61,660 nucleotides of DNA from an uncultured Thiohalocapsa sp. (GTDB taxonomy: Bacteria > Pseudomonadota > Gammaproteobacteria > Chromatiales > Chromatiaceae): assembly GCF_913063425.1 (NCBI RefSeq), contig NZ_CAJXYK010000037.1, positions 1-61,660 of the forward strand, read 5' to 3'. The position numbers and the translations under genes are program-made. Shown here one piece after another: positions 1 to 61,660 of the stretch (position 1 is the first letter of the stretch; each line of letters begins with the position of its first letter). Under the pieces are notes generated by a model. The model was not told the origin of the DNA, ran no database searches, and saw only the letters and a list, made by a program, of their open reading frames with translations.

Positions 1-1329
1 CTCGATGAGGTCCTCCAGGTCCTGAAAGATCAGCCGGTCGCAGCCGAGCGCCGCTTCCACGTCCGCCTCGGTGCGATCATGGGCGATGAGCTCGCTCGCC
101 GCCGGCATGTCGATGCCGTAGACGTTCGGATAGCGCACCGGCGGCGCGGCGGAGGCGAAATACACCCGTTTGGCGCCGGCATCCCGGGCCATCTGGATGA
201 TCTGCTGTGACGTGGTGCCGCGGACGATGGAGTCGTCCACCAGGAGCACGTTCTTCTTGCGGAACTCAAGGTCAATGGCGTTCAGCTTCTGACGCACCGA
301 CTTCCTGCGCACCTGCTGCCCCGGCATGATGAAGGTACGGCCGATATAGCGGTTCTTGATAAAGCCCTCGGCATAGGGGATGCCGAGGTGGTTGGCGAGC
401 TGAAGTGCCGCGGTGCGGCTCGTGTCCGGCACCGGGATGACCACGTCGATGTCGTGCTCCGGCCAGACGCGCTTGATCTTGGCCGCAAGCTTCTTGCCCA
501 TACGCGAGCGGGATTTGTGCACCGAGATGTTGTCGATGATGGAATCCGGCCGCGCGAAGTAGACGAACTCGAAAATACAGGGCGAGAGCACCGGCTGCTG
601 CGCGCACTGGTGCCGGTGCAGCTCGCCGCGCACATCGATGAGCACGCATTCGCCGGGGGCGATGTCATCGATGAGCTCAAAGCCATTGGTGTCGAGGGCC
701 ACGCTCTCCGAGGCGATCATGTACTCGGTGCCGCGGTCGGTCTCACGCTTCCCGTAGACCACCGGGCGGATACCGTAGGGATCGCGGAAGCCGAACAGGC
801 CGAAGCCCGGGATCATGGCCACCGCCGCATAGCCGCCGCGGCAGCGCCGGTGCACCCCCTCCACGGCGCGGAAGATGTCCTGCGCGTCGATGCGCAGCCG
901 GTCCTGCGCCTGGAGCTCGTGGGCAAAGACGTTGAGCAGGATCTCGCTGTCGGACTCGGTGTTGATGTGCCGCAGGTCCTGCACAAAGACGTCCTGCTTC
1001 AGCTCCTCCGCATTGGTGAGGTTGCCGTTGTGGGCCAGAACGATGCCGTAGGGCGAGTTGACGTAGAAGGGCTGCGCCTCGGCGGAGCTGGACACCCCGG
1101 CGGTTGGGTAACGCACATGGCCGACCCCCATGCGCCCCTTCAGGTGCAGCATGTGGCGGTTGCCGAACACATCCCGGGTGAGGCCCGCGTCCTTGCGCAT
1201 GTGGAGCTTGTCACCGTCGCTGGTGACGATGCCCGCGGCGTCCTGACCGCGGTGCTGGAGCACCAGCAGGGCGTCGTACAGGGATTGGTTGACCGGCTGT
1301 TTACCGACGATGCCGACAATACCGCACAT
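1..1329 (-). CDS. purF: Amidophosphoribosyltransferase, 3' end outside window
   Basis: This enzyme catalyses the first committed step of purine synthesis, converting PRPP and glutamine to phosphoribosylamine in the cytoplasm. The reading frame starts at 1329 with MCGIVGIVG, so Cys2 is the N-terminal glutamine-amidotransferase nucleophile exposed after Met removal. The frame stays open for 443 codons to the window edge. The glutaminase part contains [10 protein letters not shown] and the NGN stretch. The C-terminal phosphoribosyltransferase part shows the PRPP-binding motif [13 protein letters not shown]. About 60 residues of the usual ~500 are missing beyond the edge. It is the last gene seen of the cvpA-purF pair, as in E. 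coli and Pseudomonas. Identity is essentially certain. Confidence 0.97.
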
Positions 1330-1546
1330 GATTTACTCCGGATACGCCCTGCGGCCACTGCCGGGGCGGTCGTCGAGCCGCCGGCACCCGGCGCTGCGGG
1401 AGTCACGCGCCGGGGTGACGAGACCGGCGATGGCAGCCCTATAGCCTAGCCCATCACCGCCCGAAGACCAAACAGGACGGCGCCCTCGCGATGGCCGGAG
1501 CCAGCGCCCAAAGCCCCTGCCACCGCCATTGCAGCCCCCGCCGCCG

Positions 1547-2038
1547 TCAAATGGATTTGATCCTTTGCGTGACCTCAGGCGGGATCAGGTCCAGCATGGC
1601 ATCGGCGAGCAGCTGGAACCTGGGCAGCAGCTCCGACTGCGACCACCAGGGGTCCTCCACCACCGGCGTCAGGGATGCCAGGAACACCAGCAGCGCCACC
1701 ACCACGGCACCGCGACCGGCGCCGAACACCATGCCGAGCAGCCGGTCGGTGCCGGTGAGGCCGGTCTTCTCCACCAGCAAGGACAACACCCAGCCGACGA
1801 TGGCGCCGGCGATGAGCACGCCGAGCACAATGAGCACCACGGCCAAGCCCATGCGCAGCGACGGGGTCTCCAGCCAGGGTGTCAGCTGCTCCGCCACCGG
1901 CCGGTAGAAGAACCAGGCGGCGAGCAGCGCCGCGATCCAGACCCCCAGGGCCAGCACCTCGCGGATCAGCCCCCGGGCGAGGCCGATGATGGCCGACAGC
2001 GCGATGATGCCGATGATGGCGTAGTCGACCCAGATCAT
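1547..2038 (-). CDS. cvpA: CvpA family inner membrane protein
   Basis: This is a 163-residue integral membrane protein of the CvpA family, named for colicin V production and usually found just upstream of purF. It has four hydrophobic segments, roughly residues 5-25, 30-48, 63-90 and 103-125. The N-terminus MIWVDYAIIGIIALSAIIG and the internal G-rich LLGMVFGAGRG stretch are typical. ATG is at 2038, and 217 bp separate its stop from the purF start. The exact biochemical role is unknown in the family; envelope homeostasis has been proposed. Confidence 0.93.
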   Translation of the reverse strand: MIWVDYAIIGIIALSAIIGLARGLIREVLALGVWIAALLAAWFFYRPVAEQLTPWLETPSLRMGLAVVLIVLGVLIAGAIVGWVLSLLVEKTGLTGTDRLLGMVFGAGRGAVVVALLVFLASLTPVVEDPWWSQSELLPRFQLLADAMLDLIPPEVTQRIKSI

Positions 2039-2318
2039 GATGCGGCTGCGATGCTCTGTCTCGAATGGGCGCGGCCCAGGTGGGCGGCGCTCAGATGGGC
2101 GGCGGCGCGTGACGGGATTGTCAGGTCGCGCCCCGGCGCGCGAGAGGCGATGCCGGAGTGCGCGGGCGCGGTCGCGTTCGGAAAGTCTAAGGAGTCGATC
2201 CCGCCGGAATCAGGCCGGGTGCCGGTTTGGGATGGATCCTGACGGTTGCGCTGATGGGTGCTCTGGTTGGGGGCCCCATCCGGCACAGCTTGGCTTTGCA
2301 GGGACATCGCGGCGGGCG

Positions 2319-2945
2319 CTAGGGGTAGCGCTGCACCAGCGGTTTGTTGCCCGTCTCGCTCCGCAGCTCCGCCGCCAGGCTGTCGGCCCGGGCGCGCTCC
2401 ACCTCCGGCCCCACCCGCACCCGGTAGTAGCGCTTGCCGTTCACCGTGGCCTGCTCCACGAAAGCGGTGTAGCCCTTGGCCCGCAGCCTGTCCTGCAGGC
2501 CCTTGGCAGCCTCGGGCGAGCCCAGTGACGCCACCTGCACCACCCAGGAGGCGGTGCCCGCCGGCACGGGCTTCGGCCCCGCCGGGGCGGCCGGTGCCGT
2601 CGGCGCCGGCTCCGCCCGCGGCGTCTGCGCCTGTTCGGACACAGGCTCGGGCACAGGCTCGGGCTCCGCGGCGGTGACCGGCGGCTGCGGCACCGCGCCC
2701 GCCGGCGGCTCGGGTACCGGCAAGGGCGGAGTCAGGTCATCGGCGGTGAGCGGCTGCATGGACTCACCCGACTCGCCTGCTTCGCCAGGCTCAGCCGCAG
2801 TCTCCACCTCGGGCTCGTCCGGGATGACGATGGGCTCGCCGAGGCCATCCGACTCCCGCTGCTCCACCAACATGGGCACGAAGATGACCATCAGCGCCAC
2901 GACCACCGCCGCGCCGACAAGCCGTCTTTTCGCACCTTCATCCAT
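2319..2945 (-). CDS. dedD: SPOR domain cell-division protein (DedD-like)
   Basis: This is a 208-residue bitopic inner-membrane protein. A short basic cytoplasmic tail (MDEGAKRR) is followed by one membrane segment at about residues 9-25, then a Pro/Glu/Ala-rich periplasmic linker of about 100 residues. A C-terminal SPOR domain (about 130-208) includes the WVVQVASLGSPEAAKGLQDRL strand-helix and the GKRYYRVRVGP core. SPOR domains bind denuded septal peptidoglycan, which places the protein at the division site. I chose the ATG at 2945 because it directly precedes the membrane segment; the frame is open further upstream but runs into folC. It sits between folC and cvpA, as in many gammaproteobacteria. 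Confidence 0.92.
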   Translation of the reverse strand: MDEGAKRRLVGAAVVVALMVIFVPMLVEQRESDGLGEPIVIPDEPEVETAAEPGEAGESGESMQPLTADDLTPPLPVPEPPAGAVPQPPVTAAEPEPVPEPVSEQAQTPRAEPAPTAPAAPAGPKPVPAGTASWVVQVASLGSPEAAKGLQDRLRAKGYTAFVEQATVNGKRYYRVRVGPEVERARADSLAAELRSETGNKPLVQRYP

Positions 2946-3018
2946 CGGCAAGCCCCAGTTTCGTCCGATTGTGTTGATCCGCCTGGGCGCAGGCGAGCGC
3001 CCGCGCAATGCGCCGGGA

Positions 3019-4296
3019 TTATACAGGAGCGACGGCGGGGTTGCGCAGGGCCGCCTCCACCATGGTGAAGGAGCCGAACACCAGCACGCAGCCCGTCTCG
3101 GTGAGGGTTGCGTCGATGGCGGCAATGGCGGCGTCCAGGCCCGGCTGCTGGCGCACCCGGGCGCCGGGCGCCGCATTCTCGACGGCGGCGGCGAGCTGCT
3201 CTGCGGGCATGCCCCGGGGCCCGGGTGCGCGCACCACGTGCCACTGCTCCACCCAATCCGCCAGCGCGGCGGTGACCGCGTCCGCCTCCTTGTCAGAGGA
3301 CAGGCCGACCACAGCATGGCGCGGCCCGGTACAGCCGAGCGCCGCCAGATTCTGCGCCAGGACCAGCGCCGCCTCGCGGTTGTGCGCCACGTCCAGCACC
3401 CAGGTGGGCTGCCCCGGCAATACCGTGAAGCGCCCCGGCAGCCGCGCCCGCTGCAGCCCCTGGCGCAGCGCCGCATTGCCCACGGGCAGGCGCTCGCGCA
3501 GGCACTCCAGCGCACAGATGGCCGTCGCCGCGTTGTCGTACTGGATGCGCCCGCGCAGCGCCGGTGCCGGCAGCGCATCCCGGCAGCGGCCATCCGGCCC
3601 CTGCCACTGCCACTGCCCGGCGTCGATGCGAGCGCGGAGCTCCCGCCCCAGCTGCAAGGGCTCGGCACCGATCTCCAGCGCGCGCTCGCGCAGCCGCGGC
3701 GGGGCGTCGGCCTGGCCGATGACGGCGGGGCGCCCGGCGCGGAAGATGCCGGCCTTCTCCACCGCGATCTGCTCCGGCGTGTCGCCGAGCCAGGCCATGT
3801 GGTCGCGCCCAATGCTGGTGACCACGGCCACGTCCGCAGCGATGATGTTCACCGCGTCCAGGCGCCCGCCGAGCCCCACCTCCAGCAGCACCAGATCCGG
3901 CTCGGCCTCGGCGAAGAGCAGGAGCGCCGCCAGGGTGCCGAACTCGAAATAGGTCAGCTGCGCCTCGCCGCGCACCGCATCGATGCGGTCGAAGGCATCG
4001 CAGAGGGCGGCGTCCGTGGCATCGGCACCGTCGATGCGGATGCGCTCGTTGTAGCGCAGCACGTGCGGCGAGGTGTAAGCACATGTGCGGTACCCGGCGG
4101 CGCGACCGATGGCGTCCAGGTAGGCTACCACCGAGCCCTTGCCGTTGGTGCCGCCGACGGTGATCACCGGGCAGCGGAAGGGACCGAGGCCGAGGGCCTC
4201 CCAGACCCGGCCCACGCGCTCCAGGCGCAGATCGATGCGGCTCGGATGCAGAGTCTCCTGCCAGGCGAGCCATTCGGGGAGGGTCTTGAAGCGCAT
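3019..4296 (-). CDS. folC: Bifunctional folylpolyglutamate/dihydrofolate synthase
   Basis: FolC adds glutamate to dihydropteroate and to tetrahydrofolates, using ATP. The 425-residue frame has the Mur-ligase-type P-loop VGGTNGKGS at residues 47-55, the FEFGTLAALLLF helix, the GLGGRLDAVN motif and the C-terminal DVAHNREA motif of the family. I start it at Met 4296 (MRFKTLPEWLAWQETLHP), matching the usual FolC N-terminus. The open frame extends 21 codons further upstream with low-complexity sequence. Its end is 73 bp from dedD and its start 149 bp from accD. Length and motifs are normal. Confidence 0.96.
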   Translation of the reverse strand: MRFKTLPEWLAWQETLHPSRIDLRLERVGRVWEALGLGPFRCPVITVGGTNGKGSVVAYLDAIGRAAGYRTCAYTSPHVLRYNERIRIDGADATDAALCDAFDRIDAVRGEAQLTYFEFGTLAALLLFAEAEPDLVLLEVGLGGRLDAVNIIAADVAVVTSIGRDHMAWLGDTPEQIAVEKAGIFRAGRPAVIGQADAPPRLRERALEIGAEPLQLGRELRARIDAGQWQWQGPDGRCRDALPAPALRGRIQYDNAATAICALECLRERLPVGNAALRQGLQRARLPGRFTVLPGQPTWVLDVAHNREAALVLAQNLAALGCTGPRHAVVGLSSDKEADAVTAALADWVEQWHVVRAPGPRGMPAEQLAAAVENAAPGARVRQQPGLDAAIAAIDATLTETGCVLVFGSFTMVEAALRNPAVAPV

Positions 4297-4445
4297 GCGG
4301 GAAAGTTTGAGCCTTGCAGTGCGAAGGGGACGCCGCCTGATGCGCACACCCGCATCCACTCGTCGGACGGCGCGAGGCCGTCGCGGGAGCGCAACGCCGC
4401 TGCGCGGAACGCCAGGCGAGGCGCGACGCGTTTCGCGGGGCGGCC

Positions 4446-5321
4446 TTATGCGTCCTTCGGGCGGCGCATCAGCATCGACAGCAGCTCGGCGATGCGCTCG
4501 CGGAGGTCGCGGCGGTCGCAGATCTGGTCCAGGGCGCCGTGCTCCAGCAGGAACTCGCTGCGCTGGAAGCCGTCAGGCAGGGTCTCGCGGACGGTCTGCT
4601 CGATGACCCGGGGGCCGGCGAAGCCGATGAGCGCGCCGGGCTCGGCGATGTTGATGTCGCCGAGCATGGCGAGGCTCGCCGACACGCCGCCCATGGTCGG
4701 GTCCGTCATCACGGAGACGAACGGCAGGCCCTTCTCCCGCAGCTGCCCCAGGGCCGCGCTGGTCTTGGCCATCTGCAGCAGCGAGAACAGGGACTCCTGC
4801 ATGCGCGCGCCGCCGCTCGCCGCGAAGCACACCAGCGGCAGGTGATCGCGCAGCGCCACTTCCACGCCGCGCACGAAGCGCTCGCCCACCACCGAGCCCA
4901 TGGAGCCGCCCATGAAGCTGAACTCGAAGGCGGCGGCAACGACGCCCATGCCCTTCAGCTGGCCGCGCAGCACCACCAGGGCCTCGCGCTCGCTGGTCTG
5001 CTTCTGCGCCTGGGCGAGGCGCTCGCGGTATTTCTTCAGGTCCTTGAACTTGAGCGGATCGACGGATTCCAGCTCCGCGCCGATCTCTTCGATGGGCGCG
5101 TCCTCCGGCGGCTCGTCCAGGAACAGGTTGAGCCGCCGGCGTGCGCCGATGCGGTTGTGGTGGCTGCACTTGGGGCAGACGTCCAGGTTGCGCTCCAGCT
5201 CCGCCCGGTAGAGCACGGCATTGCAGCCCGGGCACTTGTCCCAGAGCCCCTCGGGCACGGCGCGCTTGTTGTTGGCCTCCGTGCGGATGCGGCTCGGGAT
5301 GAGCTTCTCGAACCAGCTCAC
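4446..5321 (-). CDS. accD: Acetyl-CoA carboxylase carboxyltransferase beta subunit
   Basis: AccD pairs with AccA to transfer the carboxyl group from biotin to acetyl-CoA, making malonyl-CoA. The protein has the N-terminal zinc ribbon (C30, C33, C49, C52), then the crotonase-fold core with GGARMQE and [14 protein letters not shown] prefer the GTG at 5321: VSWFEKL aligns with the MSWIERI start of E. coli AccD, and an AAGGGGG Shine-Dalgarno precedes it at suitable spacing. An ATG eight codons upstream (5345) overlaps the trpA stop as ATGA and would give 299 instead of 291 residues. It is translationally close to trpA. Confidence 0.96.
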
Positions 5322-5341
5322 GGCATCCCCCTTGGCCCGGC

Positions 5342-6184
5342 TCATGCGCCCGACCCGCCGGTGTCCGCACCATCGATGGCCGCCCGCAGCTCGCCCAGGA
5401 AGTCCGCCACCGCCTCCGGGATACGCGCCGGCTGGTCCATCAGATCCTCCACGCGCTGGACGATGGCGCTGCCGACGATGACGGCATCCGCCACCCGGGC
5501 CACGCGGGCGGCGCTGGGGCCGTCCTTGATGCCGAAGCCGACCCCCACCGGCAGCGGGATCCGGGCGCGGATCTCCGCGAGCTTGGCCGCCACGGCGTCG
5601 ATGTCCAGATTGCCGGCGCCGGTGACACCCTTGACGGCGACATAGTAGACGAAGCCCGAGGCGACACCGCCGATGCGCGCGATGCGCCCGGCGTCCGACG
5701 TGGGCGCCAGCAGATACACCAGGTCCAGCCCCTGGGGGCGCAGCAGCCCGGCGAGCTCCGCGGCCTCCTCCGGCGGCACGTCCACCACCAAGGCGCCGTC
5801 CACACCGGCCGCGGCGGCCTCGGCGGCGAAGGTCTCCGCGCCCATGATCTCGATGGGGTTGAGATAGCCCATCAGCACCACCGGCGTAGTGCTGTCCTCG
5901 GCACGGAAGGCGCGTACCATGTCCAGCACGTCGCGCAGGCGCACACCCGCGTGCAGGGCGCGCTCGGTGGCACGCTGGATCACGGGTCCGTCGGCGATGG
6001 GGTCCGAGAAGGGCACGCCAAGCTCGATGAGATCGGCGCCGGCGGCCACCATCCGGTGCATCAGGGGCAGGGTCACGTCGGGGCTCGGGTCGCCCGCCGT
6101 GACGAAGGGGATCAGCGCCGTGCGGCCTTCGCTGCGCAGACGCCCGAACATGGCCGTAATGCGGCTTTGCATCGTTTCGCTCAC
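5342..6184 (-). CDS. trpA: Tryptophan synthase alpha subunit
   Basis: The alpha subunit cleaves indole-3-glycerol phosphate and channels indole to TrpB. The 280-residue TIM barrel carries the catalytic acids E54 ([11 protein letters not shown]) and D65 (DPIADG), and the phosphate-binding GVGFGIK and VGSAIV loops near the C-terminus. Its ATG overlaps the trpB stop as ATGA (6181-6184), so the two subunits are translationally coupled. A short Ala/Gly-rich tail follows the last helix. Identity is certain. Confidence 0.98.
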
Positions 6185-7431
6185 AGCTCGATGCCGTCCA
6201 GCCGGGCGACGGTGTCCATGTCCTTGTCGCCGCGCCCCGACAGGTTGATGACGATGGTCTGGTCCCGCCGCATGGTGGGCGCGAGCTTGGCGGCGTAGGC
6301 CAGCGCATGGCTTGTTTCCAGCGCCGGAATGATCCCTTCGGTGCGGGTCAGCCCATGAAAGGCGGCGAGCGCCTCGTCGTCGTTCACGGCGACGTACTCG
6401 GCACGCCCGGTGTCCTTGAGCCAGGCGTGCTCCGGGCCGACCCCGGGGTAGTCGAGCCCGGCGGAGATGGAGTGCGTCTCCGCGATCTGCCCGTTCTCGT
6501 CTTCCATCAGGTAGGTACGGTTGCCGTGCAGCACGCCGGGCTTGCCGGCGCAGAGCGGCGCGGCGTGGTGGCCGGTGAGGATACCCTCGCCGCCGGCCTC
6601 GACGCCGATCATGCGCACATCGGCATCCTCGATGAACGGGTAGAAGAGTCCGATGGCATTGGAGCCGCCGCCGACACAGGCCATCACCACGTCCGGCAGC
6701 CGGCCGGCGCGCTCCAGCATCTGCGCCCGCGCCTCGCGGCCGATCACCGCCTGGAAGTCACGCACCATGGCCGGATAGGGGTGCGGCCCGGCAACGGTGC
6801 CGATGATGTAGAAGGTGTTGTCCACGTTCGTCACCCAGTCGCGCATGGCCTCGTTCAGCGCGTCTTTGAGGGTGCGCGAGCCGGACTTGACCGAGACTAC
6901 CTCGGCGCCCAGCAGGCGCATGCGATAGACATTGGCCTGCTGGCGGGCCACGTCCACCTCGCCCATGTAGACCACGCACTCAAGCCCCATGCGCGCGGCC
7001 ACCGTCGCCGACGCAACACCGTGCTGCCCGGCGCCGGTCTCGGCGATGATCCGGGTCTTGCCCATGCGCTTGGCGAGCAGGGCCTGGCCGACGGTGTTGT
7101 TCACTTTGTGCGCGCCGGTGTGATTGAGATCCTCGCGCTTTAAGAAGATCTGCGCGCCGCCCAGCTCGCGGCTCCAGCGCTCGGCGTGGTACAGCGGTGA
7201 GGGGCGGCCGACATAGTCGCGCAGGTCGTTGTCCAGCTCGGCGAGGAAGGCCGGGTCTTTCAGGTAGCGCTCGTAGGCGTCCGTCAGCTCGGCGAGCGGG
7301 TGCATCAGGGTCTCCGGCACGAAGCGCCCGCCGTAGCGCCCGAAATGGCCGCTCGTATCCGGATACTGATAACCGCTCGGTGCACCCTCGGCGGCGCTGC
7401 GGTGCTGGATGTCATCGGCGACGGTCGCCAT
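6181..7431 (-). CDS. trpB: Tryptophan synthase beta subunit
   Basis: TrpB condenses indole with serine to give tryptophan, using PLP. The 416-residue protein has the PLP lysine K109 in [10 protein letters not shown], the glycine-rich phosphate loop [10 protein letters not shown] and the GRGDKDM C-terminus. The start at 7431 lies inside the end of trpF (20-bp overlap), so trpF-trpB-trpA form one coupled unit. The length is slightly above average because of a 20-residue N-terminal extension before [13 protein letters not shown]. No trp leader peptide or attenuator is visible nearby. Confidence 0.98.
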
Positions 7432-8041
7432 CGCATACCCCCTGCATAAAGTCGTTGATCTTGCGGTGATCCTTGATGCCCTTGTCGGCCTCCACCCCGC
7501 CGCTCACGTCCACCGCATAGGGCCGGACGCGGGCGATGGCCGCGGCGACATTGCCGGCATCGAGCCCGCCCGCGAGGATGACCCGCGGCGCCAGTGCCGG
7601 CGGCACCCGGTCCCAGTCGAAGCGCCGGCCCGTGCCGCCCGCGAGCACCGGGTCATAGGTGTCGAGCAGCAGCGCCGCGGCGCCCTGATAATCCGCTGCC
7701 GCCGCCTCCACGTCCAGCCCGTCGCGCATGGCGAGCGCCTTGATCCAGGGCCGGCCGAATCCCGCACAGGCGGCGGGCGGCTCCCGGCCGTGGAACTGCA
7801 GCAGGTCCAGCCGCACCCGGCGCAGAATCTCAGCGATGTGCCCGGGCTCGGCATCCACGAACAGCCCGACGCTGGTGACGAAAGCCGGTACGCGCGCCAC
7901 CAGCCGGGCCGCGGTATCCAGGCCCACCGCCCGCGGGCTCGCCGGATGGAAGACAAAGCCGAGCGCGTCCACGCCGGCGGCCACGGCGGCATCGATATCC
8001 TGCTCGCGGGTCAGACCGCAGATCTTGACGCGTGTTCGCAT
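7412..8041 (-). CDS. trpF: Phosphoribosylanthranilate isomerase
   Basis: TrpF performs the Amadori rearrangement of phosphoribosylanthranilate to CdRP, the third step of tryptophan synthesis. The 209-residue barrel begins RVKICGLT with catalytic Cys8. It contains LDLLQFHG and LLLDTYD, and ends with the phosphate-binding [10 protein letters not shown] and the DVSGGVE segment that holds the catalytic Asp. The C-terminus overlaps trpB by 20 bp. It is a stand-alone trpF, not fused to trpC. The stretch to truA is only 31 bp, so these genes are probably co-transcribed. Confidence 0.97.
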
Positions 8042-8072
8042 GGGCCGGAGACGACGGCGAGTAAACCCGCAA

Positions 8073-8900
8073 TTACAGCACAGACGAGCCGTCGGCGTCG
8101 CCGGCCACCGGCAGCGCGAAGCGGTCGGGATAGTCCACGCCGGCGAGATAGAGCCCCTGCGGCGGCGCCGTCACGCCGCCGAGGGCGCGGTCGCGCACCG
8201 CCAGCAGTTCCGCGGTCCAGTCCACCGGCGCCTCACTGCTGCCGATGGCCATGAGCACGCCGGCGATGTTGCGCACCATATGGTGCAGAAAGCCGTCGGC
8301 GCCGAGCGCAAGTGTGACGAGCTCGCCGCGACGCTGGATGTGCAGGTAGCGCAGTGTGCGCACGGGGCTCTTGGCCTGGCAGGCGAGCGCGCGGAAGCTG
8401 GTGAAGTCGTGCCGCCCCACCAGCAGCGCACCCGCCGTGCGCATGCGGGCCGGGTCCAGCGGCTTGTGGGTCCAGACGGCCCGCCCGCGCCACAGCGCCG
8501 AGCGCGTCGGCCGGGACAGAATCCAATACCGGTAGTGGCGGCCGGTGGCGCTGAAGCGCGCGTGAAAGTCCGGCGGGACGGGCTCTGCCCAGCGCACCGC
8601 GATGTCGTCCGGCAGATTGCTGTTGGTGCCGAGCACCCAGCTGCGTCGGCTGCGCCGCGCGGTGGTATCGAAATGCACCACCTGCCCCAGCGCATGCACC
8701 CCCGCATCGGTGCGCCCGGCGCAGTGCACGCGCACCGGCTCGGCGGCGACCCGGGCAATGGCCGCCTCAAGCCGCGCCTGCACCGTGTCCGCGTGGTGCT
8801 GAAGCTGCCAGCCGCTGTAGGCGCCGCCGTCGTATTCGACGCCCAGGGCGATACGACTGGTGGGCGCCTGGGCCTGCGTGCCGGCATCGGCCACAGTCAT
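8073..8900 (-). CDS. truA: tRNA pseudouridine(38-40) synthase
   Basis: TruA converts U38-U40 of the tRNA anticodon arm to pseudouridine. The protein contains the catalytic Asp in the family motif AGRTDAGVHALGQVVHF (D65 counted from the ATG at 8900), the early RIALGVEYDGGAYSGWQ strand, and the RHDFTSFRA and FLHHMVRNIAG motifs. A GTG three codons upstream (8909) is an alternative start. The last ~15 residues are a variable tail. It lies between fimV and trpF, as in Pseudomonas. Catalytic residues are intact. Confidence 0.97.
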   Translation of the reverse strand: MTVADAGTQAQAPTSRIALGVEYDGGAYSGWQLQHHADTVQARLEAAIARVAAEPVRVHCAGRTDAGVHALGQVVHFDTTARRSRRSWVLGTNSNLPDDIAVRWAEPVPPDFHARFSATGRHYRYWILSRPTRSALWRGRAVWTHKPLDPARMRTAGALLVGRHDFTSFRALACQAKSPVRTLRYLHIQRRGELVTLALGADGFLHHMVRNIAGVLMAIGSSEAPVDWTAELLAVRDRALGGVTAPPQGLYLAGVDYPDRFALPVAGDADGSSVL

Positions 8901-9117
8901 GGCACGCACGCCCGCCGTGCCTGGCAGCCGGCCTGCGCGGCGAGCCCCGCCCGCCGGCGACGCGCATGACTCGGCCGATACCGGCGACAGTGGGACGTCG
9001 CGGCGTCAATGTGCTGGGTCGGCGGCTGGCTCAATGCGGTCGGGTGAGAGCAGATCAGGACAGCGGCGAGCATCGGTGCGCCGCAAAACCCTGTCTTACC
9101 AGTCCCGCGGCCGCCGC

Positions 9118-12100
9118 TCAAGCCATCTGCGAGAGCAGTGCCTGTGCGTCCGCGCGCTGCTGCTCGCTGCCCTCATGCAACACTTCTTCCAGGATAGCGC
9201 GGGCAGCGTCCGGATCTTCCATTTCGATGTAGGCGCGCGCCAGATCCATCTTCGTGGCCGCCTCGTCCCACAGCCCGGAATCCATGCGCCATTGAGACGA
9301 GAGCACGTCGCTGGAGATGCTGTCCTCGAAGGGAGCGCCCGCCGCCGTCGCCGCGTCGGGCTCCGACGGCGCACCGCGCAGGATCTGTGTCTGCGCCTGC
9401 GCCTGACCCGCCGTCTGGCTCTCCGCCGCTTCCAGCGGATCCGGCAGGGCCGAGAGCTCGTCCGCCGGCTCCTGGGCAGGCCGCCCTTCCCCGCCCAGCG
9501 CCGGCATGTCGTCCGGCAGCGGCAGGGTGAGATCGGCGGGCTCTGAATCCGCAGGCGGACGCGTCAGCTGCTCCAGGTCGCTCAGGTCCAGATCCAGGCG
9601 ATCACCGCCCGCAGCGGTCCCCGCGCCAGCGGCCGGCGTCGGCTCGGTCCCAAGCTCCGGCGGCGATGGCGGCGCGGACTCGGCCGCATCCAGACTCAGC
9701 GGCGGCTCCGTCGGCTCCACGCCGGAGACGTCCTCCGTGTAGACGGGGGGCGTCGAGCCGTCGTCCGGCGCCCGTGTGGACTCCAGGTTGCCGTCGAAGT
9801 CGTCCAGCTCGCGCAGATCCAGCTCCAGGTCCGCCATTTGCTCGCGCAGCCGGTCGGCGCTGGACGGCGTCACCTCCCGCACCGAAAAGCCGAGGCCCGT
9901 GTCCTCGCTGTCGCCGAGCACGTCAGTGCTGGCGGCGCCGCCGTCACTCAGCGCTTCCTTGGAGCCGACGCGTGTGGGCATGTCGTCCAGCGGCTTGATC
10001 CGCGGTCCGGTGGGGACCGGCGGCACATCCGGCTCGTCACCGCCGGCGCCGAGCCCCGCGAGGCCGCTTTGCAGGCTCGCCCATTTGGCCGCATCGTGCG
10101 CGTCGTCGCCGGCGGTGCGCATGTCCTCCAGGAGCGCCGCGAGCGCACTCCGATTGCCGCTGCCGAGCAGCGCCTCGCCCAGCTTGTACCGGAGCTCCGG
10201 GCGGTCGGGTGAGCGCCCCAGCTCCTCGCGCAGCAGGGCTTCCGCCTCGCGGTAACGGCCGTAGAGGATGTAGATGTCCGCCTCGGCTATGACGTCTGCC
10301 TCCTGCGTCTCCTGCTGGCTCGGCGGCAGGTTGGAGACGACACTGACCGGCAGCCCTGTCTGCACGTCGATGGCGGGCGCGCTCGCGCCGGCCGCGGTGT
10401 GCAGCGACTGGAGCGGAGCGTCGGAGTCGAGGTCCGGCAGTGTATCGATGTCGAGCTCGCCCGCGGTTGTGGATGCCACCTCGAAGCCCGGCTCCTGATC
10501 ATGCGCTTCGGTGGGCTCGGTGTCAGCGGCGACCATGGCCTCGGTGCTGTCGTCCTGAACCAGCGCATCGGCGGTGAGCTGGCGGCGGCGGCGGTAGGCG
10601 AGCAGGCCAAGCCCCCCCAACAGCACACCACCCGCACCGGCGGCCAGTGCCCAGGGCGGCGCCGCCGATGTAACGCCACCGACGGTGTCGAGTGCGACGG
10701 CCCAGACCGGTTGCCCGCTTGTGGCGGCAGCCACCTCGGGCGTCATATCAGGCGCCGTTGACGCCGGTTCTGCGCTTGCTTCCTCAGCGCCGGGGGCGGC
10801 CGTCACTGACGTCGGGTCGTCCCCGGAAGCCGCTGCGGAATCCGCCCCTGACTCTGCGGCGGACACAGCCGAATCGACGGCTGCCGTTGCGGCGGGCGCA
10901 GGTTCCTCGCGAACGCTGCCGTCGGACTCCACGACCCCGATGCCGGGCTCGACGATGGGCTCAGGCGGTGGTCGATCCCCCGCATCAGGTGGCAGACCGG
11001 CGCCGGCAACGCCGGGGGAGTCCGGCGGCGGCGGCACCGGCAGCGCCGCGGATGAGGTCGGGGTGTCGGCGCCTGCGGTCTGCCGCAGTTGTGCCAGCTG
11101 CTCGTTGCGCAGCTCCAGCAGCCGCTGGATGTCGGCAAGCTGCTGCTCAAGCTCGCTGATGCGGCTGCGCAGCTCTGTGGTTTCCTGCCGGTTGCTTTCC
11201 GTCGTCGCCTGCACGGTGAGCAGATCCTGGCGCAGGGCCGGGTCGGCGGCCATCGGCGGCGGCGCTGCCGCGGGCGAAACCGGTGCGGCCGGCGCAGCCG
11301 GTTGGGGCTCGCCGCCGGCGGCGATGCGCAGGCGCGCGTCGTTCGGGATGTCGGTGATGGGACTCGTGTTGACGCTGCGCCCTGCCAGCGCGTCCTCGAA
11401 CTGGCGGCGGGCCGCCGCGGCATCCAGCGCGAAGAGCTCCTCCGCGGTCGGCACCACCAGATCCACACCGACGCGCAGCATGTTGATATTGCTGCGCATG
11501 AAGGCGTCCTGGTTGTTGCGGAAGATCGCCATCGCCGTCTGCTCGACGGTGGCGCCGGGCGGCGTCATCTCCCGCGCGATGCCGGTCAGGTTGGCACCCG
11601 GCTGCACCGGCCCGTAGTACAGCGGAAAGCGGGTGCCGCGGGTCTGGGGCGGCACTGGAGCGGGGGCCGGACGCGGCGGCGGCGCCTGCTGCTGGGCCTG
11701 GCGCTGGGCCTGCTGGGGCTCGCGAGCGGCGCTGCGCAGGGGCGGTGGCGCGGACTCCGGCTCGGGCGGCGGCCGCCGCCGTGCAGCTGCCCGCGGCGGC
11801 ACCAGGCGCGGCGGTGCCGAGGTGCCCCGTGCCGGCGGGTCCAGCAGCACGGTGTACTCCTTCACCAGGCGCCCCTGGGGCCAGATCACCTCCATGAGGA
11901 AGTCGATGTAGGGCTCGCGCACGGGCTCGCGACTGGAGACCTGGATGTACGGTCGGCCGTCGGTGCCGATGGCGGGGGTGAAGCGCAGGCGGGTCAGGAA
12001 ATGCGGGCGCTCGGCGCCGGCCTTGGTGAACTCTTCGCGGCTTGCGAGCCGTGCCTTGACTGCATCGAGCTCATCCGGATTGACGTCGGTGAGCTCGATC

Positions 12101-12228
12101 TCGGCATAGAAGGGCTGGTTCAGCGCGGATTGGGTCTGCATTGCGCCGAGACCCAGCGCTGCAGCGGTGCCCGCGAGGCACGCGAGCAGCAGGGCCGAGG
12201 CGATGACCAGGGGGGGGTTCGGCAACAT
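9118..12228 (-). CDS. fimV: FimV-like polar hub protein
   Basis: This is a large inner-membrane protein that in Pseudomonas binds peptidoglycan and organises type IV pili/twitching motility and polar signalling. Features in order are: a signal/anchor segment (LVIASALLLACLAGTAAA); the conserved beta-rich FimV N-terminal domain with PYIDFLMEVIWPQGRLVKEYTVLLDPP; a Pro/Arg linker; a LysM-like module (LYYGPVQPGANLTGIAREM ... RVGVDLVVPT); a coiled coil with repeated ELEQQLADIQRLLELR; one transmembrane helix (LAAGAGGVLLGGLGLLAYRRRRQ); a long acidic cytoplasmic region; and the C-terminal TPR-like FimV domain (KMDLARAYIEMEDPDAARAIL). I start it at 12228 (1036 aa), where GGAGG abuts the ATG. That spacing is poor, so the true start may be a TTG just inside or a codon upstream. 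Confidence 0.93.
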   Translation of the reverse strand: MLPNPPLVIASALLLACLAGTAAALGLGAMQTQSALNQPFYAEIELTDVNPDELDAVKARLASREEFTKAGAERPHFLTRLRFTPAIGTDGRPYIQVSSREPVREPYIDFLMEVIWPQGRLVKEYTVLLDPPARGTSAPPRLVPPRAAARRRPPPEPESAPPPLRSAAREPQQAQRQAQQQAPPPRPAPAPVPPQTRGTRFPLYYGPVQPGANLTGIAREMTPPGATVEQTAMAIFRNNQDAFMRSNINMLRVGVDLVVPTAEELFALDAAAARRQFEDALAGRSVNTSPITDIPNDARLRIAAGGEPQPAAPAAPVSPAAAPPPMAADPALRQDLLTVQATTESNRQETTELRSRISELEQQLADIQRLLELRNEQLAQLRQTAGADTPTSSAALPVPPPPDSPGVAGAGLPPDAGDRPPPEPIVEPGIGVVESDGSVREEPAPAATAAVDSAVSAAESGADSAAASGDDPTSVTAAPGAEEASAEPASTAPDMTPEVAAATSGQPVWAVALDTVGGVTSAAPPWALAAGAGGVLLGGLGLLAYRRRRQLTADALVQDDSTEAMVAADTEPTEAHDQEPGFEVASTTAGELDIDTLPDLDSDAPLQSLHTAAGASAPAIDVQTGLPVSVVSNLPPSQQETQEADVIAEADIYILYGRYREAEALLREELGRSPDRPELRYKLGEALLGSGNRSALAALLEDMRTAGDDAHDAAKWASLQSGLAGLGAGGDEPDVPPVPTGPRIKPLDDMPTRVGSKEALSDGGAASTDVLGDSEDTGLGFSVREVTPSSADRLREQMADLELDLRELDDFDGNLESTRAPDDGSTPPVYTEDVSGVEPTEPPLSLDAAESAPPSPPELGTEPTPAAGAGTAAGGDRLDLDLSDLEQLTRPPADSEPADLTLPLPDDMPALGGEGRPAQEPADELSALPDPLEAAESQTAGQAQAQTQILRGAPSEPDAATAAGAPFEDSISSDVLSSQWRMDSGLWDEAATKMDLARAYIEMEDPDAARAILEEVLHEGSEQQRADAQALLSQMA

Positions 12229-12378
12229 CCTCCGTCCTCTCCGGAGCGGCCCGGCGGTGGGCGCCCGGGCCGCGGGCGGCGCCCTCAGCCGCGCCGCGGC
12301 AGAGACGCGGCGCGGGTGCGGCACAACCCCGGACTATAGCGGAAAGGCGGGGAAACGACCAAGATCAGATAGGGAATT

Positions 12379-13494
12379 TTACCGTTTCAGCAACAGTGCA
12401 AGCATGCGCCGCAACGGCTCGGCAGCCCCCCACAGGAGTTGGTCGCCGACGGTGAATGCCGACAGGTACTCGGGCCCGAGGTTCATCTTGCGCAACCGGC
12501 CCACGGCGATATCGAGCCTGCCGGTGACGGCGGTGGGCGAGAGCTCGGCGATGCTGCGCTCGCGCTCGTTGGGCACCACCCGCACCCACTCGTTGGCGGT
12601 GGCCAGCATGTCCGCGATCTCATCCACGGGCATATCCTGCTTCAGCTTGATGGTGAGCCCCTGGCTGTGACAGCGCATGGAACCGATGCGCACGCAGGTG
12701 CCGTCGATGGGGATGGGATTGCCCTCGCGCCCCAAGATCTTGTTGCTCTCGACGCTGCCCTTCCATTCCTCGCGGCTCTGGCCGTTGTCGAGCGCCTTGT
12801 CGATCCAGGGGATCAGGCTCCCTGCCAAGGGGACCGTGAAGAGCTGGTCCGGGAAGGCGTCACCGCGCATGGCGTCGATGACCTTGCGGTCGATGTCGAG
12901 GATGGCGCTGTGCGGGTCGGCCAGCTCGTCCGCGACGGCATCGCGCAGCGCACCCATCTGCAGCAGCAGCTCGCGCATGTTGCGGGCACCGGCGCCGGAG
13001 GCGGCCTGGTAGGTCATGGCGCTGACCCAGTCGACGAGATCGCGCCGCAGCAGATCGCCCACCGCCATAAGCATGAGGCTCACGGTGCAGTTGCCGCCGA
13101 TGAAGTCGCGCTTGCCGGCGGCGAGCGCCTGCTCGATGACATCCAGGTTCACCGGGTCCAGCACGATGGTGCTGTCAGGCTGCATGCGCAGGGTCGAGGC
13201 GGCGTCGATCCAGTAGCCCCGCCAGCCCGTCGCGCGCAGCGGGCCGAAGACCTCGGCCGTATAGTCGCCGCCCTGGCAGGTGACGATGGCATCCATCTCG
13301 GCGAGCGCGTCCAGGTCCCGGGCGTCGCGCAGCGGCTGTGCGCCGTAGCCCACGTCCGGTCCGGGCTCACCCTGTTGGGATGTGGAAAAGAAGACGGGCT
13401 CGGCGATCTGCGCGAAGTCTCCCTCCGCGCGCATGCGCTCCATGAGCACAGAGCCCACCATGCCGCGCCAGCCCACAAAACCGATTCTGTTCAT
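12379..13494 (-). CDS. asd: Aspartate-semialdehyde dehydrogenase
   Basis: Asd reduces aspartyl phosphate to aspartate semialdehyde with NADPH, feeding lysine/diaminopimelate, threonine and methionine. The 371-residue protein opens with the Rossmann motif [13 protein letters not shown] and has catalytic Cys136 in GGNCTVSLM, plus the conserved [10 protein letters not shown] segment holding the active-site His. It is the long gammaproteobacterial (E. coli-type) form. It sits between leuB and fimV, the standard location in Pseudomonas relatives. ATG is at 13494. Confidence 0.97.
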
Positions 13495-13634
13495 GCTTGA
13501 AGCCCCCTGAAGTCAGTCAGGCATCAAGCTTAACGGGACTCGCGGGGTTGGTGGGTGAGGCAGAGCAAGGGGAAGGGCTGAGGGCTCGTCACGCTCAGGG
13601 TGGCCGTCGTCACCCTGTCGTCTCCGGCGCCTCG

Positions 13635-14723
13635 TCACTCGGTACTCGCCCGCAACGCCGTGACGACCGCATCCCCCATCTGCGCGGTGCCGACGGTCTG
13701 GGTACCTGCGGCGGCGATGTCCGCGGTGCGCAGGCCCTGGTCCAGCACGGCGGCGACGGCCTGCTCGATGCGCTCGGCGTGGGCCGGCGCGTCCAGCGAA
13801 TAGCGCAGCATCATGGCCACGGAGAGGATGGTGGCGAGCGGGTTGGCAACACCCTTGCCCGCGATGTCCGGCGCGGAGCCGTGGATGGGCTCGTACATGC
13901 CCTGGCCGTCGGCATTCAGGGACGCCGAGGGCAGCATGCCGATGGAGCCCGTCAGCTGGGCCGCGCAGTCCGACAGGATATCGCCGAACATGTTGGTGGT
14001 GACCATGACGTCGAACTGCTTCGGCGCCCGCACCAGCTGCATGGCCGCGTTGTCGACATACATGTGCGACAGCTCGATATCCGGATACTCGCCGCCCACC
14101 CGGGTAGCCACCTCCCGCCACAGCTCGGTGCACTCCAGCACATTGGCCTTGTCCACCGAGCACACGCGCTTGCCGCGCTTGCCGGCGAGATCGAAAGCGA
14201 CGCGGCAGATGCGCTCGATTTCGGACTCGGTGTAGACGAGCGTGTTGATGCCCTTGCGCTCGCCGGACGCCAGCGTCTCGACGCCGCGGGGCCGGCCGAA
14301 GTAGATGCCACCCGTGAGCTCGCGGACGATGAGGATGTCCAGCCCGGAGACGACTTCCGGCTTCAGCGTCGAGGCATCCGCCAGCTGCGGGTAGAGGATG
14401 GCGGGGCGCAGGTTCGCGAAGAGCCCGAGCTCGGCCCGCAGGCCCAGCAGCCCCTTCTCCGGGCGCACCGAGATATCCAGCGGCTCCCACTTGGGCCCGC
14501 CGACGGCGCCGAGCAGCACGGCATCCGCGGTCTTCGCGGCCGTGAGCGTGGCCTCCGGCAGGGGATGGCCCTCGGCATCGTAGGCCGACCCGCCCACCAA
14601 GGCGTCTTCGGTCTCGATGGCCAGTCCGAAGTCCTTGCGCAGACAGTCCAGCACCTTCACCGCCTCGGCGACGATCTCCGGGCCGATGCCGTCACCGGCC
14701 AGAATCAGAATCTTCTTGCTCAC
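13635..14723 (-). CDS. leuB: 3-isopropylmalate dehydrogenase
   Basis: LeuB oxidatively decarboxylates 3-isopropylmalate with NAD in leucine synthesis. The 362-residue frame starts with GTG at 14723 ([18 protein letters not shown]). It has the substrate-binding [14 protein letters not shown], the [14 protein letters not shown] segment with the conserved Tyr, the metal-binding [11 protein letters not shown] and the NAD-binding [14 protein letters not shown]. Everything needed for catalysis is present. It is separated from leuD by 464 bp. Confidence 0.97.
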
Positions 14724-15187
14724 AAGGTTTTCTCTTTGTTTCAGATGCGGTGTTTCAGGCGACGGCGGGCAGGTCAGGATCGCAACGGCTCTGCGCTGTC
14801 ACGGCGCGCCGCGCGCTCTGCGTCCCGTCAGTGCCGGTGGACACCCGGGCGGCGCGGAGCGCTGCTGGACGCGCGACACCGCCGGGAGACTGGGCAAGCA
14901 TTCGTCAGTGGCATCGGAGTCTGCCCCCTGGACGCCGTTCGGCACATCGCGGACCAACCAGAGATCAGTGCGTCATGACCCGCCGGGCGGCGGATGCGCT
15001 TGCCTCATCCGCCCCACGGCCAATCCTTGCCCACCAGCCTCCAAGCGGTGTCACGAGACCCAACCCCTTCGCGCCTTTCTTTCGCGTCTTCGCGTCTTCG
15101 CGTGCCTCTCTTTGCCGCGCCTTCCCTTCGCGTCTTCCCCCACGCGTTCGCATGCCCCGCTTCCGCCCCCGGAGCGATCGCGCGCCG
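14724..15187. other. Non-coding gap between leuD and leuB
   Basis: This 464-bp stretch has no convincing gene. Around 15078-15140 it holds pyrimidine-rich near-repeats built from cttcgcgtctt and related words. They resemble the dispersed accacgaag/cgcgaagacgc intergenic repeats common in environmental proteobacteria. In Pseudomonas a methyltransferase gene often lies between leuD and leuB; I see no trace of it here. Confidence 0.5.
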
Positions 15188-15835
15188 TCAGCCGAACAAC
15201 CAGGGCGCCTCGCCCCGCCGGCGTGACTCATAGGCCGCGATCTCGTCGGCGTGGGTCAGCGTGAGCCCGATGTCGTCGAGCCCGTGGATCAGGCAGTGGT
15301 GGTGGAAGGGGTCGATGTCGATCTCGATGGTGCCGTGGCCGTCCGCGTCGAGCTTCAGGTTGTGCAGGTCCACATCGATGGTCAAAGGCTCGTCGCTGTC
15401 GGTGGCGAGCTCGAACAGCCGGTCGACGATGGCCTCGTCCAGCACGATGGGCAGGAGCCCGTTCTTGACGGCGTTCTGGTGGAAGATGTCGGCAAAGCTC
15501 GGGGCGATCAGCACCCTGAAGCCATAGTCGGCCAGCGCCCAGGGCGCGTGCTCCCGGGACGACCCGCAGCCGAAGTTGTGCCGGGCGAGCAGGATGGTCG
15601 CATCCGCGTACTTCGGATCGTTGAGCACGAAGTCCGGGTTCACGGGCCGGCCGGAGCAGTCCTGGCCCGGCTCGCCTCGGTCCAGGTAGCGCCACTCGTC
15701 GAACAGGTTCGGGCCGAAGCCGGTGCGCGCGATGGACTTCAGGAACTGCTTCGGGATGATGGCATCCGTGTCCACATTGGCGCGGTCAAGCGGCAGCACT
15801 GTCCCGCGAAAGTTCTCGAAGGGCTTCATGGGCAT
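15188..15835 (-). CDS. leuD: 3-isopropylmalate dehydratase small subunit
   Basis: LeuD is the small (swivel-domain) subunit of isopropylmalate isomerase, working with LeuC. The 215-residue protein has [20 protein letters not shown] near the N-terminus, the conserved [16 protein letters not shown] active-site loop and [16 protein letters not shown]. The start follows the leuC stop by only 3 bp, so the two subunits are made together. An internal Met two codons later (15829) is an alternative start. Length is normal for the proteobacterial form. Confidence 0.97.
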
Positions 15836-15838
15836 GGC

Positions 15839-17245
15839 TCAAACCTCCCGGACGTCGACGAAGCGGCCGTGGATGGCGGCGGCCGCGGCCATGGCCGGGC
15901 TCACCAGATGGGTGCGACCGCCCTGCCCCTGGCGGCCCTCGAAGTTCCGATTGCTGGTGGAGGCGCAGCGCTCGCCGGGCTCCAGGCGATCCGCGTTCAT
16001 GGCCAGGCACATGGAGCAGCCGGGCTCGCGCCACTCGAAGCCGGCCTCGGTGAAGATCCGGTCCAGGCCCTCGGCCTCCGCCTGTTCCTTCACGAGCCCC
16101 GAGCCGGGCACGACCATGGCGAGCTTGATGGAGTCGGCGACCTTCCCCCCCTTGGCCACCTCGGCGGCGGCGCGCAGGTCCTCGATGCGCCCGTTGGTGC
16201 AGGAGCCGATGAAGACCTTATCCAGCGCGATCTCGGCGAGCGGTGTCCCGGGCGTGAGACCCATGTAGGCCAGCGCATGCCGATAGCTGCCCGCCTTCAC
16301 CGGGTCGGCGATATCCGCCGGGTCCGGCACGCTGCCGTCCACCGGCAGCACCATCTCCGGCGAGGTGCCCCAGGTGACCTGCGGACGGATGCTGGCGGCG
16401 TCGATGTGCACGACGCGGTCGTACTCGGCGCCGGGGTCGGAGTTGAGGCTGCGCCAGTGCTGCGCCGCTTGCTCGAACAGCTCGCCCTGCGGTGCCATGG
16501 GCCGGCCGCGGACGTAGTCGATGGTGGTCTCGTCGATGCCGATGAGCCCGGCCCGCGCGCCGGCCTCGATGGACATGTTGCAGACGGTCATGCGCCCTTC
16601 CATGCTGAGCGCGCGGATGGCCTCCCCACCATACTCGATGACATGGCCGGTGCCGCCGGCGGTGCCGATCTCGCCGATGATGGCGAGCACGATGTCCTTG
16701 GCCGTGACGCCGCGGCCCAGCGCGCCGTCCACGCTCACCAGCATGGACTTGGATTTCTTCTGCAACAGGCACTGGGTCGCCAGCACATGCTCGACCTCGG
16801 AGGTGCCGACGCCGAAGGCCAGCGCCCCGAAGGCGCCGTGGGTGGAGGTGTGGCTGTCGCCGCAGACCATGGTGATGCCCGGCAGCGTGAAGCCCTCCTC
16901 CGGGCCGATGACGTGCACGATGCCCTGGCGCTTGTCCGCCATGTCGAAGAGCTGGATGCCGAATTCCCGGCAATTGGCCTCAAGCGCTTCCACCTGGATG
17001 CGCGAGATCGGGTCCGTGATGCCAAGATGCCGGTCCGTGGTCGGCACGTTGTGATCCGGCACCGCCAGGTGTGTCTCCGGCCGCCGCGGCCTGCGCCCGG
17101 CGAGCCGCAGGCCCTCGAACGCCTGCGGCGAGGTCACCTCGTGCACCAGCTGCCGGTCGATGTACAACAGCGATGTGCCGTGCTCGTCGGTGCGGACGAC
17201 ATGCTCGTCCCAGATCTTGTCGTAGAGGGTGCGGGGGGTTGGCAT
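15839..17245 (-). CDS. leuC: 3-isopropylmalate dehydratase large subunit
   Basis: LeuC carries the [4Fe-4S] cluster that isomerises 2- to 3-isopropylmalate. The three cluster cysteines are in FIGSCTNGR and [42 protein letters not shown] is the aconitase-family signature. The ATG at 17245 gives 468 residues beginning [17 protein letters not shown], matching the family; the open frame upstream is unrelated. It heads the leuCD unit, divergent from the Trypco1 gene. The 205-bp spacer contains a heptamer tandem repeat. Confidence 0.97.
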
Positions 17246-17344
17246 CGGGGCGATCTCGGCGGCGGATGCGAAGCCGGGTAGCCTATCGCGGAGACGGGGG
17301 TGAAGGAAAGTGCGCGGTGCCTGGGCAGCCGCGGTCCGTGCCCC

Positions 17345-17390
17345 GCACGACGCACTACGCACGACGCATTACGCACTACGCACTACGCAC
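17345..17390. repeat. Heptamer tandem repeat in divergent promoter region
   Basis: About 6.6 copies of a 7-bp unit (gcactac, with variants gcacgac and gcattac) lie between leuC and the Trypco1 gene, 60 bp before the latter's start. Similar gtagtgcgtagtgc runs occur as dispersed intergenic repeats in many environmental genomes. Here the position could affect promoter spacing of either gene. Confidence 0.75.
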
Positions 17391-17450
17391 CCCTTCGACT
17401 ATGCTCCGCAGCGTCCGAAGAGAGGCAACCTTACTGAACGGAGCGCCAGC

Positions 17451-17792
17451 ATGATCCGCATCAAACCCCTCACCCTCGACGACGGCAGCCAGATCCTCGT
17501 GGAGGTCGAGCAGGCCGACATCGCCACTCCCGGCTACCAGGCCAACCTGCCCGCCGGCGCCGAGCCCACCGGCATGGGCGAGAAGCTCGACGACGCCATG
17601 GCCATGCTGCGCAACAGCATCGGCGCCATGGCACGCAACGTGCACGCGAGCCTCGCCGAGCAGTCGCCCCACGAATGGGCCATGGAGGTCAGCATCGGCT
17701 TCAAGGGCGAGACCCAGCCCATCCCGGTCATCGTCACCGGCTCCGCCACCGGCTCGGTCAAGGTCACCGCCAAATGGAAGCGCGAGGACTGA
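17451..17792 (+). CDS. Trypco1 (CU044_2847-type) domain protein
   Basis: This 113-residue protein matches the style of the Trypsin-co-occurring domain 1 family. It has a beta-rich N-terminus (IRIKPLTLDDGSQILVEVEQ), a central helix with a run of small residues (LDDAMAMLRNSIGAMARNVHASL), then EWAMEVSIGFKGETQ and the closing strand GSVKVTAKWKRED. The family was predicted to take part in NTPase/protease-based conflict systems next to trypsin-like proteases. That is the context here: a protease gene follows after 76 bp. GGAG sits 7 bp before the ATG. Predicted cytoplasmic, with no signal or membrane segment. The assignment is from recall of the family pattern and needs a profile search. Confidence 0.75.
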   Translation: MIRIKPLTLDDGSQILVEVEQADIATPGYQANLPAGAEPTGMGEKLDDAMAMLRNSIGAMARNVHASLAEQSPHEWAMEVSIGFKGETQPIPVIVTGSATGSVKVTAKWKRED

Positions 17793-17868
17793 CGCCCGCC
17801 GCCCGGGCCGCTGACCGCTCCGCGACGGCCCCACCGGGACCGCCACCGCCGCGCCGACATCACCACCC

Positions 17869-18804
17869 ATGCGCGCCTGGCAAACCGCTGTCTGCCGCCT
17901 CTACCACGGCCATCCGAGCCGCGGCGGCAGCGCCCAGGGCAGCGCCTGCTTCGTCACGCCGGACCGGCTGCTCACCGCCGCGCATCTGGTCCGCGACCTC
18001 GCGCCGGAGCAGGTCTACCTCCGTGGCCTGCCCGCCGACGCCGTGGAACGGGTCGTGGAGACCCGCTGCCACCCGACGCTGGACCTGGCCTGGCTGCGCA
18101 TCGGCGCCCCGCAGCCCGTCCGCCCGCTGCGCCTGGACCCGCGCCCGCTGCCGGACGGCGCCGAGCTGACCCTGTGCGGCTTCCCGGACCCGGACAGCGG
18201 CCTGCGCACGGCCCGCCATCGGCTCATCGCGCGCGACGGCGGCTTCCAGCTCGGCATCGTCCAGGGCTATCCGGGCAAGGGCTTCAGCGGCGGGCCGGCG
18301 CTGCTCGGTGCCGGCGGCACGGGCTGGGCCGGCGCGCTCGCGCGGCTGTGGCCATGGCTTGCCAAGCCCCGCCTCGCCGGCATCTGCGCGGCCCGTCACC
18401 AGGACCGCAACGAGGGGCTCATCGTGCCCCTGGCCGCGGCGCCGGAGCTGCTGGCGGAGCTGCCGACGGCGCGCCCGCCCCGCCGCCGCAAGCTGGTCGT
18501 CGCCCTGGTGACGCTGGCCGCCGCAGGCATCGGCTGGCGGCTGCTTTCCGAGACAACCGAGCCCCTCGCCGGCAGCATCCGCGACGCCGACGGTGAGCCC
18601 ATCGCCGGTGTGGCGGTGACCCTCACCGAGTACGACCTCACCGCCACCACGGACCACCTCGGGCGCTTCCGCTTCCAGGTGCCCACCGACCCTGGCACCA
18701 TGGTGGAGCTGGTGGCAAGCTCCCCCGGCCACCGCGGCTGGCGGGACTACGTGGCCGCGGGTACCACCGGCATCGGCATCATCATGGAACGGAGCCGCAG
18801 ATGA
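17869..18804 (+). CDS. Membrane-anchored trypsin-like serine protease
   Basis: This 311-residue protein has an N-terminal chymotrypsin-fold protease without a signal peptide. The triad is visible as H39 (LLTAAHLV), D72 (LDLAWLRI) and S140 (GKGFSGGPAL). A basic stretch (RPPRRRK) at about residue 203 precedes one membrane helix (LVVALVTLAAAGIGW). About 90 C-terminal residues form a carboxypeptidase-regulatory-like beta domain (LAGSIRDADGEPIAGVAVTLTEYDLTATTDHLGRFRFQV). The positive-inside rule suggests a cytoplasmic protease and a periplasmic beta domain. The stop overlaps the next start as ATGA, so it is coupled to the TPR gene. With the Trypco1 gene it forms a protease/partner pair; targets are unknown. 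Confidence 0.85.
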   Translation: MRAWQTAVCRLYHGHPSRGGSAQGSACFVTPDRLLTAAHLVRDLAPEQVYLRGLPADAVERVVETRCHPTLDLAWLRIGAPQPVRPLRLDPRPLPDGAELTLCGFPDPDSGLRTARHRLIARDGGFQLGIVQGYPGKGFSGGPALLGAGGTGWAGALARLWPWLAKPRLAGICAARHQDRNEGLIVPLAAAPELLAELPTARPPRRRKLVVALVTLAAAGIGWRLLSETTEPLAGSIRDADGEPIAGVAVTLTEYDLTATTDHLGRFRFQVPTDPGTMVELVASSPGHRGWRDYVAAGTTGIGIIMERSRR

Positions 18805-21332
18805 CCACCCCGACCGCATCCGCCCCAGAGGTCCCCAAGGCCGGGGTCGCCGGCGGAACGGCGCACTGCCGGAAGCCCAGCTCATCCCAAGCCGCTGGCC
18901 ATGAGGCTACCCGGCGCCTGCGTCCCGGAACGCCGGATTCCCGCCTACGCCCCCGGCGAGCCGCCGCGCTGGCGGCAACCGCGCTCCTGCTGGCCGCCGC
19001 CCCCGCCGCCGCGCTGGACCTGCTCGGCAAGGTCGTCGTCCTCGGCGAGCGCGCCAGCGATGCGCCGGCCCCCGTGGCCAACGCCAGCGTCACCGTCGCC
19101 GGCGCCGCCAGTGCCGTCACCACCGCGTCCGGCACCTTCAAGCTCGGCCTCCCCTTCGCCGCCGGCGCCACGGTGACCCTCGAGGTCGCCCACGACGGCC
19201 ACGTCATCTACCGCCCCCACCGCGGCGAGCTGCGGCTGCCGCGCCCGCCGGCGGACGGCGCCCCGCCCAGGGTGGTCCGCATCCAGCTGCTGCCGGAGGG
19301 CGACCACCGTCTGCTGGACGACTACAGCATCCGCCAGGCCTTCGAGCGTATCGCCCGCGAGGCCCAGGACCAGCTCCGCCCGGACGGCAGCCCGGACGAG
19401 ATCGACTTCACCCGCTACCTGGAGGACCTGGGGCGAAGGCTCGGCTTCTCGCTCACCGACATCGAGCGCGCGGTGGCGGACTGGCAGGACCGCAAGCGCG
19501 ACGACCCGGACGCGGACCTGCACGAGCGCGGCCTGGTGGCCCTGTCCGAAAAGCGCTTCGACGACGCCCGCCGGCTGTTCCGCCAGTCCCGGCTCGCCAA
19601 CCAGCAGGCGCTGACCGACGCCGAGCAGCGCCTGGCGGACCTCGAGGCCAGGCTCGACGCCCAGCGCCGGCTCGTCATCCGCGACCTGCGCGCCGAGGCC
19701 GAGGCCGCGACGCTGGCCTACGACTTCGCGGCGGCGCTGAAACTCTATCAGGACGCCCTGGCGCGCATCGGGCGTGACGCCGAGCCCGAGGCCTGGGCGC
19801 GGGCGCAGGTGGAGGTCGCCGACACCCGCCAGGCGCTCGGCATCCGCGTCGGCGGCGCGGCGGCACAGCGGCACCTCGCCGAGGCCGTCGACGCCTATCG
19901 CGCCGCGCTCACTGTCTTCACTCGCGACAGCCTGCAGCAGCAGTGGGCCGGGACCCAGAACAACCTCGGCCTCGCATTGCAGGAGCAGGGCATCCGCACC
20001 GGCGGCAAGGACGGCGCCCGGCTCCTGGCCGAGGCCGTCGACGCCTATCGCGCCGCGCTCACCGTCTACACCCGCGACAGCCTGCCGCAGGACTGGGCCA
20101 TGACCCAGAACAACCTCGCCAACGCGTTGCAGGAGCAGGGCAGCCGCACCGGCGGCAAGGACGGCGCCCGGCTCCTCGCCGAGGCCGTCGACGCCTATCG
20201 GGCCGCGCTCACCGTCTACACCCGCGATAGCCTGCAGCAGCAGTGGGCCACGACCCAGAACAACCTCGCCAACGCGTTGCAGGAGCAGGGCAGCCGCACC
20301 GGCGGCGAGGACGGCGCCCGGCTCCTCGCCGAGGCCGTCGACGCCTATCGCGCCGCGCTCACCGTCTACACCCGCGACACCCTGCCGCAGCAGTGGGCCA
20401 CGGCCCAGAACAACCTCGCCAACGCGTTGGCGAATCAGGGCAGCCGCACCGGCGGCGAGGACGGCGCCCGGCTCCTGGCCGAGGCCGTCGACGCCTATCG
20501 CGCCGCGCTCACCGTCCGCACCCGCGACAGCCTGCCGCAGGACTGGGCCATGACCCAGAACAACCTCGCCAGCGCGTTGGCGAATCAGGGCATCCGCACC
20601 GGCGGCGAGGACGGAGCCCGGCTCCTCGCCGAGGCCGTCGACGCCTATCGCGCCGCGCTGACCGTGTTCTCCATGGAAGAGACCGGCAGGTACTGGACTG
20701 AAACGCAGATGAATTTGCTCCGCGCCCTTGCGGAGCTGGCGGACGCCGCCGGCATGGCCGCGGTGCTGGAGGATCTGCTGCGGGCCGATCCGCACAACGC
20801 AAACTTCTACCACGACGCCCAGACCCTCTACCACGAGGCCGTCTTCGACTTCGACGCCGCCCAGCGGGTGAACCGGACCTGGCTCAAGCACAACCCGGAC
20901 GACCTGGCCGCCCGCGCCAACCTCGCCGAGACCCTGCTCACCACCGGCCGCACGGCCGAGGCTCGCGAGGCGCTGGCCGCACTGATCGACGCGAACGCCC
21001 CGGCCGCCTATGCGCCGGCGGCGACGCCGCCGCTGCCGCTGCACGTGGAGGCGGCGCTGCGGCTGCTGGAGATCGCCGCGCTGACCCGGCTCGCGGCGGA
21101 CAGCGATGCAGATGCCGGCGCCGAGGCCCCCGCCAGGCTCGCCGACCGGCGCGACGCGCTGGCCGGGCTGCTGGCAGTCCAGCCGGACGACTTTGCCATC
21201 GGCTGGAGCTTCCAGGGCGCCCTGCACTACCTGTCCACGGACCCGGCCTTCGCGCCGCACCGCGACAGCCTGCTGCCGCTGTTCGAGGCGGCGGCGCAGG
21301 GCCGCGATGCGCTGCTGGGGCTGCTGCGCTGA
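18801..21332 (+). CDS. Exported TPR protein with near-identical repeats
   Basis: This 843-residue protein starts within the protease stop codon (ATGA). After about 50 Arg/Pro-rich residues comes a signal-like hydrophobic segment (AAALAATALLLAAAPAAALDLLGK), then a carboxypeptidase-regulatory-like beta domain resembling the one in the protease. A helical region (about 170-345) follows, then six 50-residue TPR-type units (about 358-620) of the form LAEAVDAYRAALTVYTRDSLPQDWA...NNLANAL. The C-terminal part has more divergent TPR-like helices. No catalytic domain is visible. Likely role: periplasmic scaffold or sensor acting with the protease. The first ~50 residues may not be translated if a later start is used. 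Confidence 0.85.
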   Translation: MTTPTASAPEVPKAGVAGGTAHCRKPSSSQAAGHEATRRLRPGTPDSRLRPRRAAALAATALLLAAAPAAALDLLGKVVVLGERASDAPAPVANASVTVAGAASAVTTASGTFKLGLPFAAGATVTLEVAHDGHVIYRPHRGELRLPRPPADGAPPRVVRIQLLPEGDHRLLDDYSIRQAFERIAREAQDQLRPDGSPDEIDFTRYLEDLGRRLGFSLTDIERAVADWQDRKRDDPDADLHERGLVALSEKRFDDARRLFRQSRLANQQALTDAEQRLADLEARLDAQRRLVIRDLRAEAEAATLAYDFAAALKLYQDALARIGRDAEPEAWARAQVEVADTRQALGIRVGGAAAQRHLAEAVDAYRAALTVFTRDSLQQQWAGTQNNLGLALQEQGIRTGGKDGARLLAEAVDAYRAALTVYTRDSLPQDWAMTQNNLANALQEQGSRTGGKDGARLLAEAVDAYRAALTVYTRDSLQQQWATTQNNLANALQEQGSRTGGEDGARLLAEAVDAYRAALTVYTRDTLPQQWATAQNNLANALANQGSRTGGEDGARLLAEAVDAYRAALTVRTRDSLPQDWAMTQNNLASALANQGIRTGGEDGARLLAEAVDAYRAALTVFSMEETGRYWTETQMNLLRALAELADAAGMAAVLEDLLRADPHNANFYHDAQTLYHEAVFDFDAAQRVNRTWLKHNPDDLAARANLAETLLTTGRTAEAREALAALIDANAPAAYAPAATPPLPLHVEAALRLLEIAALTRLAADSDADAGAEAPARLADRRDALAGLLAVQPDDFAIGWSFQGALHYLSTDPAFAPHRDSLLPLFEAAAQGRDALLGLLR
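19881..20675 (+). repeat. 150-bp tandem repeat array inside TPR gene
   Basis: Six units begin at 19881, 20031, 20181, 20331, 20481 and 20631, exactly 150 bp apart. Comparing the units starting at 20031 and 20181 by eye I count about 7 differences in 150 bp, so DNA identity is about 95%. Synonymous positions are conserved too, indicating recent duplication or gene conversion rather than protein-level constraint alone. The last unit decays after about 40 bp. Confidence 0.95.
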
Positions 21333-21485
21333 GGCCGCACGCCGGCTCGGCCGACGGCCGGCGGCGCCCCCAACGCCTGATCACGTCGAGACGCTTGCGC
21401 GGCGCAAGCAGTGAAGCCCTCAGGACTGACACCGCAGTCCCTTCGGCTATCATCGTCCCAACGTCGACAATCGCAGGCCGAGCCA

Positions 21486-21638
21486 ATGAGCAGCTCGTAT
21501 GAGCAGGACTTTGTCTCCTGGACCCAGGAGCAGGCCGCGGCGGTGCGCGCCGGGGATCTGGGCCGCATCGACCGCGAGCACCTGGCCGAGGAGCTGGAAG
21601 AGATGGGGCGATCGGAGCAACGGGCACTGGCGTCTCGC
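21486..21638 (+). pseudogene. Truncated DUF29 family gene
   Basis: The ATG at 21486 opens a frame of about 51 residues (SSYEQDFVSWTQEQAAAVR..., AEELEEMGRSEQRALASR) that matches the N-terminal third of DUF29 proteins. These are usually about 140-150 residues long. After LASR the similarity stops. The remaining in-frame sequence, running to about 21800 and into the end of rarA, is unrelated. I read it as a 5' fragment left by a deletion; no function is expected. Confidence 0.7.
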
Positions 21639-21703
21639 CAAGGCGCAATCGGCGCTCCAAGGCTCTCGCTGCTGCCAACATCGACGCACAGCACCGGCGG
21701 ATG

Positions 21704-21729
21704 GGTGACACCGCCAGAGCGGTGTCACC
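21704..21729. terminator. Hairpin between convergent TPR gene and rarA
   Basis: A perfect 11-bp inverted repeat (GGTGACACCGC, loop CAGA, GCGGTGTCACC) lies between the plus-strand TPR/DUF29 side and the minus-strand rarA end. No T-tract follows on either strand, so termination is uncertain. Confidence 0.4.
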
Positions 21730-21750
21730 AGCGGCGGGACCAAGGCCGCG

Positions 21751-23142
21751 CTAAGCCTCGCCGCCGCTCCCTTTGCCGGCGGCCCGGTCCAGCGCCCTGA
21801 GCCGCGCCAGCTTCTCGCGGATCTTGATCTCAAGCCCCCGGGCCACGGGCTGGTAATAGCGCCGCTGGTCCATGCCGTCCGGGAAGTAGCGCTCGCCGGC
21901 GGCGTAGGCATCCGGCTCGTCGTGGGCGTAGCGGTAGGCGGCGCCGTGGCCGAGCTGCTGCATAAGCTTGGTGGGCGCGTTGCGCAGGTGTGCCGGCACC
22001 GCCAGCGAGCCGTGGCTGCGGGCGTCCTCCAGCGCCGCGTTCCAGGCCAGGTACACCGCGTTGCTCTTCGGCGCGCAGGCCAGATACACCACCGCCTGCG
22101 CCAGGGCCAGCTCGCCCTCGGGGCTGCCCAGGCGCTGCTGGGCGTCCCAGGCGTTCATGGCAAGCGTCAGCCCGCGCGGGTCCGCGTTGCCGATGTCCTC
22201 GCTCGCCATGCGCACGATGCGCCGGGCCAGGTACAGCGGGTCGCAGCCGCCGTCGATCATGCGCGCGAGCCAGTACAGCGCCGCATCCGGCGCCGAGCCG
22301 CGCACGGACTTGTGCAGGGCCGAGATCTGGTCATAGAAGGCATCCCCGCCCTTGTCGAAGCGGCGCACACCGCCTTCGATGACGAGCCGGGCGGCCTCGA
22401 CGCCGATCTGCCCCCCGCCCCCGGCCGCTGTGCCATCAGGCCCCGACTCCAGCCCGAAGTCCGCCGCCAGCTCCAGCAGGTTCAGCGCCCGGCGGGCGTC
22501 GCCGTCCGCCGCGGCGGCGATGAGCGCCCGCGCCTTGGGCTCGATGCCCAGGTCCAGCGCGCCCAAGCCGCGCTCGGCGTCCGCGAGGGCCCGGTCGATG
22601 AGGCCCTCCAGATCCTCGGGCTCCAGCACCTTCAGGACATAAACCCGAGCGCGGGACAGCAGCGCGTTGTTCAGCTCAAAGGACGGGTTCTCCGTAGTGG
22701 CGCCGATGAAGACGACCGTGCCGTCCTCCACGTGCGGCAGCAGTGCGTCCTGCTGGGACTTGTTGAAGCGGTGCACCTCGTCGATGAACAGGATGCTGCC
22801 CTGCCCCGCCTGCTCCCGGGCGGCCTTGGCCTCCGCCACGGACGCGCGGATGTCCTTCACACCCGCCAACACCGCCGAGAGCTTCAGAAACTGCCAGCCG
22901 GACGCCCCCGCCAGCAGCCGCGCCAACGTGGTCTTGCCGCTGCCGGGCGGGCCCCAAAGGATCATCGAGTGGGGCCGCTCGCTGCTGAGCGCCCGTTGCA
23001 GGGGCCGGCCTTCGCCCAGCAGGTGGCGCTGGCCGATGACCTCGGCGAGGCTGCGCGGGCGCATGCGCTCGGCCAGTGGGGGGGCCAGTGGCGGGGCCGG
23101 CTGCGAAGCTGGCGGCGGGGCTTGAGAAACGTTACTGGTCAT
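21751..23142 (-). CDS. rarA: Replication-associated recombination ATPase RarA/MgsA
   Basis: RarA is an AAA+ clamp-loader-related ATPase that acts at stalled replication forks. The 463-residue protein has Walker A GPPGSGKT at 64-71, Walker [11 protein letters not shown] at about 117-126, sensor 1 [13 protein letters not shown], the arginine finger region [10 protein letters not shown] and the C-terminal tetramerisation domain ending [13 protein letters not shown]...YFPDGM. I use the ATG at 23142; the open frame upstream crosses the tRNA-Arg gene in antisense and is not real. A Pro/Ala-rich leader of about 25 residues precedes the conserved start ([21 protein letters not shown]). Confidence 0.96.
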
Positions 23143-23349
23143 GGCAGCACCAGCTTTGCGCGGCGTCGGCTCTGGTGCAAGTGCAAGCTTGGCTCCGGCT
23201 GGTGCCACCGTCGGAGAGACCGGACAAGTATGCGCCAACCGCCGGCCGGACTGGTCTCGATGCTGGGGAATGGCCTCGATGCCAAGATGGGCAACAGCGC
23301 ATCTGGGCTTGACGACGCCAAGCCGAGAACGCATACTGTGCGGCTTCAC

Positions 23350-23426
23350 GCGCCCGTAGCTCAGCTGGATAGAGCACCTGGCTACGAACCAGGTGGTCGG
23401 AGGTTCGAATCCTTCCGGGCGCGCCA
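23350..23426 (+). tRNA. tRNA-Arg (anticodon ACG)
   Basis: This 77-nt cloverleaf has acceptor stem GCGCCCG/CGGGCGC, D-arm GCTC...GAGC, anticodon stem CCTGG/CCAGG with loop CTACGAA (ACG anticodon), T-loop TTCGAAT and encoded CCA. It is divergent from rarA, and its 3' 49 nt form part of the attachment site of the adjacent element. Confidence 0.98.
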
Positions 23427-23428
23427 TA
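23378..23428 (+). repeat. attL: left 51-bp direct repeat
   Basis: The repeat runs from the anticodon stem (ctggctacga...) through the CCA end plus two bases (ta) of tRNA-Arg. It is identical to 33875-33925. The intact tRNA is on this side, so integration preserves the gene. Confidence 0.95.
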
Positions 23429-23433
23429 AAATC

Positions 23434-23466
23434 AAGGGCTTAGGGGGCTTCCACCTACGCCCTTTT
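23434..23466 (+). terminator. Terminator after tRNA-Arg, supplied by the element
   Basis: AAGGGCtTAGG pairs with CCTAcGCCCTT (one mismatch, 9-nt loop) and is followed by a short T run. It lies just inside the element and probably replaces the native tRNA terminator now stranded at 33931. Confidence 0.6.
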
Positions 23467-23473
23467 TCGTTGA

Positions 23474-23498
23474 GTCACCATAGAGTCACCACGCGGGG
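23474..23498. promoter_or_regulatory. Putative integrase arm-type sites, left end
   Basis: Two gtcacc words spaced 11 bp apart, the second extended to gtcaccacgcgggg, lie 46-70 bp inside attL. The same 14-mer recurs at 33752-33765 near attR, as expected for integrase arm-binding sites. Confidence 0.55.
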
Positions 23499-24015
23499 CG
23501 ATTTCTCGGACTTGGGTCGCCGCTGCGGGGGCGGCGAACGGCGCAGACCCTGTCCGGTCGTCAGCCACAGCTCGCCAGCAGGCGCGGCGGCCGATTCCGG
23601 ATACACGTATTGCAACCCATAGACGGAAAGGCGTCTCAGCAATTTCCGGTCCATCGATCAGAATCTATCGGTCACGAGTCGTGCTGGGTCGGCGCGGCGG
23701 GCCGGTGGCGGGCGCGGCGGCACCGTCCCATGGCCTCGTGCTGATTCTTCGCCGGCTCAATCTCCGGTTCGCGCCCTGGGGCGCTAACCTGGGACGCTAA
23801 CCTTGAGGGGTGTCCACGCGCGTGCGCGCGCGTGTACTGGGCGCGAAATTACTCAGGGAGCGGCTTGGGCTTCGACGACACGTTACCCGGTAGCGCCCTG
23901 TCACTGCCTCGGCGCCCAGAGCCTCCTGGAGGCCCTGCCTAGGGTCGAGGGCAACCCGCAGAGCGCGTCGAGCAAAGCGTCGCAACGATATCATCCCAAA
24001 CTTGAGGAAAGCCTG

Positions 24016-24580
24016 ATGATTCGACTGGTGGGATTGACGATTCTGCTACTCGCAGGCCCAGCCTACGGCGGTTTCTTCGATTTCCTAGACACAAGGGAAA
24101 CGGCTCGAAACTAGCCGCAGAAGACATCAAAAAGGATTCGGAGACGCGAAGAGAGCCTACTGGACTCTTCGGTACTGGCTTATGTCTCCCGACGAATTAT
24201 TAGACATCTGCACGCTTTGCGAACCCCATCCCATCGTGCCCCACCAGTATCGTGAAGCTCGAAAAATCGCGGGCCTCGATGTCGCAGTGAATTATCAGTT
24301 TGAACCGCGTGACGATACTGCCCCGATTCTTATAAGGATAACCATCTCACCCTTGTTTGTCGGAAAGACGGCGGAAGACCTCTGGCCCGACTACTTAAGA
24401 GTTCGCGAGTGGATCGACAGTAATGTATGCCAACTACCTGAGCCTGAATTAGACGCGAACCATGCTGACTACGATCAAGCAAGATCCGCACGCAGAGCTT
24501 TCACGAATACTTACGTCATGCATGCGCTAGTCACCACGCGCGGCCAAACGGTTCACTTCTTGGTTTTGCAGAGGATCTGA
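24016..24580 (+). pseudogene. Exported protein gene, apparently frameshifted twice
   Basis: A Shine-Dalgarno-like GAGGAAA precedes ATG 24016, which opens a signal peptide (MIRLVGLTILLLAGPAYGGFFDFL) and stops at 24114. A second frame then reads sensibly (NGSKLAAEDIKKDSETRREPTGLFGTG). A third frame (24182-24580, 132 aa: MSPDELLDICTLCEPHPIVPHQYREA... ending VHFLVLQRI) is the longest. Two single-base losses, near 24090 and 24178, would join them into one secreted protein of about 185 residues. Alternatively only the 132-aa frame is expressed. It is AT-richer than its surroundings, a sign of foreign origin. The protein family is not recognised. Confidence 0.5.
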
Positions 24581-24998
24581 CCGTATGGCTGGGCTGGACC
24601 GGCGAATCGAGGTCTTCGCAGCGTCCGGCGGGTTTGGGTTCTTCCCGGATACGGGAATCTGCGCGCAGACTCCCAGGTCACCCATAGCACTCCTTGGGGA
24701 TTTATGCGCGCATCCGCGACGAGGCGAACCGGAAGCGGGCTGAGGCGGCGAGGGAACAGCACGAAGTCAGCAATCCGCGAGCTGGACAAAGCCTGTTATG
24801 GTCCCGCCTCAACTTGAGGCGACACCAGAACCATCGCCATCTGCGCGCGACTATCAAGCCGAGGCAGAGCGCAAGTCCGCAGCCGCCAAAGCCGCCCAGA
24901 TCGGCGTCAGCCGCGCCGCTGTTGAGCGGGCTGAGACTCCTCGCGCGCGCGTACCGCTCCCGAAAGCACGCGGGGCGCGGCTTGGGCTCGGCGCCGCG
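24581..24998. other. Gap with possible decayed DNA-binding gene
   Basis: No intact gene is evident. On the plus strand two frames give protein-like stretches: IYARIRDEANRKRAEAAREQ from about 24700, and SARDYQAEAERKSAAAKAAQ leading into IGVSRAAVERA from about 24830. Together they recall the helical and helix-turn-helix start of ParB-like plasmid proteins, but they are in different frames and interrupted. I treat this as a remnant at low confidence. Confidence 0.25.
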
Positions 24999-25382
24999 TT
25001 ACCCGGTAACATCACGGGCACCGCCTCGATAGGCGAGTCTCTGCGGGGCGGGCAGCGAATCGGTCAACGCCGCGTCGGTGCGCTCCACGGCCAACGCCAG
25101 GGCTTGCTGAAGCGTCACCCCGTGCCAGCGCGCCAGGCGCCCCAGGGTGCGCCGCGTTTTCATGTCGATGATGATCGTCAGCCGCACGTCGCCGCGCGCC
25201 AGCCGGGCATCACGATAACGCCGTTGGCGCTCGCGCGCGGGCATTGCTGTTGCGGCGCGCGTCTGGTCGGGTTGTTGTTGCATTGTTGGCAGCCTCGCCG
25301 TTTTGGGCGGGTTTGGTCGGGCGTAGAAGTCCACCTCAGCGGCCACGCTGTCGCCGCTCGGGGGGTTGGGTTGGCGTGCCAT
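24999..25382 (-). CDS. Small ribbon-helix-helix-like protein
   Basis: This 127-residue protein has a variable Pro/Gln-rich N-terminus, a basic segment (MPARERQRRYRDARLARGDVR), then a strand-helix-helix pattern (VRLTIIIDMKTRRTLGRLARWHGVTLQQALALAVERTDAAL) typical of ribbon-helix-helix regulators carried on plasmids and phages. The start at 25382 lies inside the end of the preceding 89-residue gene (47-bp overlap), so it is the last gene of the element's replication operon. It may act as a copy-control or transcription repressor; this is inferred from fold and position only. Confidence 0.65.
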   Translation of the reverse strand: MARQPNPPSGDSVAAEVDFYARPNPPKTARLPTMQQQPDQTRAATAMPARERQRRYRDARLARGDVRLTIIIDMKTRRTLGRLARWHGVTLQQALALAVERTDAALTDSLPAPQRLAYRGGARDVTG

Positions 25383-25605
25383 GCGTTGGCCTCTCGATGT
25401 TGCGAAGAACTGCATCGCGCTCGCTCGCGGGTAGGCGCAATGCCGCCAGAATGAAGCGGCGTTGACGACTGGGTAGGCGGCTGAACAGGTCGGCGACCTC
25501 AAGCGCCTCCCCATCCAACGCGGTCGCTTGCTCGGTCGGGACGAGGAAATCCAACTCGGCGGCAATCCGTGCGCGGGTCGGGGACTTGGGTCCGCGTCGG
25601 CTCAT
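25336..25605 (-). CDS. Small hypothetical protein of the element
   Basis: This 89-residue protein begins MSRRGPKSPTRARIAAELDFLV, followed by a helical middle (ALEVADLFSRLPSRQRRFILAALRLPASERDAVLRNIERP). The ATG at 25605 overlaps the previous stop as ATGA, indicating translational coupling. No cysteine, signal or membrane segment is present. The basic N-terminus suggests nucleic-acid contact, but I do not recognise the family. Confidence 0.65.
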   Translation of the reverse strand: MSRRGPKSPTRARIAAELDFLVPTEQATALDGEALEVADLFSRLPSRQRRFILAALRLPASERDAVLRNIERPTHGTPTQPPERRQRGR

Positions 25606-26204
25606 TGGCTCGGCCTCCAGTCGCGACAAGGATGCTCAGCATTCGGCCACAGCGCCGGCGTTCGGCGGCTCGCGGGAGCGCCGATGCGGCAGCGACCGAT
25701 GCCGGCGCTGCTGCCGACGGTGTTGGGCTCGAAGTGCCCGCAGTTCGCACAGGTGACGGGCGCAGCCGGTGCCGTTTGTGCTGGCTGCGGGGGCCTGGGA
25801 ACGGGCTTGCCGGCGGCGACGTTGAAGCACCACGGGCAGGCGATGACGCGCGCCGGGGCGCCGGGCCAAAGCCAGACCGGGCCGCAGCCGTCGCAGATTG
25901 CCGTTTGGGTGTAGCTCTCGGGGCGTTCCCCGCCCTCGCGTTGCCAGCGGATTGATAGCGCCAGGGCGAAAGCGTCGAGGGCCTCGGGGTTCGCTTCGAG
26001 TTCGGGCCAATCGTCGCCGGCCGCCGCCTTGAGTTCGGGCAGGTCGAAGCCGTGAATTTTCTGAAAAGGGCCGGTTGGGGCAGTGTCGAAAGTGTCGATA
26101 CTCGGCTTTGAGGGGGTTTCGACACTTTTGGCACTAGGCGAACCGGGCATTTCCGAAAAATTCGCCGCATCGTCGAGGGTCCGCAGTCGGTCCAGAAACC
26201 TCAT
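25602..26204 (-). CDS. Cys-rich zinc-ribbon-like protein of the element
   Basis: This 200-residue protein is coupled to the primase by an ATGA overlap at 26201-26204. It carries two Cys clusters. C104/C107 with C123/C126 (CDGC...CPWC) form a likely zinc ribbon. C152/C155/C172/C193 form a second motif, CxxCxxF-x(n)-GxC-x(n)-CxxW. The second motif recurs at the C-terminus of the integrase in the same element. The N-terminal half is predicted helical. Proteins like this follow DUF3987 primases in satellites; function unknown. Confidence 0.7.
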   Translation of the reverse strand: MRFLDRLRTLDDAANFSEMPGSPSAKSVETPSKPSIDTFDTAPTGPFQKIHGFDLPELKAAAGDDWPELEANPEALDAFALALSIRWQREGGERPESYTQTAICDGCGPVWLWPGAPARVIACPWCFNVAAGKPVPRPPQPAQTAPAAPVTCANCGHFEPNTVGSSAGIGRCRIGAPASRRTPALWPNAEHPCRDWRPSQ

Positions 26205-28852
26205 TGCCGGGCACCTCGCAGCGCCGGGTTGACGGTGTATCGAACCGTCGGGCGTCCGGGGCCTTGGGCCTTCTCGCCGCGGACCCTGCCGAAGTCCTCA
26301 AGGGTCGCCAGTGCCGCCGCCGTGCCTTCGCGGTCGAGGCCGCGCCAGTGGTTGCGGTAAACGTCCTTTGCCGTGAACGGCTCGGGCAGGCGCAGCAAAC
26401 GCCGGTCCAGCTCGCGGGCCGAAAAAAAGTCGGGCGCCAGGGCGGGGGCATAGATGCGCCGGGCGTGCGATTCCAGGTAGTCGCACCACGCCAGGGCGCG
26501 CAGTAGCGACGGCTCACCAACGGGGCCGCGCTCAACGTCCGTCAGGTGGAACAGCAGCGCCAGGGACGGGGCAAGGCTTCGATATTTCGCCAGGTGCGAT
26601 TCCAAGGCGGGCGGCAGGTCCTCGGTCCGCAAGCGCCGCTCAAGGTCCGCGCGCCAATCGTCGAACAGGGCTTGGGCCGCCGGATCGAACCGAAGCCAGG
26701 GCAGGCGGTCGCCTTCGTCCTCGGTCGCGCCAATGGCCGCCGGGTCGAGGGTGTCCAGTCGGTCAAATACCTGCCGTGCGGCTTGCCGCGCGTTCGAGTC
26801 TGGCCAGCGGTCCACGTTGACCCATGCGGCGGGCGGATCGGGCCAAACCGCGACCTGGAAGCGTTGCAACAGGCCATCGTCGCCAGCGCCGCCGCGTAGG
26901 GTCTCGGTCAGGTAGTCCGCCAGGGGGCCGGGCTGGATGCCGCCTAGGATCGATACACAGGCCGCTTCAATCTCGACGGTGCCGCGGCCTATGCGGTCGA
27001 ACACGAAGCCGCCCGTGCCGTTCCAGGCTTCCAGATAGAACGCGCGGGTGCCTTCCCTGCCTTCGCGGTCGAGGCTTCGCAGGAAGCCCACAAGCTCGTC
27101 ACGGAACACCAGCACGCCGCGGGGGTTGTCGCGCAGCAGTTCGCCTAGCTTCTCAACGGTGGCGTCGCTGGTCTTGTAGCGCCGCCGGGCCGGTGGCTCG
27201 GGCTCTTCGACAGACTCGCGCGCCAGGGCTTCAGCCATGGTCTTATCGTTGGCCTTGACGGCTTTCTGTAGCTTCGTGGTTGCCTCTTTGGCATAGGCCG
27301 CGCTAAGCGCCAGCGCCGCCTTGTGCTCCTTCTCAGCTTCCGCGTGCGCGTCGCGGGCCTTCGCTTCGAGGGCATCAACAGCCTTCATCGGCTCGGCAAG
27401 CGCCGGGCTCTTCAGCAGCGACGGCCGCCCGATGATGCCGCCCCACAGGTTCGGGACAACGGTCCAATCGTCGCGGGCCTTGGGGCGAATACCGACTTGC
27501 CGTCCGACCACGGCCGCCAGGCAGACAACGGCCGCCGCCGCCGGGTAGTCCGGGGGGCATTGCATGCGCTCGGCAATGTCAACGATCCAAGGCCGCAGCG
27601 CCGCCGGCAGTAGCTTCGGGTCGAAGGCTTCGACGGGCGGCAGTCCTTCGGGCAGGTCCTCGGGCTCGGGCCAGGCGTCCACGTCGCGGAAGTCCGCCGC
27701 TGCATTGGCGGGCGCCTTGGCGTCGTTGACCGCTTCCCGTACCGCCTCGGACCCTACTAGGCAGGCCATGTCGTTGAAGTCGGTCGCCCCCTGCGGTGGC
27801 TCGGCCCCAAAGTCCGGCACCGCCAGCAAGCCGCCGACCTCCCGCGCGGCCTCAATGGCGTGAGGATCGGGCTCTCCGCTGTCCTTGGCCAGGTCAGCCA
27901 GGACGATCAGCTCAGCCGCCGGGTAGCGTGCGCGCATCGTCTGAGCAACGTCGGTGAGGTTGCCCGACGCCAGCGCGGCGACAACCGGGTGTCCGGCCGC
28001 CTCGCGGGCGCTCAGGACGGTTGCAACGCCTTCGCCGACCAACAGCGTCAACCCGCCGCCGTCGTTCTCCGGTAGTCGCTGCGCGGCCCAATAGCCGCCC
28101 TTCTTGGTGCCGCGTCCAGCCAGCGCCGTCTTGCGGCCCGCTTCGTCGATCAGCTCAAGGGTGGATAGCCGCCCGTCGCGCATGACGGGCACCACCAGCA
28201 GCCGACCGGCGAAGCGCTCACCGCGAGCCTTGGGCGTGTAGCCGATCAGTGTTTCAACCTGATCCGCCGGAAGCTCCCTCATGGTCTCCGTCGGGTGAAC
28301 GGACTTGCGCCGCAGATACGGGTGGTCGGGTTGGGCTTGGCTCGCGGCCTTCCAGATGCGTTGGGCTTTGTCGGCGGTTCCCGCGCGCTCGCGCTCGACC
28401 TCCGCGTCATCAGCGACGCTTGGTCCTCGCGGCGGTCGTGGGCGCATCGGCGCGGGGCCTCGGTCATGCCCATTGGTTGGACTCCAGCCGTGGGCCTTGG
28501 CCTCGTGGAACAAGGTTCCGATGCCGACGCCACCGTCGAGCCTGATCGACTTCCAAACGGCGCGGGCGTCCCTCTCGCTGTAGTTGTCGGCGCCCTGGGA
28601 CCAGTCGTCCCAAGGCTCGAAACCGGCATCGCCAAGCTCGGACTTAATTGCCATGCCGAGCCGAAGCCACAGATCGCGGTCGTCCGCTGGGACGTGCGCC
28701 AGGGCAGCGCGGATGCGTTGCGGGTCGGCTTCCGCCAGGCGCCGGGCGCGGGGCTCTGCGGTATTATTGCCGGGTCGGTCGCTCGCCGATGTCACCTTTG
28801 CGCCCGCTCCCGATATGCAGTCGGGGCGGGCGTATTCCGTTACGTTGTTCAT
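26201..28852 (-). CDS. Primase/helicase: PriCT-2, Toprim and DUF3987 domains
   Basis: This 883-residue replication protein has a PriCT-2-like domain (about residues 45-125, WLRLGMAIKSELGDAGFEPWDDWSQ), then a Toprim fold (LLVGEGVATVLSA ... ELIVLADLAKDSG). The large DUF3987 ATPase-like region carries WGGIIGRPSLLKSPAL in place of a classical Walker A and RGVLVFRDELVGFLRSLD as a Walker-B-like strand. The ATG at 28852 is preferred over a GTG three codons upstream. Such proteins prime and unwind DNA for element replication. It is the largest gene of the element and heads a coupled operon with the Cys-rich protein. Confidence 0.88.
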   Translation of the reverse strand: MNNVTEYARPDCISGAGAKVTSASDRPGNNTAEPRARRLAEADPQRIRAALAHVPADDRDLWLRLGMAIKSELGDAGFEPWDDWSQGADNYSERDARAVWKSIRLDGGVGIGTLFHEAKAHGWSPTNGHDRGPAPMRPRPPRGPSVADDAEVERERAGTADKAQRIWKAASQAQPDHPYLRRKSVHPTETMRELPADQVETLIGYTPKARGERFAGRLLVVPVMRDGRLSTLELIDEAGRKTALAGRGTKKGGYWAAQRLPENDGGGLTLLVGEGVATVLSAREAAGHPVVAALASGNLTDVAQTMRARYPAAELIVLADLAKDSGEPDPHAIEAAREVGGLLAVPDFGAEPPQGATDFNDMACLVGSEAVREAVNDAKAPANAAADFRDVDAWPEPEDLPEGLPPVEAFDPKLLPAALRPWIVDIAERMQCPPDYPAAAAVVCLAAVVGRQVGIRPKARDDWTVVPNLWGGIIGRPSLLKSPALAEPMKAVDALEAKARDAHAEAEKEHKAALALSAAYAKEATTKLQKAVKANDKTMAEALARESVEEPEPPARRRYKTSDATVEKLGELLRDNPRGVLVFRDELVGFLRSLDREGREGTRAFYLEAWNGTGGFVFDRIGRGTVEIEAACVSILGGIQPGPLADYLTETLRGGAGDDGLLQRFQVAVWPDPPAAWVNVDRWPDSNARQAARQVFDRLDTLDPAAIGATEDEGDRLPWLRFDPAAQALFDDWRADLERRLRTEDLPPALESHLAKYRSLAPSLALLFHLTDVERGPVGEPSLLRALAWCDYLESHARRIYAPALAPDFFSARELDRRLLRLPEPFTAKDVYRNHWRGLDREGTAAALATLEDFGRVRGEKAQGPGRPTVRYTVNPALRGARQ

Positions 28853-28862
28853 GGCCCCCACC

Positions 28863-29072
28863 TCAAGTCGCGGTATTCGCGCGGGTGTTCTCGGCGAGCC
28901 AGGCGCCCAGGTCCGCCGGGCGATAGCGGACGTTCGAGCCTAGCTTGATGAACTGAGGGCCGCCGCCGCGGACGCGCCAGGCTTGAAGAGTGCGATGGGA
29001 AAGGTTCAGGTAGGCCGCCGCTTCGCGCTCGTTCATCAACGCGGGGGCGGGGGTCGTGCTGTGGTTTGTCAT
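28863..29072 (-). CDS. AlpA/MerR-like helix-turn-helix regulator
   Basis: This 69-residue protein has a winged helix-turn-helix of the excisionase/AlpA type: NEREAAAYLNLSHRTLQAWRVRGGGPQFIKLGSNVRYRPADLGAWLAENT. In P4-like satellites AlpA activates integrase and controls excision. Its start is at 29072, and the primase start follows 10 bp after its stop, so it likely also governs the replication operon. Confidence 0.87.
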   Translation of the reverse strand: MTNHSTTPAPALMNEREAAAYLNLSHRTLQAWRVRGGGPQFIKLGSNVRYRPADLGAWLAENTRANTAT

Positions 29073-29148
29073 AGCGCTTGGTCCTGCTATCAGTTGCGAT
29101 TGCAGGGCTAAGTCTTGCGCGGGCTCTCCGCACTTAAAACACGGACAT

Positions 29149-29943
29149 CTAGCTGCGGATAGGGAAGGGCGTGATGTTTCTGCGGGTGGATTGCAGGTCT
29201 TCGGTTGCGGTTCCAACCCAGTAACTCGTCGGGCACTCACTCAATGCTTGTTCAACGCGACGTATACCGCAACGGAATAACTGAGCGACGCGTTTCTTTG
29301 CGCGCTCCCGATGCCCGTCACCGGTATCCGTCCGCTCATGCAGGGCAACGCACATTGATATTTCGATGTTTCGGGCAGTTCGAGCGGAAGCCGGCTCAGC
29401 GGAGCCGCCGCGCGGCTTCGCCCATCCGAACGCCACGTCCGGACGAACAATCTGATAGTCGCTTTGGCGACGAACAATCTGATAGTCGCTTTTCTGCCCG
29501 GTCATTCGCAATGCGACCACGCGAGCAAACCATACGGAGAACTCATGCAGCGGAACCGGCTTGTCCCTGTCACGACACGGCGCCGCATCAATACCTCGGT
29601 GTTCCGCCGATGCGAAGAACTCACAGAGTCGGCTGAATACGGTCTTGATGACTTCGGGCTCGTCGCTGCCCTCGAAGACGAACAGCAGGGCGCGCAGCGC
29701 TTCGCAGCTCAGTTCAGGGCCGGCGAGGATGCGGTTGAGCCACGCGGAGAACTCGTCTAGCGGGACCGCCTCGGACCTATCGCGACACGGCACCGCATCA
29801 ATGCCTCGGTGTTCCGCTGATTCAAAGAATTTGCACAGTTTGATGAATACGTCTTGGACAATCTTGGGCTTGTTGCTGCCCTCGAAGGCGCGCAGGAGGC
29901 TGCGCAGCTCTTCGCAGCTAAGTTCAGAGTCGAACGTCGGCAT
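29149..29943 (-). CDS. Unknown cargo protein with internal 70-residue duplication
   Basis: This 264-residue frame starts at ATG 29943. Residues 8-74 and 78-144 are a tandem duplication (LSCEELRSLLRAFEGS / LSCEALRALLFVFEGS, each with SAEHRGIDA[VA]PCRDR and a conserved W near the end). At the DNA level the period is 210 bp. The C-terminal half is less convincing as coding sequence, apart from a basic helical stretch (GHRERAKKRVAQLFRCGIRRVEQAL). A 24-bp direct repeat interrupts the middle. I do not recognise the family. It lies in the cargo zone between the integrase and AlpA. Confidence 0.5.
   Translation of the reverse strand: MPTFDSELSCEELRSLLRAFEGSNKPKIVQDVFIKLCKFFESAEHRGIDAVPCRDRSEAVPLDEFSAWLNRILAGPELSCEALRALLFVFEGSDEPEVIKTVFSRLCEFFASAEHRGIDAAPCRDRDKPVPLHEFSVWFARVVALRMTGQKSDYQIVRRQSDYQIVRPDVAFGWAKPRGGSAEPASARTARNIEISMCVALHERTDTGDGHRERAKKRVAQLFRCGIRRVEQALSECPTSYWVGTATEDLQSTRRNITPFPIRS
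29442..29492. repeat. 24-bp direct repeat, 27-bp period
   Basis: Two identical 24-bp copies (gacgaacaatctgatagtcg plus cttt) start at 29442 and 29469. They encode a repeated SDYQIVR in the 264-residue frame. This is either a recent slippage duplication or a tandem protein-binding site. Confidence 0.85.
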
Positions 29944-30060
29944 GGTCGCGTACCTTCAGGCGCGGGCCTTTGAGGGGGCAAGCCAGGGCGGTGAAGGGGC
30001 CGCCCGTTCGGGGCCTACCCAAAAACAGGCCATCACTGGACTGGGTGACGGTGATTGGCA

Positions 30061-31371
30061 TCATTTCCCCACGACAAGGTCCGCGCTTCCGCGCGCGGGC
30101 GCGGCGGAGTAGACCTTGAACCAGCCGTCCAAGTCCTCTGCGGGCAACGTCTCGCGCAAGGCTCGGACGAACTCAGCGTCGCCGGTGGACTCCCAGGACA
30201 CATCTTTGAAGACGAGCTTCACCGCCGGCTCAATGACGCGCATGCCTTTGACGCCATCGCGAATCTTGGCCTTGATCTCATCGGGCTTCGTTTGCGTGCC
30301 GGCTCGTGCAGGAGCGGCCGACTGGCGGCGTAGCACTAGGTCCGTGATTTGCTTCACCAGGTTGTCTTCGTCCTTGTGGACTGCTTCGCGGAACCCGGCG
30401 ACCCATGCCTTGAGTACCTTTTCAAAGGCGTCGATCTCTGCCTGGAACTGCGGCTTGTCCGCGCGTCGGATCAGCAGCCCGAAGCCGCGCATCCGGTGCA
30501 GGTAGCGCTTCAGGATGTCGTTCCAAACCTGCTTGATCTCGGCCTGGGTCATGGGTGTCAGCAGGGGTTTGCCTCGCTTGTCGAATGCGAGTTGCCCCTG
30601 AATCATGGCTTGAACCGGGATTGGCACGTCCGCCTGTTTCGAGAACGGCCGAATCTTGGTGTCGAAGAGTTCCGCGAGGTCGTCCGAGACATCCGCGTTC
30701 AACAGCAGGCTGGACACCTTGGTTTCGCGCTCGGTCCATTGCGCGCCGCGTAGCGTGCATTCGACGAACTGCACCTTGGTGGAGAACACGCGGGCCATGC
30801 GGGACAGGTTGACTGGGGCCGGCGGGTTTGCGGCCAGCGCTTCCATCGTCTCTTTGGCGCGTTCGGCGCTGAGGGGCTCGCGCCCGATCTCCATGTCCGT
30901 GAGAACGGTGTTGGAGGCGCCCGACCCCACGGCAGCGTCGATGTGTTCGGACAGGTTGGTTACGCTGTCGAGCCGGATGCCATTGGGCTCGCTGGGCGGG
31001 ATGCTGTCAGCCTTGCTCGGTGCCGGGCCGTTCTCGACCGACTTGGGGGTGGGTGCCCACATCAGGATGGTGTCGTCGGCGATCAGGAGCCCGAGCCGCA
31101 CGCCTGGCTCGGAGCGCACGGTGACGTTCGGGCGCTGCACCAGTTCGGCGAGCAGCGCGGCGCCCTTGGGATCGCCGTAGCCGACCCGGTAGGCGTCTTC
31201 GTCCGGGTCGAGGATCAGGGTGATTTGCGGCCCCGGTTGCGGGTCGGTCAGGGTGCTGCTTGCTTCGGCGACAACCCCGGCCAAGCCGGGCGCCACCAGA
31301 ACGACGCGCGAGCGTGCGCCCGCGATGGTGTCCGCCAGGGCTTGGTCCGTAACTGCCGTGAAGGTCTGCAT
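30061..31371 (-). CDS. Unknown cargo protein, PLD-like N-terminal fold suspected
   Basis: This 436-residue soluble protein starts at ATG 31371 (a TTG at 31398 is possible). Its N-terminus alternates strands and helices (SRVVLVAPGLAGVVAEAS, ITLILDPDEDAYRVGYGD, AALLAELVQRPNVTVRSEPGVRLGLLIADDTILMWAPTPKSVENG). This is reminiscent of phospholipase-D-like/HKD proteins, but the HxK motif is absent. The C-terminal 250 residues are helical and charged (FDTKIRPFSKQADVPIPVQAM, KQVWNDILKRYLHRMRGFGLLIRRADKP). It lies just downstream of the toxin-antitoxin pair in the cargo zone. A defence or regulatory role is plausible by position only. Confidence 0.6.
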   Translation of the reverse strand: MQTFTAVTDQALADTIAGARSRVVLVAPGLAGVVAEASSTLTDPQPGPQITLILDPDEDAYRVGYGDPKGAALLAELVQRPNVTVRSEPGVRLGLLIADDTILMWAPTPKSVENGPAPSKADSIPPSEPNGIRLDSVTNLSEHIDAAVGSGASNTVLTDMEIGREPLSAERAKETMEALAANPPAPVNLSRMARVFSTKVQFVECTLRGAQWTERETKVSSLLLNADVSDDLAELFDTKIRPFSKQADVPIPVQAMIQGQLAFDKRGKPLLTPMTQAEIKQVWNDILKRYLHRMRGFGLLIRRADKPQFQAEIDAFEKVLKAWVAGFREAVHKDEDNLVKQITDLVLRRQSAAPARAGTQTKPDEIKAKIRDGVKGMRVIEPAVKLVFKDVSWESTGDAEFVRALRETLPAEDLDGWFKVYSAAPARGSADLVVGK

Positions 31372-31487
31372 CGGCTTCTGTCTCCCGTCTTCGCTCAATC
31401 CTCTGCTGGTTACGGGCGCTGTTGTGGGCCAAGGCGCGCGCCCGTGCCGTTGAGAAGCGGATCGAGGTTGAGCGGGTCATACCTCGG

Positions 31488-31769
31488 TCAGTGCTGGGTC
31501 TCCAGCTTCACCACGGCGCGGGAGCCGGTGGCGCTGGCGTAGCGCTCCAGCGTGCGCAGGCTCGGCAGGCTGCGCCCGCTCTCCAGCCGGGCGACGGCGG
31601 ATTGCGAGGTTCCCATGCGCTCGGCAACCTCGGTCTGGCTCAACCCGGCGCGGGTGCGTGCGGCGATCAGCTCGCGGGCGAGGGCGAACTCGGGCGCCAG
31701 GGCGTCGTACTCCGCGCGGGTCTGCGGGTCGTCCAGCAGGCGCGCCTTCAATTCGGCAAGCTCAGTCAT
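31488..31769 (-). CDS. XRE-family antitoxin (HigA-like)
   Basis: This 93-residue protein has a helix-turn-helix of the Xre type (ELIAARTRAGLSQTEVAERMGTSQSAVARLESGRSLPSLRTLERYASATG). It overlaps the upstream toxin gene by 8 bp. It is expected to bind and neutralise the RelE/HigB-type toxin and repress the shared promoter. Toxin-first order is typical of HigBA pairs. Confidence 0.9.
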   Translation of the reverse strand: MTELAELKARLLDDPQTRAEYDALAPEFALARELIAARTRAGLSQTEVAERMGTSQSAVARLESGRSLPSLRTLERYASATGSRAVVKLETQH

Positions 31770-32088
31770 CGGTCAGTCTCCGCAGACGGTTACGGGCGGT
31801 CTCAAGGGCCTTGCGCGGGGTCTTCTGCGTCTTCTTGATGAACACATGCAGCACGGTCAGCCGTTGCCCGGTGCGCGCGACATAGACGGCGCGGGCGATG
31901 CCGTCGCGACCGGTCAGGCGCATTTCCCACAGTTTGCCTTCCAGGTGGCGCACGTGCGGCATACCGACTTGCCGCGGGCCGAATGCCTCCAGCAACTCGG
32001 CAACGTGCAGGAAGCGGGCGCGGATGTCGGGCGGCATGGCCAGCAGCTCCGCTTCCGCGGCAGGGTCCAGGTCAACCGTCCAGGCCAT
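31762..32088 (-). CDS. RelE/HigB-type toxin (phage Gp49-like)
   Basis: This 108-residue protein of the RelE/ParE superfamily has MAWTVDLDPAAEAELLAMPPDIRARFLHV at the N-terminus, then HVRHLEGKLWEMRLTGRDGIARAVYVARTGQRLTVLHVFIKKTQKTPRKALETARNRL. The WEMR, R-rich strand and HVFIKKTQKTP segment match the Gp49-like ribosome-dependent mRNA interferases. It is predicted to cleave mRNA on ribosomes. It forms an operon with the XRE antitoxin and may stabilise the element. Confidence 0.9.
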   Translation of the reverse strand: MAWTVDLDPAAEAELLAMPPDIRARFLHVAELLEAFGPRQVGMPHVRHLEGKLWEMRLTGRDGIARAVYVARTGQRLTVLHVFIKKTQKTPRKALETARNRLRRLTDD

Positions 32089-32151
32089 CGCCTATCTCGT
32101 TTTTGATATGGTGGACCAATTGGTGCATCGGCGCAATGCCTCGGGGTCTGG

Positions 32152-33705
32152 TCAGCCGTTCGCGGCGGCTGGTTGCCGTGCGAGCATGGGCGGGGCCTCG
32201 TCGTCGAGGATGTACCGCGGGCAGGCTTCAGCGGTTGCCGCGCGGGTCTTGTGGTGGTGCGGGCTGCGCGGGCTGATACAGCCGCCGGCCGGTGCGTTGC
32301 GGAAGTCCTCGGCGAAGAACACGCAGGTTCCACAGCAGGCAGACGGGGCCGGCAGCTTGGCGACCTTCGCCGTGGGGGTCAGGCCAGCCGCGCCCATGAT
32401 GCGGGCGCCGTGCTGCTCTAGGGCGGTCCTCACGTTGTCCTCGCCGAAGCGGGCGTATACCTGAGTCGTCGAAGCGTTGGAGTGCTTCAGAACCCGGCCG
32501 ATAAGGTGCAGGCTGTTACCGGCTTGCGCGAGCCAGCTTCCAACGGTCCGCCGTAGGTCGTGCAGTCTCACGTCATCGATTGCCGGCGGCAGGTCGAGGG
32601 CTTCCGCCGCCGCCGCTTGGCGAATCTCGGCAAGGCTGGGGGTCGGGGTCCAGTCCTTCGCAGCGTGCTTGCTTTTCGCCGCCGCGCGGGCCTCGGTCAA
32701 TCGGTCGATCAGGGCCGACACCTCGGGCACTTCGCGCCAACGGGCCAAGGTCGCCGCGGTGCGGACGCGGTTCCAGGGCTTCGAGATATTCACCAGATGG
32801 GCGCCGGCCTTGGCGCCGGGCAGGAGGTAGGGATTGCCGGGGGTCCGCGGAATGTCGCGCAGCAGCGCCAGGGCGGGGCCGCTCAAGGGTAGGTAATGGG
32901 TGCGCCCGGCCTTGGTCTCGGGAAGCCGCAGGGTGCCGCGGGCCTCGTCCACGTCATCCCATCGGGCCTTGAGTAGTTCCGACTTCCGCGCGCCCACCAA
33001 CAGATACAGCCACAGGGCGTGGCGGGCGCTCTCGTTTGGCTCGGCATTGATGGCCGCCGCCAGGTGCGGCAGTTCCTCGGGCGTTACCCATCGGTCGCGC
33101 TTCTCTTCCTTGTAGTCGTCAATGCCTTGGGCCGGGTTCGGGTGGCCGTCTTCGACGAATCCCCACTTCCGGGCAAGCTCGAACATCCGCGCGACAAGCT
33201 CGCGAACTCGGTTCGCTTCGTAGGGCTTGCCTTCCTTGGTGCCGATGCGGGAATGCAGCGCCGCCACGTCCGCGCGTCGAACCGCCTTCACCTTCAGGGC
33301 GCGCCATGCGGGCAAGACGCGGGAGTTGATGCGCCGCTCGTCCTCTTGCCAGCTCTTTTTGTGCGGCTTCGCGTAGCGTTCGAGGTAGGCCGCGCACAGG
33401 TCCGCGACGGTCTCGCCGCGCGCGGATTTCTGCCGCTCTTCGAGGGGGTCCGCGCTGCCGGTCTCGATCTTCGCCAGTTCCGCGCGGGCCGTCTTGCGGG
33501 CTTCCGCCAGGCTGAGGGCACCATACGCGCCAAGGGTCATCATCCGCTTTCGGCCGTTGACGCGGTAGGACAGCACGAACGACCGCTTGCCGCTCGGCAG
33601 CAGACGCAGGCCGAAGCCGGGCACCTCGTCATCCCACAGCACGTGCCGGCTCTTGCCGTCGCCTTCGTAGCGTGCCGCGTCGATTGCTCGCTTGGTCAGC
33701 TTCAC
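32152..33705 (-). CDS. Tyrosine integrase with C-terminal Cys extension
   Basis: This 517-residue recombinase has an N-terminal DUF4102-like arm-binding domain (ARYEGDGKSRHVLWDDEVPGFGLRLLPSGKRSF), a core-binding domain, and a catalytic domain with R240 (LLVGARKSELL), K265, H382xxR385 (RLHDLRRTVGSWLAQAGN), H408 (LKHSN) and nucleophile Y417 (TQVYARF). It continues about 75 residues beyond the usual end into a Cys cluster: C457/C458, C461, C476, C495. The start is GTG 33705 with AGGTGA upstream. It sits 170 bp from attR and should integrate into and excise from tRNA-Arg. Confidence 0.95.
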   Translation of the reverse strand: MKLTKRAIDAARYEGDGKSRHVLWDDEVPGFGLRLLPSGKRSFVLSYRVNGRKRMMTLGAYGALSLAEARKTARAELAKIETGSADPLEERQKSARGETVADLCAAYLERYAKPHKKSWQEDERRINSRVLPAWRALKVKAVRRADVAALHSRIGTKEGKPYEANRVRELVARMFELARKWGFVEDGHPNPAQGIDDYKEEKRDRWVTPEELPHLAAAINAEPNESARHALWLYLLVGARKSELLKARWDDVDEARGTLRLPETKAGRTHYLPLSGPALALLRDIPRTPGNPYLLPGAKAGAHLVNISKPWNRVRTAATLARWREVPEVSALIDRLTEARAAAKSKHAAKDWTPTPSLAEIRQAAAAEALDLPPAIDDVRLHDLRRTVGSWLAQAGNSLHLIGRVLKHSNASTTQVYARFGEDNVRTALEQHGARIMGAAGLTPTAKVAKLPAPSACCGTCVFFAEDFRNAPAGGCISPRSPHHHKTRAATAEACPRYILDDEAPPMLARQPAAANG

Positions 33706-33740
33706 CCTGTATCACCTCGCTTTGCTGGGGCCGGTTTCGT

Positions 33741-33789
33741 GTCACCAGTATGTCACCACGCGGGGTGGTGACACGTGGTGACACGTCGC
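33741..33789. promoter_or_regulatory. Putative integrase arm-type sites, right end
   Basis: gtcaccagta and tgtcaccacgcgggg are followed by two inverted copies (gtggtgacacgt, twice in tandem) between integrase and attR. The word gtcaccacgcgggg is shared with the left end. The region also overlaps the expected integrase promoter, so integrase may autoregulate. Confidence 0.55.
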
Positions 33790-33874
33790 AAAGCATAGCA
33801 CAAGGCAAATTGTTAAGTTACTGTTCCGTATGGTTCTGTAGTAATCCAGAGAAAACGGATGTAGGCTCGACTCT

Positions 33875-33925
33875 CTGGCTACGAACCAGGTGGTCGGAGG
33901 TTCGAATCCTTCCGGGCGCGCCATA
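33875..33925 (+). repeat. attR: right 51-bp direct repeat
   Basis: An identical copy of 23378-23428, comprising the displaced 3' part of tRNA-Arg without its 5' half. It marks the right boundary of the element. Confidence 0.95.
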
Positions 33926-33930
33926 TTGAC

Positions 33931-33966
33931 AAAGGGGTTGCAGCCGTGGCTGCAACCCCTTTTTGT
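33931..33966 (+). terminator. Original tRNA-Arg terminator, displaced
   Basis: A 15-bp perfect stem (AAAGGGGTTGCAGCC, GT loop) is followed by a T run. It follows attR by 5 bp and would have ended tRNA-Arg transcription before integration. Confidence 0.85.
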
Positions 33967-34043
33967 TTCGGCAATGCGCTGCGGCGGCATCGAGTGCAGC
34001 GCTGCGGAAGGGAAGATCCGAGGCCGGGTAATCATGCGCGGTC

Positions 34044-34128
34044 GGCGGACTGAAGTCCGCCGTACCCAGGGGGCCGACTGACGTCTGCATACCCGGGGAC
34101 GCTCTCGCGATCGCCGCAGCGGTGCACT
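34044..34128. repeat. REP-like palindromic intergenic repeat, copy 1
   Basis: A palindrome (GGCGGACTGAAGTCCGCC) is followed by gtaccc and, about 40 bp later, tctcgcgatcgccgcagcgg. A related arrangement occurs at 39701-39753. The rest of 33967-34381 holds no gene that I can support. Confidence 0.6.
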
Positions 34129-34381
34129 GCTTGTTGGCTTGCCCCCCTTGCGTGGCCCCCAGGGGTTTGGCAGATGGACGCACGACGCAGCGTTCGGGAT
34201 CGATGGGCTGCCGGGGCAAGCTGTTGCTGCTTTGCCTGCGCGGCGAATTGCGGTTTTGGCGCGTACCGCCCTGTCCTGTCCCGGCAGCTTCCTGCCCAGC
34301 CGCTGCGTCGAACGGGCAAAGAAAAAGCGGCATCCCTGCCGCCGTGATCCCTCACTCCCACTCAATGATCAGTCGCCGGGA

Positions 34382-37153
34382 TCAGTCCCCGGAGCCGCCG
34401 TGGCAGAGGACACAGCCCACGGGCTCCCCGCGCGCCACCTGCACCAGCTCACCCTCGTTGCTCAGGGTGCGGTGTGTGGCCGCCCGGGAGAGGACGGTGC
34501 CCTGCGAGTTGCCCCGACCGGTGCCGCCGTGGCACGCGAAGCAGGCTTCGGCGTTGTTCTCGGCGATGTTTTCATGGCCGCCGTCGGAGAAGTCGGTGTC
34601 GCCGACGACGTGCATGCCGTGCGGACCACCGAGGGCATCGCCGGGGTTGGGCTCCCAGCCGTCGCCATGGCAGGTGGCGCAGTCGCTCAGGGTGCCGCTG
34701 TGGCCCTGAAGCTGGTTGGCGGCCACGTTGTCGTTCAGCATGGCCGGCCCATCGATATCCCATTCCGCATGGGTCGCGCCGTGACAGCCCTCGCAGAAGA
34801 CGCCGCCGTGTCCGGTGCTGACGCGATAGAGCTGGGGGTTGCCGGCGCCCGGGTTGGCGAAGGTGGTGCCGTCCGCGTTCTCGAAAGCCGCGGGCACTCG
34901 CGGCTCGGCGAAGCGACCGTTGCTGGGCACGATGGGCATCGCCTCGCCACTGCGGTAGGCCTGGATGAGGCGGATGCCGTCGGCGTTGCCGGCCGAGTCG
35001 AAGCCATTGGTCCGGGTGCCGTTGGTGCCGGCCAGGTTGTCGGCGGCGTCGCCGGTGTGGCAGGAGCCGCAGCCCGGCTCGTTGGCCCAGGGCACGCGCT
35101 TGCTGAGGTCCGCACCCGCCGGGAAGGGCGTGGCGGCTGACAGGCCAGCGCTGAAGTCGTCACCCACCTGCATCAGCCCGCCGTGACAGTCCTGGCAGAC
35201 CATGCCACCGTCGGCCATGGCGCCACGCAGGCACTTGGTGCGGCTGCCGGGGTGGCATTGGTAGCAGGTCTCCTCCAGCAGTCCGATGCGCTCCTGGTGG
35301 TTCAGGGGCAGCCCGGTGCGGGGGTCCTCCTGGGCCATGGGCGCCGGCATGGTGGGAAAGACGCCGGTCTGGCCGTGACTGTAGTGCATGACGCGGGAGT
35401 TGGAGGCGTGGATGCGCTGCACGCGCCCGTTGGCCGCCGGGTCCGGATTGTCGGCATCCCCGCCGAGGGGCCCGAGCTGGGCCAGGTCCAGCGCCGGCGT
35501 GTAGTGGCAGGTCTGGCAGACGGTGGGCTCGCCCTGCTCGAGCGCCTTGTTCGCCAGGCAGTCGGCGTCGCCGTTAGGGGTCTGCGGTGTGATGCCCTCG
35601 CAGGGCGTTGCGTTGCCGGCGCTGTCTCGGTACTGCGTGCCGTGCTTGACGTCGTGCAGGCGCAGGATGTTCACGTCGGCGGCGTACTCGACACTCACGC
35701 TCGGCGGCACGCTGCCGGCGAGCTCGTCCAGGGTGCTGTCCTCCACGGGCAGCTCGGCGTCCACCAGGGGCTGGTTGGCGGCGCCGGCATAGGGGCTGTC
35801 CGGCACGTCCAGCGGGCTGCCGTGGCAGTTCTTGCAGCTGGCCTCGCCGGAAATGGGCAGCACGGTATCGACGGACGCGTAGGGGGCCTCGCCCGCCCCG
35901 TCGAAGGGCGGCGTTGCGCCCTCGGGCACCGCCTGCACCCGCACCAGCGGATAGGGGTTCTCACGCCCGAAGTCGTCGAAGGCCGCCAGGGGGATGCCGG
36001 CGCCTTCGAGCCAGTTCACGTCCTCCGCAATGTACCCGAACGGGAAATCGATGAAGAAGGGCTTGTGCTCGTAGTGCTCCAGCACCTGCTGCGGCAGGTT
36101 CTCGACATAGGGGTTGCCGATGCCGGGCATGGCGTGCTGCACGGCGACAAGCCCCTCGTCGCCGCTGCCGACGACACCGTCGTGTCCGATGTAAAGCTCT
36201 TCCACATTGGGCACGGGCAGGCCCAGCCCCGGCGGCACGGCGAGTGGCGTCACCACGGGCGGGTAGAAGGCGTCGTAAGCGCTGATGACGTCCCAGAAAT
36301 TGGTCTTGTAGACGCCGTTGTCGGTGACACCGGTGAAGGCGGCCGGATCGAGCAGGATCGGGTCGATGGGATTGGAGGCCGCGGAGTAGTACAGGTCCAC
36401 GTCCGCCGGCGGCACGATGCGCGGCGCCTCGCCGGCGCTGCCGCGCGCAATGACCTGCGCCAGCAGCACCTGGAACGGCGGCAGGATGCTCGCGACCCGG
36501 GTGTCCAGATCGCCGCAGTGCATGCCGAGGTCGTTCACGGCCACCACGCGATGGCCGCCGGTGCCGCCGATGGGCTGCTCCGGAACGGACAGATCAGCAC
36601 AGAACGGCTGCACCCCGCCACCGACGAGCTCGCCACAGCTCTGGCTCGTGGAGTTGATGGACACATTCTGCGGGTCGCCGCCGCCCTGCAGGTCTGCGCC
36701 GGTGCCCCCGTCGCCGGTGCCCCCGTTGTTGGCACCGTCGTTCGCACCGGAGCAATTGTCGGGTGCGTCGTGGACATCCCGCTCGGCCGTGGCGGAGTCG
36801 GTCTCCACCCGCACGCGGCAGGGCACGGCGGTCGGCGAGGACAGGGAAAAGCGAAACTCGCCGTCATCCCGGGCGCGGCCCTCGCCGATGGCAAAGCCGC
36901 CGCCGGCGTCGAACAGCGTCAGGATGGCCTCGTCTTCGGCGCCGCTGCCGCGGATCTGCAGTCTGCTGTCGTCAGCATCCCAGCGCGCGGTTTCGATCCG
37001 CAGCTCGGTGTGATGTCTGTACTCGTCGTCCTCGTCGTCGTGATCGTGCTCGTCTCTGGAGGCAAGGGCATTGCCCGTCGTCAGCATCAGGACGAGCCAC
37101 GCGGTCGTGAAGACCGACGCGAGCGCTCGACCCGCTTGTCGTTTTGGAACCAT
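34382..37153 (-). CDS. Secreted nine-haem c-type cytochrome
   Basis: This 923-residue exported protein has a signal peptide of about 31 residues. Next come a His/Asp/Glu-rich stretch (DEHDHDDEDDEYRHHTE) and a beta-rich N-terminal region with Cys pairs. Nine CxxCH haem motifs lie in the C-terminal half: CKNCH, CQTCH, CYQCH, CQDCH, CGSCH, CEGCH, CATCH, CFACH and CVLCH. GAGGT precedes the ATG at 37153. It probably carries electrons in the periplasm or at the cell surface for the neighbouring oxidases. It is transcribed leftward and a PmrA-type box lies 304 bp upstream. The exact partner and redox substrate are unknown. Confidence 0.9.
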   Translation of the reverse strand: MVPKRQAGRALASVFTTAWLVLMLTTGNALASRDEHDHDDEDDEYRHHTELRIETARWDADDSRLQIRGSGAEDEAILTLFDAGGGFAIGEGRARDDGEFRFSLSSPTAVPCRVRVETDSATAERDVHDAPDNCSGANDGANNGGTGDGGTGADLQGGGDPQNVSINSTSQSCGELVGGGVQPFCADLSVPEQPIGGTGGHRVVAVNDLGMHCGDLDTRVASILPPFQVLLAQVIARGSAGEAPRIVPPADVDLYYSAASNPIDPILLDPAAFTGVTDNGVYKTNFWDVISAYDAFYPPVVTPLAVPPGLGLPVPNVEELYIGHDGVVGSGDEGLVAVQHAMPGIGNPYVENLPQQVLEHYEHKPFFIDFPFGYIAEDVNWLEGAGIPLAAFDDFGRENPYPLVRVQAVPEGATPPFDGAGEAPYASVDTVLPISGEASCKNCHGSPLDVPDSPYAGAANQPLVDAELPVEDSTLDELAGSVPPSVSVEYAADVNILRLHDVKHGTQYRDSAGNATPCEGITPQTPNGDADCLANKALEQGEPTVCQTCHYTPALDLAQLGPLGGDADNPDPAANGRVQRIHASNSRVMHYSHGQTGVFPTMPAPMAQEDPRTGLPLNHQERIGLLEETCYQCHPGSRTKCLRGAMADGGMVCQDCHGGLMQVGDDFSAGLSAATPFPAGADLSKRVPWANEPGCGSCHTGDAADNLAGTNGTRTNGFDSAGNADGIRLIQAYRSGEAMPIVPSNGRFAEPRVPAAFENADGTTFANPGAGNPQLYRVSTGHGGVFCEGCHGATHAEWDIDGPAMLNDNVAANQLQGHSGTLSDCATCHGDGWEPNPGDALGGPHGMHVVGDTDFSDGGHENIAENNAEACFACHGGTGRGNSQGTVLSRAATHRTLSNEGELVQVARGEPVGCVLCHGGSGD

Positions 37154-37774
37154 CTGGGACCTCTTTGGGCGTTATCGGGTGGGTCGTCGTGCCGCTGTGC
37201 GGGCAACGGCTGCCGCGTCCTCCTGTCGTGCTCACTGTTCGCCGGCGGCTGCATCCGGCATGCGCTGCCCACCTCGCGCGCATTCGGCGTCAACCCGGCG
37301 TTGTCGCCCGCGCTCCGGCTGTGGCGCCCGGCCCGCCGCTTCGGGGGCACGGCGCCCGGCGCTGCCGAACCGGGGGGGAAGGAACGGCGGGCGCCGGGCG
37401 CAGGCGGGTCAGACACCTTGCCGGGGCGCGGACGGGTACAGCCTAGGCGGGCCTTGATTAAGAAATCCTTAAGTACCCCGGCATGCGCTCGGGGTGCGCA
37501 AGCGCGGCAAAGGGCGCAACGGGCGGGTTTCAATGCGCTTGCGGGAGGCCTGAGGACCGTCCCGGCGGATGGGCAGGCGGCAGAATCAGAACGATGAGCG
37601 GTACATGCTGCGGCAGCTCCGGCTCGGGCGGGGCGGCAGCATCGGCAGTCAGGGGCGGGACGCGAGCCGCGTCTGCGCCGGACGGCGCACCGGGGCGATG
37701 GTCAGCAGAGGAAGGGCCTTGCCGTCATGCACCGTCGGCACGCGGCGGCCGACGGCCTGGGCGTGGACAACGGC
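37154..37774. other. Upstream region of nine-haem cytochrome
   Basis: In this 621-bp stretch I see no reliable gene; the open frames are GC-rich and low in complexity. It contains the PmrA/QseB-like box at 37457-37473 and presumably the cytochrome promoter. Confidence 0.5.
37457..37473 (-). promoter_or_regulatory. PmrA/QseB-type response regulator box
   Basis: On the minus strand it reads CTTAAG-GATTT-CTTAAT, two hexamer half-sites with a 5-bp spacer, matching the PmrA/QseB consensus. A TAGGCT hexamer, a possible -10, follows 11 bp downstream in the direction of the cytochrome gene. TTAA words are rare in this GC-rich DNA. Confidence 0.65.
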
Positions 37775-39472
37775 TCAGTCAGCTTGCGGCACGATCCAGT
37801 CCGTGACCGCGATGAGCGCGTCATCGGCGGCCGGGTCGAAGCGGGTGATGTAGGCGCCGTGCGAGGCGAAGCGCTGCCCGGGGGCAATGGCGGTGCGCTC
37901 GTAGATGGAGGTATAAGTCGCGTTCTCCGTCATGTGCTCCAGCTTCTCGATCAGGTAATCCCGCACGAAGAAGCCGCGCATCACGCGCAGCGCACCGCCG
38001 GTGAGACTGAGCGCAAAGAAGGCGTTCGCCTGCTCGCGCAGCGCCTGCGGAGCATAGATACCTTTGGCGCGCAACCAGCCCGTGGAGCGCACCAGGAGCC
38101 GCGATCGCTCCGCCGGCAATGCATGTGCGTGTACCAGGCGTGCCCGCTCGCGCACCGCAGCGGGCATGGCCCCGGGCGTCTCTCCATACAGGGCCGTGGA
38201 CAGGTACAGGCGGCGCAGCCCCGCGGCCGCGCCCGACGCCCAGAGGCCCTGCAAATCCGCGCCGTCGAGCCAGGCCACCAGCACCCCGCCCGCCGCCTGC
38301 CCGGCGATGGCCTGCCAGCGGTCGGCGTCTGGGGCCGCGCCCGCGGGTATGGCGATCTCCGTCACATCGCCGCCACGCGCCCGCACCTGCGCGGCGAAGC
38401 GCTCCGCCGGGGCTTGGCTGCGGGGCGCGTTGGCACGATAGACCTGCACCAGGGGCCCATCGAGCAGACCCTCGTCTGCCAGGTGCCGGGTCGCCACGTC
38501 CGCCTCCAGACCCAGACCGCGGCTGAGATACACGGTGTAGAAGCCCGGCGCAGCCGTCGCCGGCAGGTCTGTGGACGGGAAGAGACAGGGCAGCGCCTGG
38601 GCCTCACAGAAGTCGTGGACCGGCTGCCAGGGGCCGTCCACGAGCCCGCTGATAACGGCGAACACGGGCCGCTCGGCTTGCTCTGCCGCGAGCTGCGCGG
38701 GCCAGGATTCCGGCGCACCCGCGAGCGTCCAGACGTGCAAGTCCCATTTGCGGTAGGGCTCATAGGCCCAGGCCTTGTGGCGCGGCGCATGGGCCGCGCG
38801 GCGGCTCTCGTTGCGGGTCTCGACATTCTTCTGCGCAAAGAAGGCCTCGAGCACGTCCAGAAAGGCCTTGCGCCGGGCGGGCTCGACGCCGTCCGAGACG
38901 ATGGTCGCGAAGTGGATGGTTTTGTCGTCGACGCCTGGATCCGGTGCCGTGTTCAGCGTCTTCAGGTAGGCGACCAGCAGGTCCAGCTGCCGGTCATCCA
39001 GGGGATAACGCGGCATCAGCGGATCGAAGGGCTCGCCGTCGGCGCCGATGCCGTCGCGGATCGCACGCTTCAGCGTGGCGTCCGTGTACGGCGGGCGCAG
39101 CACCGGCGCCAGCGGCGGCTTGCTGGTGGGCGTGCGCAGGGGCGCGTAGAGGATGTCGCCGGTCACCGCCGGCACCACCTCCTGCCCCTCGGTGGCCCCG
39201 AGGCCGCTGCGCCGGTGGCACCAGCCGCAGGTGACCTGCTGCCCGCTGAGGGCGATATCGCCCTGTACCAGCCCGCGCATGGGCGCACCGGACGGCAGGA
39301 CGCCGTCGTGGTAGATGCGCGCACCCGCAGCCGCGGCCTCACCCCCGGCCGCGGCTGTCGTCGCTGCCCCCGGCACCTCGCCCGCCGCAGGCCAGCCGGA
39401 TGCCCAGGCGTCGGCGCAGGCGAGCAACAGGACCAGTGGAGCGCTGCGGACAATCTGAGGCCAGGCGATCAT
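37775..39472 (-). CDS. c-type cytochrome fused to periplasmic binding protein
   Basis: This is a 565-residue exported protein. The signal peptide (IVRSAPLVLLLACADAWASG) supports the ATG at 39472. A mono-haem cytochrome c domain follows, with CGWCH at 82-86 and a likely Met ligand in LMPRYPLDDRQLDLLVAYLKTL. About 370 residues resembling a type I periplasmic substrate-binding protein (LivJ/receptor-ligand fold) complete it: IHFATIVSDGVEPARRKAFLDVLEAFFA..., PVFAVISGLVDGPWQPVHDFCEAQALPCLFPSTDLP. The fusion may couple ligand sensing to electron transfer. Its neighbours are the nine-haem cytochrome and the copper oxidases. Confidence 0.85.
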   Translation of the reverse strand: MIAWPQIVRSAPLVLLLACADAWASGWPAAGEVPGAATTAAAGGEAAAAGARIYHDGVLPSGAPMRGLVQGDIALSGQQVTCGWCHRRSGLGATEGQEVVPAVTGDILYAPLRTPTSKPPLAPVLRPPYTDATLKRAIRDGIGADGEPFDPLMPRYPLDDRQLDLLVAYLKTLNTAPDPGVDDKTIHFATIVSDGVEPARRKAFLDVLEAFFAQKNVETRNESRRAAHAPRHKAWAYEPYRKWDLHVWTLAGAPESWPAQLAAEQAERPVFAVISGLVDGPWQPVHDFCEAQALPCLFPSTDLPATAAPGFYTVYLSRGLGLEADVATRHLADEGLLDGPLVQVYRANAPRSQAPAERFAAQVRARGGDVTEIAIPAGAAPDADRWQAIAGQAAGGVLVAWLDGADLQGLWASGAAAGLRRLYLSTALYGETPGAMPAAVRERARLVHAHALPAERSRLLVRSTGWLRAKGIYAPQALREQANAFFALSLTGGALRVMRGFFVRDYLIEKLEHMTENATYTSIYERTAIAPGQRFASHGAYITRFDPAADDALIAVTDWIVPQAD

Positions 39473-39835
39473 GCGCCATCGGTGGACTGAACACAGAGCC
39501 GGTATCTGAACCACGAAGATCACAAAAAATACGAAGGGCATCCGCAGGATAGACAAGTCCAGGCAGCCAGCCAAAGGGGGTGCGAAGCCGCAACGAAGCC
39601 GTACTTCAAGTCGTGCTCGTTCGTCGCGCGCTGCTTCGTGATCTTCGTGTCCTTTCTGGTGACCTGCTCCTTTTCGGCTGAAGGCTGACCGCCCCGGGAT
39701 GCCGACTGAAGTCGGCGTACCCGGGCGGTCTCGCGACAACCGCAGTGGTGCATCGGAACACTGACAGGGGCTCGCATGCTGATCGGGGCGCCGGCCCGAG
39801 CCACTGCGCAGCATCGCCGATGCTTGGCGGCATGC
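39473..39835. repeat. Gap with accacgaag-type and REP-like repeats
   Basis: This 363-bp gap has no gene. Near 39511 there is accacgaagatcac. In opposite orientation near 39633-39661 lies gtgatcttcgtgtcctttctgg, the dispersed ACCACGAAG repeat type in inverted arrangement. At 39701-39753 lies a REP-like palindrome (GCCGACTGAAGTCGGC, then gtaccc and tctcgcgacaaccgcagtgg), matching the copy at 34044. Confidence 0.6.
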
Positions 39836-41302
39836 TTATGGCGTCAGCTCCGCCGCTGGGTCAGGAATCAGCGCCGGCGGCTGATTGCAGTCCGGATAGC
39901 CCACGCCGTCGCAGACGAAGACACAGGTGAAATCGCCTTCGTAGGTGGCCGACAGGTTGACGTCCTCCACTTCGACGCAGCGCGGGTCGTTGTTGGCGGC
40001 CGCCGCCAGTGCCTGGTCGCGTACGCTGCAGGCACGATTGGTCATGCGGGCGCCCTCGTTGAAATCGAGGACCGTCGTGGTGCACACGTTCCTGTTGTCG
40101 GCGCACAACTGCACATTGGCCGCGGTACAGTTGGGGTCCATGCAGACGCTGCACACGGCGTTGGACCGCCAGAAGTCCACAAAAAAAGTGAAGGCGTCTG
40201 TCACCGGTCCGATCTCATAGGGCACGTCCACGCATTCGCCCTCCGCCAGGCTCAGATCGCTGTAATCCCCCGTGTAGGGAAAGCGCACGATGGAGCCGAC
40301 GCCGCCGGACGGACTCAAGGGATCTGCATTCAGGACTTCGCCGCTGGTGAGCTCGACGGTGCGGGATTCGATACCGGCTCCCACGGCTCCGGCACTCAGG
40401 TTATTCCCGTTACAGACGGTGGCGGTGAAATAGAAAGTGTCGCTGTCCGGGTCGTAAGCGAGGCCGGTCAATGCCGGAACCGGCGGCATCAGATCCCCGT
40501 TGACGATGCCCGCCGCCGAATCACAGGCATCGCCTATGCCATCGCCGTCGCTGTCTTCCTGTGCGGGATTGGGCAGCAGCGGGCAGTTGTCGTCGATATC
40601 CGCAATTCTGTCCCCATCGGTGTCGGTGTCGATACTGGCCTGGGCGAGCCTGAAGTCATCGCTGAAAATGAGCTTGGCATCGCCGATTTTGGCCTCGGTT
40701 TCCATCACCTGAAACCTGGTGAAACCGCGGGTATCGATGACGCCGAAGAAATGGAAGCTGTTGTCATTGAGTGGCCCGAGCTCGACGACGGTGCCGTCGA
40801 TGACCATCACCAGGCTGGCCGGGACAGTGGAGGTCCTGATCCAGCCGCCCGCCGCGTACAGCGGCCAGCTCGGGTCCGCCAGGGTGCCCGCAACGCCGTC
40901 GCGGAGCCAGCACTGCTCCGGTGGATTGTCCACGTCGCACAGGGAGATGGTGCCGGAGGCGAAGCCGTGCTCCGGGTCATACACCCCCCAGCCGCCCGTG
41001 CGTGCAGCGCCCAGGCCGGTGGTGATCTCATTCTCGTCGTGATTGGTGGTCCAGATGATGCCCTGACTGGTGACGCTCGGTGCGGTGTCCGGGTCGCGCG
41101 CCCCACCCCACACGGCGTCGTCCTCGAACCCCTCGGAGAATGTCACGTAGCCGAGTGCGTCGATCTGGTCCAGATAGGCCGCCTCGGTGGTACAGACGAA
41201 CACGTCCGGGCCGCCCGTACAGGCCGCAGACAGGGGCCCGCCGGCCAAGGCCATGGCGACGACCGCCCCGGCCGGAATAAAGAGCTTGCTGCGCTGTTGC
41301 AC
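39836..41302 (-). CDS. Secreted protein with thrombospondin type 3 repeat
   Basis: This is a 488-residue exported protein starting with GTG at 41302 (MQQRSKLFIPAGAVVAMALAGGPLSAA signal). The N-terminal half resembles a secreted beta-sandwich. A calcium-binding TSP3 stretch ([37 protein letters not shown]) follows at about 225-260, then a second beta domain and a Cys-rich C-terminus (CSVCMDPNC, VCTTTV, CVFVCDGVGYPDC). No haem or copper motif is obvious. It shares the TSP3 style with the subtilase and the 858-residue cupredoxin protein, so it likely functions outside the cell in the same system. Confidence 0.75.
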   Translation of the reverse strand: MQQRSKLFIPAGAVVAMALAGGPLSAACTGGPDVFVCTTEAAYLDQIDALGYVTFSEGFEDDAVWGGARDPDTAPSVTSQGIIWTTNHDENEITTGLGAARTGGWGVYDPEHGFASGTISLCDVDNPPEQCWLRDGVAGTLADPSWPLYAAGGWIRTSTVPASLVMVIDGTVVELGPLNDNSFHFFGVIDTRGFTRFQVMETEAKIGDAKLIFSDDFRLAQASIDTDTDGDRIADIDDNCPLLPNPAQEDSDGDGIGDACDSAAGIVNGDLMPPVPALTGLAYDPDSDTFYFTATVCNGNNLSAGAVGAGIESRTVELTSGEVLNADPLSPSGGVGSIVRFPYTGDYSDLSLAEGECVDVPYEIGPVTDAFTFFVDFWRSNAVCSVCMDPNCTAANVQLCADNRNVCTTTVLDFNEGARMTNRACSVRDQALAAAANNDPRCVEVEDVNLSATYEGDFTCVFVCDGVGYPDCNQPPALIPDPAAELTP

Positions 41303-41424
41303 CTGGACTCACCTCTCGTGTGGAAATAGGACCGCTTTCATAGCCCGTCCGGAGACAACCGGCAATCAGCGCTTCCCCCAGTCGGCCCGACAGTCAGACG
41401 GGCCTTGTGATGCAATCGCCGGAA

Positions 41425-42249
41425 TCAGCGGGCCACCAGGCGCCGGTACTCGGCGACGATGTCCGCGGCGCTGGCAATGCCGTCGAGACGCACCCAGGGA
41501 TCGTCCGGCGAGCGGCGCATCAGCGTCGTCGGCTCGTGATTCATCTTGTTGCCGCGGTAGACGTCGAAGGCCTTCTGCACGGCGATGAGCTCGTCCATGT
41601 CGCCGGTGAGAAATTGCCACTGGTCGCCGGCGCCGAATTGCGCTGCATAGGCGCGCAGACGTGCCGGGGTGTCGTATTCCGGATCGATGGAGAACGACAG
41701 CATGCGCACCTCGGATGCCTCCGGGCCCAGTTCATCCTGCACTTTCGCGAAGGTGGCGCTCATTACGGGGCAGATGGTGGAGCAGGTGGTGAAGATGAAA
41801 TTGATCAGCACGGGCTTGGGCACCGCCAATTCCTCCACCAGCGTGGTGGGGCTGCCGTCCATGGACACCAATGCATGGTCGGTCAGCCGGTACTGATGCT
41901 CGGAACGCTCATACTTGCGGTTCGCCAGCATCGCCTGATGTTTGGCATGCGCATCATGGCCCTCGCCGTGGTGGCCATGGGCGTGGTGTCCATCGCCCGC
42001 ATGCGCATCCTGAGCATCGGCATGCCCGGCGTGGACGTCGTGCGTCCCGGCGTGATGGGCATGCGGGTCGGCCTCGGCAAGCTGTACCCCAGCCGGCGCG
42101 CCGTGCCAGGCCGCAGGGACCGGCGTCTGGTGCCCGCCCGCCGCCATCACCGACGGCGCAGCGACCACGGCTGCGGCCGCAAGACAGGCAACGGTGGCCG
42201 GGAGCAGGCAACGGCAGGGGGCCGCCAGGACAGGGAAGGTGCAAGGCAT
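41425..42249 (-). CDS. SCO family copper chaperone with His-rich linker
   Basis: This 274-residue protein is of the SCO1/SenC family. SCO proteins deliver copper or act as thiol reductants for copper sites. The thioredoxin-like domain has CxxxC (C156, C160 in FIFTTCSTICPVM) and the conserved His at about 238 (NHEPTTL). An N-terminal membrane anchor or signal (LLPATVACLAAAAVVAAPSVMA) precedes an unusual His-rich linker, with about 15 His between residues 62 and 104, likely able to bind copper. The ATG at 42249 is chosen because upstream residues lack family character. Its place beside cupredoxin oxidases suggests it loads their copper. Confidence 0.92.
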   Translation of the reverse strand: MPCTFPVLAAPCRCLLPATVACLAAAAVVAAPSVMAAGGHQTPVPAAWHGAPAGVQLAEADPHAHHAGTHDVHAGHADAQDAHAGDGHHAHGHHGEGHDAHAKHQAMLANRKYERSEHQYRLTDHALVSMDGSPTTLVEELAVPKPVLINFIFTTCSTICPVMSATFAKVQDELGPEASEVRMLSFSIDPEYDTPARLRAYAAQFGAGDQWQFLTGDMDELIAVQKAFDVYRGNKMNHEPTTLMRRSPDDPWVRLDGIASAADIVAEYRRLVAR

Positions 42250-42407
42250 TGTCGTGACTCCGAAGTTGGTCAGGCTCTGGCGATGCGGGCCGTGCTGGGG
42301 CCGGTGCTGGGGGCGGAGCTGCAAGCCTTGGGTCGGGTGCACCCGGCCCGCGTGGGCGCGGGATGCAGCACCGGCGTCCACTGCTGCTTGCTTGGCAGGG
42401 TCGCCCC

Positions 42408-45400
42408 TCAAGGCCCGCAGCCCGTGAGCCTGATGTTGCTGAAGACGCTCTCGGCCGAGGGGTTGGACACGTCGTGGTCGGCGACGAAGACCAGCCGGCT
42501 GAAATCGCCGGCAATGAAGTCCCCCACCGGAATGGTGTAGGTCACGACGCCCGCGCCATCCGCGCCGGCCGGGTAGGTATCGAACTGCTCAATCCCCCAG
42601 GCCTGCGTGCCGTAGAGCTTGAACGTGGTATCGGCGCTCAGGCCGTCATCGACGTCGAAGCCGATGCCGTGGATCTCACCCTGGCTGGCGCTCGCGAAGT
42701 CGAGCCTGAGCGTGGTTTCCGGCCCCACCCGGCAATCCAGCAGCACCTGCTTCCAGACGTTGCCGGCGATGGCGAGCCCGCTGCCGCCGTCGCGCACCTC
42801 GAGGTCCCCGACCCCGTCCTGGCTGCCGCCGTAGCTCAGCACGTCCAGCGTCACCGTCACGCCCTCCACCGTCACGTCGAGCGTCGCCTGGGACGGCGTG
42901 TTGACGCTGATGTCCCAGAACACCGATTCGCCGCTTGGATCGCGTACGTCGTGATCCATGGCGAAGACGATCCGGTCGAAGCTCCCGGTGAAATAGGCGC
43001 CCACCGGAATCCGGTAGGTGACCGCGCCGTTGGCATAGTCGTTGAAGGCCTGTTGACCCCAGCGCTGCGTGCCGAAGAACTGGAAGGTGGTGCTGGAGCT
43101 GATGCCGTCGTCCTGGTCGAAGCCGATGCCGTGGATCTCGCCCTCGGCGCTGCTGCTGAAGGTCACTTCGAGCACCGTATCGGCCGCCACCCTGTACGCG
43201 GCGTCCAGCTGGACCTTCTTCCAGCCGTTGCCGACGATGCTGAGCCCCGTCCCCCCATCGATGATGGTGGCGGTTGCGTCCCGGTCCTGGGAGCCGCCAT
43301 GACTCAGGACGTCGTAGTGCCGCAGCACGCCGTTCAGGGTGACCCCGAGCTGCGTCGCCACGGCGCAGGCATCGCCGACGCCGTCACCATCGGCATCCGC
43401 CTGTGAGGCATTGGCCGTTGCCGGGCAGTTGTCGCAGCGGTCCCCGATGCCATCGCCGTCCGCATCCGCCTGATCGGGATCCGCCGTGAACGGGCACAGG
43501 TCCGCTGCATCGCTCACGCCGTCACCGTCGGTATCCAGCTGGCTCGGGGAGCACCCGTTCGCATCGGGCATCTCGTCGTCCGGCGTACCTGCGCAGGCGT
43601 CGAGGTCGTCCATGACACCGTCCCCGTCGCTGTCGAGCTGGCTCGCCGAACAGCCGTCAGCATCGACGACTGCACCCGCCGGGGTACCCTGACAGGCATC
43701 GAGTGCGTCGGTCACGCCGTCACCGTCGGCATCGAGCTGGCTCACCGAACAGCCGTCGGCATCGACAGCCTCACCTGTTGGCGTATTCGGACACTGATCG
43801 AGCGCGTCGCTGACACCGTCAGCATCGCTGTCGAGTTGGCTCGCCGCACAGCCGTCGGCATCGACGACCGCACCCGCCGGGGTTCCCTGACAGCCATCGA
43901 GTGCGTCGGCCACGCCGTCACCGTCGGCATCGAGCTGGCTCGCCGCACAGCCGTCGGCATCGACAGTCTCTCCCACAGGCGTAGACGGACACTGATCGAG
44001 CGCATCGCTGACGCCGTCACCGTCGCCGTCGAGCTGGCTCGCGGCACAGCCGTCGGCATCGACCGCCTCGCCGTCAGGCGTGTCGGGACAGGCATCGAGG
44101 TCGTCGCCGACACCATCGCCGTCCGCATCCGGCGGGTCGTCGTCCAGGATGGTGATGGTGGCGCTGGTGGGTCCGTCGCCCTGTGCATCCAGCAGCTGGA
44201 GCTCGAAGGCTTCGTCGCCCTCGAACAGGTCGTCGTCCAGGATCGGCACGGCGAGCGTCCGGCTCACTTCCCCGTCCGCGAAGATCAGCATGCCGCTGAC
44301 AGTCTCATAGTCGCCGGTGATGCCCTGATCCGGGTCGCCGGCAACCGCGGTGCCGGGGACGGTGGTGTAGTCCACCGTCAGCTCGCCGCTGCTGCCACCG
44401 TTGCGCAGGACGGTCAGGGTCACCTCCGCCACGGACTCCGCGATGCTGTAGGCATCGCTCTCCAACGCAAGCGCCCCAGGCTCGCCGCCGCCGCCACCGC
44501 CGCCGAGGGCCGCCTCCAGGTAGTCGTGGGCGGCCACCAGATCGATGCGCCCGTGGCCGGCCGTGTTGTCCGGCCCGGGCGACTCCAGATCCACGGCGGT
44601 GGCCACCAGGGCCTCCTCGATCTGCGAGATCGTGGCGTCCGGGAAGGCCCCCATCAGCAGGGCCATACCGCCGGCCACATGGGGCGCGGCGAAGGAGGTG
44701 CCGGAGACGATGGTGTAGAAGCCCGGCATCCGGTCGGTGGTGAGCACCGACTCGCCGGGGGCCACCAGGCGCGGATAGATCCCGCCGCCGCAGGCGCCGG
44801 GTCCGCGGCTGCTGAGCAGATCGATGTTGTCATACGCGTCCAAGGAGCCCACGGCCACCGTGGCCGGATCATTGCCGGGACTCACGCTGGTCCCGCTGTC
44901 CGGGCCATAGTTGCCGCCCGCAAAAACCAAGGCAATCTCGGCGGCCTTCAGCACCGCGATGTCCTGCGCGAACTCCTGCACGCACTCGCCCACGTTGCTG
45001 CCGAGGGCCCAGGAGCCGTTAACCACGTCCGGCGCGTCGTCCGTGGCGGGGTCGCCGTCCGGGTCCAGCAGCCATTGGAAGGCCGCATGGATGCCGCTCA
45101 GGGTGGCCTGGTTGGCATTGTCGAAGATGCGGGCGGCGATCCACTGCGCATCCGGGGCCACACCCACCTGGTAGCCGCCGGCGGCACCGCCCACCATGAG
45201 TCCCAACACCTGGGTGCCGTGCCCGTGCGCATCGCCCGGGCTGGTGTAGGCGCCGCTGCTGTCGAACCAGCTGTTGTCGCCGCCGCGCCAGCGCGGACCC
45301 AGGTCCGGATGCGTGGCATCCGCGCCCGTGTCCATGGTGGCGACCACCTGGCCGAGCCCGGTGTGGCCCTGCGCCCAGAGCGCGGAGGCACCGATGTTGT

Positions 45401-45959
45401 CCAGATTCCAGAAGTTGGGGGCCGTGGGTGCTATGCCGTCGCCCGGGCCCTGGATGACGGCGTCCAGCTTGACGGATTGGATGCCGGGCAGCCGGGCAAG
45501 CCCCGGCACCAGATCCGCCGGCAGGCTCGTCGCGACGGCGTTGATGATCCACAGGTCCTTGACCTCGGCATCGACGTCATTGTCGGCGAGGTAATCCGCG
45601 ACAGTGAGACGGTTCTCCCGGGCTGCGTCACGCAACGCCTTGCGCAGCTCGCTGCGCTTCAGCGCCTTGCGTGCCGCCTTGCGCGCCTTTGGGTCCGGGT
45701 ACCGCTGCTTCAGCAGGCGGTTCAGATCGCGCGAGAACTGCTTGAGGTCCACGCCGTCGGCGAGCTCCACGATCACGGGCACGGTGGCCGCAGCGTCGAC
45801 GCTCTGAAGCCTCGCCTCCAGGTCCGAGGTCATGACCGCGGCCGCCTTGCCGGATGTCGCCGGCGGCGCCGCCCAGGCCGTGGCCAGCGTCGCGAGGGCC
45901 AGGGCACAAACCAGGGCACCCAGCAGGGTCAGGGTGCGCATACTGCTGCTGCGGGCCAT
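42408..45959 (-). CDS. Secreted subtilase with Calx-beta, TSP3 and C-terminal repeats
   Basis: This is a 1183-residue exported S8 protease. After a signal peptide and a propeptide (about 40-170) comes the subtilisin domain with D210 (ATMDTGAD), H247 (HGHGT), N349 (FAGGN) and S421 (SGTSFAAPHVAGG). A Calx-beta segment (about 500-605) is followed by eight TSP3-type units (DADGDGVSDALDQCP..., about 33 residues each). Two copies of a ~150-residue beta domain (TLNGVLRHYDVLSHGGSQD... and TVEGVTVTLDVLSYGGSQD...) end the protein. These C-terminal domains recur in the neighbouring 858-residue protein. An alternative start is 45941. It may mature the extracellular oxidases. Confidence 0.93.
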   Translation of the reverse strand: MARSSSMRTLTLLGALVCALALATLATAWAAPPATSGKAAAVMTSDLEARLQSVDAAATVPVIVELADGVDLKQFSRDLNRLLKQRYPDPKARKAARKALKRSELRKALRDAARENRLTVADYLADNDVDAEVKDLWIINAVATSLPADLVPGLARLPGIQSVKLDAVIQGPGDGIAPTAPNFWNLDNIGASALWAQGHTGLGQVVATMDTGADATHPDLGPRWRGGDNSWFDSSGAYTSPGDAHGHGTQVLGLMVGGAAGGYQVGVAPDAQWIAARIFDNANQATLSGIHAAFQWLLDPDGDPATDDAPDVVNGSWALGSNVGECVQEFAQDIAVLKAAEIALVFAGGNYGPDSGTSVSPGNDPATVAVGSLDAYDNIDLLSSRGPGACGGGIYPRLVAPGESVLTTDRMPGFYTIVSGTSFAAPHVAGGMALLMGAFPDATISQIEEALVATAVDLESPGPDNTAGHGRIDLVAAHDYLEAALGGGGGGGEPGALALESDAYSIAESVAEVTLTVLRNGGSSGELTVDYTTVPGTAVAGDPDQGITGDYETVSGMLIFADGEVSRTLAVPILDDDLFEGDEAFELQLLDAQGDGPTSATITILDDDPPDADGDGVGDDLDACPDTPDGEAVDADGCAASQLDGDGDGVSDALDQCPSTPVGETVDADGCAASQLDADGDGVADALDGCQGTPAGAVVDADGCAASQLDSDADGVSDALDQCPNTPTGEAVDADGCSVSQLDADGDGVTDALDACQGTPAGAVVDADGCSASQLDSDGDGVMDDLDACAGTPDDEMPDANGCSPSQLDTDGDGVSDAADLCPFTADPDQADADGDGIGDRCDNCPATANASQADADGDGVGDACAVATQLGVTLNGVLRHYDVLSHGGSQDRDATATIIDGGTGLSIVGNGWKKVQLDAAYRVAADTVLEVTFSSSAEGEIHGIGFDQDDGISSSTTFQFFGTQRWGQQAFNDYANGAVTYRIPVGAYFTGSFDRIVFAMDHDVRDPSGESVFWDISVNTPSQATLDVTVEGVTVTLDVLSYGGSQDGVGDLEVRDGGSGLAIAGNVWKQVLLDCRVGPETTLRLDFASASQGEIHGIGFDVDDGLSADTTFKLYGTQAWGIEQFDTYPAGADGAGVVTYTIPVGDFIAGDFSRLVFVADHDVSNPSAESVFSNIRLTGCGP

Positions 45960-45969
45960 GATCCGTGCC

Positions 45970-46548
45970 TCAGTGCACCGTCAGATGGTCGACCCGGAAG
46001 TCTCCGATGACCACCGACACCTTGTCGCCGTACTCGAGGTGCGTGTCGGGGTTGGCGAAGACCATGTAGTAGATGCGGTCCGCGGTGATGTTGCGCCCGC
46101 GGTTGGTGGGACGCAGCGCGCCCACCTTGTTGCCCACTGGCACGGGCAGATTGATGCCGCTCTTCTCGGCGACGACGTAGGGCTTGATGCGATGGTCGAA
46201 GAGCGGCAGCGCCTTCTCGGCATCCACTACGCGGAAGCGGAAGTCCAGCATGTAGCCGCCGGCGGTGCGCGAGAGACCGATGACCCCCACACCCCAGCGC
46301 TCGGCCAGCGCGGCGTTGGGCGCCGCCGGGTCGGGCTTCAGGTGCGTTTCCCGCTGCGCCTGGGCGGCGGCCATGGCGGACTGGATCTGTTCCCGGGTCA
46401 GCGGCTGCGCTGCGGCCGGGTCGGCGACCGGTTCGGCAAGGGGCGCGGCACCCCCGGCTTCCGCCGCATGGATGCCGCCTGCCGCGGCCAGGGTCATGAG
46501 CAGCAGGCCGCCGACGGCGGCCCGCGAGTTGATGGCATACACAATCAT
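45970..46548 (-). CDS. Exported hypothetical protein of the oxidase cluster
   Basis: This is a 192-residue protein with a signal peptide (AAVGGLLLMTLAAAGGIHAAEA). It has an Ala/Pro linker and a compact C-terminal domain: WGVGVIGLSRTAGGYMLDFRFRVVDAEKALPLFDHRIKPYVVAEKSG..LPVPVGNKVGALRP, ending HLEYGDKVSVVIGDFRVDHLTVH. The stop lies 10 bp before the subtilase start and the start is 119 bp after the 858-residue protein. I recall no named family. Conservation of such a protein beside multicopper oxidases would suggest an assembly or copper-handling partner, but that is inference. Confidence 0.7.
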   Translation of the reverse strand: MIVYAINSRAAVGGLLLMTLAAAGGIHAAEAGGAAPLAEPVADPAAAQPLTREQIQSAMAAAQAQRETHLKPDPAAPNAALAERWGVGVIGLSRTAGGYMLDFRFRVVDAEKALPLFDHRIKPYVVAEKSGINLPVPVGNKVGALRPTNRGRNITADRIYYMVFANPDTHLEYGDKVSVVIGDFRVDHLTVH

Positions 46549-46667
46549 GGAAGAGGCTCCTTGAGCGCTCAGCAGTTCCGGTCCCCAAGCGACGGCCCCA
46601 TGGCCGTCGCAGCAGCCGGCCCGATCCCTTCGGGCCGTAAGGCTTCCCTGCCCCGGTCGCCGTTTCC

Positions 46668-49244
46668 CTAAGGCGCACAGTCCTCAAGAACGATGTTGCT
46701 GAACACGCTCTCCCCGTTCTGCGGCACCTGGTCGTCGTCCATGGCGAAGAACAGGCGGGTGAACGACCCTCCGCTCAAGCCCGGATAGTCGTCCAACGGG
46801 ATCGTGTAGCTCACGGTCCCGGAGCCGCTGTAGACCGTGAAGTTCGCGTCCGGCAGGATCCCCCAGACCTGGGTGCCATAGACCTGGAAGGTCCGGTTGC
46901 TGGTGATGGCGTCGTCCGTGTCCAGGCCGATGCCGTGGATCTCCCCCTGGGTGCCGCTCGCGAAGTCGAAGGACAGCGTCGTGCCGTCGCCCACCGTGCA
47001 CGCGAGATCGACCTTCTTCCAGGCATTCCCCACCATGGTGAGGGTCGCGCCGTCCACCGTCACAGTCGCCGGACCCAGGTCCTGTTGCAGGTCATAGGGC
47101 TCGACGATCAGGTCCAGCTGCTCGCCGTCCACGGTGACGCTGAGCGTCTCAGGCGGCGCCTCGAAGATCCGGATGCTGCCGAACACGCTCACGCCGGTGC
47201 CGTCGCCGTCGTCGTCGTTGGCGAAGAACAGCCGCCCGAAGCTGCCGGTGTAGTACTCACCCACCGGGATCTGGTAGGTGACGGTGCCGCTGCCCGGATA
47301 CTCGGCAAAGTTCGCATCCGGCAGGATGCCCCAGTTCTGGGTGCCATAGACCTGGAAGGTCCGGTTGGCGCTGATGATGCTGTCCGTGTCGAAGCCGATG
47401 CCTTGGATCTCCCCCTCCACCGGGCTTGCGAAGGTGAGCTCCAGCACCGTTTGCGAGGTGACCTGGTAGGGTGTGGCGAGCTGCACCTGCTTCCAGGCGT
47501 TGCCGGTGAGGCTCAGGGTGTCGCCGCCGTCAGTGATCACCGGCACCACGCCGGCGTTGTCCTGGGTACCGCCATAGGACAGCACATCGTAGGCCGTGGT
47601 CAGATCGCCGATGGTGACGTTGAGCTGTGTGGCCACCTCGCAGGCATCGCCGATGCCGTCGCCGTCCGCATCTTCCTGTCCGGGATTGGCCACGCTCGGG
47701 CAGTTGTCGCAGACATCACCGACACCGTCACCGTCGGCATCCGCCTGGTCGGCATTGGCCGTGGTCGGGCAGTTGTCACAGACATCACCGACGCCGTCAC
47801 TGTCTGCATCCGCCTGGTCGGCGTTGGCCGTGGTCGGGCAGTTGTCGCAGGCATCGCCGACGCCGTCGCTGTCCGTGTCCTCCTGGCCTGGGTTCGCGGT
47901 GCTCATGCAGTTGTCGCAGGCATCGCCAACGCCGTCGCTGTCTGCATCCGCCTGGTCCGGGTTCGGGGTATTCGGGCAGTTGTCGCAGACATCACCGACG
48001 CCGTCACCGTCCGCATCCGCCTGGTCGGCATTGGCCGTCTCCGGGCAGTTGTCGCAGACATCACCCACGCCGTCCTCGTCACCGTCCGCCTGATCCGCGT
48101 TGGGCGTCAGCGGGCAGTTGTCCAGGTCATCCGCCACGCCGTCACCGTCGGTGTCCAAGATCACCGGCGCATCGGCAACGCTCAAAAAGCGCAGCATGCC
48201 GCCCAGGGTATCGCCGACGCTGGTGTCGTCCGGGTCGCTCGGATTGGTCATGTAGCCGTTGCCGTCATAGACGGCGAACCGACCCTCGGACGCGGGCACG
48301 ATGATGGCGTCCTTGGTCTTCAGCGGCGGCAGCATCACCGAGTACTGCTCCCGCGGCGCCGTGCCCGAGGTGCCCGCGGTGGTGTCCTCCCAGCCGTACT
48401 GCAGCGCGTCCTCGGCATGCACCTGCATGTACAGGCCCTGAAGCACAGGCACATGGGTCTCGCTGGTGGCGCTGAAGAAGCGCAGGAGCGTGCGCTCGCC
48501 CACCGCACCGGCGTCGATGTCCGGCGTTTCGCCCTCCACGTAGGGCTCGCCGTTCACCAGGAACCAGCGGCCGTCGTAGTGGATCGGCGTGTAGTCGGTC
48601 TCGCCTGCCGCCACCGCCGCGTTGTGCGCCGGATCGATGTCGCTGTAGAACAGCACCACCTCGTTGTCGTAGCCGACGCCCGGATACACCTCACCCGCCG
48701 CAGCGTCCTGCGTCGCGGGGCCGTAGAGGCCCATGTAGACCTGCTTCTGTGGGTGGGTGCCGCTGTGGTAGACGAAGCTGCCGGGGCGGTTGACGTCGAA
48801 GCTGTAGGACTCGCTGCCGCCGGCCGCGGCCTCGGCGCCGAAGGAGCGCACCCGCTGCTCCGCCGCGGTGCGCGGGCCGGTGCTGCCGTCGTTCCAGGTG
48901 GGGCCGTCACCGCCGGAGACGGGCATGGGCAGCCCTGGAATCACCAGCGAGGTCGGCTGCGGCAGATTGTTCTGCACATAGACGGTCAAGGTCGTGTCGC
49001 CTGCGGGCACAACGAGCCGTGGACCGGGCACTGTGGGAGCGTTGCCGCAGCCGTCGCTCAGATCGGCGTTGTCGTCCAGCGCGTAGGCCCACATGGGCAC
49101 GCTGCTGCCGTCGGGCAGGGTCTTGCTGGTCTGCTCCGCGCACAGGTAGTAGTCCACCGCGGCGGCGGGGCCCGCCGCCGTGCCGAGCACCAGGGCGGCG
49201 AGTGCGCACTTCAGGTTCGGTGTCATGATCTTGGTCCTTTGCAT
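46668..49244 (-). CDS. Cupredoxin-like secreted protein with TSP3 repeats
   Basis: This is an 858-residue exported protein. After the signal (residues 1-29) come about 330 residues with two cupredoxin-like domains: [33 protein letters not shown] and [22 protein letters not shown]. The second keeps the YxYHSG frame but lacks a full set of copper ligands. Seven TSP3 units of 23 residues ([23 protein letters not shown]) follow, then two ~150-residue beta domains similar to those at the end of the subtilase. Fifteen bp separate it from the 453-residue oxidase gene. It may be the non-catalytic third of a split multicopper oxidase. Confidence 0.82.
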
Positions 49245-49259
49245 GGGTGTGCCCTCCCG

Positions 49260-50621
49260 CTACTCGATGTCGACGTCGGGAGGCAGCACGACCACTGCGC
49301 TGAGGGTGCCGCCAGGGAAAATGTCGAAGGTGGTCAGCTCCTTCTCGGCGTGGGAGTGCCAGACGAAGAAATAGCCGGCGAAGGGGTTCAGACCGCCCTC
49401 GCCCGGGGGCAGGTCACCGGCATCACCCAGGAAAGGACTGCCGCTGTACCAGGCACCGAAGGCGAGCTCGCCCGGGCCCGGCAGGGACACCGGGAAGGGC
49501 TTGCCATGGTCCGCGCACCACTCGCCGGGATAGTCCGCGTCGTCGTCCGCCCAGCCGTCATTGTCATCGTCCTTGCAGGTGTGCTCAGTGTCGTGGCCAT
49601 AGATGTCCCAGCCGAGGTCCTTACCGGTCCAGGTCCAGATGGCATCGATGGCCTGCTTCGGCGGCGAGTTGATGGTGTTGTCCGAGCGACCGAGGTTGGC
49701 CGTCGTGCCGTCCGAGGACAGCATGCGGCCGTCGCGGGCGATGTAGGTCAGATTCTCGCCGTGGTAGTGGAAGGGATGGCTGTCCTGGCCCGGGTTGACA
49801 TTGCGCACCAGCACCCGGTCGCGCGGATGCGCTTTGGCGAGTGCGGAGTACGGCTGAAACGGATAGATCGGGCTGTAGTCGTCCTCAAACAGGTCCGGGA
49901 ACACACGGCCGTTGACGAACCAGATCTTCGCGAAGCGGTCCGCATTGGTGAAATGGGTGTAATGCCCGCGCTCCATCTCGAAGTGGATGTCCGGATCCAC
50001 TTCGGTCAGCAGGTACAAGAATTCCTGGTCGTAGTCCGTCTCGGTGCCGGCGCCGTACGCCGTGCGGCTCGTGTCGAAATCGTCCGGCCGGACGATGAGC
50101 ACGCCGAGCAGGCCCATCTCCACGTGCAGGCCCGGATTCGGGGCACCCGCGCTGTGGTAGACGTAGGTGCCGGGCTGCTCGGCGGTGAAGCTGTAGGTGA
50201 CGGTCTCATAGAGGCCCGCCTGCCGGGTGAAGACCCCCTCTGAGCCTCCGAGCGCGGTGACCTCATGGCCGGTCACCAGCAGCGACACCGGGTGCGGAAT
50301 GCCGTAATTGGTCACCGTGATCGTGACCTCATCACCCTCGTCCACCACCAGTGTCGGCCCCGGATACTGCGGCAGGGCGTAACCGACGCCCTCGGGGTGT
50401 GTGGCATTGGCTCCGCCCAGGGCGTCGCCGAAGAGCCACATGTACAGGCTCGTGCCCTCCGGCAGCGGGATATTGGCCGGGTAGGTGTAGAGGTTGAAGC
50501 TCGGCCCCGTAATGCCGCGGATGTCGTGCTGGGCCTGCGCCGGCTGCCATGGCAGCACCAGCGCGAGACCCGCGGCCAGGACGCCCAGCAGGCGCCCGGA
50601 CCATGCAGGATGCTTGATCAT
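49260..50621 (-). CDS. Multicopper oxidase polypeptide (HPFHYHG/WHSH half)
   Basis: This is a 453-residue exported protein with two cupredoxin domains. Domain 1 (about 55-180) has PGPTLVVDEGDEVTITVTN and YVYHSAGAPNPGLHVEMGLLG, a degenerate site without Cys. Domain 2 holds HPFHYHG at 282-288 and FFVWHSHAEKELTTFDIFPGG with H422/H424, both of the type that bind the trinuclear copper cluster. There is no HCH motif, so no type 1 Cys. The missing HWHG and HCH motifs are in the next gene upstream, 29 bp away. The two products therefore probably form one oxidase. Confidence 0.88.
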   Translation of the reverse strand: MIKHPAWSGRLLGVLAAGLALVLPWQPAQAQHDIRGITGPSFNLYTYPANIPLPEGTSLYMWLFGDALGGANATHPEGVGYALPQYPGPTLVVDEGDEVTITVTNYGIPHPVSLLVTGHEVTALGGSEGVFTRQAGLYETVTYSFTAEQPGTYVYHSAGAPNPGLHVEMGLLGVLIVRPDDFDTSRTAYGAGTETDYDQEFLYLLTEVDPDIHFEMERGHYTHFTNADRFAKIWFVNGRVFPDLFEDDYSPIYPFQPYSALAKAHPRDRVLVRNVNPGQDSHPFHYHGENLTYIARDGRMLSSDGTTANLGRSDNTINSPPKQAIDAIWTWTGKDLGWDIYGHDTEHTCKDDDNDGWADDDADYPGEWCADHGKPFPVSLPGPGELAFGAWYSGSPFLGDAGDLPPGEGGLNPFAGYFFVWHSHAEKELTTFDIFPGGTLSAVVVLPPDVDIE

Positions 50622-50650
50622 GTCGTGTCTCCCCTGTCTCGCGCGTTGGC

Positions 50651-51946
50651 CTAGTTGATGACGATCTCGGTGATCATGCCGCCGTCGAGCTCGGTCCGAT
50701 TGCTCAACTGGTGCAGCTCCGTGGCGTATAGGAAATAGGTCCCCGGCGCGACACCGTCGGTGTCGATGAGGATGTCCTTGGTCTCGCCGCCGCCGAAGTT
50801 GACCGACGCGGTCTCCCGGTAGATGTTCTTCCCATCGACGCCGCGGGCATGCCGGGCACCCGTGCCCACCACCTGCATGGTCAGCCCCTGGGCGGTGAGG
50901 GTGTAGAAGCGGTCCACGCTCACGTTATTGAGCCGCAGCAGCAGGCGCTCGCCCTGGGCGAGCTCCACCACCGCGTCCTCCACCTGGGTCGGCTTGCCAT
51001 TGGTGAGCTCGGTGCCCGCGGTGCCCGTCACCTTGCCGTCCTCGCTGTCCACCGGTGCCGGCAGTGCGCCTTCCACCACGGTGTCCGGATAGCCGCGGCC
51101 GTTCAGCATGGGATAGTCCGCGTCCAGCAGCGCGAAGGGCAGCGGCTGCACGAACAGGCTCGCGTCATGGAAGCGGGAGTCGAAGCTCGAGATCTGAATC
51201 GCCTTCTCCACGTCCCAGGCCGTGGTGCCGTCGTCGTCGTTGTAGACATAGCCCGTCGGTGCGGCCGGGTCGGTGCCGCCCTTGCGGGTGGCCACTGGGC
51301 AGGGGATGCTGCCTGTGCAGCCGGTCGCGTCCTGCCGCGGATGCACATAGAGGTTGGCGAGCATGCCCATCTCCATGTGCTCGGTGGCCTCCACGTGGCA
51401 GTGGTACATGTAGTCACCGGGCTCCATCACCTTGTAGTAGTACGTGAGCGTCGCGCCCATGTTGATGGCGATGGAGACCTCCGGAACCCCATCGAACACC
51501 GTCGCCGCGTTCGGGAAGCCATGCCAATGCACCGTGTGCGGATCGAACAGGTCCGGGCGGATGACGGTGCCCACATTGGTGAGTGATAAGTAGAACTCGT
51601 CCCCCTCGTCCAGCTCGATGAGGCTCCCCGGCCACTCGGACGCCAGAATGCCGTCCGCAATGGCCTCCTCCGGCGGTGTGCCGGTGATGTCCTTGAAGCC
51701 GAAGGTGTAGAGCGGATTGCCGTCGGACATGACCGCAAAGCTGTCGCCGGCGATGAGGTGCATGCACTTGATGTTGTCCGCGGGCCGCACCTCGGCGACG
51801 CCGTCCACCACGTCGTCCCAATCCGCATCGCCGTTGAGATCGCCGGGGCATTGGACATTCACCACGGCCGACGCCGCACCACTGCCGCCGAGCAGCACGG
51901 CGAGCACGCCCGCCGGGAGCGCACGCTTCTTGAAGTCACTGTTCAT
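50651..51946 (-). CDS. Multicopper oxidase polypeptide (HWHG/HCH half)
   Basis: This is a 431-residue exported protein from the ATG at 51946 (MNSDFKKRALPAGVLAVLLGGSGAASA signal). The first cupredoxin domain contains HTVHWHGFP (H140, H142) and YMYHCHVEATEHMEMGM (H182, C183, H184, H190, M195), giving a type 1 Cys/His/Met set and two trinuclear HxH motifs. The second domain (about 280-431) shows no copper motif. HPxHxHG and WHSH, needed for a complete trinuclear cluster, are absent here but present in the following gene. It is expected to work outside the cytoplasm in oxidation of a metal or organic substrate. Confidence 0.9.
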   Translation of the reverse strand: MNSDFKKRALPAGVLAVLLGGSGAASAVVNVQCPGDLNGDADWDDVVDGVAEVRPADNIKCMHLIAGDSFAVMSDGNPLYTFGFKDITGTPPEEAIADGILASEWPGSLIELDEGDEFYLSLTNVGTVIRPDLFDPHTVHWHGFPNAATVFDGVPEVSIAINMGATLTYYYKVMEPGDYMYHCHVEATEHMEMGMLANLYVHPRQDATGCTGSIPCPVATRKGGTDPAAPTGYVYNDDDGTTAWDVEKAIQISSFDSRFHDASLFVQPLPFALLDADYPMLNGRGYPDTVVEGALPAPVDSEDGKVTGTAGTELTNGKPTQVEDAVVELAQGERLLLRLNNVSVDRFYTLTAQGLTMQVVGTGARHARGVDGKNIYRETASVNFGGGETKDILIDTDGVAPGTYFLYATELHQLSNRTELDGGMITEIVIN

Positions 51947-52028
51947 TGGAAACTGGCCCTTTTCTGGTGGGTGAGTGCGCCCGTCCGGTGGCCATTGCGG
52001 CCACCGGTTGGGCGCTTTCCGCGTCGGG

Positions 52029-55000
52029 TTACTGCAGCTCGTCAGCGCCCATGTCGGCCTCTTCACCCTGCGGCCTGGGCTCGTCGTCGAAGTCCACACG
52101 CAGGAGGGCCAGGCTCGGTGAAACCGGCCCTGCCTCGTCGATGGCGTCGGATGCGCTGGTGATGTGGTAGTCGAACAGGTTGGCCAGGTCGCGACCGCCC
52201 GCCGTGTAGTCCACGATGCTGAGCGGGCCGAAGGTCACCTGAATAAAGTTGCCGCCCTCATCGAATGCACCAGCCGTCTGGAGCGTCTTGAACTCGGCGA
52301 TGGTCAGCGAATCGCGGCTGCCGTTGAAGTACGGATTCACGAACGCCGGGTCACCGGTGATGTTGGAGAAGCTGCCGATGTACGACTGGTTGTCGAAGGT
52401 ATCCGTCAGCAGCGTGCGCCGCGGATCCAACAGGTCCAGCGTCTCGGTGATGCCGTTCAGCACGCCGAGGTCATTGGTGTACTCCTCCACCGGGACGATG
52501 GTGATGTCACAGGTGGGATCATTCAGCGGGTCGGTGGGGTCCTGGCAGGAGGCCGGCACCAGCCCGGTCTCGATAACGGCCGTCTCCGGATCATCGAAGT
52601 TCGTCCAGTAGAACGAGCGGTTCTGGTAGACGATGTTCGAGACCAGGGTGGACGGGCCGTCCAGCGAGTAGATCAGCAGCTCCGGATCCACCGCATCCGT
52701 CACTTCCTGCATCACCGCCGCAAACTCCAGGCTGTGATACCGACCCGCGATACCCGCCGGCTGCGGCGTGGTGACGTTGTTGCCGCCCTGGTTCAGGTCC
52801 AGGGTCGGGTCGAACGCCAGCGCCGTGGTGGCCGTGGAGTCGTTGTTGGCCACGGTGTTGTGGCGGATGGTCACCGACACCGCATCCTGGGCCGAGATGC
52901 CGCCGCCGGCGAGCCCCGCGACGTTGTTGGTGATCATGTTGTTGTACACCAGCACGTCGTACCAGGGGCCGGTGTTGTCCAGGCTCGCATCGATGTCCAG
53001 GCCATTCGGCTGCGAGATGTGGATGCCGCCGCCGTCGCCCGCGCCCGCGAGGTTGCCGCGGATGATGTTGGCATCGATGGTGACCCGTCCGGAGCCGGGG
53101 CTCAGCAGCAGGCCCGTATTGGGCGCGGGCTGCAGGGCCGGCTTGCCGCCGACGAAGATGCCGGAGCCGTTCACCGGACCCGCCTGCTGGAAGGACTCGT
53201 TGAACAGCACCAGGTTGTCCTCGATCAGGCCGCGGTCCGACAGACCGAAGTGGGCGATGCCCGCACCGTCACCCTGGCTGAAGTTGCCGCACACCCAGTT
53301 CTCCTGCACCCGGTAGCGGTCTGCGCCCGTGTGGAGGGAGATGCCGGCGCCGGCGCCACCGAAGGTATTGCCGTTCTGGGCGATGTGGTTGTGGTGGATG
53401 CGGATGCGGTCGTTCCAGGCATCCGGGTACACCAGGTCGTTGTCGATCTCGGCCACCAGCGTCGGATGCCCGATGCGGATGCCACCGCCGAAGAAGCCGG
53501 CGTTGCCCGTCAGCCGGTTGTTGCCGATGTTGAGATCACCGGTGTAGCCGTTGGCGGTGATGGCGCCGCCCTGGCTGGCGCCGACGATGGTGAAGCCGTC
53601 GATGCGCGAGCCCCGGTTGGGTGCGCCGCGGAAGCCCTGCGGCCAGCTGTCACGACCGACGACGAAGATGCCGGCGCCCTCCTCCGTGGCGAAAATGGGC
53701 GCACCCAGCGCCGGGAAGCCCGCCAGCGGCAGCTCCTGACCCGGCAGCAGGTCCACCAGACCGCCGAGCACCAGGCCCTCGATCTTCTCGCGCCATTCGG
53801 CGAGCGTCTCCGTCGGCGACTGGCGGGCGTTCAGCGTCACCGCCCCGGCACCCCAACCCTGGAGCTTGACCGGCTTCCACATGATGACCAGCTCTTCGTA
53901 GATGCCGGGGGCCACCAGAATCAGGTCACCGAGGCCCGCGGCATCGATGGCATCCTGGATCAGCGTGAAGTCGCCGCCTTCACCCACGCTGTGGATGGCG
54001 TAGAGGTCGTCCAGGTCGAGATCCTCTTCGATGATCCCGGCCACCTCTTCGAAGAGGTCTTCATAAAGCTCCTGGATGTCTCCCCAGTCGATCTCGTCCT
54101 CGTCGAGCTCACTCGCCAGCTCTTCCAGGAAGTCGCCGAGCTCCTCTGCGTACTCATCCAGGAAATCGGCATTCGGCCGCACGCCGTACTCGGTCCCCTC
54201 ACAGGTGGCCGGCAGATCTTCGACGTCGCCGCCCGACAGGCAGATGCCGACGGTGAGGGTGACACCGATGGGCGATTCCACGGGCTCGGGCACGCCACCC
54301 ACACGGGTGACCACCACCTGATAGTCGCCGGGCGTCTGCTCCACGGGGACCTCGGCGCGAATCCGCGTCGGCCGCCAATCGAGGATGTTGAGCGCGGTGC
54401 GGTTGCCGTCGGCATCCTCCAGCTCGACGGTGCCGGGATTGCCGCGACCGCCGAAGTTGTAGTTGCGCGTGATGAAACGCTCGGACTGGGTGACACCGTC
54501 CCATTCCGGATTCGGCACCAGATACTCCCGGCCGAGGGACCGGATGACGATCTGCTGCGGCTCGCTCACGGTGCCAGCGCCCACCACGAAGGGTCCGCCG
54601 CCGCCGCTGACGTTGGCGCGCTCCACCTGGCTCACCATGGGCGTGCGGTCAGGCCGCTCGCAATCCACCGGGAACTCCGCCGGGTTGGCGAAAGCGGCGA
54701 TGGACTCCACCGGGGTATCCAGATAGGTAATCGCCCCTGGCATGTACTGGAAGGTGTAGCAGAACTGGCTGAAGCGCGGATCGTAGAAGGGGTCCAGGAT
54801 GAACTCCGGCGCATCCGGGTTGGTCGCGAACTCGGGGTTCGGGATCGGCCCCGCATCGTTCATGCAGGAGACGATCATGTTCGGCGACATGCCCGAGGGC
54901 TGCGGCAGATTGGCCGTCCAGGTGGAGGGCAGCAGGGCGTTGAATCGGCCGTACTGGTCCGCGTAGATCCGATTCACTTCGTCGCCGTTCCAGTCGTAGA

Positions 55001-57923
55001 AGCCGACGGGCACGAAGGGCGGCGCATACTTCTCGCCGAAGGCCGGGGAGTTCGGATTGAACTCGTTGGCGAGGTCATTGAGGATCATGCCGGACACGTT
55101 GCCCGCGATGGGCACGTCCGTCATGACGAAGAAGTCCGCGGCGGCGTTCTGGCCGTTGGACAGCTGCACCAGCTTGCGATCGCACATGTCGCGCGCCTCG
55201 CCGGCGAAGGGTGCCTCTACCTCGGCCGGGTCGATGCCGGCGATGAGCTGGTCCTCGGCGCCGCTGCCGTCCTTAGTGGCTATGGCCAGGTACGGCGGAA
55301 CCACCTCCGCGTCGCCCACGCACACCGGCGGAGGCGCCTGGAGCGAGGTGGTGTACTCATCCCCGAAGTCCACGTTCTTGTGGTGCTCGCGCAGGGCCTT
55401 GTAGCCGGGGGGCGTTGCCGCCTCGACGATGTACTCGCCGGGGATCATCCAGGCATCGGGCAGCGTGGCGGCGGACACGATGCGGTCTGCGTAGAAGGCT
55501 TCCAGCTTGTCCGCCAGCGCGGAGCGGCCTGCCAGGTCCAGGGCGGCAAGGTCGTAGCGGTCGAAGGCCCAGCCGCCGTCGAACACGCCGGGACGCACCT
55601 GATTGAAGTTGCGCAGGCCGTCGAAGCAGCGGTCGTCGGTCACCGGCGGGTCGATGACGGACACGTCCGGGACACTGTTCAGGCCCTGGCAGCCGGTGGG
55701 CAGGCTGTCGTCCCAGCTATCGGTCCAGGTGACGTTGATGGCATCGCCGTAGTCGAAGCTGCCGTTGCCGTTACGGTCGATGTCCTCGGCGCCCGGGAAG
55801 TTGCCCAGGGGATAGTTGTCCACATCGGCAAGGTCGATCTCGCCGTTCATGTTCACGTCGTCGATGACGCCGTCGTTCGGGTCATAAAGGCCGTCGCCGT
55901 CCCAGTCGATGTCGATCTCGCCGCCCGGGAAGGCCACGAAAGGGAAGTCGAGGTTGTCGATATCGCCGTCGGCGTACAGGGCCACCTGCACCCGCGGCAC
56001 ACCGGGCTCCCATTCCTCGGCCACGGCCAGCTCCGGGTCGTCCTCGGCGCGGGTGGTGGCGTAGAGCACCATGCCGGAGATGCCGCCGTTCTCACCGACC
56101 AAGGCCGGTGGGAAGCCCGGCAGGAATTGCAGGTAGGGCGCCGTGCCGAACTGCATCACGCTGGTCTGCCCGAGGAAGCCCTGGAAGGCCTGGGTGAGCA
56201 CCGGGCCGGTGACGGTGCGTGACAGGTTGTCACCGGTGTTGGGGTTGATGAGGGGCTCGCCCAGAGTGCAGCCGAAGTCCGGATCATCCGGGTCCGTGGA
56301 CTGCGCCTCGGTGCAGAGCTGCGGCTGCGGGGTCAGCTCGCCGAAGCCGGGGAACTCATCGGTGGACGTGTCCACCTCACCGCCGGCATCGACGACGAAG
56401 GTCGCACCGGTGATCTTGTCGCGGGTGAAGCCCACCTCTGCCACCAGCCAGTGGAAGAACGGGAAGACCTCGTCGAAGGGCGCAAGGCCCTCCGTGTCGG
56501 TGCCGAAGGCCTGGTAGATGGTGCCATCGCGCCAGCGGAGCTGGATCGGACCCCTCTCGGACGGCGCCGGCAGCTCGTTGTCGTCCCGGAAGCCGTTCTG
56601 ATTGGTGTCCAGGAACATCGCCGTGTTGAGGCGCGTGAACCAGTTGAACACGGCCACCTCGCCCAGATCGCAGTCCCCGCCGTTGCAGGCGCCGCCCGCC
56701 ACCGTGATGGGCTGCTGGGCGATGACCACGTCCAGGTTGGAATCCCAGATGGTCAGGCTGTAGGAGCCGTCCGGGACGCCTGCGATCTCGAAGGTGCTGT
56801 CCGGGGCGCACGGGGCCGCGTAGTAGGCCTCGCCCAGCACCGCACCCCCCTCGTTCAGCGCCACCCAGCAGCTCGGGAAGGGCCGGCCGCTGAAGAACTG
56901 GAAAGTGGGCGGCCGGGACATGTGCATGTCCGTGATCAGGCCCGAGATGGTGGCGGTGCCGCCTTCGGGCAGGTTGTCGATGGGCTTGGTGAAGCCCATG
57001 AACACGTGCGGCCCCGGGAAGCCGAACTCGACGAAGAAGGGCGGCTCGTTGGCCTTGACCCAGGCGTCGATGGTCTTGGTGCCCTCGATGGTGGAGGTCT
57101 GCTGCCAGCCCTCGTCCGCAGGCGGGTCCACGACGATGCCGTACTTGCCGGGCGCCAGGTTCTTGATGAGCACGGTGCCCGTGTCCGCGTCCGCCGTGAT
57201 GGTGCCGTCGCCGAGGGTATCGATACAGGACGGGTCGTAGGGATCCTCGCAGCCGTCGATGTAGGTGGTGCCGACGGGGTTGTTGAAGGCGTCTGCGATC
57301 ACCTGACCGCCGGCGATGCCGTAGCGGCCCGCCGGCTCCTCCAGCTTGATGTTGAAGCGGCTCCAGTCGATCATTTCGCCGTCGGCGCCCGGGTTGTCCT
57401 CTTCCGGCAGGTCCGGCGCGCCGTTCACGGGCCAGTTGTCCTGGAACAGGAACACCGCGATCTGCGCCGTCGGGATCGGGTTGGCCTGGACGGCCACCTC
57501 GACGGTGGCATCCCCCGCCGTCAGGTCCACCGGCGCACCGCCGATGCTGTAGCCGGCGTAGGGCAGCACGGAGACGTAGTACCGACCCGGCGGCACGTCG
57601 TTCAGGGTCGTGCTCGGGTCGTCGGTGTTGCCGCTCAGGGCGTCGGCGAGGGCATCTGTCTTGGCCACCGGCTGGTTGCTGGCGTGGAAGCTGAGCGACA
57701 GCATGTCGTCGGCATCCGTCGCCGGGTTGTTCGGGTCCACCGGGAAGGTGTTGTCCTCCTGCAGCACGTAGCGGAAGCCGCTGACGGCATTGCCATCAGC
57801 ATCGACGACGCTCAGGGTCAGATTCGCGCCTTGGGCGCCGAGGGCCGGGAGCAGCAGGACAAACGACAGCAGGCCGACGGCGTAACCGCCCCGGCGCTGT
57901 CGTGGCATCGGATTAGGACACAT
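52029..57923 (-). CDS. Giant secreted protein with beta-helix C-terminus
   Basis: This is a 1964-residue exported protein. AGGAG 7 bp before ATG 57923 and the following signal segment (GGYAVGLLSFVLLLPALGAQGA) set the start. Several carboxypeptidase-regulatory/SdrD-like beta modules fill about residues 30-650. EF-hand/dockerin-like Asp loops (DIDWDGDGLYDPNDG, DVNMNGEIDLADVD, DIDRNGNGSFDYGD) lie near 680-725. An IPT/TIG-like domain spans about 1095-1220 and a very acidic helix about 1250-1305. A right-handed parallel beta-helix (GGDFTLIQDAIDAAGLGDLILVAPGIYEE onward) runs to the end (GADELQ). It is the first gene of the oxidase operon, probably a surface or matrix scaffold. Confidence 0.88.
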   Translation of the reverse strand: MCPNPMPRQRRGGYAVGLLSFVLLLPALGAQGANLTLSVVDADGNAVSGFRYVLQEDNTFPVDPNNPATDADDMLSLSFHASNQPVAKTDALADALSGNTDDPSTTLNDVPPGRYYVSVLPYAGYSIGGAPVDLTAGDATVEVAVQANPIPTAQIAVFLFQDNWPVNGAPDLPEEDNPGADGEMIDWSRFNIKLEEPAGRYGIAGGQVIADAFNNPVGTTYIDGCEDPYDPSCIDTLGDGTITADADTGTVLIKNLAPGKYGIVVDPPADEGWQQTSTIEGTKTIDAWVKANEPPFFVEFGFPGPHVFMGFTKPIDNLPEGGTATISGLITDMHMSRPPTFQFFSGRPFPSCWVALNEGGAVLGEAYYAAPCAPDSTFEIAGVPDGSYSLTIWDSNLDVVIAQQPITVAGGACNGGDCDLGEVAVFNWFTRLNTAMFLDTNQNGFRDDNELPAPSERGPIQLRWRDGTIYQAFGTDTEGLAPFDEVFPFFHWLVAEVGFTRDKITGATFVVDAGGEVDTSTDEFPGFGELTPQPQLCTEAQSTDPDDPDFGCTLGEPLINPNTGDNLSRTVTGPVLTQAFQGFLGQTSVMQFGTAPYLQFLPGFPPALVGENGGISGMVLYATTRAEDDPELAVAEEWEPGVPRVQVALYADGDIDNLDFPFVAFPGGEIDIDWDGDGLYDPNDGVIDDVNMNGEIDLADVDNYPLGNFPGAEDIDRNGNGSFDYGDAINVTWTDSWDDSLPTGCQGLNSVPDVSVIDPPVTDDRCFDGLRNFNQVRPGVFDGGWAFDRYDLAALDLAGRSALADKLEAFYADRIVSAATLPDAWMIPGEYIVEAATPPGYKALREHHKNVDFGDEYTTSLQAPPPVCVGDAEVVPPYLAIATKDGSGAEDQLIAGIDPAEVEAPFAGEARDMCDRKLVQLSNGQNAAADFFVMTDVPIAGNVSGMILNDLANEFNPNSPAFGEKYAPPFVPVGFYDWNGDEVNRIYADQYGRFNALLPSTWTANLPQPSGMSPNMIVSCMNDAGPIPNPEFATNPDAPEFILDPFYDPRFSQFCYTFQYMPGAITYLDTPVESIAAFANPAEFPVDCERPDRTPMVSQVERANVSGGGGPFVVGAGTVSEPQQIVIRSLGREYLVPNPEWDGVTQSERFITRNYNFGGRGNPGTVELEDADGNRTALNILDWRPTRIRAEVPVEQTPGDYQVVVTRVGGVPEPVESPIGVTLTVGICLSGGDVEDLPATCEGTEYGVRPNADFLDEYAEELGDFLEELASELDEDEIDWGDIQELYEDLFEEVAGIIEEDLDLDDLYAIHSVGEGGDFTLIQDAIDAAGLGDLILVAPGIYEELVIMWKPVKLQGWGAGAVTLNARQSPTETLAEWREKIEGLVLGGLVDLLPGQELPLAGFPALGAPIFATEEGAGIFVVGRDSWPQGFRGAPNRGSRIDGFTIVGASQGGAITANGYTGDLNIGNNRLTGNAGFFGGGIRIGHPTLVAEIDNDLVYPDAWNDRIRIHHNHIAQNGNTFGGAGAGISLHTGADRYRVQENWVCGNFSQGDGAGIAHFGLSDRGLIEDNLVLFNESFQQAGPVNGSGIFVGGKPALQPAPNTGLLLSPGSGRVTIDANIIRGNLAGAGDGGGIHISQPNGLDIDASLDNTGPWYDVLVYNNMITNNVAGLAGGGISAQDAVSVTIRHNTVANNDSTATTALAFDPTLDLNQGGNNVTTPQPAGIAGRYHSLEFAAVMQEVTDAVDPELLIYSLDGPSTLVSNIVYQNRSFYWTNFDDPETAVIETGLVPASCQDPTDPLNDPTCDITIVPVEEYTNDLGVLNGITETLDLLDPRRTLLTDTFDNQSYIGSFSNITGDPAFVNPYFNGSRDSLTIAEFKTLQTAGAFDEGGNFIQVTFGPLSIVDYTAGGRDLANLFDYHITSASDAIDEAGPVSPSLALLRVDFDDEPRPQGEEADMGADELQ

Positions 57924-58062
57924 GAACTCTCTCCTGAAACGCAAACGATTACTGTCGACTGATGGGTTGAGGAAAACGTCGTACGTCCTATCTAATCTTC
58001 TTGTCAGCACAGCTACTGATCATTCGGCTGGGCTGACGGGCCGAATGGCAGCAGATCACCAC

Positions 58063-58126
58063 CCTAGTACAGCTCCGGCCTAGTACAGCTCCGGCCTAGT
58101 ACAGCTCCGGCCTAGTACAGCTCCGG
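58063..58126. repeat. Four perfect 16-bp tandem repeats
   Basis: The unit cctagtacagctccgg occurs four times head to tail without mismatch, 140-203 bp upstream of the giant-protein start codon. It could be an array of regulator sites or a copy-number-variable tract. Confidence 0.97.
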
Positions 58127-58483
58127 AGCCTCAGATCACCCCAACTGGGCTGATCAAACCAACACCCGCGCGCGCTCCGCACCAGAGATCGGAGGCGCTT
58201 TCGCTGAAGCTGCTTCTCAAAATGCGTCAGCACGGCTGGACCGTCCCGCGCATGCAGCTCTGCGCAGTGTTAACGGTCGGTAACGCGCACCTGATGAGGA
58301 CTGCGCCGGCTGACAAGACCCAAAACACCTTGAGTCAGGCGACAAGCGCGACAGCGCTATTCGCGCGGGTTGAATGCCTTCACTACTCTCCCCCTTGGAC
58401 CCTATCGGCCTCTCTCGTGATCCAGCCGGATGTCACCGCTGACTGCAATGGCCTTTCCGCATACCTGCGGCGCGGCAACCGGC

Positions 58484-58500
58484 CTTAAGGTTTCTTTAAG
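58484..58500 (+). promoter_or_regulatory. PmrA/QseB-type response regulator box
   Basis: Reads CTTAAG-GTTTC-TTTAAG, two hexamers with a 5-bp spacer; the complement fits equally well. It lies 561 bp upstream of the oxidase operon start and 832 bp upstream of the response-regulator gene, so it could serve either direction. Confidence 0.65.
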
Positions 58501-59331
58501 GTCGGTGTCTAGCGTACTAGCTAGAAACGCCAGGAATACGGGTGACTCCCCTATTCGTGTGGATGGTTGACCCTGAAGCTTTGTTTTTCGCTTGCTCTTA
58601 CTGTTTGTGCATTAGAATATTTAGATATCGTTATCTGCGTCTCGCTAAACTCTTGCGTGCTGGGCAGTTCTCTGGCATATGCATAGGTGCTTCCCGCTGT
58701 TTTGACACCAGGGTACCCTGGCGTGCATCCGTGCTGACGCCAGCGCGCCCACGTCCCCCAGCGTGGCGCACGACCAATGACATCGGTTGCAGTGGCGGTG
58801 AATTGACGGCGTAATACCGGCCTGTTTTTAACCCTGCGGCCACGCTGTGAAGCCGCTGCCGAATCCGTCCCTATCGTCGCCCGGCAGGAGCGCGTCGCGG
58901 CCGGCCGTTGCGGCGCAGCACGGCAGCGCTTACCATCGAGTCAGCGCCAGGCGTCGGCCCAGCTCATCACTGGGCAGCGCCCGCGGTCAGGCCAGGCGCG
59001 GCCGGACGCAAAGGCGTCGGCGCCGACAGCACCGGCTGCGATGGAGAGAATGGTCTATGCAAGATGCCGGCGTCAGCGACGACACCTTGGCCCCGGGGCC
59101 GGGGCAGCCGCCGATGACAGGGTCCACGGACCCGGCCCCATTGCGTGCCCCATCGAGCGCCCCATCGAGTATCCCATTGCGCGACACAGTGCCCGGCGAG
59201 CATCGCGAGACATAGGAGTCGTTCCCCGCAGACCTATTCGGCAGGGGATGGCCTCATTGGGCAATGGGGCTTCACGCACAGCAGCGGGAATGCCGATGGC
59301 AGTCGGCCCCGCCTTTGGATCACATAACACT

Positions 59332-60017
59332 ATGACGGGCTCCAGTTCAGCCTTGCGCCTGCTCATCGTAGAAGACGACCACCTGCTCGGCTCCGGCCTG
59401 GAGATCGGCCTGCAACAGGAAGGGTGCACATCCGAGTGGGTGCGGGACGCAGGCGCGGCCGCGCAGGCGCTGCGGGACGGCACATTCGATGCCCTGGTAC
59501 TGGACCTGGGCCTGCCGGACCGCGACGGCCTCTCCCTGCTGGAAGAGATCCGCCGCGACGGGCTCGACATCCCGGTGCTCATCATCACCGCCCGGGATGC
59601 CCTGGACGACCGCGTCAACGGGCTCGACGCCGGCGCCGACGACTATCTGACCAAGCCCTTCGACCTGCCGGAGCTGGCCGCGCGCCTGCGCGCGCTGGCG
59701 CGCCGCAGCAGCGGTCGCAGCGCGGGGGCCCTGCGCGTGGGCGGCCTAAGCCTCGACACCGTGACGCGAGAGGCCCTGCTGGATGGCAGTCCGGTGGCGA
59801 TATCCCCCAAGGAGTTCGCGCTGCTGGAGATGCTGGCGGCCCGCTCCGACCACGTGGTCCCGCGCGCGCGCCTCCAGAACAGTCTGTCCGAGTGGGGCGA
59901 GGGCCTGGAGAGCAATACGCTGGAAGTCCACATTCACAATCTGCGGCGCAAGCTCGGCCGCGAGCGCATCCTCACCGTCCGGGGTGTCGGCTACAAGCTG
60001 GTGTCCGAGCCCAGCTC

Positions 60018-60021
<4 letters not shown>
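59332..60021 (+). CDS. OmpR-family response regulator, QseB/PmrA-like
   Basis: This 229-residue response regulator has a receiver domain with acidic pocket E14/D15, phosphoacceptor D58 (ALVLDLGLPD), T86 and K108. A winged-helix DNA-binding domain follows (about 130-225: LDTVTREALLDGSPVAISPKEFALLEMLA, NTLEVHIHNLRRKLG, TVRGVGYKLV). This domain architecture and these motifs belong to the QseB/PmrA/TctD group. I use ATG 59332; the upstream frame is open for 97 more codons but lacks family character. It overlaps the kinase start (ATGA). The family recognises direct TTAA-centred hexamers, which occur at 58484 and 37457. Confidence 0.94.
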
Positions 60022-61433
<1,412 letters not shown>

Positions 61434-61653
61434 CCCAGCACACCCAATCAACGGGACAGCTACCCTGTCTTTTCGCCGAAATACGGTGACAGTGTATTGA
61501 TCTTTGCGTCGCATCAGGCCTACGTGATCGCCGACGGCCAACCGAGTCCCACCCCGAGCCAAGCGCCGCGGTGAATTGGTCAACCTACATAGAGCAGTTC
61601 AGAGTTGCTGAACGCAGCCTAACTTGCTGAAATCCCGGCACAAGGAGGTGCCC

Positions 61654-61660
61654 ATGAACG
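61654..61660 (+). CDS. Start of an unidentified gene
   Basis: A strong Shine-Dalgarno (AAGGAGGTG, 61642-61650) is followed by ATG at 61654 (MN...). Only the first two codons are inside the window, so the product cannot be named. It is co-directional with the kinase, 220 bp downstream. Confidence 0.5.

Follow-up and report, generated by a model that had tools for sequence, protein, structure and literature searches.

According to the available portion of PMC3600357, multicopper oxidases (MCOs) hold the trinuclear site with eight histidines, four per domain, and type-1 copper with two His, one Cys, and one Met. Two-domain MCOs (2dMCOs) are homotrimers in which each cluster lies between domain 1 (d1) of one chain and domain 2 (d2) of the next, as set out in the accessible text of PMC13151041. 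Type-C 2dMCOs, such as 3G5W from Nitrosomonas europaea and 2ZWN from a metagenome, resemble the proteins described here in that each chain has two cupredoxin domains, type-1 copper sits in d1, and half-sites lie in d1 and d2. In those enzymes every ligand is present on a single chain, three copies of which form three clusters, whereas the present locus spreads one ligand set over three different chains. MnxG/MofA/OmpB and ceruloplasmin have the same total of six cupredoxin domains and one trinuclear cluster between domains but are single long chains (one chain above ~1200 aa, against chains of 431, 453, and 858 aa here), with type-1 copper reported in other domain positions; for the bacterial enzymes, the same portion of PMC3600357 places type-1 copper in domain 2 and the cluster between domains 2 and 3. 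The type-1 set described below lies in a d1-type domain, as numbered in the two-domain oxidases. The iodide oxidase IOX (IoxA and IoxC) is, like the system proposed here, a multimeric MCO with SCO-family genes in its operon, but in the available description its IoxA chain holds all four copper-binding regions (PMC9415286). No chain here does so, and IOX was rejected as the family.

A cluster resembling the present one by description is Slit_1812-1818 of Sideroxydans lithotrophicus ES-1, whose abundance was higher in late cultures on magnetite than in cultures on Fe(II)-citrate, according to the accessible text of Keffer et al. 2025 (PMC12016527). In that text, MCO motifs are present in two of the proteins and absent from a larger third one, and comparable clusters are noted in Burkholderiales, Anaeromyxobacter, and Steroidobacteraceae; the available part of PMC5566968 also mentions three tandem MCO genes in ES-1. 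The available parts of these two papers do not describe one shared copper site for the ES-1 cluster. Among the matches listed, only PMC12016527 names three of the Slit locus tags, and none of the matches listed from the open-licence literature describes, in its title or the beginning of its abstract, an MCO site split over two genes.

In the window (the whole 61,660-nucleotide stretch of DNA analyzed), an apparent operon on the minus strand reads P0004-P0001-P0002-P0003-P0006-P0005-P0007, with P0013, P0012, and P0011 beyond. Pfam places Cu-oxidase domains in P0001 (50651..51946, 431 aa), P0002 (49260..50621, 453 aa), and P0003 (46668..49244, 858 aa), the first two separated by a gap of 29 bases. 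Each of the three has two cupredoxin domains, giving six in total as the sequence-only reading of this DNA had counted; its coordinates and its motifs (HWHG in P0001; HPFHYHG and WHSH in P0002) were likewise correct. The P0003 cupredoxin domains, which are ligand-poor, occupy approximately residues 30-355 and are followed by thrombospondin type-3 (TSP3) repeats and then by two related C-terminal domains.

The distribution of copper ligands over these chains was established by comparing profiles of the orthologues with ten ordinary single-chain two-domain oxidases of other gammaproteobacteria, picked by the P0001 profile. Alignments were significant across both domains (canonical-P0001, 9.7e-37; canonical-P0002, 5e-41; canonical-P0003, 7.7e-24; P0002-P0003, 9.6e-68). 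The canonical single-chain 2dMCO C_L082 served as reference, with 13 positions comprising 12 copper ligands and the d2 HxxH histidine. All eight of its d1 positions map to P0001 (H137, H140, H142, H182, C183, H184, H190, and M195); these include all four type-1 ligands (H137, C183, H190, and M195) and four of the eight trinuclear-site histidines (H140, H142, H182, and H184). All five of its d2 histidines map to P0002, where H285, H287, H422, and H424 supply the other four trinuclear-site residues and H282 is invariant; H282 is not counted as a copper ligand because P0002 lacks the type-1 Cys. A joint alignment read as letters per group (19 P0001, 19 P0002, 17 P0003, and 10 canonical rows) agrees with this mapping. 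The opposite halves, in P0001 d2 and P0002 d1, are replaced, with only occasional ligands remaining. P0002 d1 retains H156 (His in 8 of 19 rows) and H166 (His in 5 of 19), with Met in the axial position in two rows; P0001 d2 has His at two of the five places, each in 2 of 19 rows. Type-1 ligands in the N-terminal domain are thus found in P0001 and absent from P0002 and P0003, and no single chain carries a full set, P0001 being without the d2 ligands and P0002 without those of d1. P0003, a homologous protein, has lost nearly all ligands, leaving mainly H160 and H264. The earlier claim that neither P0001 nor P0002 has the ligands for a trinuclear site of its own was borne out, with four histidines on each and complementary halves at 19 of 19 loci, as was the view of the two P0003 domains as degenerate.

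The complete type-1 set on P0001 alone would also suit a blue-copper electron carrier, with P0002 as a separate copper protein elsewhere on the electron path and no trinuclear cluster in either. This is very unlikely, given that H140, H142, H182, and H184 would be superfluous for a mere carrier and that all eight trinuclear-site histidines, four per protein, are kept at every one of 19 loci. Those loci, from 16 genomes, are the window, two further Chromatiaceae loci (L001 and L002), and 16 loci from 13 further genomes; L069, a two-gene pair of the kind discussed below, was excluded from the count. Conservation covers all eight P0001 ligands and all five P0002 histidines.

The two genes also co-occur. 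In the order, P0001 and P0002 were found in the same 34 of 210 genomes at E <= 1e-30 and none had just one, and the matched stretches lie 13-97 bases apart in 33 of the 34. The remaining genome, G840, has full-length copies ~1.2 kb apart, still in separate frames. Between these copies (G840:C1:1226679-1230599) lie P0002 and P0001 fragments, as if the two genes had once been duplicated in tandem. At the level of the class, strong matches to both proteins coincided in ten of 369 genomes: P0001 matched at E < 1e-100 in ten, and P0002 at E <= 1e-30 in the same ten plus G133, which holds a two-gene pair. In the phylum sample, 2 of 398 genomes were positive, one being that of the window. In these searches, scoring was confined to the top 4 or 8 candidates of each genome. 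Neither gene was found in nine other genomes of the window's genus, so the cluster may have been acquired horizontally; a phage-type integrase and a DUF3987/PriCT primase-like gene (26201-33705, minus strand) lie a few kb away. Two scans of viral contigs found no relative, and a candidate from Alkalibacillus (L003) was dropped since the match spans only ~49 residues. Between-locus distances correlate over 17 loci, with species history uncontrolled (P0001-P0002, r = 0.911; P0001-P0003, 0.716; P0002-P0003, 0.753; maxima after shuffling, 0.545, 0.299, and 0.368, respectively). An assembly error, frameshift, or decaying gene could find a precedent in the G840 fragments, though these sit beside full-length copies. 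Its probability is negligible: P0001 and P0002 occupy separate frames without internal stops in all 34 positive genomes of the order and all 19 loci, and P0002 has its own N-terminus, signal-like by eye. The intact relatives rule out the frameshift and assembly-error readings.

The parentage of the split proteins was examined through profiles, folds, and a tree. The best solved match to the P0001 and P0002 profiles (8 rows each) is PDB 3G5W, with ascorbate oxidase almost tied in the P0002 profile search; a single-sequence search with P0002 matches nitrite reductases best. A single model of P0002 (9-row alignment, pLDDT 52, with residues 303-417, which hold WHSH, below 50) was used in a fold search, in which 3G5W and 2ZWN fitted best and nitrite reductases fell within about one Z unit of 3G5W. 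Because nitrite reductases score so near and lead the single-sequence search, the predicted P0002 fold is no proof of an oxidase. A P0001-P0002 chain model, from an alignment of only five rows, reached pLDDT 30.2 and pTM 0.23, values too low to interpret.

The sequence-only reading had proposed a heteromeric six-domain oxidase encoded in pieces, of the MnxG/ceruloplasmin type. Its complementary halves and six domains hold up; the MnxG/ceruloplasmin assignment is not supported, as both profiles and tree place type-C two-domain oxidases nearest and the P0002 fold search agrees. A MofA/MnxG-like oxidase broken into three genes would account for the total of six domains, and the MofC-like cytochrome and SCO gene nearby recall mofA/ompB clusters as described in the available part of PMC5566968. 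This origin is nonetheless improbable, marginally more so than separate copper proteins. The closest profiles, tree neighbors, and folds are all of type-C two-domain enzymes (in a comparison set without MofA and MnxG), and the type-1 site appears to lie in another kind of domain than the available portion of PMC3600357 reports for bacterial six-domain oxidases. In addition, a search of 369 genomes with the P0001 profile at E 1e-14 (four candidates per genome) gave a frame above 700 aa only in G344, and this is a P0001 gene whose open frame continues upstream beside P0004, which lies in another frame. With the nearest relatives type-C two-domain proteins and type-1 copper in an N-terminal-type domain, the system is better read, at the level of sequence, as a heteromer of differentiated subunits, once a homotrimer, than as the fragments of a six-domain chain. 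It may act like a six-domain oxidase, but it does not look like a split MnxG.

The role of P0003 is the point on which the main alternative turns. Eighteen of the 25 weaker class-level matches to P0001 were examined: 10 are canonical, seven belong to two-gene pairs, and one is a lone d1-type half at a contig end, its partner unseen. In the seven pairs (L091-L092, L094-L096, L098-L099, L102-L106, and L069; the second gene of L099 is cut by a contig end), the d2-half gene comes first and has d2 histidines only, and the next protein has d1 ligands only. Six of the neighborhoods contained no third cupredoxin, SCO, or P0012 homologue (E 1e-4, frames of at least 120 aa). A third ring member is therefore unneeded by part of the family, and the pairs are apparently a second, simpler split system. 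The tree (77 rows, ligand columns removed, five incomplete rows left out, root not placed) recovered each of six kinds as a single group, with support of 96/85 for P0002 plus P0003 and 98/94 for these together with the d2 halves of the pairs (pA). On these groupings, P0003 appears to have arisen by duplication on the P0002 side, and a single origin of the d2-type half is probably common to the two- and three-gene systems.

An oxidase made of P0001 and P0002 only, as in the compact pairs, with P0003 as a separate surface or scaffold protein, would fit the seven complementary pairs, the six neighborhoods without a third cupredoxin, and the near-complete stripping of ligands from P0003. It is considered rather unlikely, although the strongest of the competing explanations. 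At all 19 loci, the gene after P0002 encodes a P0003 homologue; contig ends cut two, and the complete copies retain both cupredoxin domains. A ring of three two-domain units is moreover the expected geometry, because known 2dMCOs are trimers in the accessible text of PMC13151041. A three-chain ring that includes P0003 is favored by a modest margin of confidence.

The surrounding genes suggest a cell-surface setting. P0004 (52029..57908, minus strand, ~1960 aa) has an N-terminus that is signal-like by eye, a match to fn3_3 (polysaccharide lyase family 4 domain II), and weak matches to SdrD_B and beta-helix domains. It is a separate gene ahead of P0001 in 14 of 19 loci (spread over two frames in two of these) and is fused behind the P0003 cupredoxins in three (L064, L066, and L067), with two undecidable; this fusion points to a joint role for P0003 and P0004. 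P0006 (45970..46548, minus strand, 192 aa, no known family) has a homologue near P0003 in 13 of 19 loci. P0005 (42408..45959, minus strand) is an 1,183-aa subtilase with Calx-beta domains, TSP3 repeats, and C-terminal domains in common with P0003 (46671-47570 in P0003 and 42411-43295 in P0005, both on the minus strand). The C-terminal ends of the two match at 48% over 552 aa, partly through low-complexity TSP3 repeats, and the end domain has one further, partial copy in the genome, on contig C108. The shared domains are possibly a surface-attachment module.

P0007 (41425..42258, minus strand) belongs to the SCO1/SenC copper chaperone family by Pfam. P0012 (37775..39475, minus strand, ~566 aa, with a start picked by eye within a longer frame) has one CxxCH heme motif and resembles the description of MofC, which has a cytochrome c domain and a periplasmic binding domain in the available part of PMC5566968; in P0012, Pfam Cytochrom_C scores 20.7 bits against a cut-off of 21.3, and no binding-protein domain matches at E 0.1. 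A P0012 homologue lies within ~15 kb of the oxidase genes on the same contig in 12 of 19 loci, the window included; in L001 it falls outside the stretch examined, and in six loci there was a contig end, a location on another contig, or none found. It adjoins SCO in all seven loci beyond the window for which both genes were read, and in the window P0013 (39836-41302, minus strand, 488 aa, a TSP3 repeat but otherwise no Pfam family) intervenes. Stretches related to P0013 occur near the cluster in L035 and L058. P0011 (34382-37153, minus strand) is a 923-aa multiheme cytochrome with nine CxxCH motifs and a sub-threshold MtrC/MtrF-domain match; it has matches in 4 of 14 genomes searched, the window's included, and lies beside the cluster in G029. 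An MtrB/PioB porin search of 14 genomes gave six above the cut-off and no match in the window's genome, where a metal-oxidizing lifestyle is consequently unsupported.

The ES-1 cluster, as described in the accessible text, is alike in its SCO, cytochrome, and small hypothetical genes, and its larger motif-less protein has adhesin and polysaccharide-lyase-like domains. On contig G272:C37, the order P0001, P0002, fused P0003 and P0004, P0006, SCO, and P0012 is that given for Slit_1818 to Slit_1812. The window differs in that P0004 is a gene of its own, set ahead of P0001 and apart from P0003, and in that a subtilase is added; the comparison is with the published description of the ES-1 genes.

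The ligand distribution, conservation, co-occurrence, gene order, and relationships are read from the sequences; from them we infer a working scheme for secretion, assembly, stoichiometry, oxygen reduction, anchoring, copper loading, and substrate. P0001 and P0002, with P0003, probably form a secreted or extracellular heteromeric MCO with one cluster at the contact between P0001 d1 and P0002 d2, and confidence is highest that the two proteins have a copper site in common. Type-1 copper in P0001 d1 would accept substrate electrons singly and hand them to the trinuclear cluster, half from P0001 d1 and half from P0002 d2, where O2 would be reduced to water; oxygen reduction by such a composite site is likely. 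The geometry would follow that of the homotrimeric two-domain oxidases, but with a single half-site left on each subunit, hence one cluster per assembly. P0003 would most likely take the third ring position, its TSP3 repeats and C-terminal domains (or the P0004 fusion) anchoring the enzyme at the cell surface, with the SCO-type P0007 loading copper and the one-heme P0012 exchanging electrons. A reduced metal or mineral outside the cell, with Fe(II) the leading candidate, is a tentative assignment for the substrate; given homology of the clusters, the ES-1 expression data would favor solid Fe(II). Iodide, Mn(II), or phenols may be alternative electron donors. A broader proposal is also tentative: a heterotrimeric MCO in which just one of three pseudo-equivalent contacts holds an O2-reducing cluster, representing a differentiated but unfused step between homotrimeric two-domain and single-chain six-domain oxidases, and possibly serving cell-surface electron uptake from reduced metals or minerals in purple sulfur and iron-oxidizing bacteria.

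An O2-reducing copper site is usually built from copies of a single protein; here, its halves lie on two neighboring genes, which suggests that the oxidase works only once different proteins assemble. The finding extends past the window, with the same half-sites across the relatives' loci. Where annotation labels every gene a multicopper oxidase, a single enzyme is entered two or three times. Should the ES-1 magnetite cluster be homologous, neither of its two "MCO" proteins is predicted to be active singly, and tests of single proteins would miss the enzyme. The scheme in the available portion of PMC3600357 derives six-domain oxidases from a two-domain protein through triplication and site loss, via hypothetical intermediates. 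A family in which complementary halves have been lost while the chains remain unfused would be a living example of such an intermediate step.
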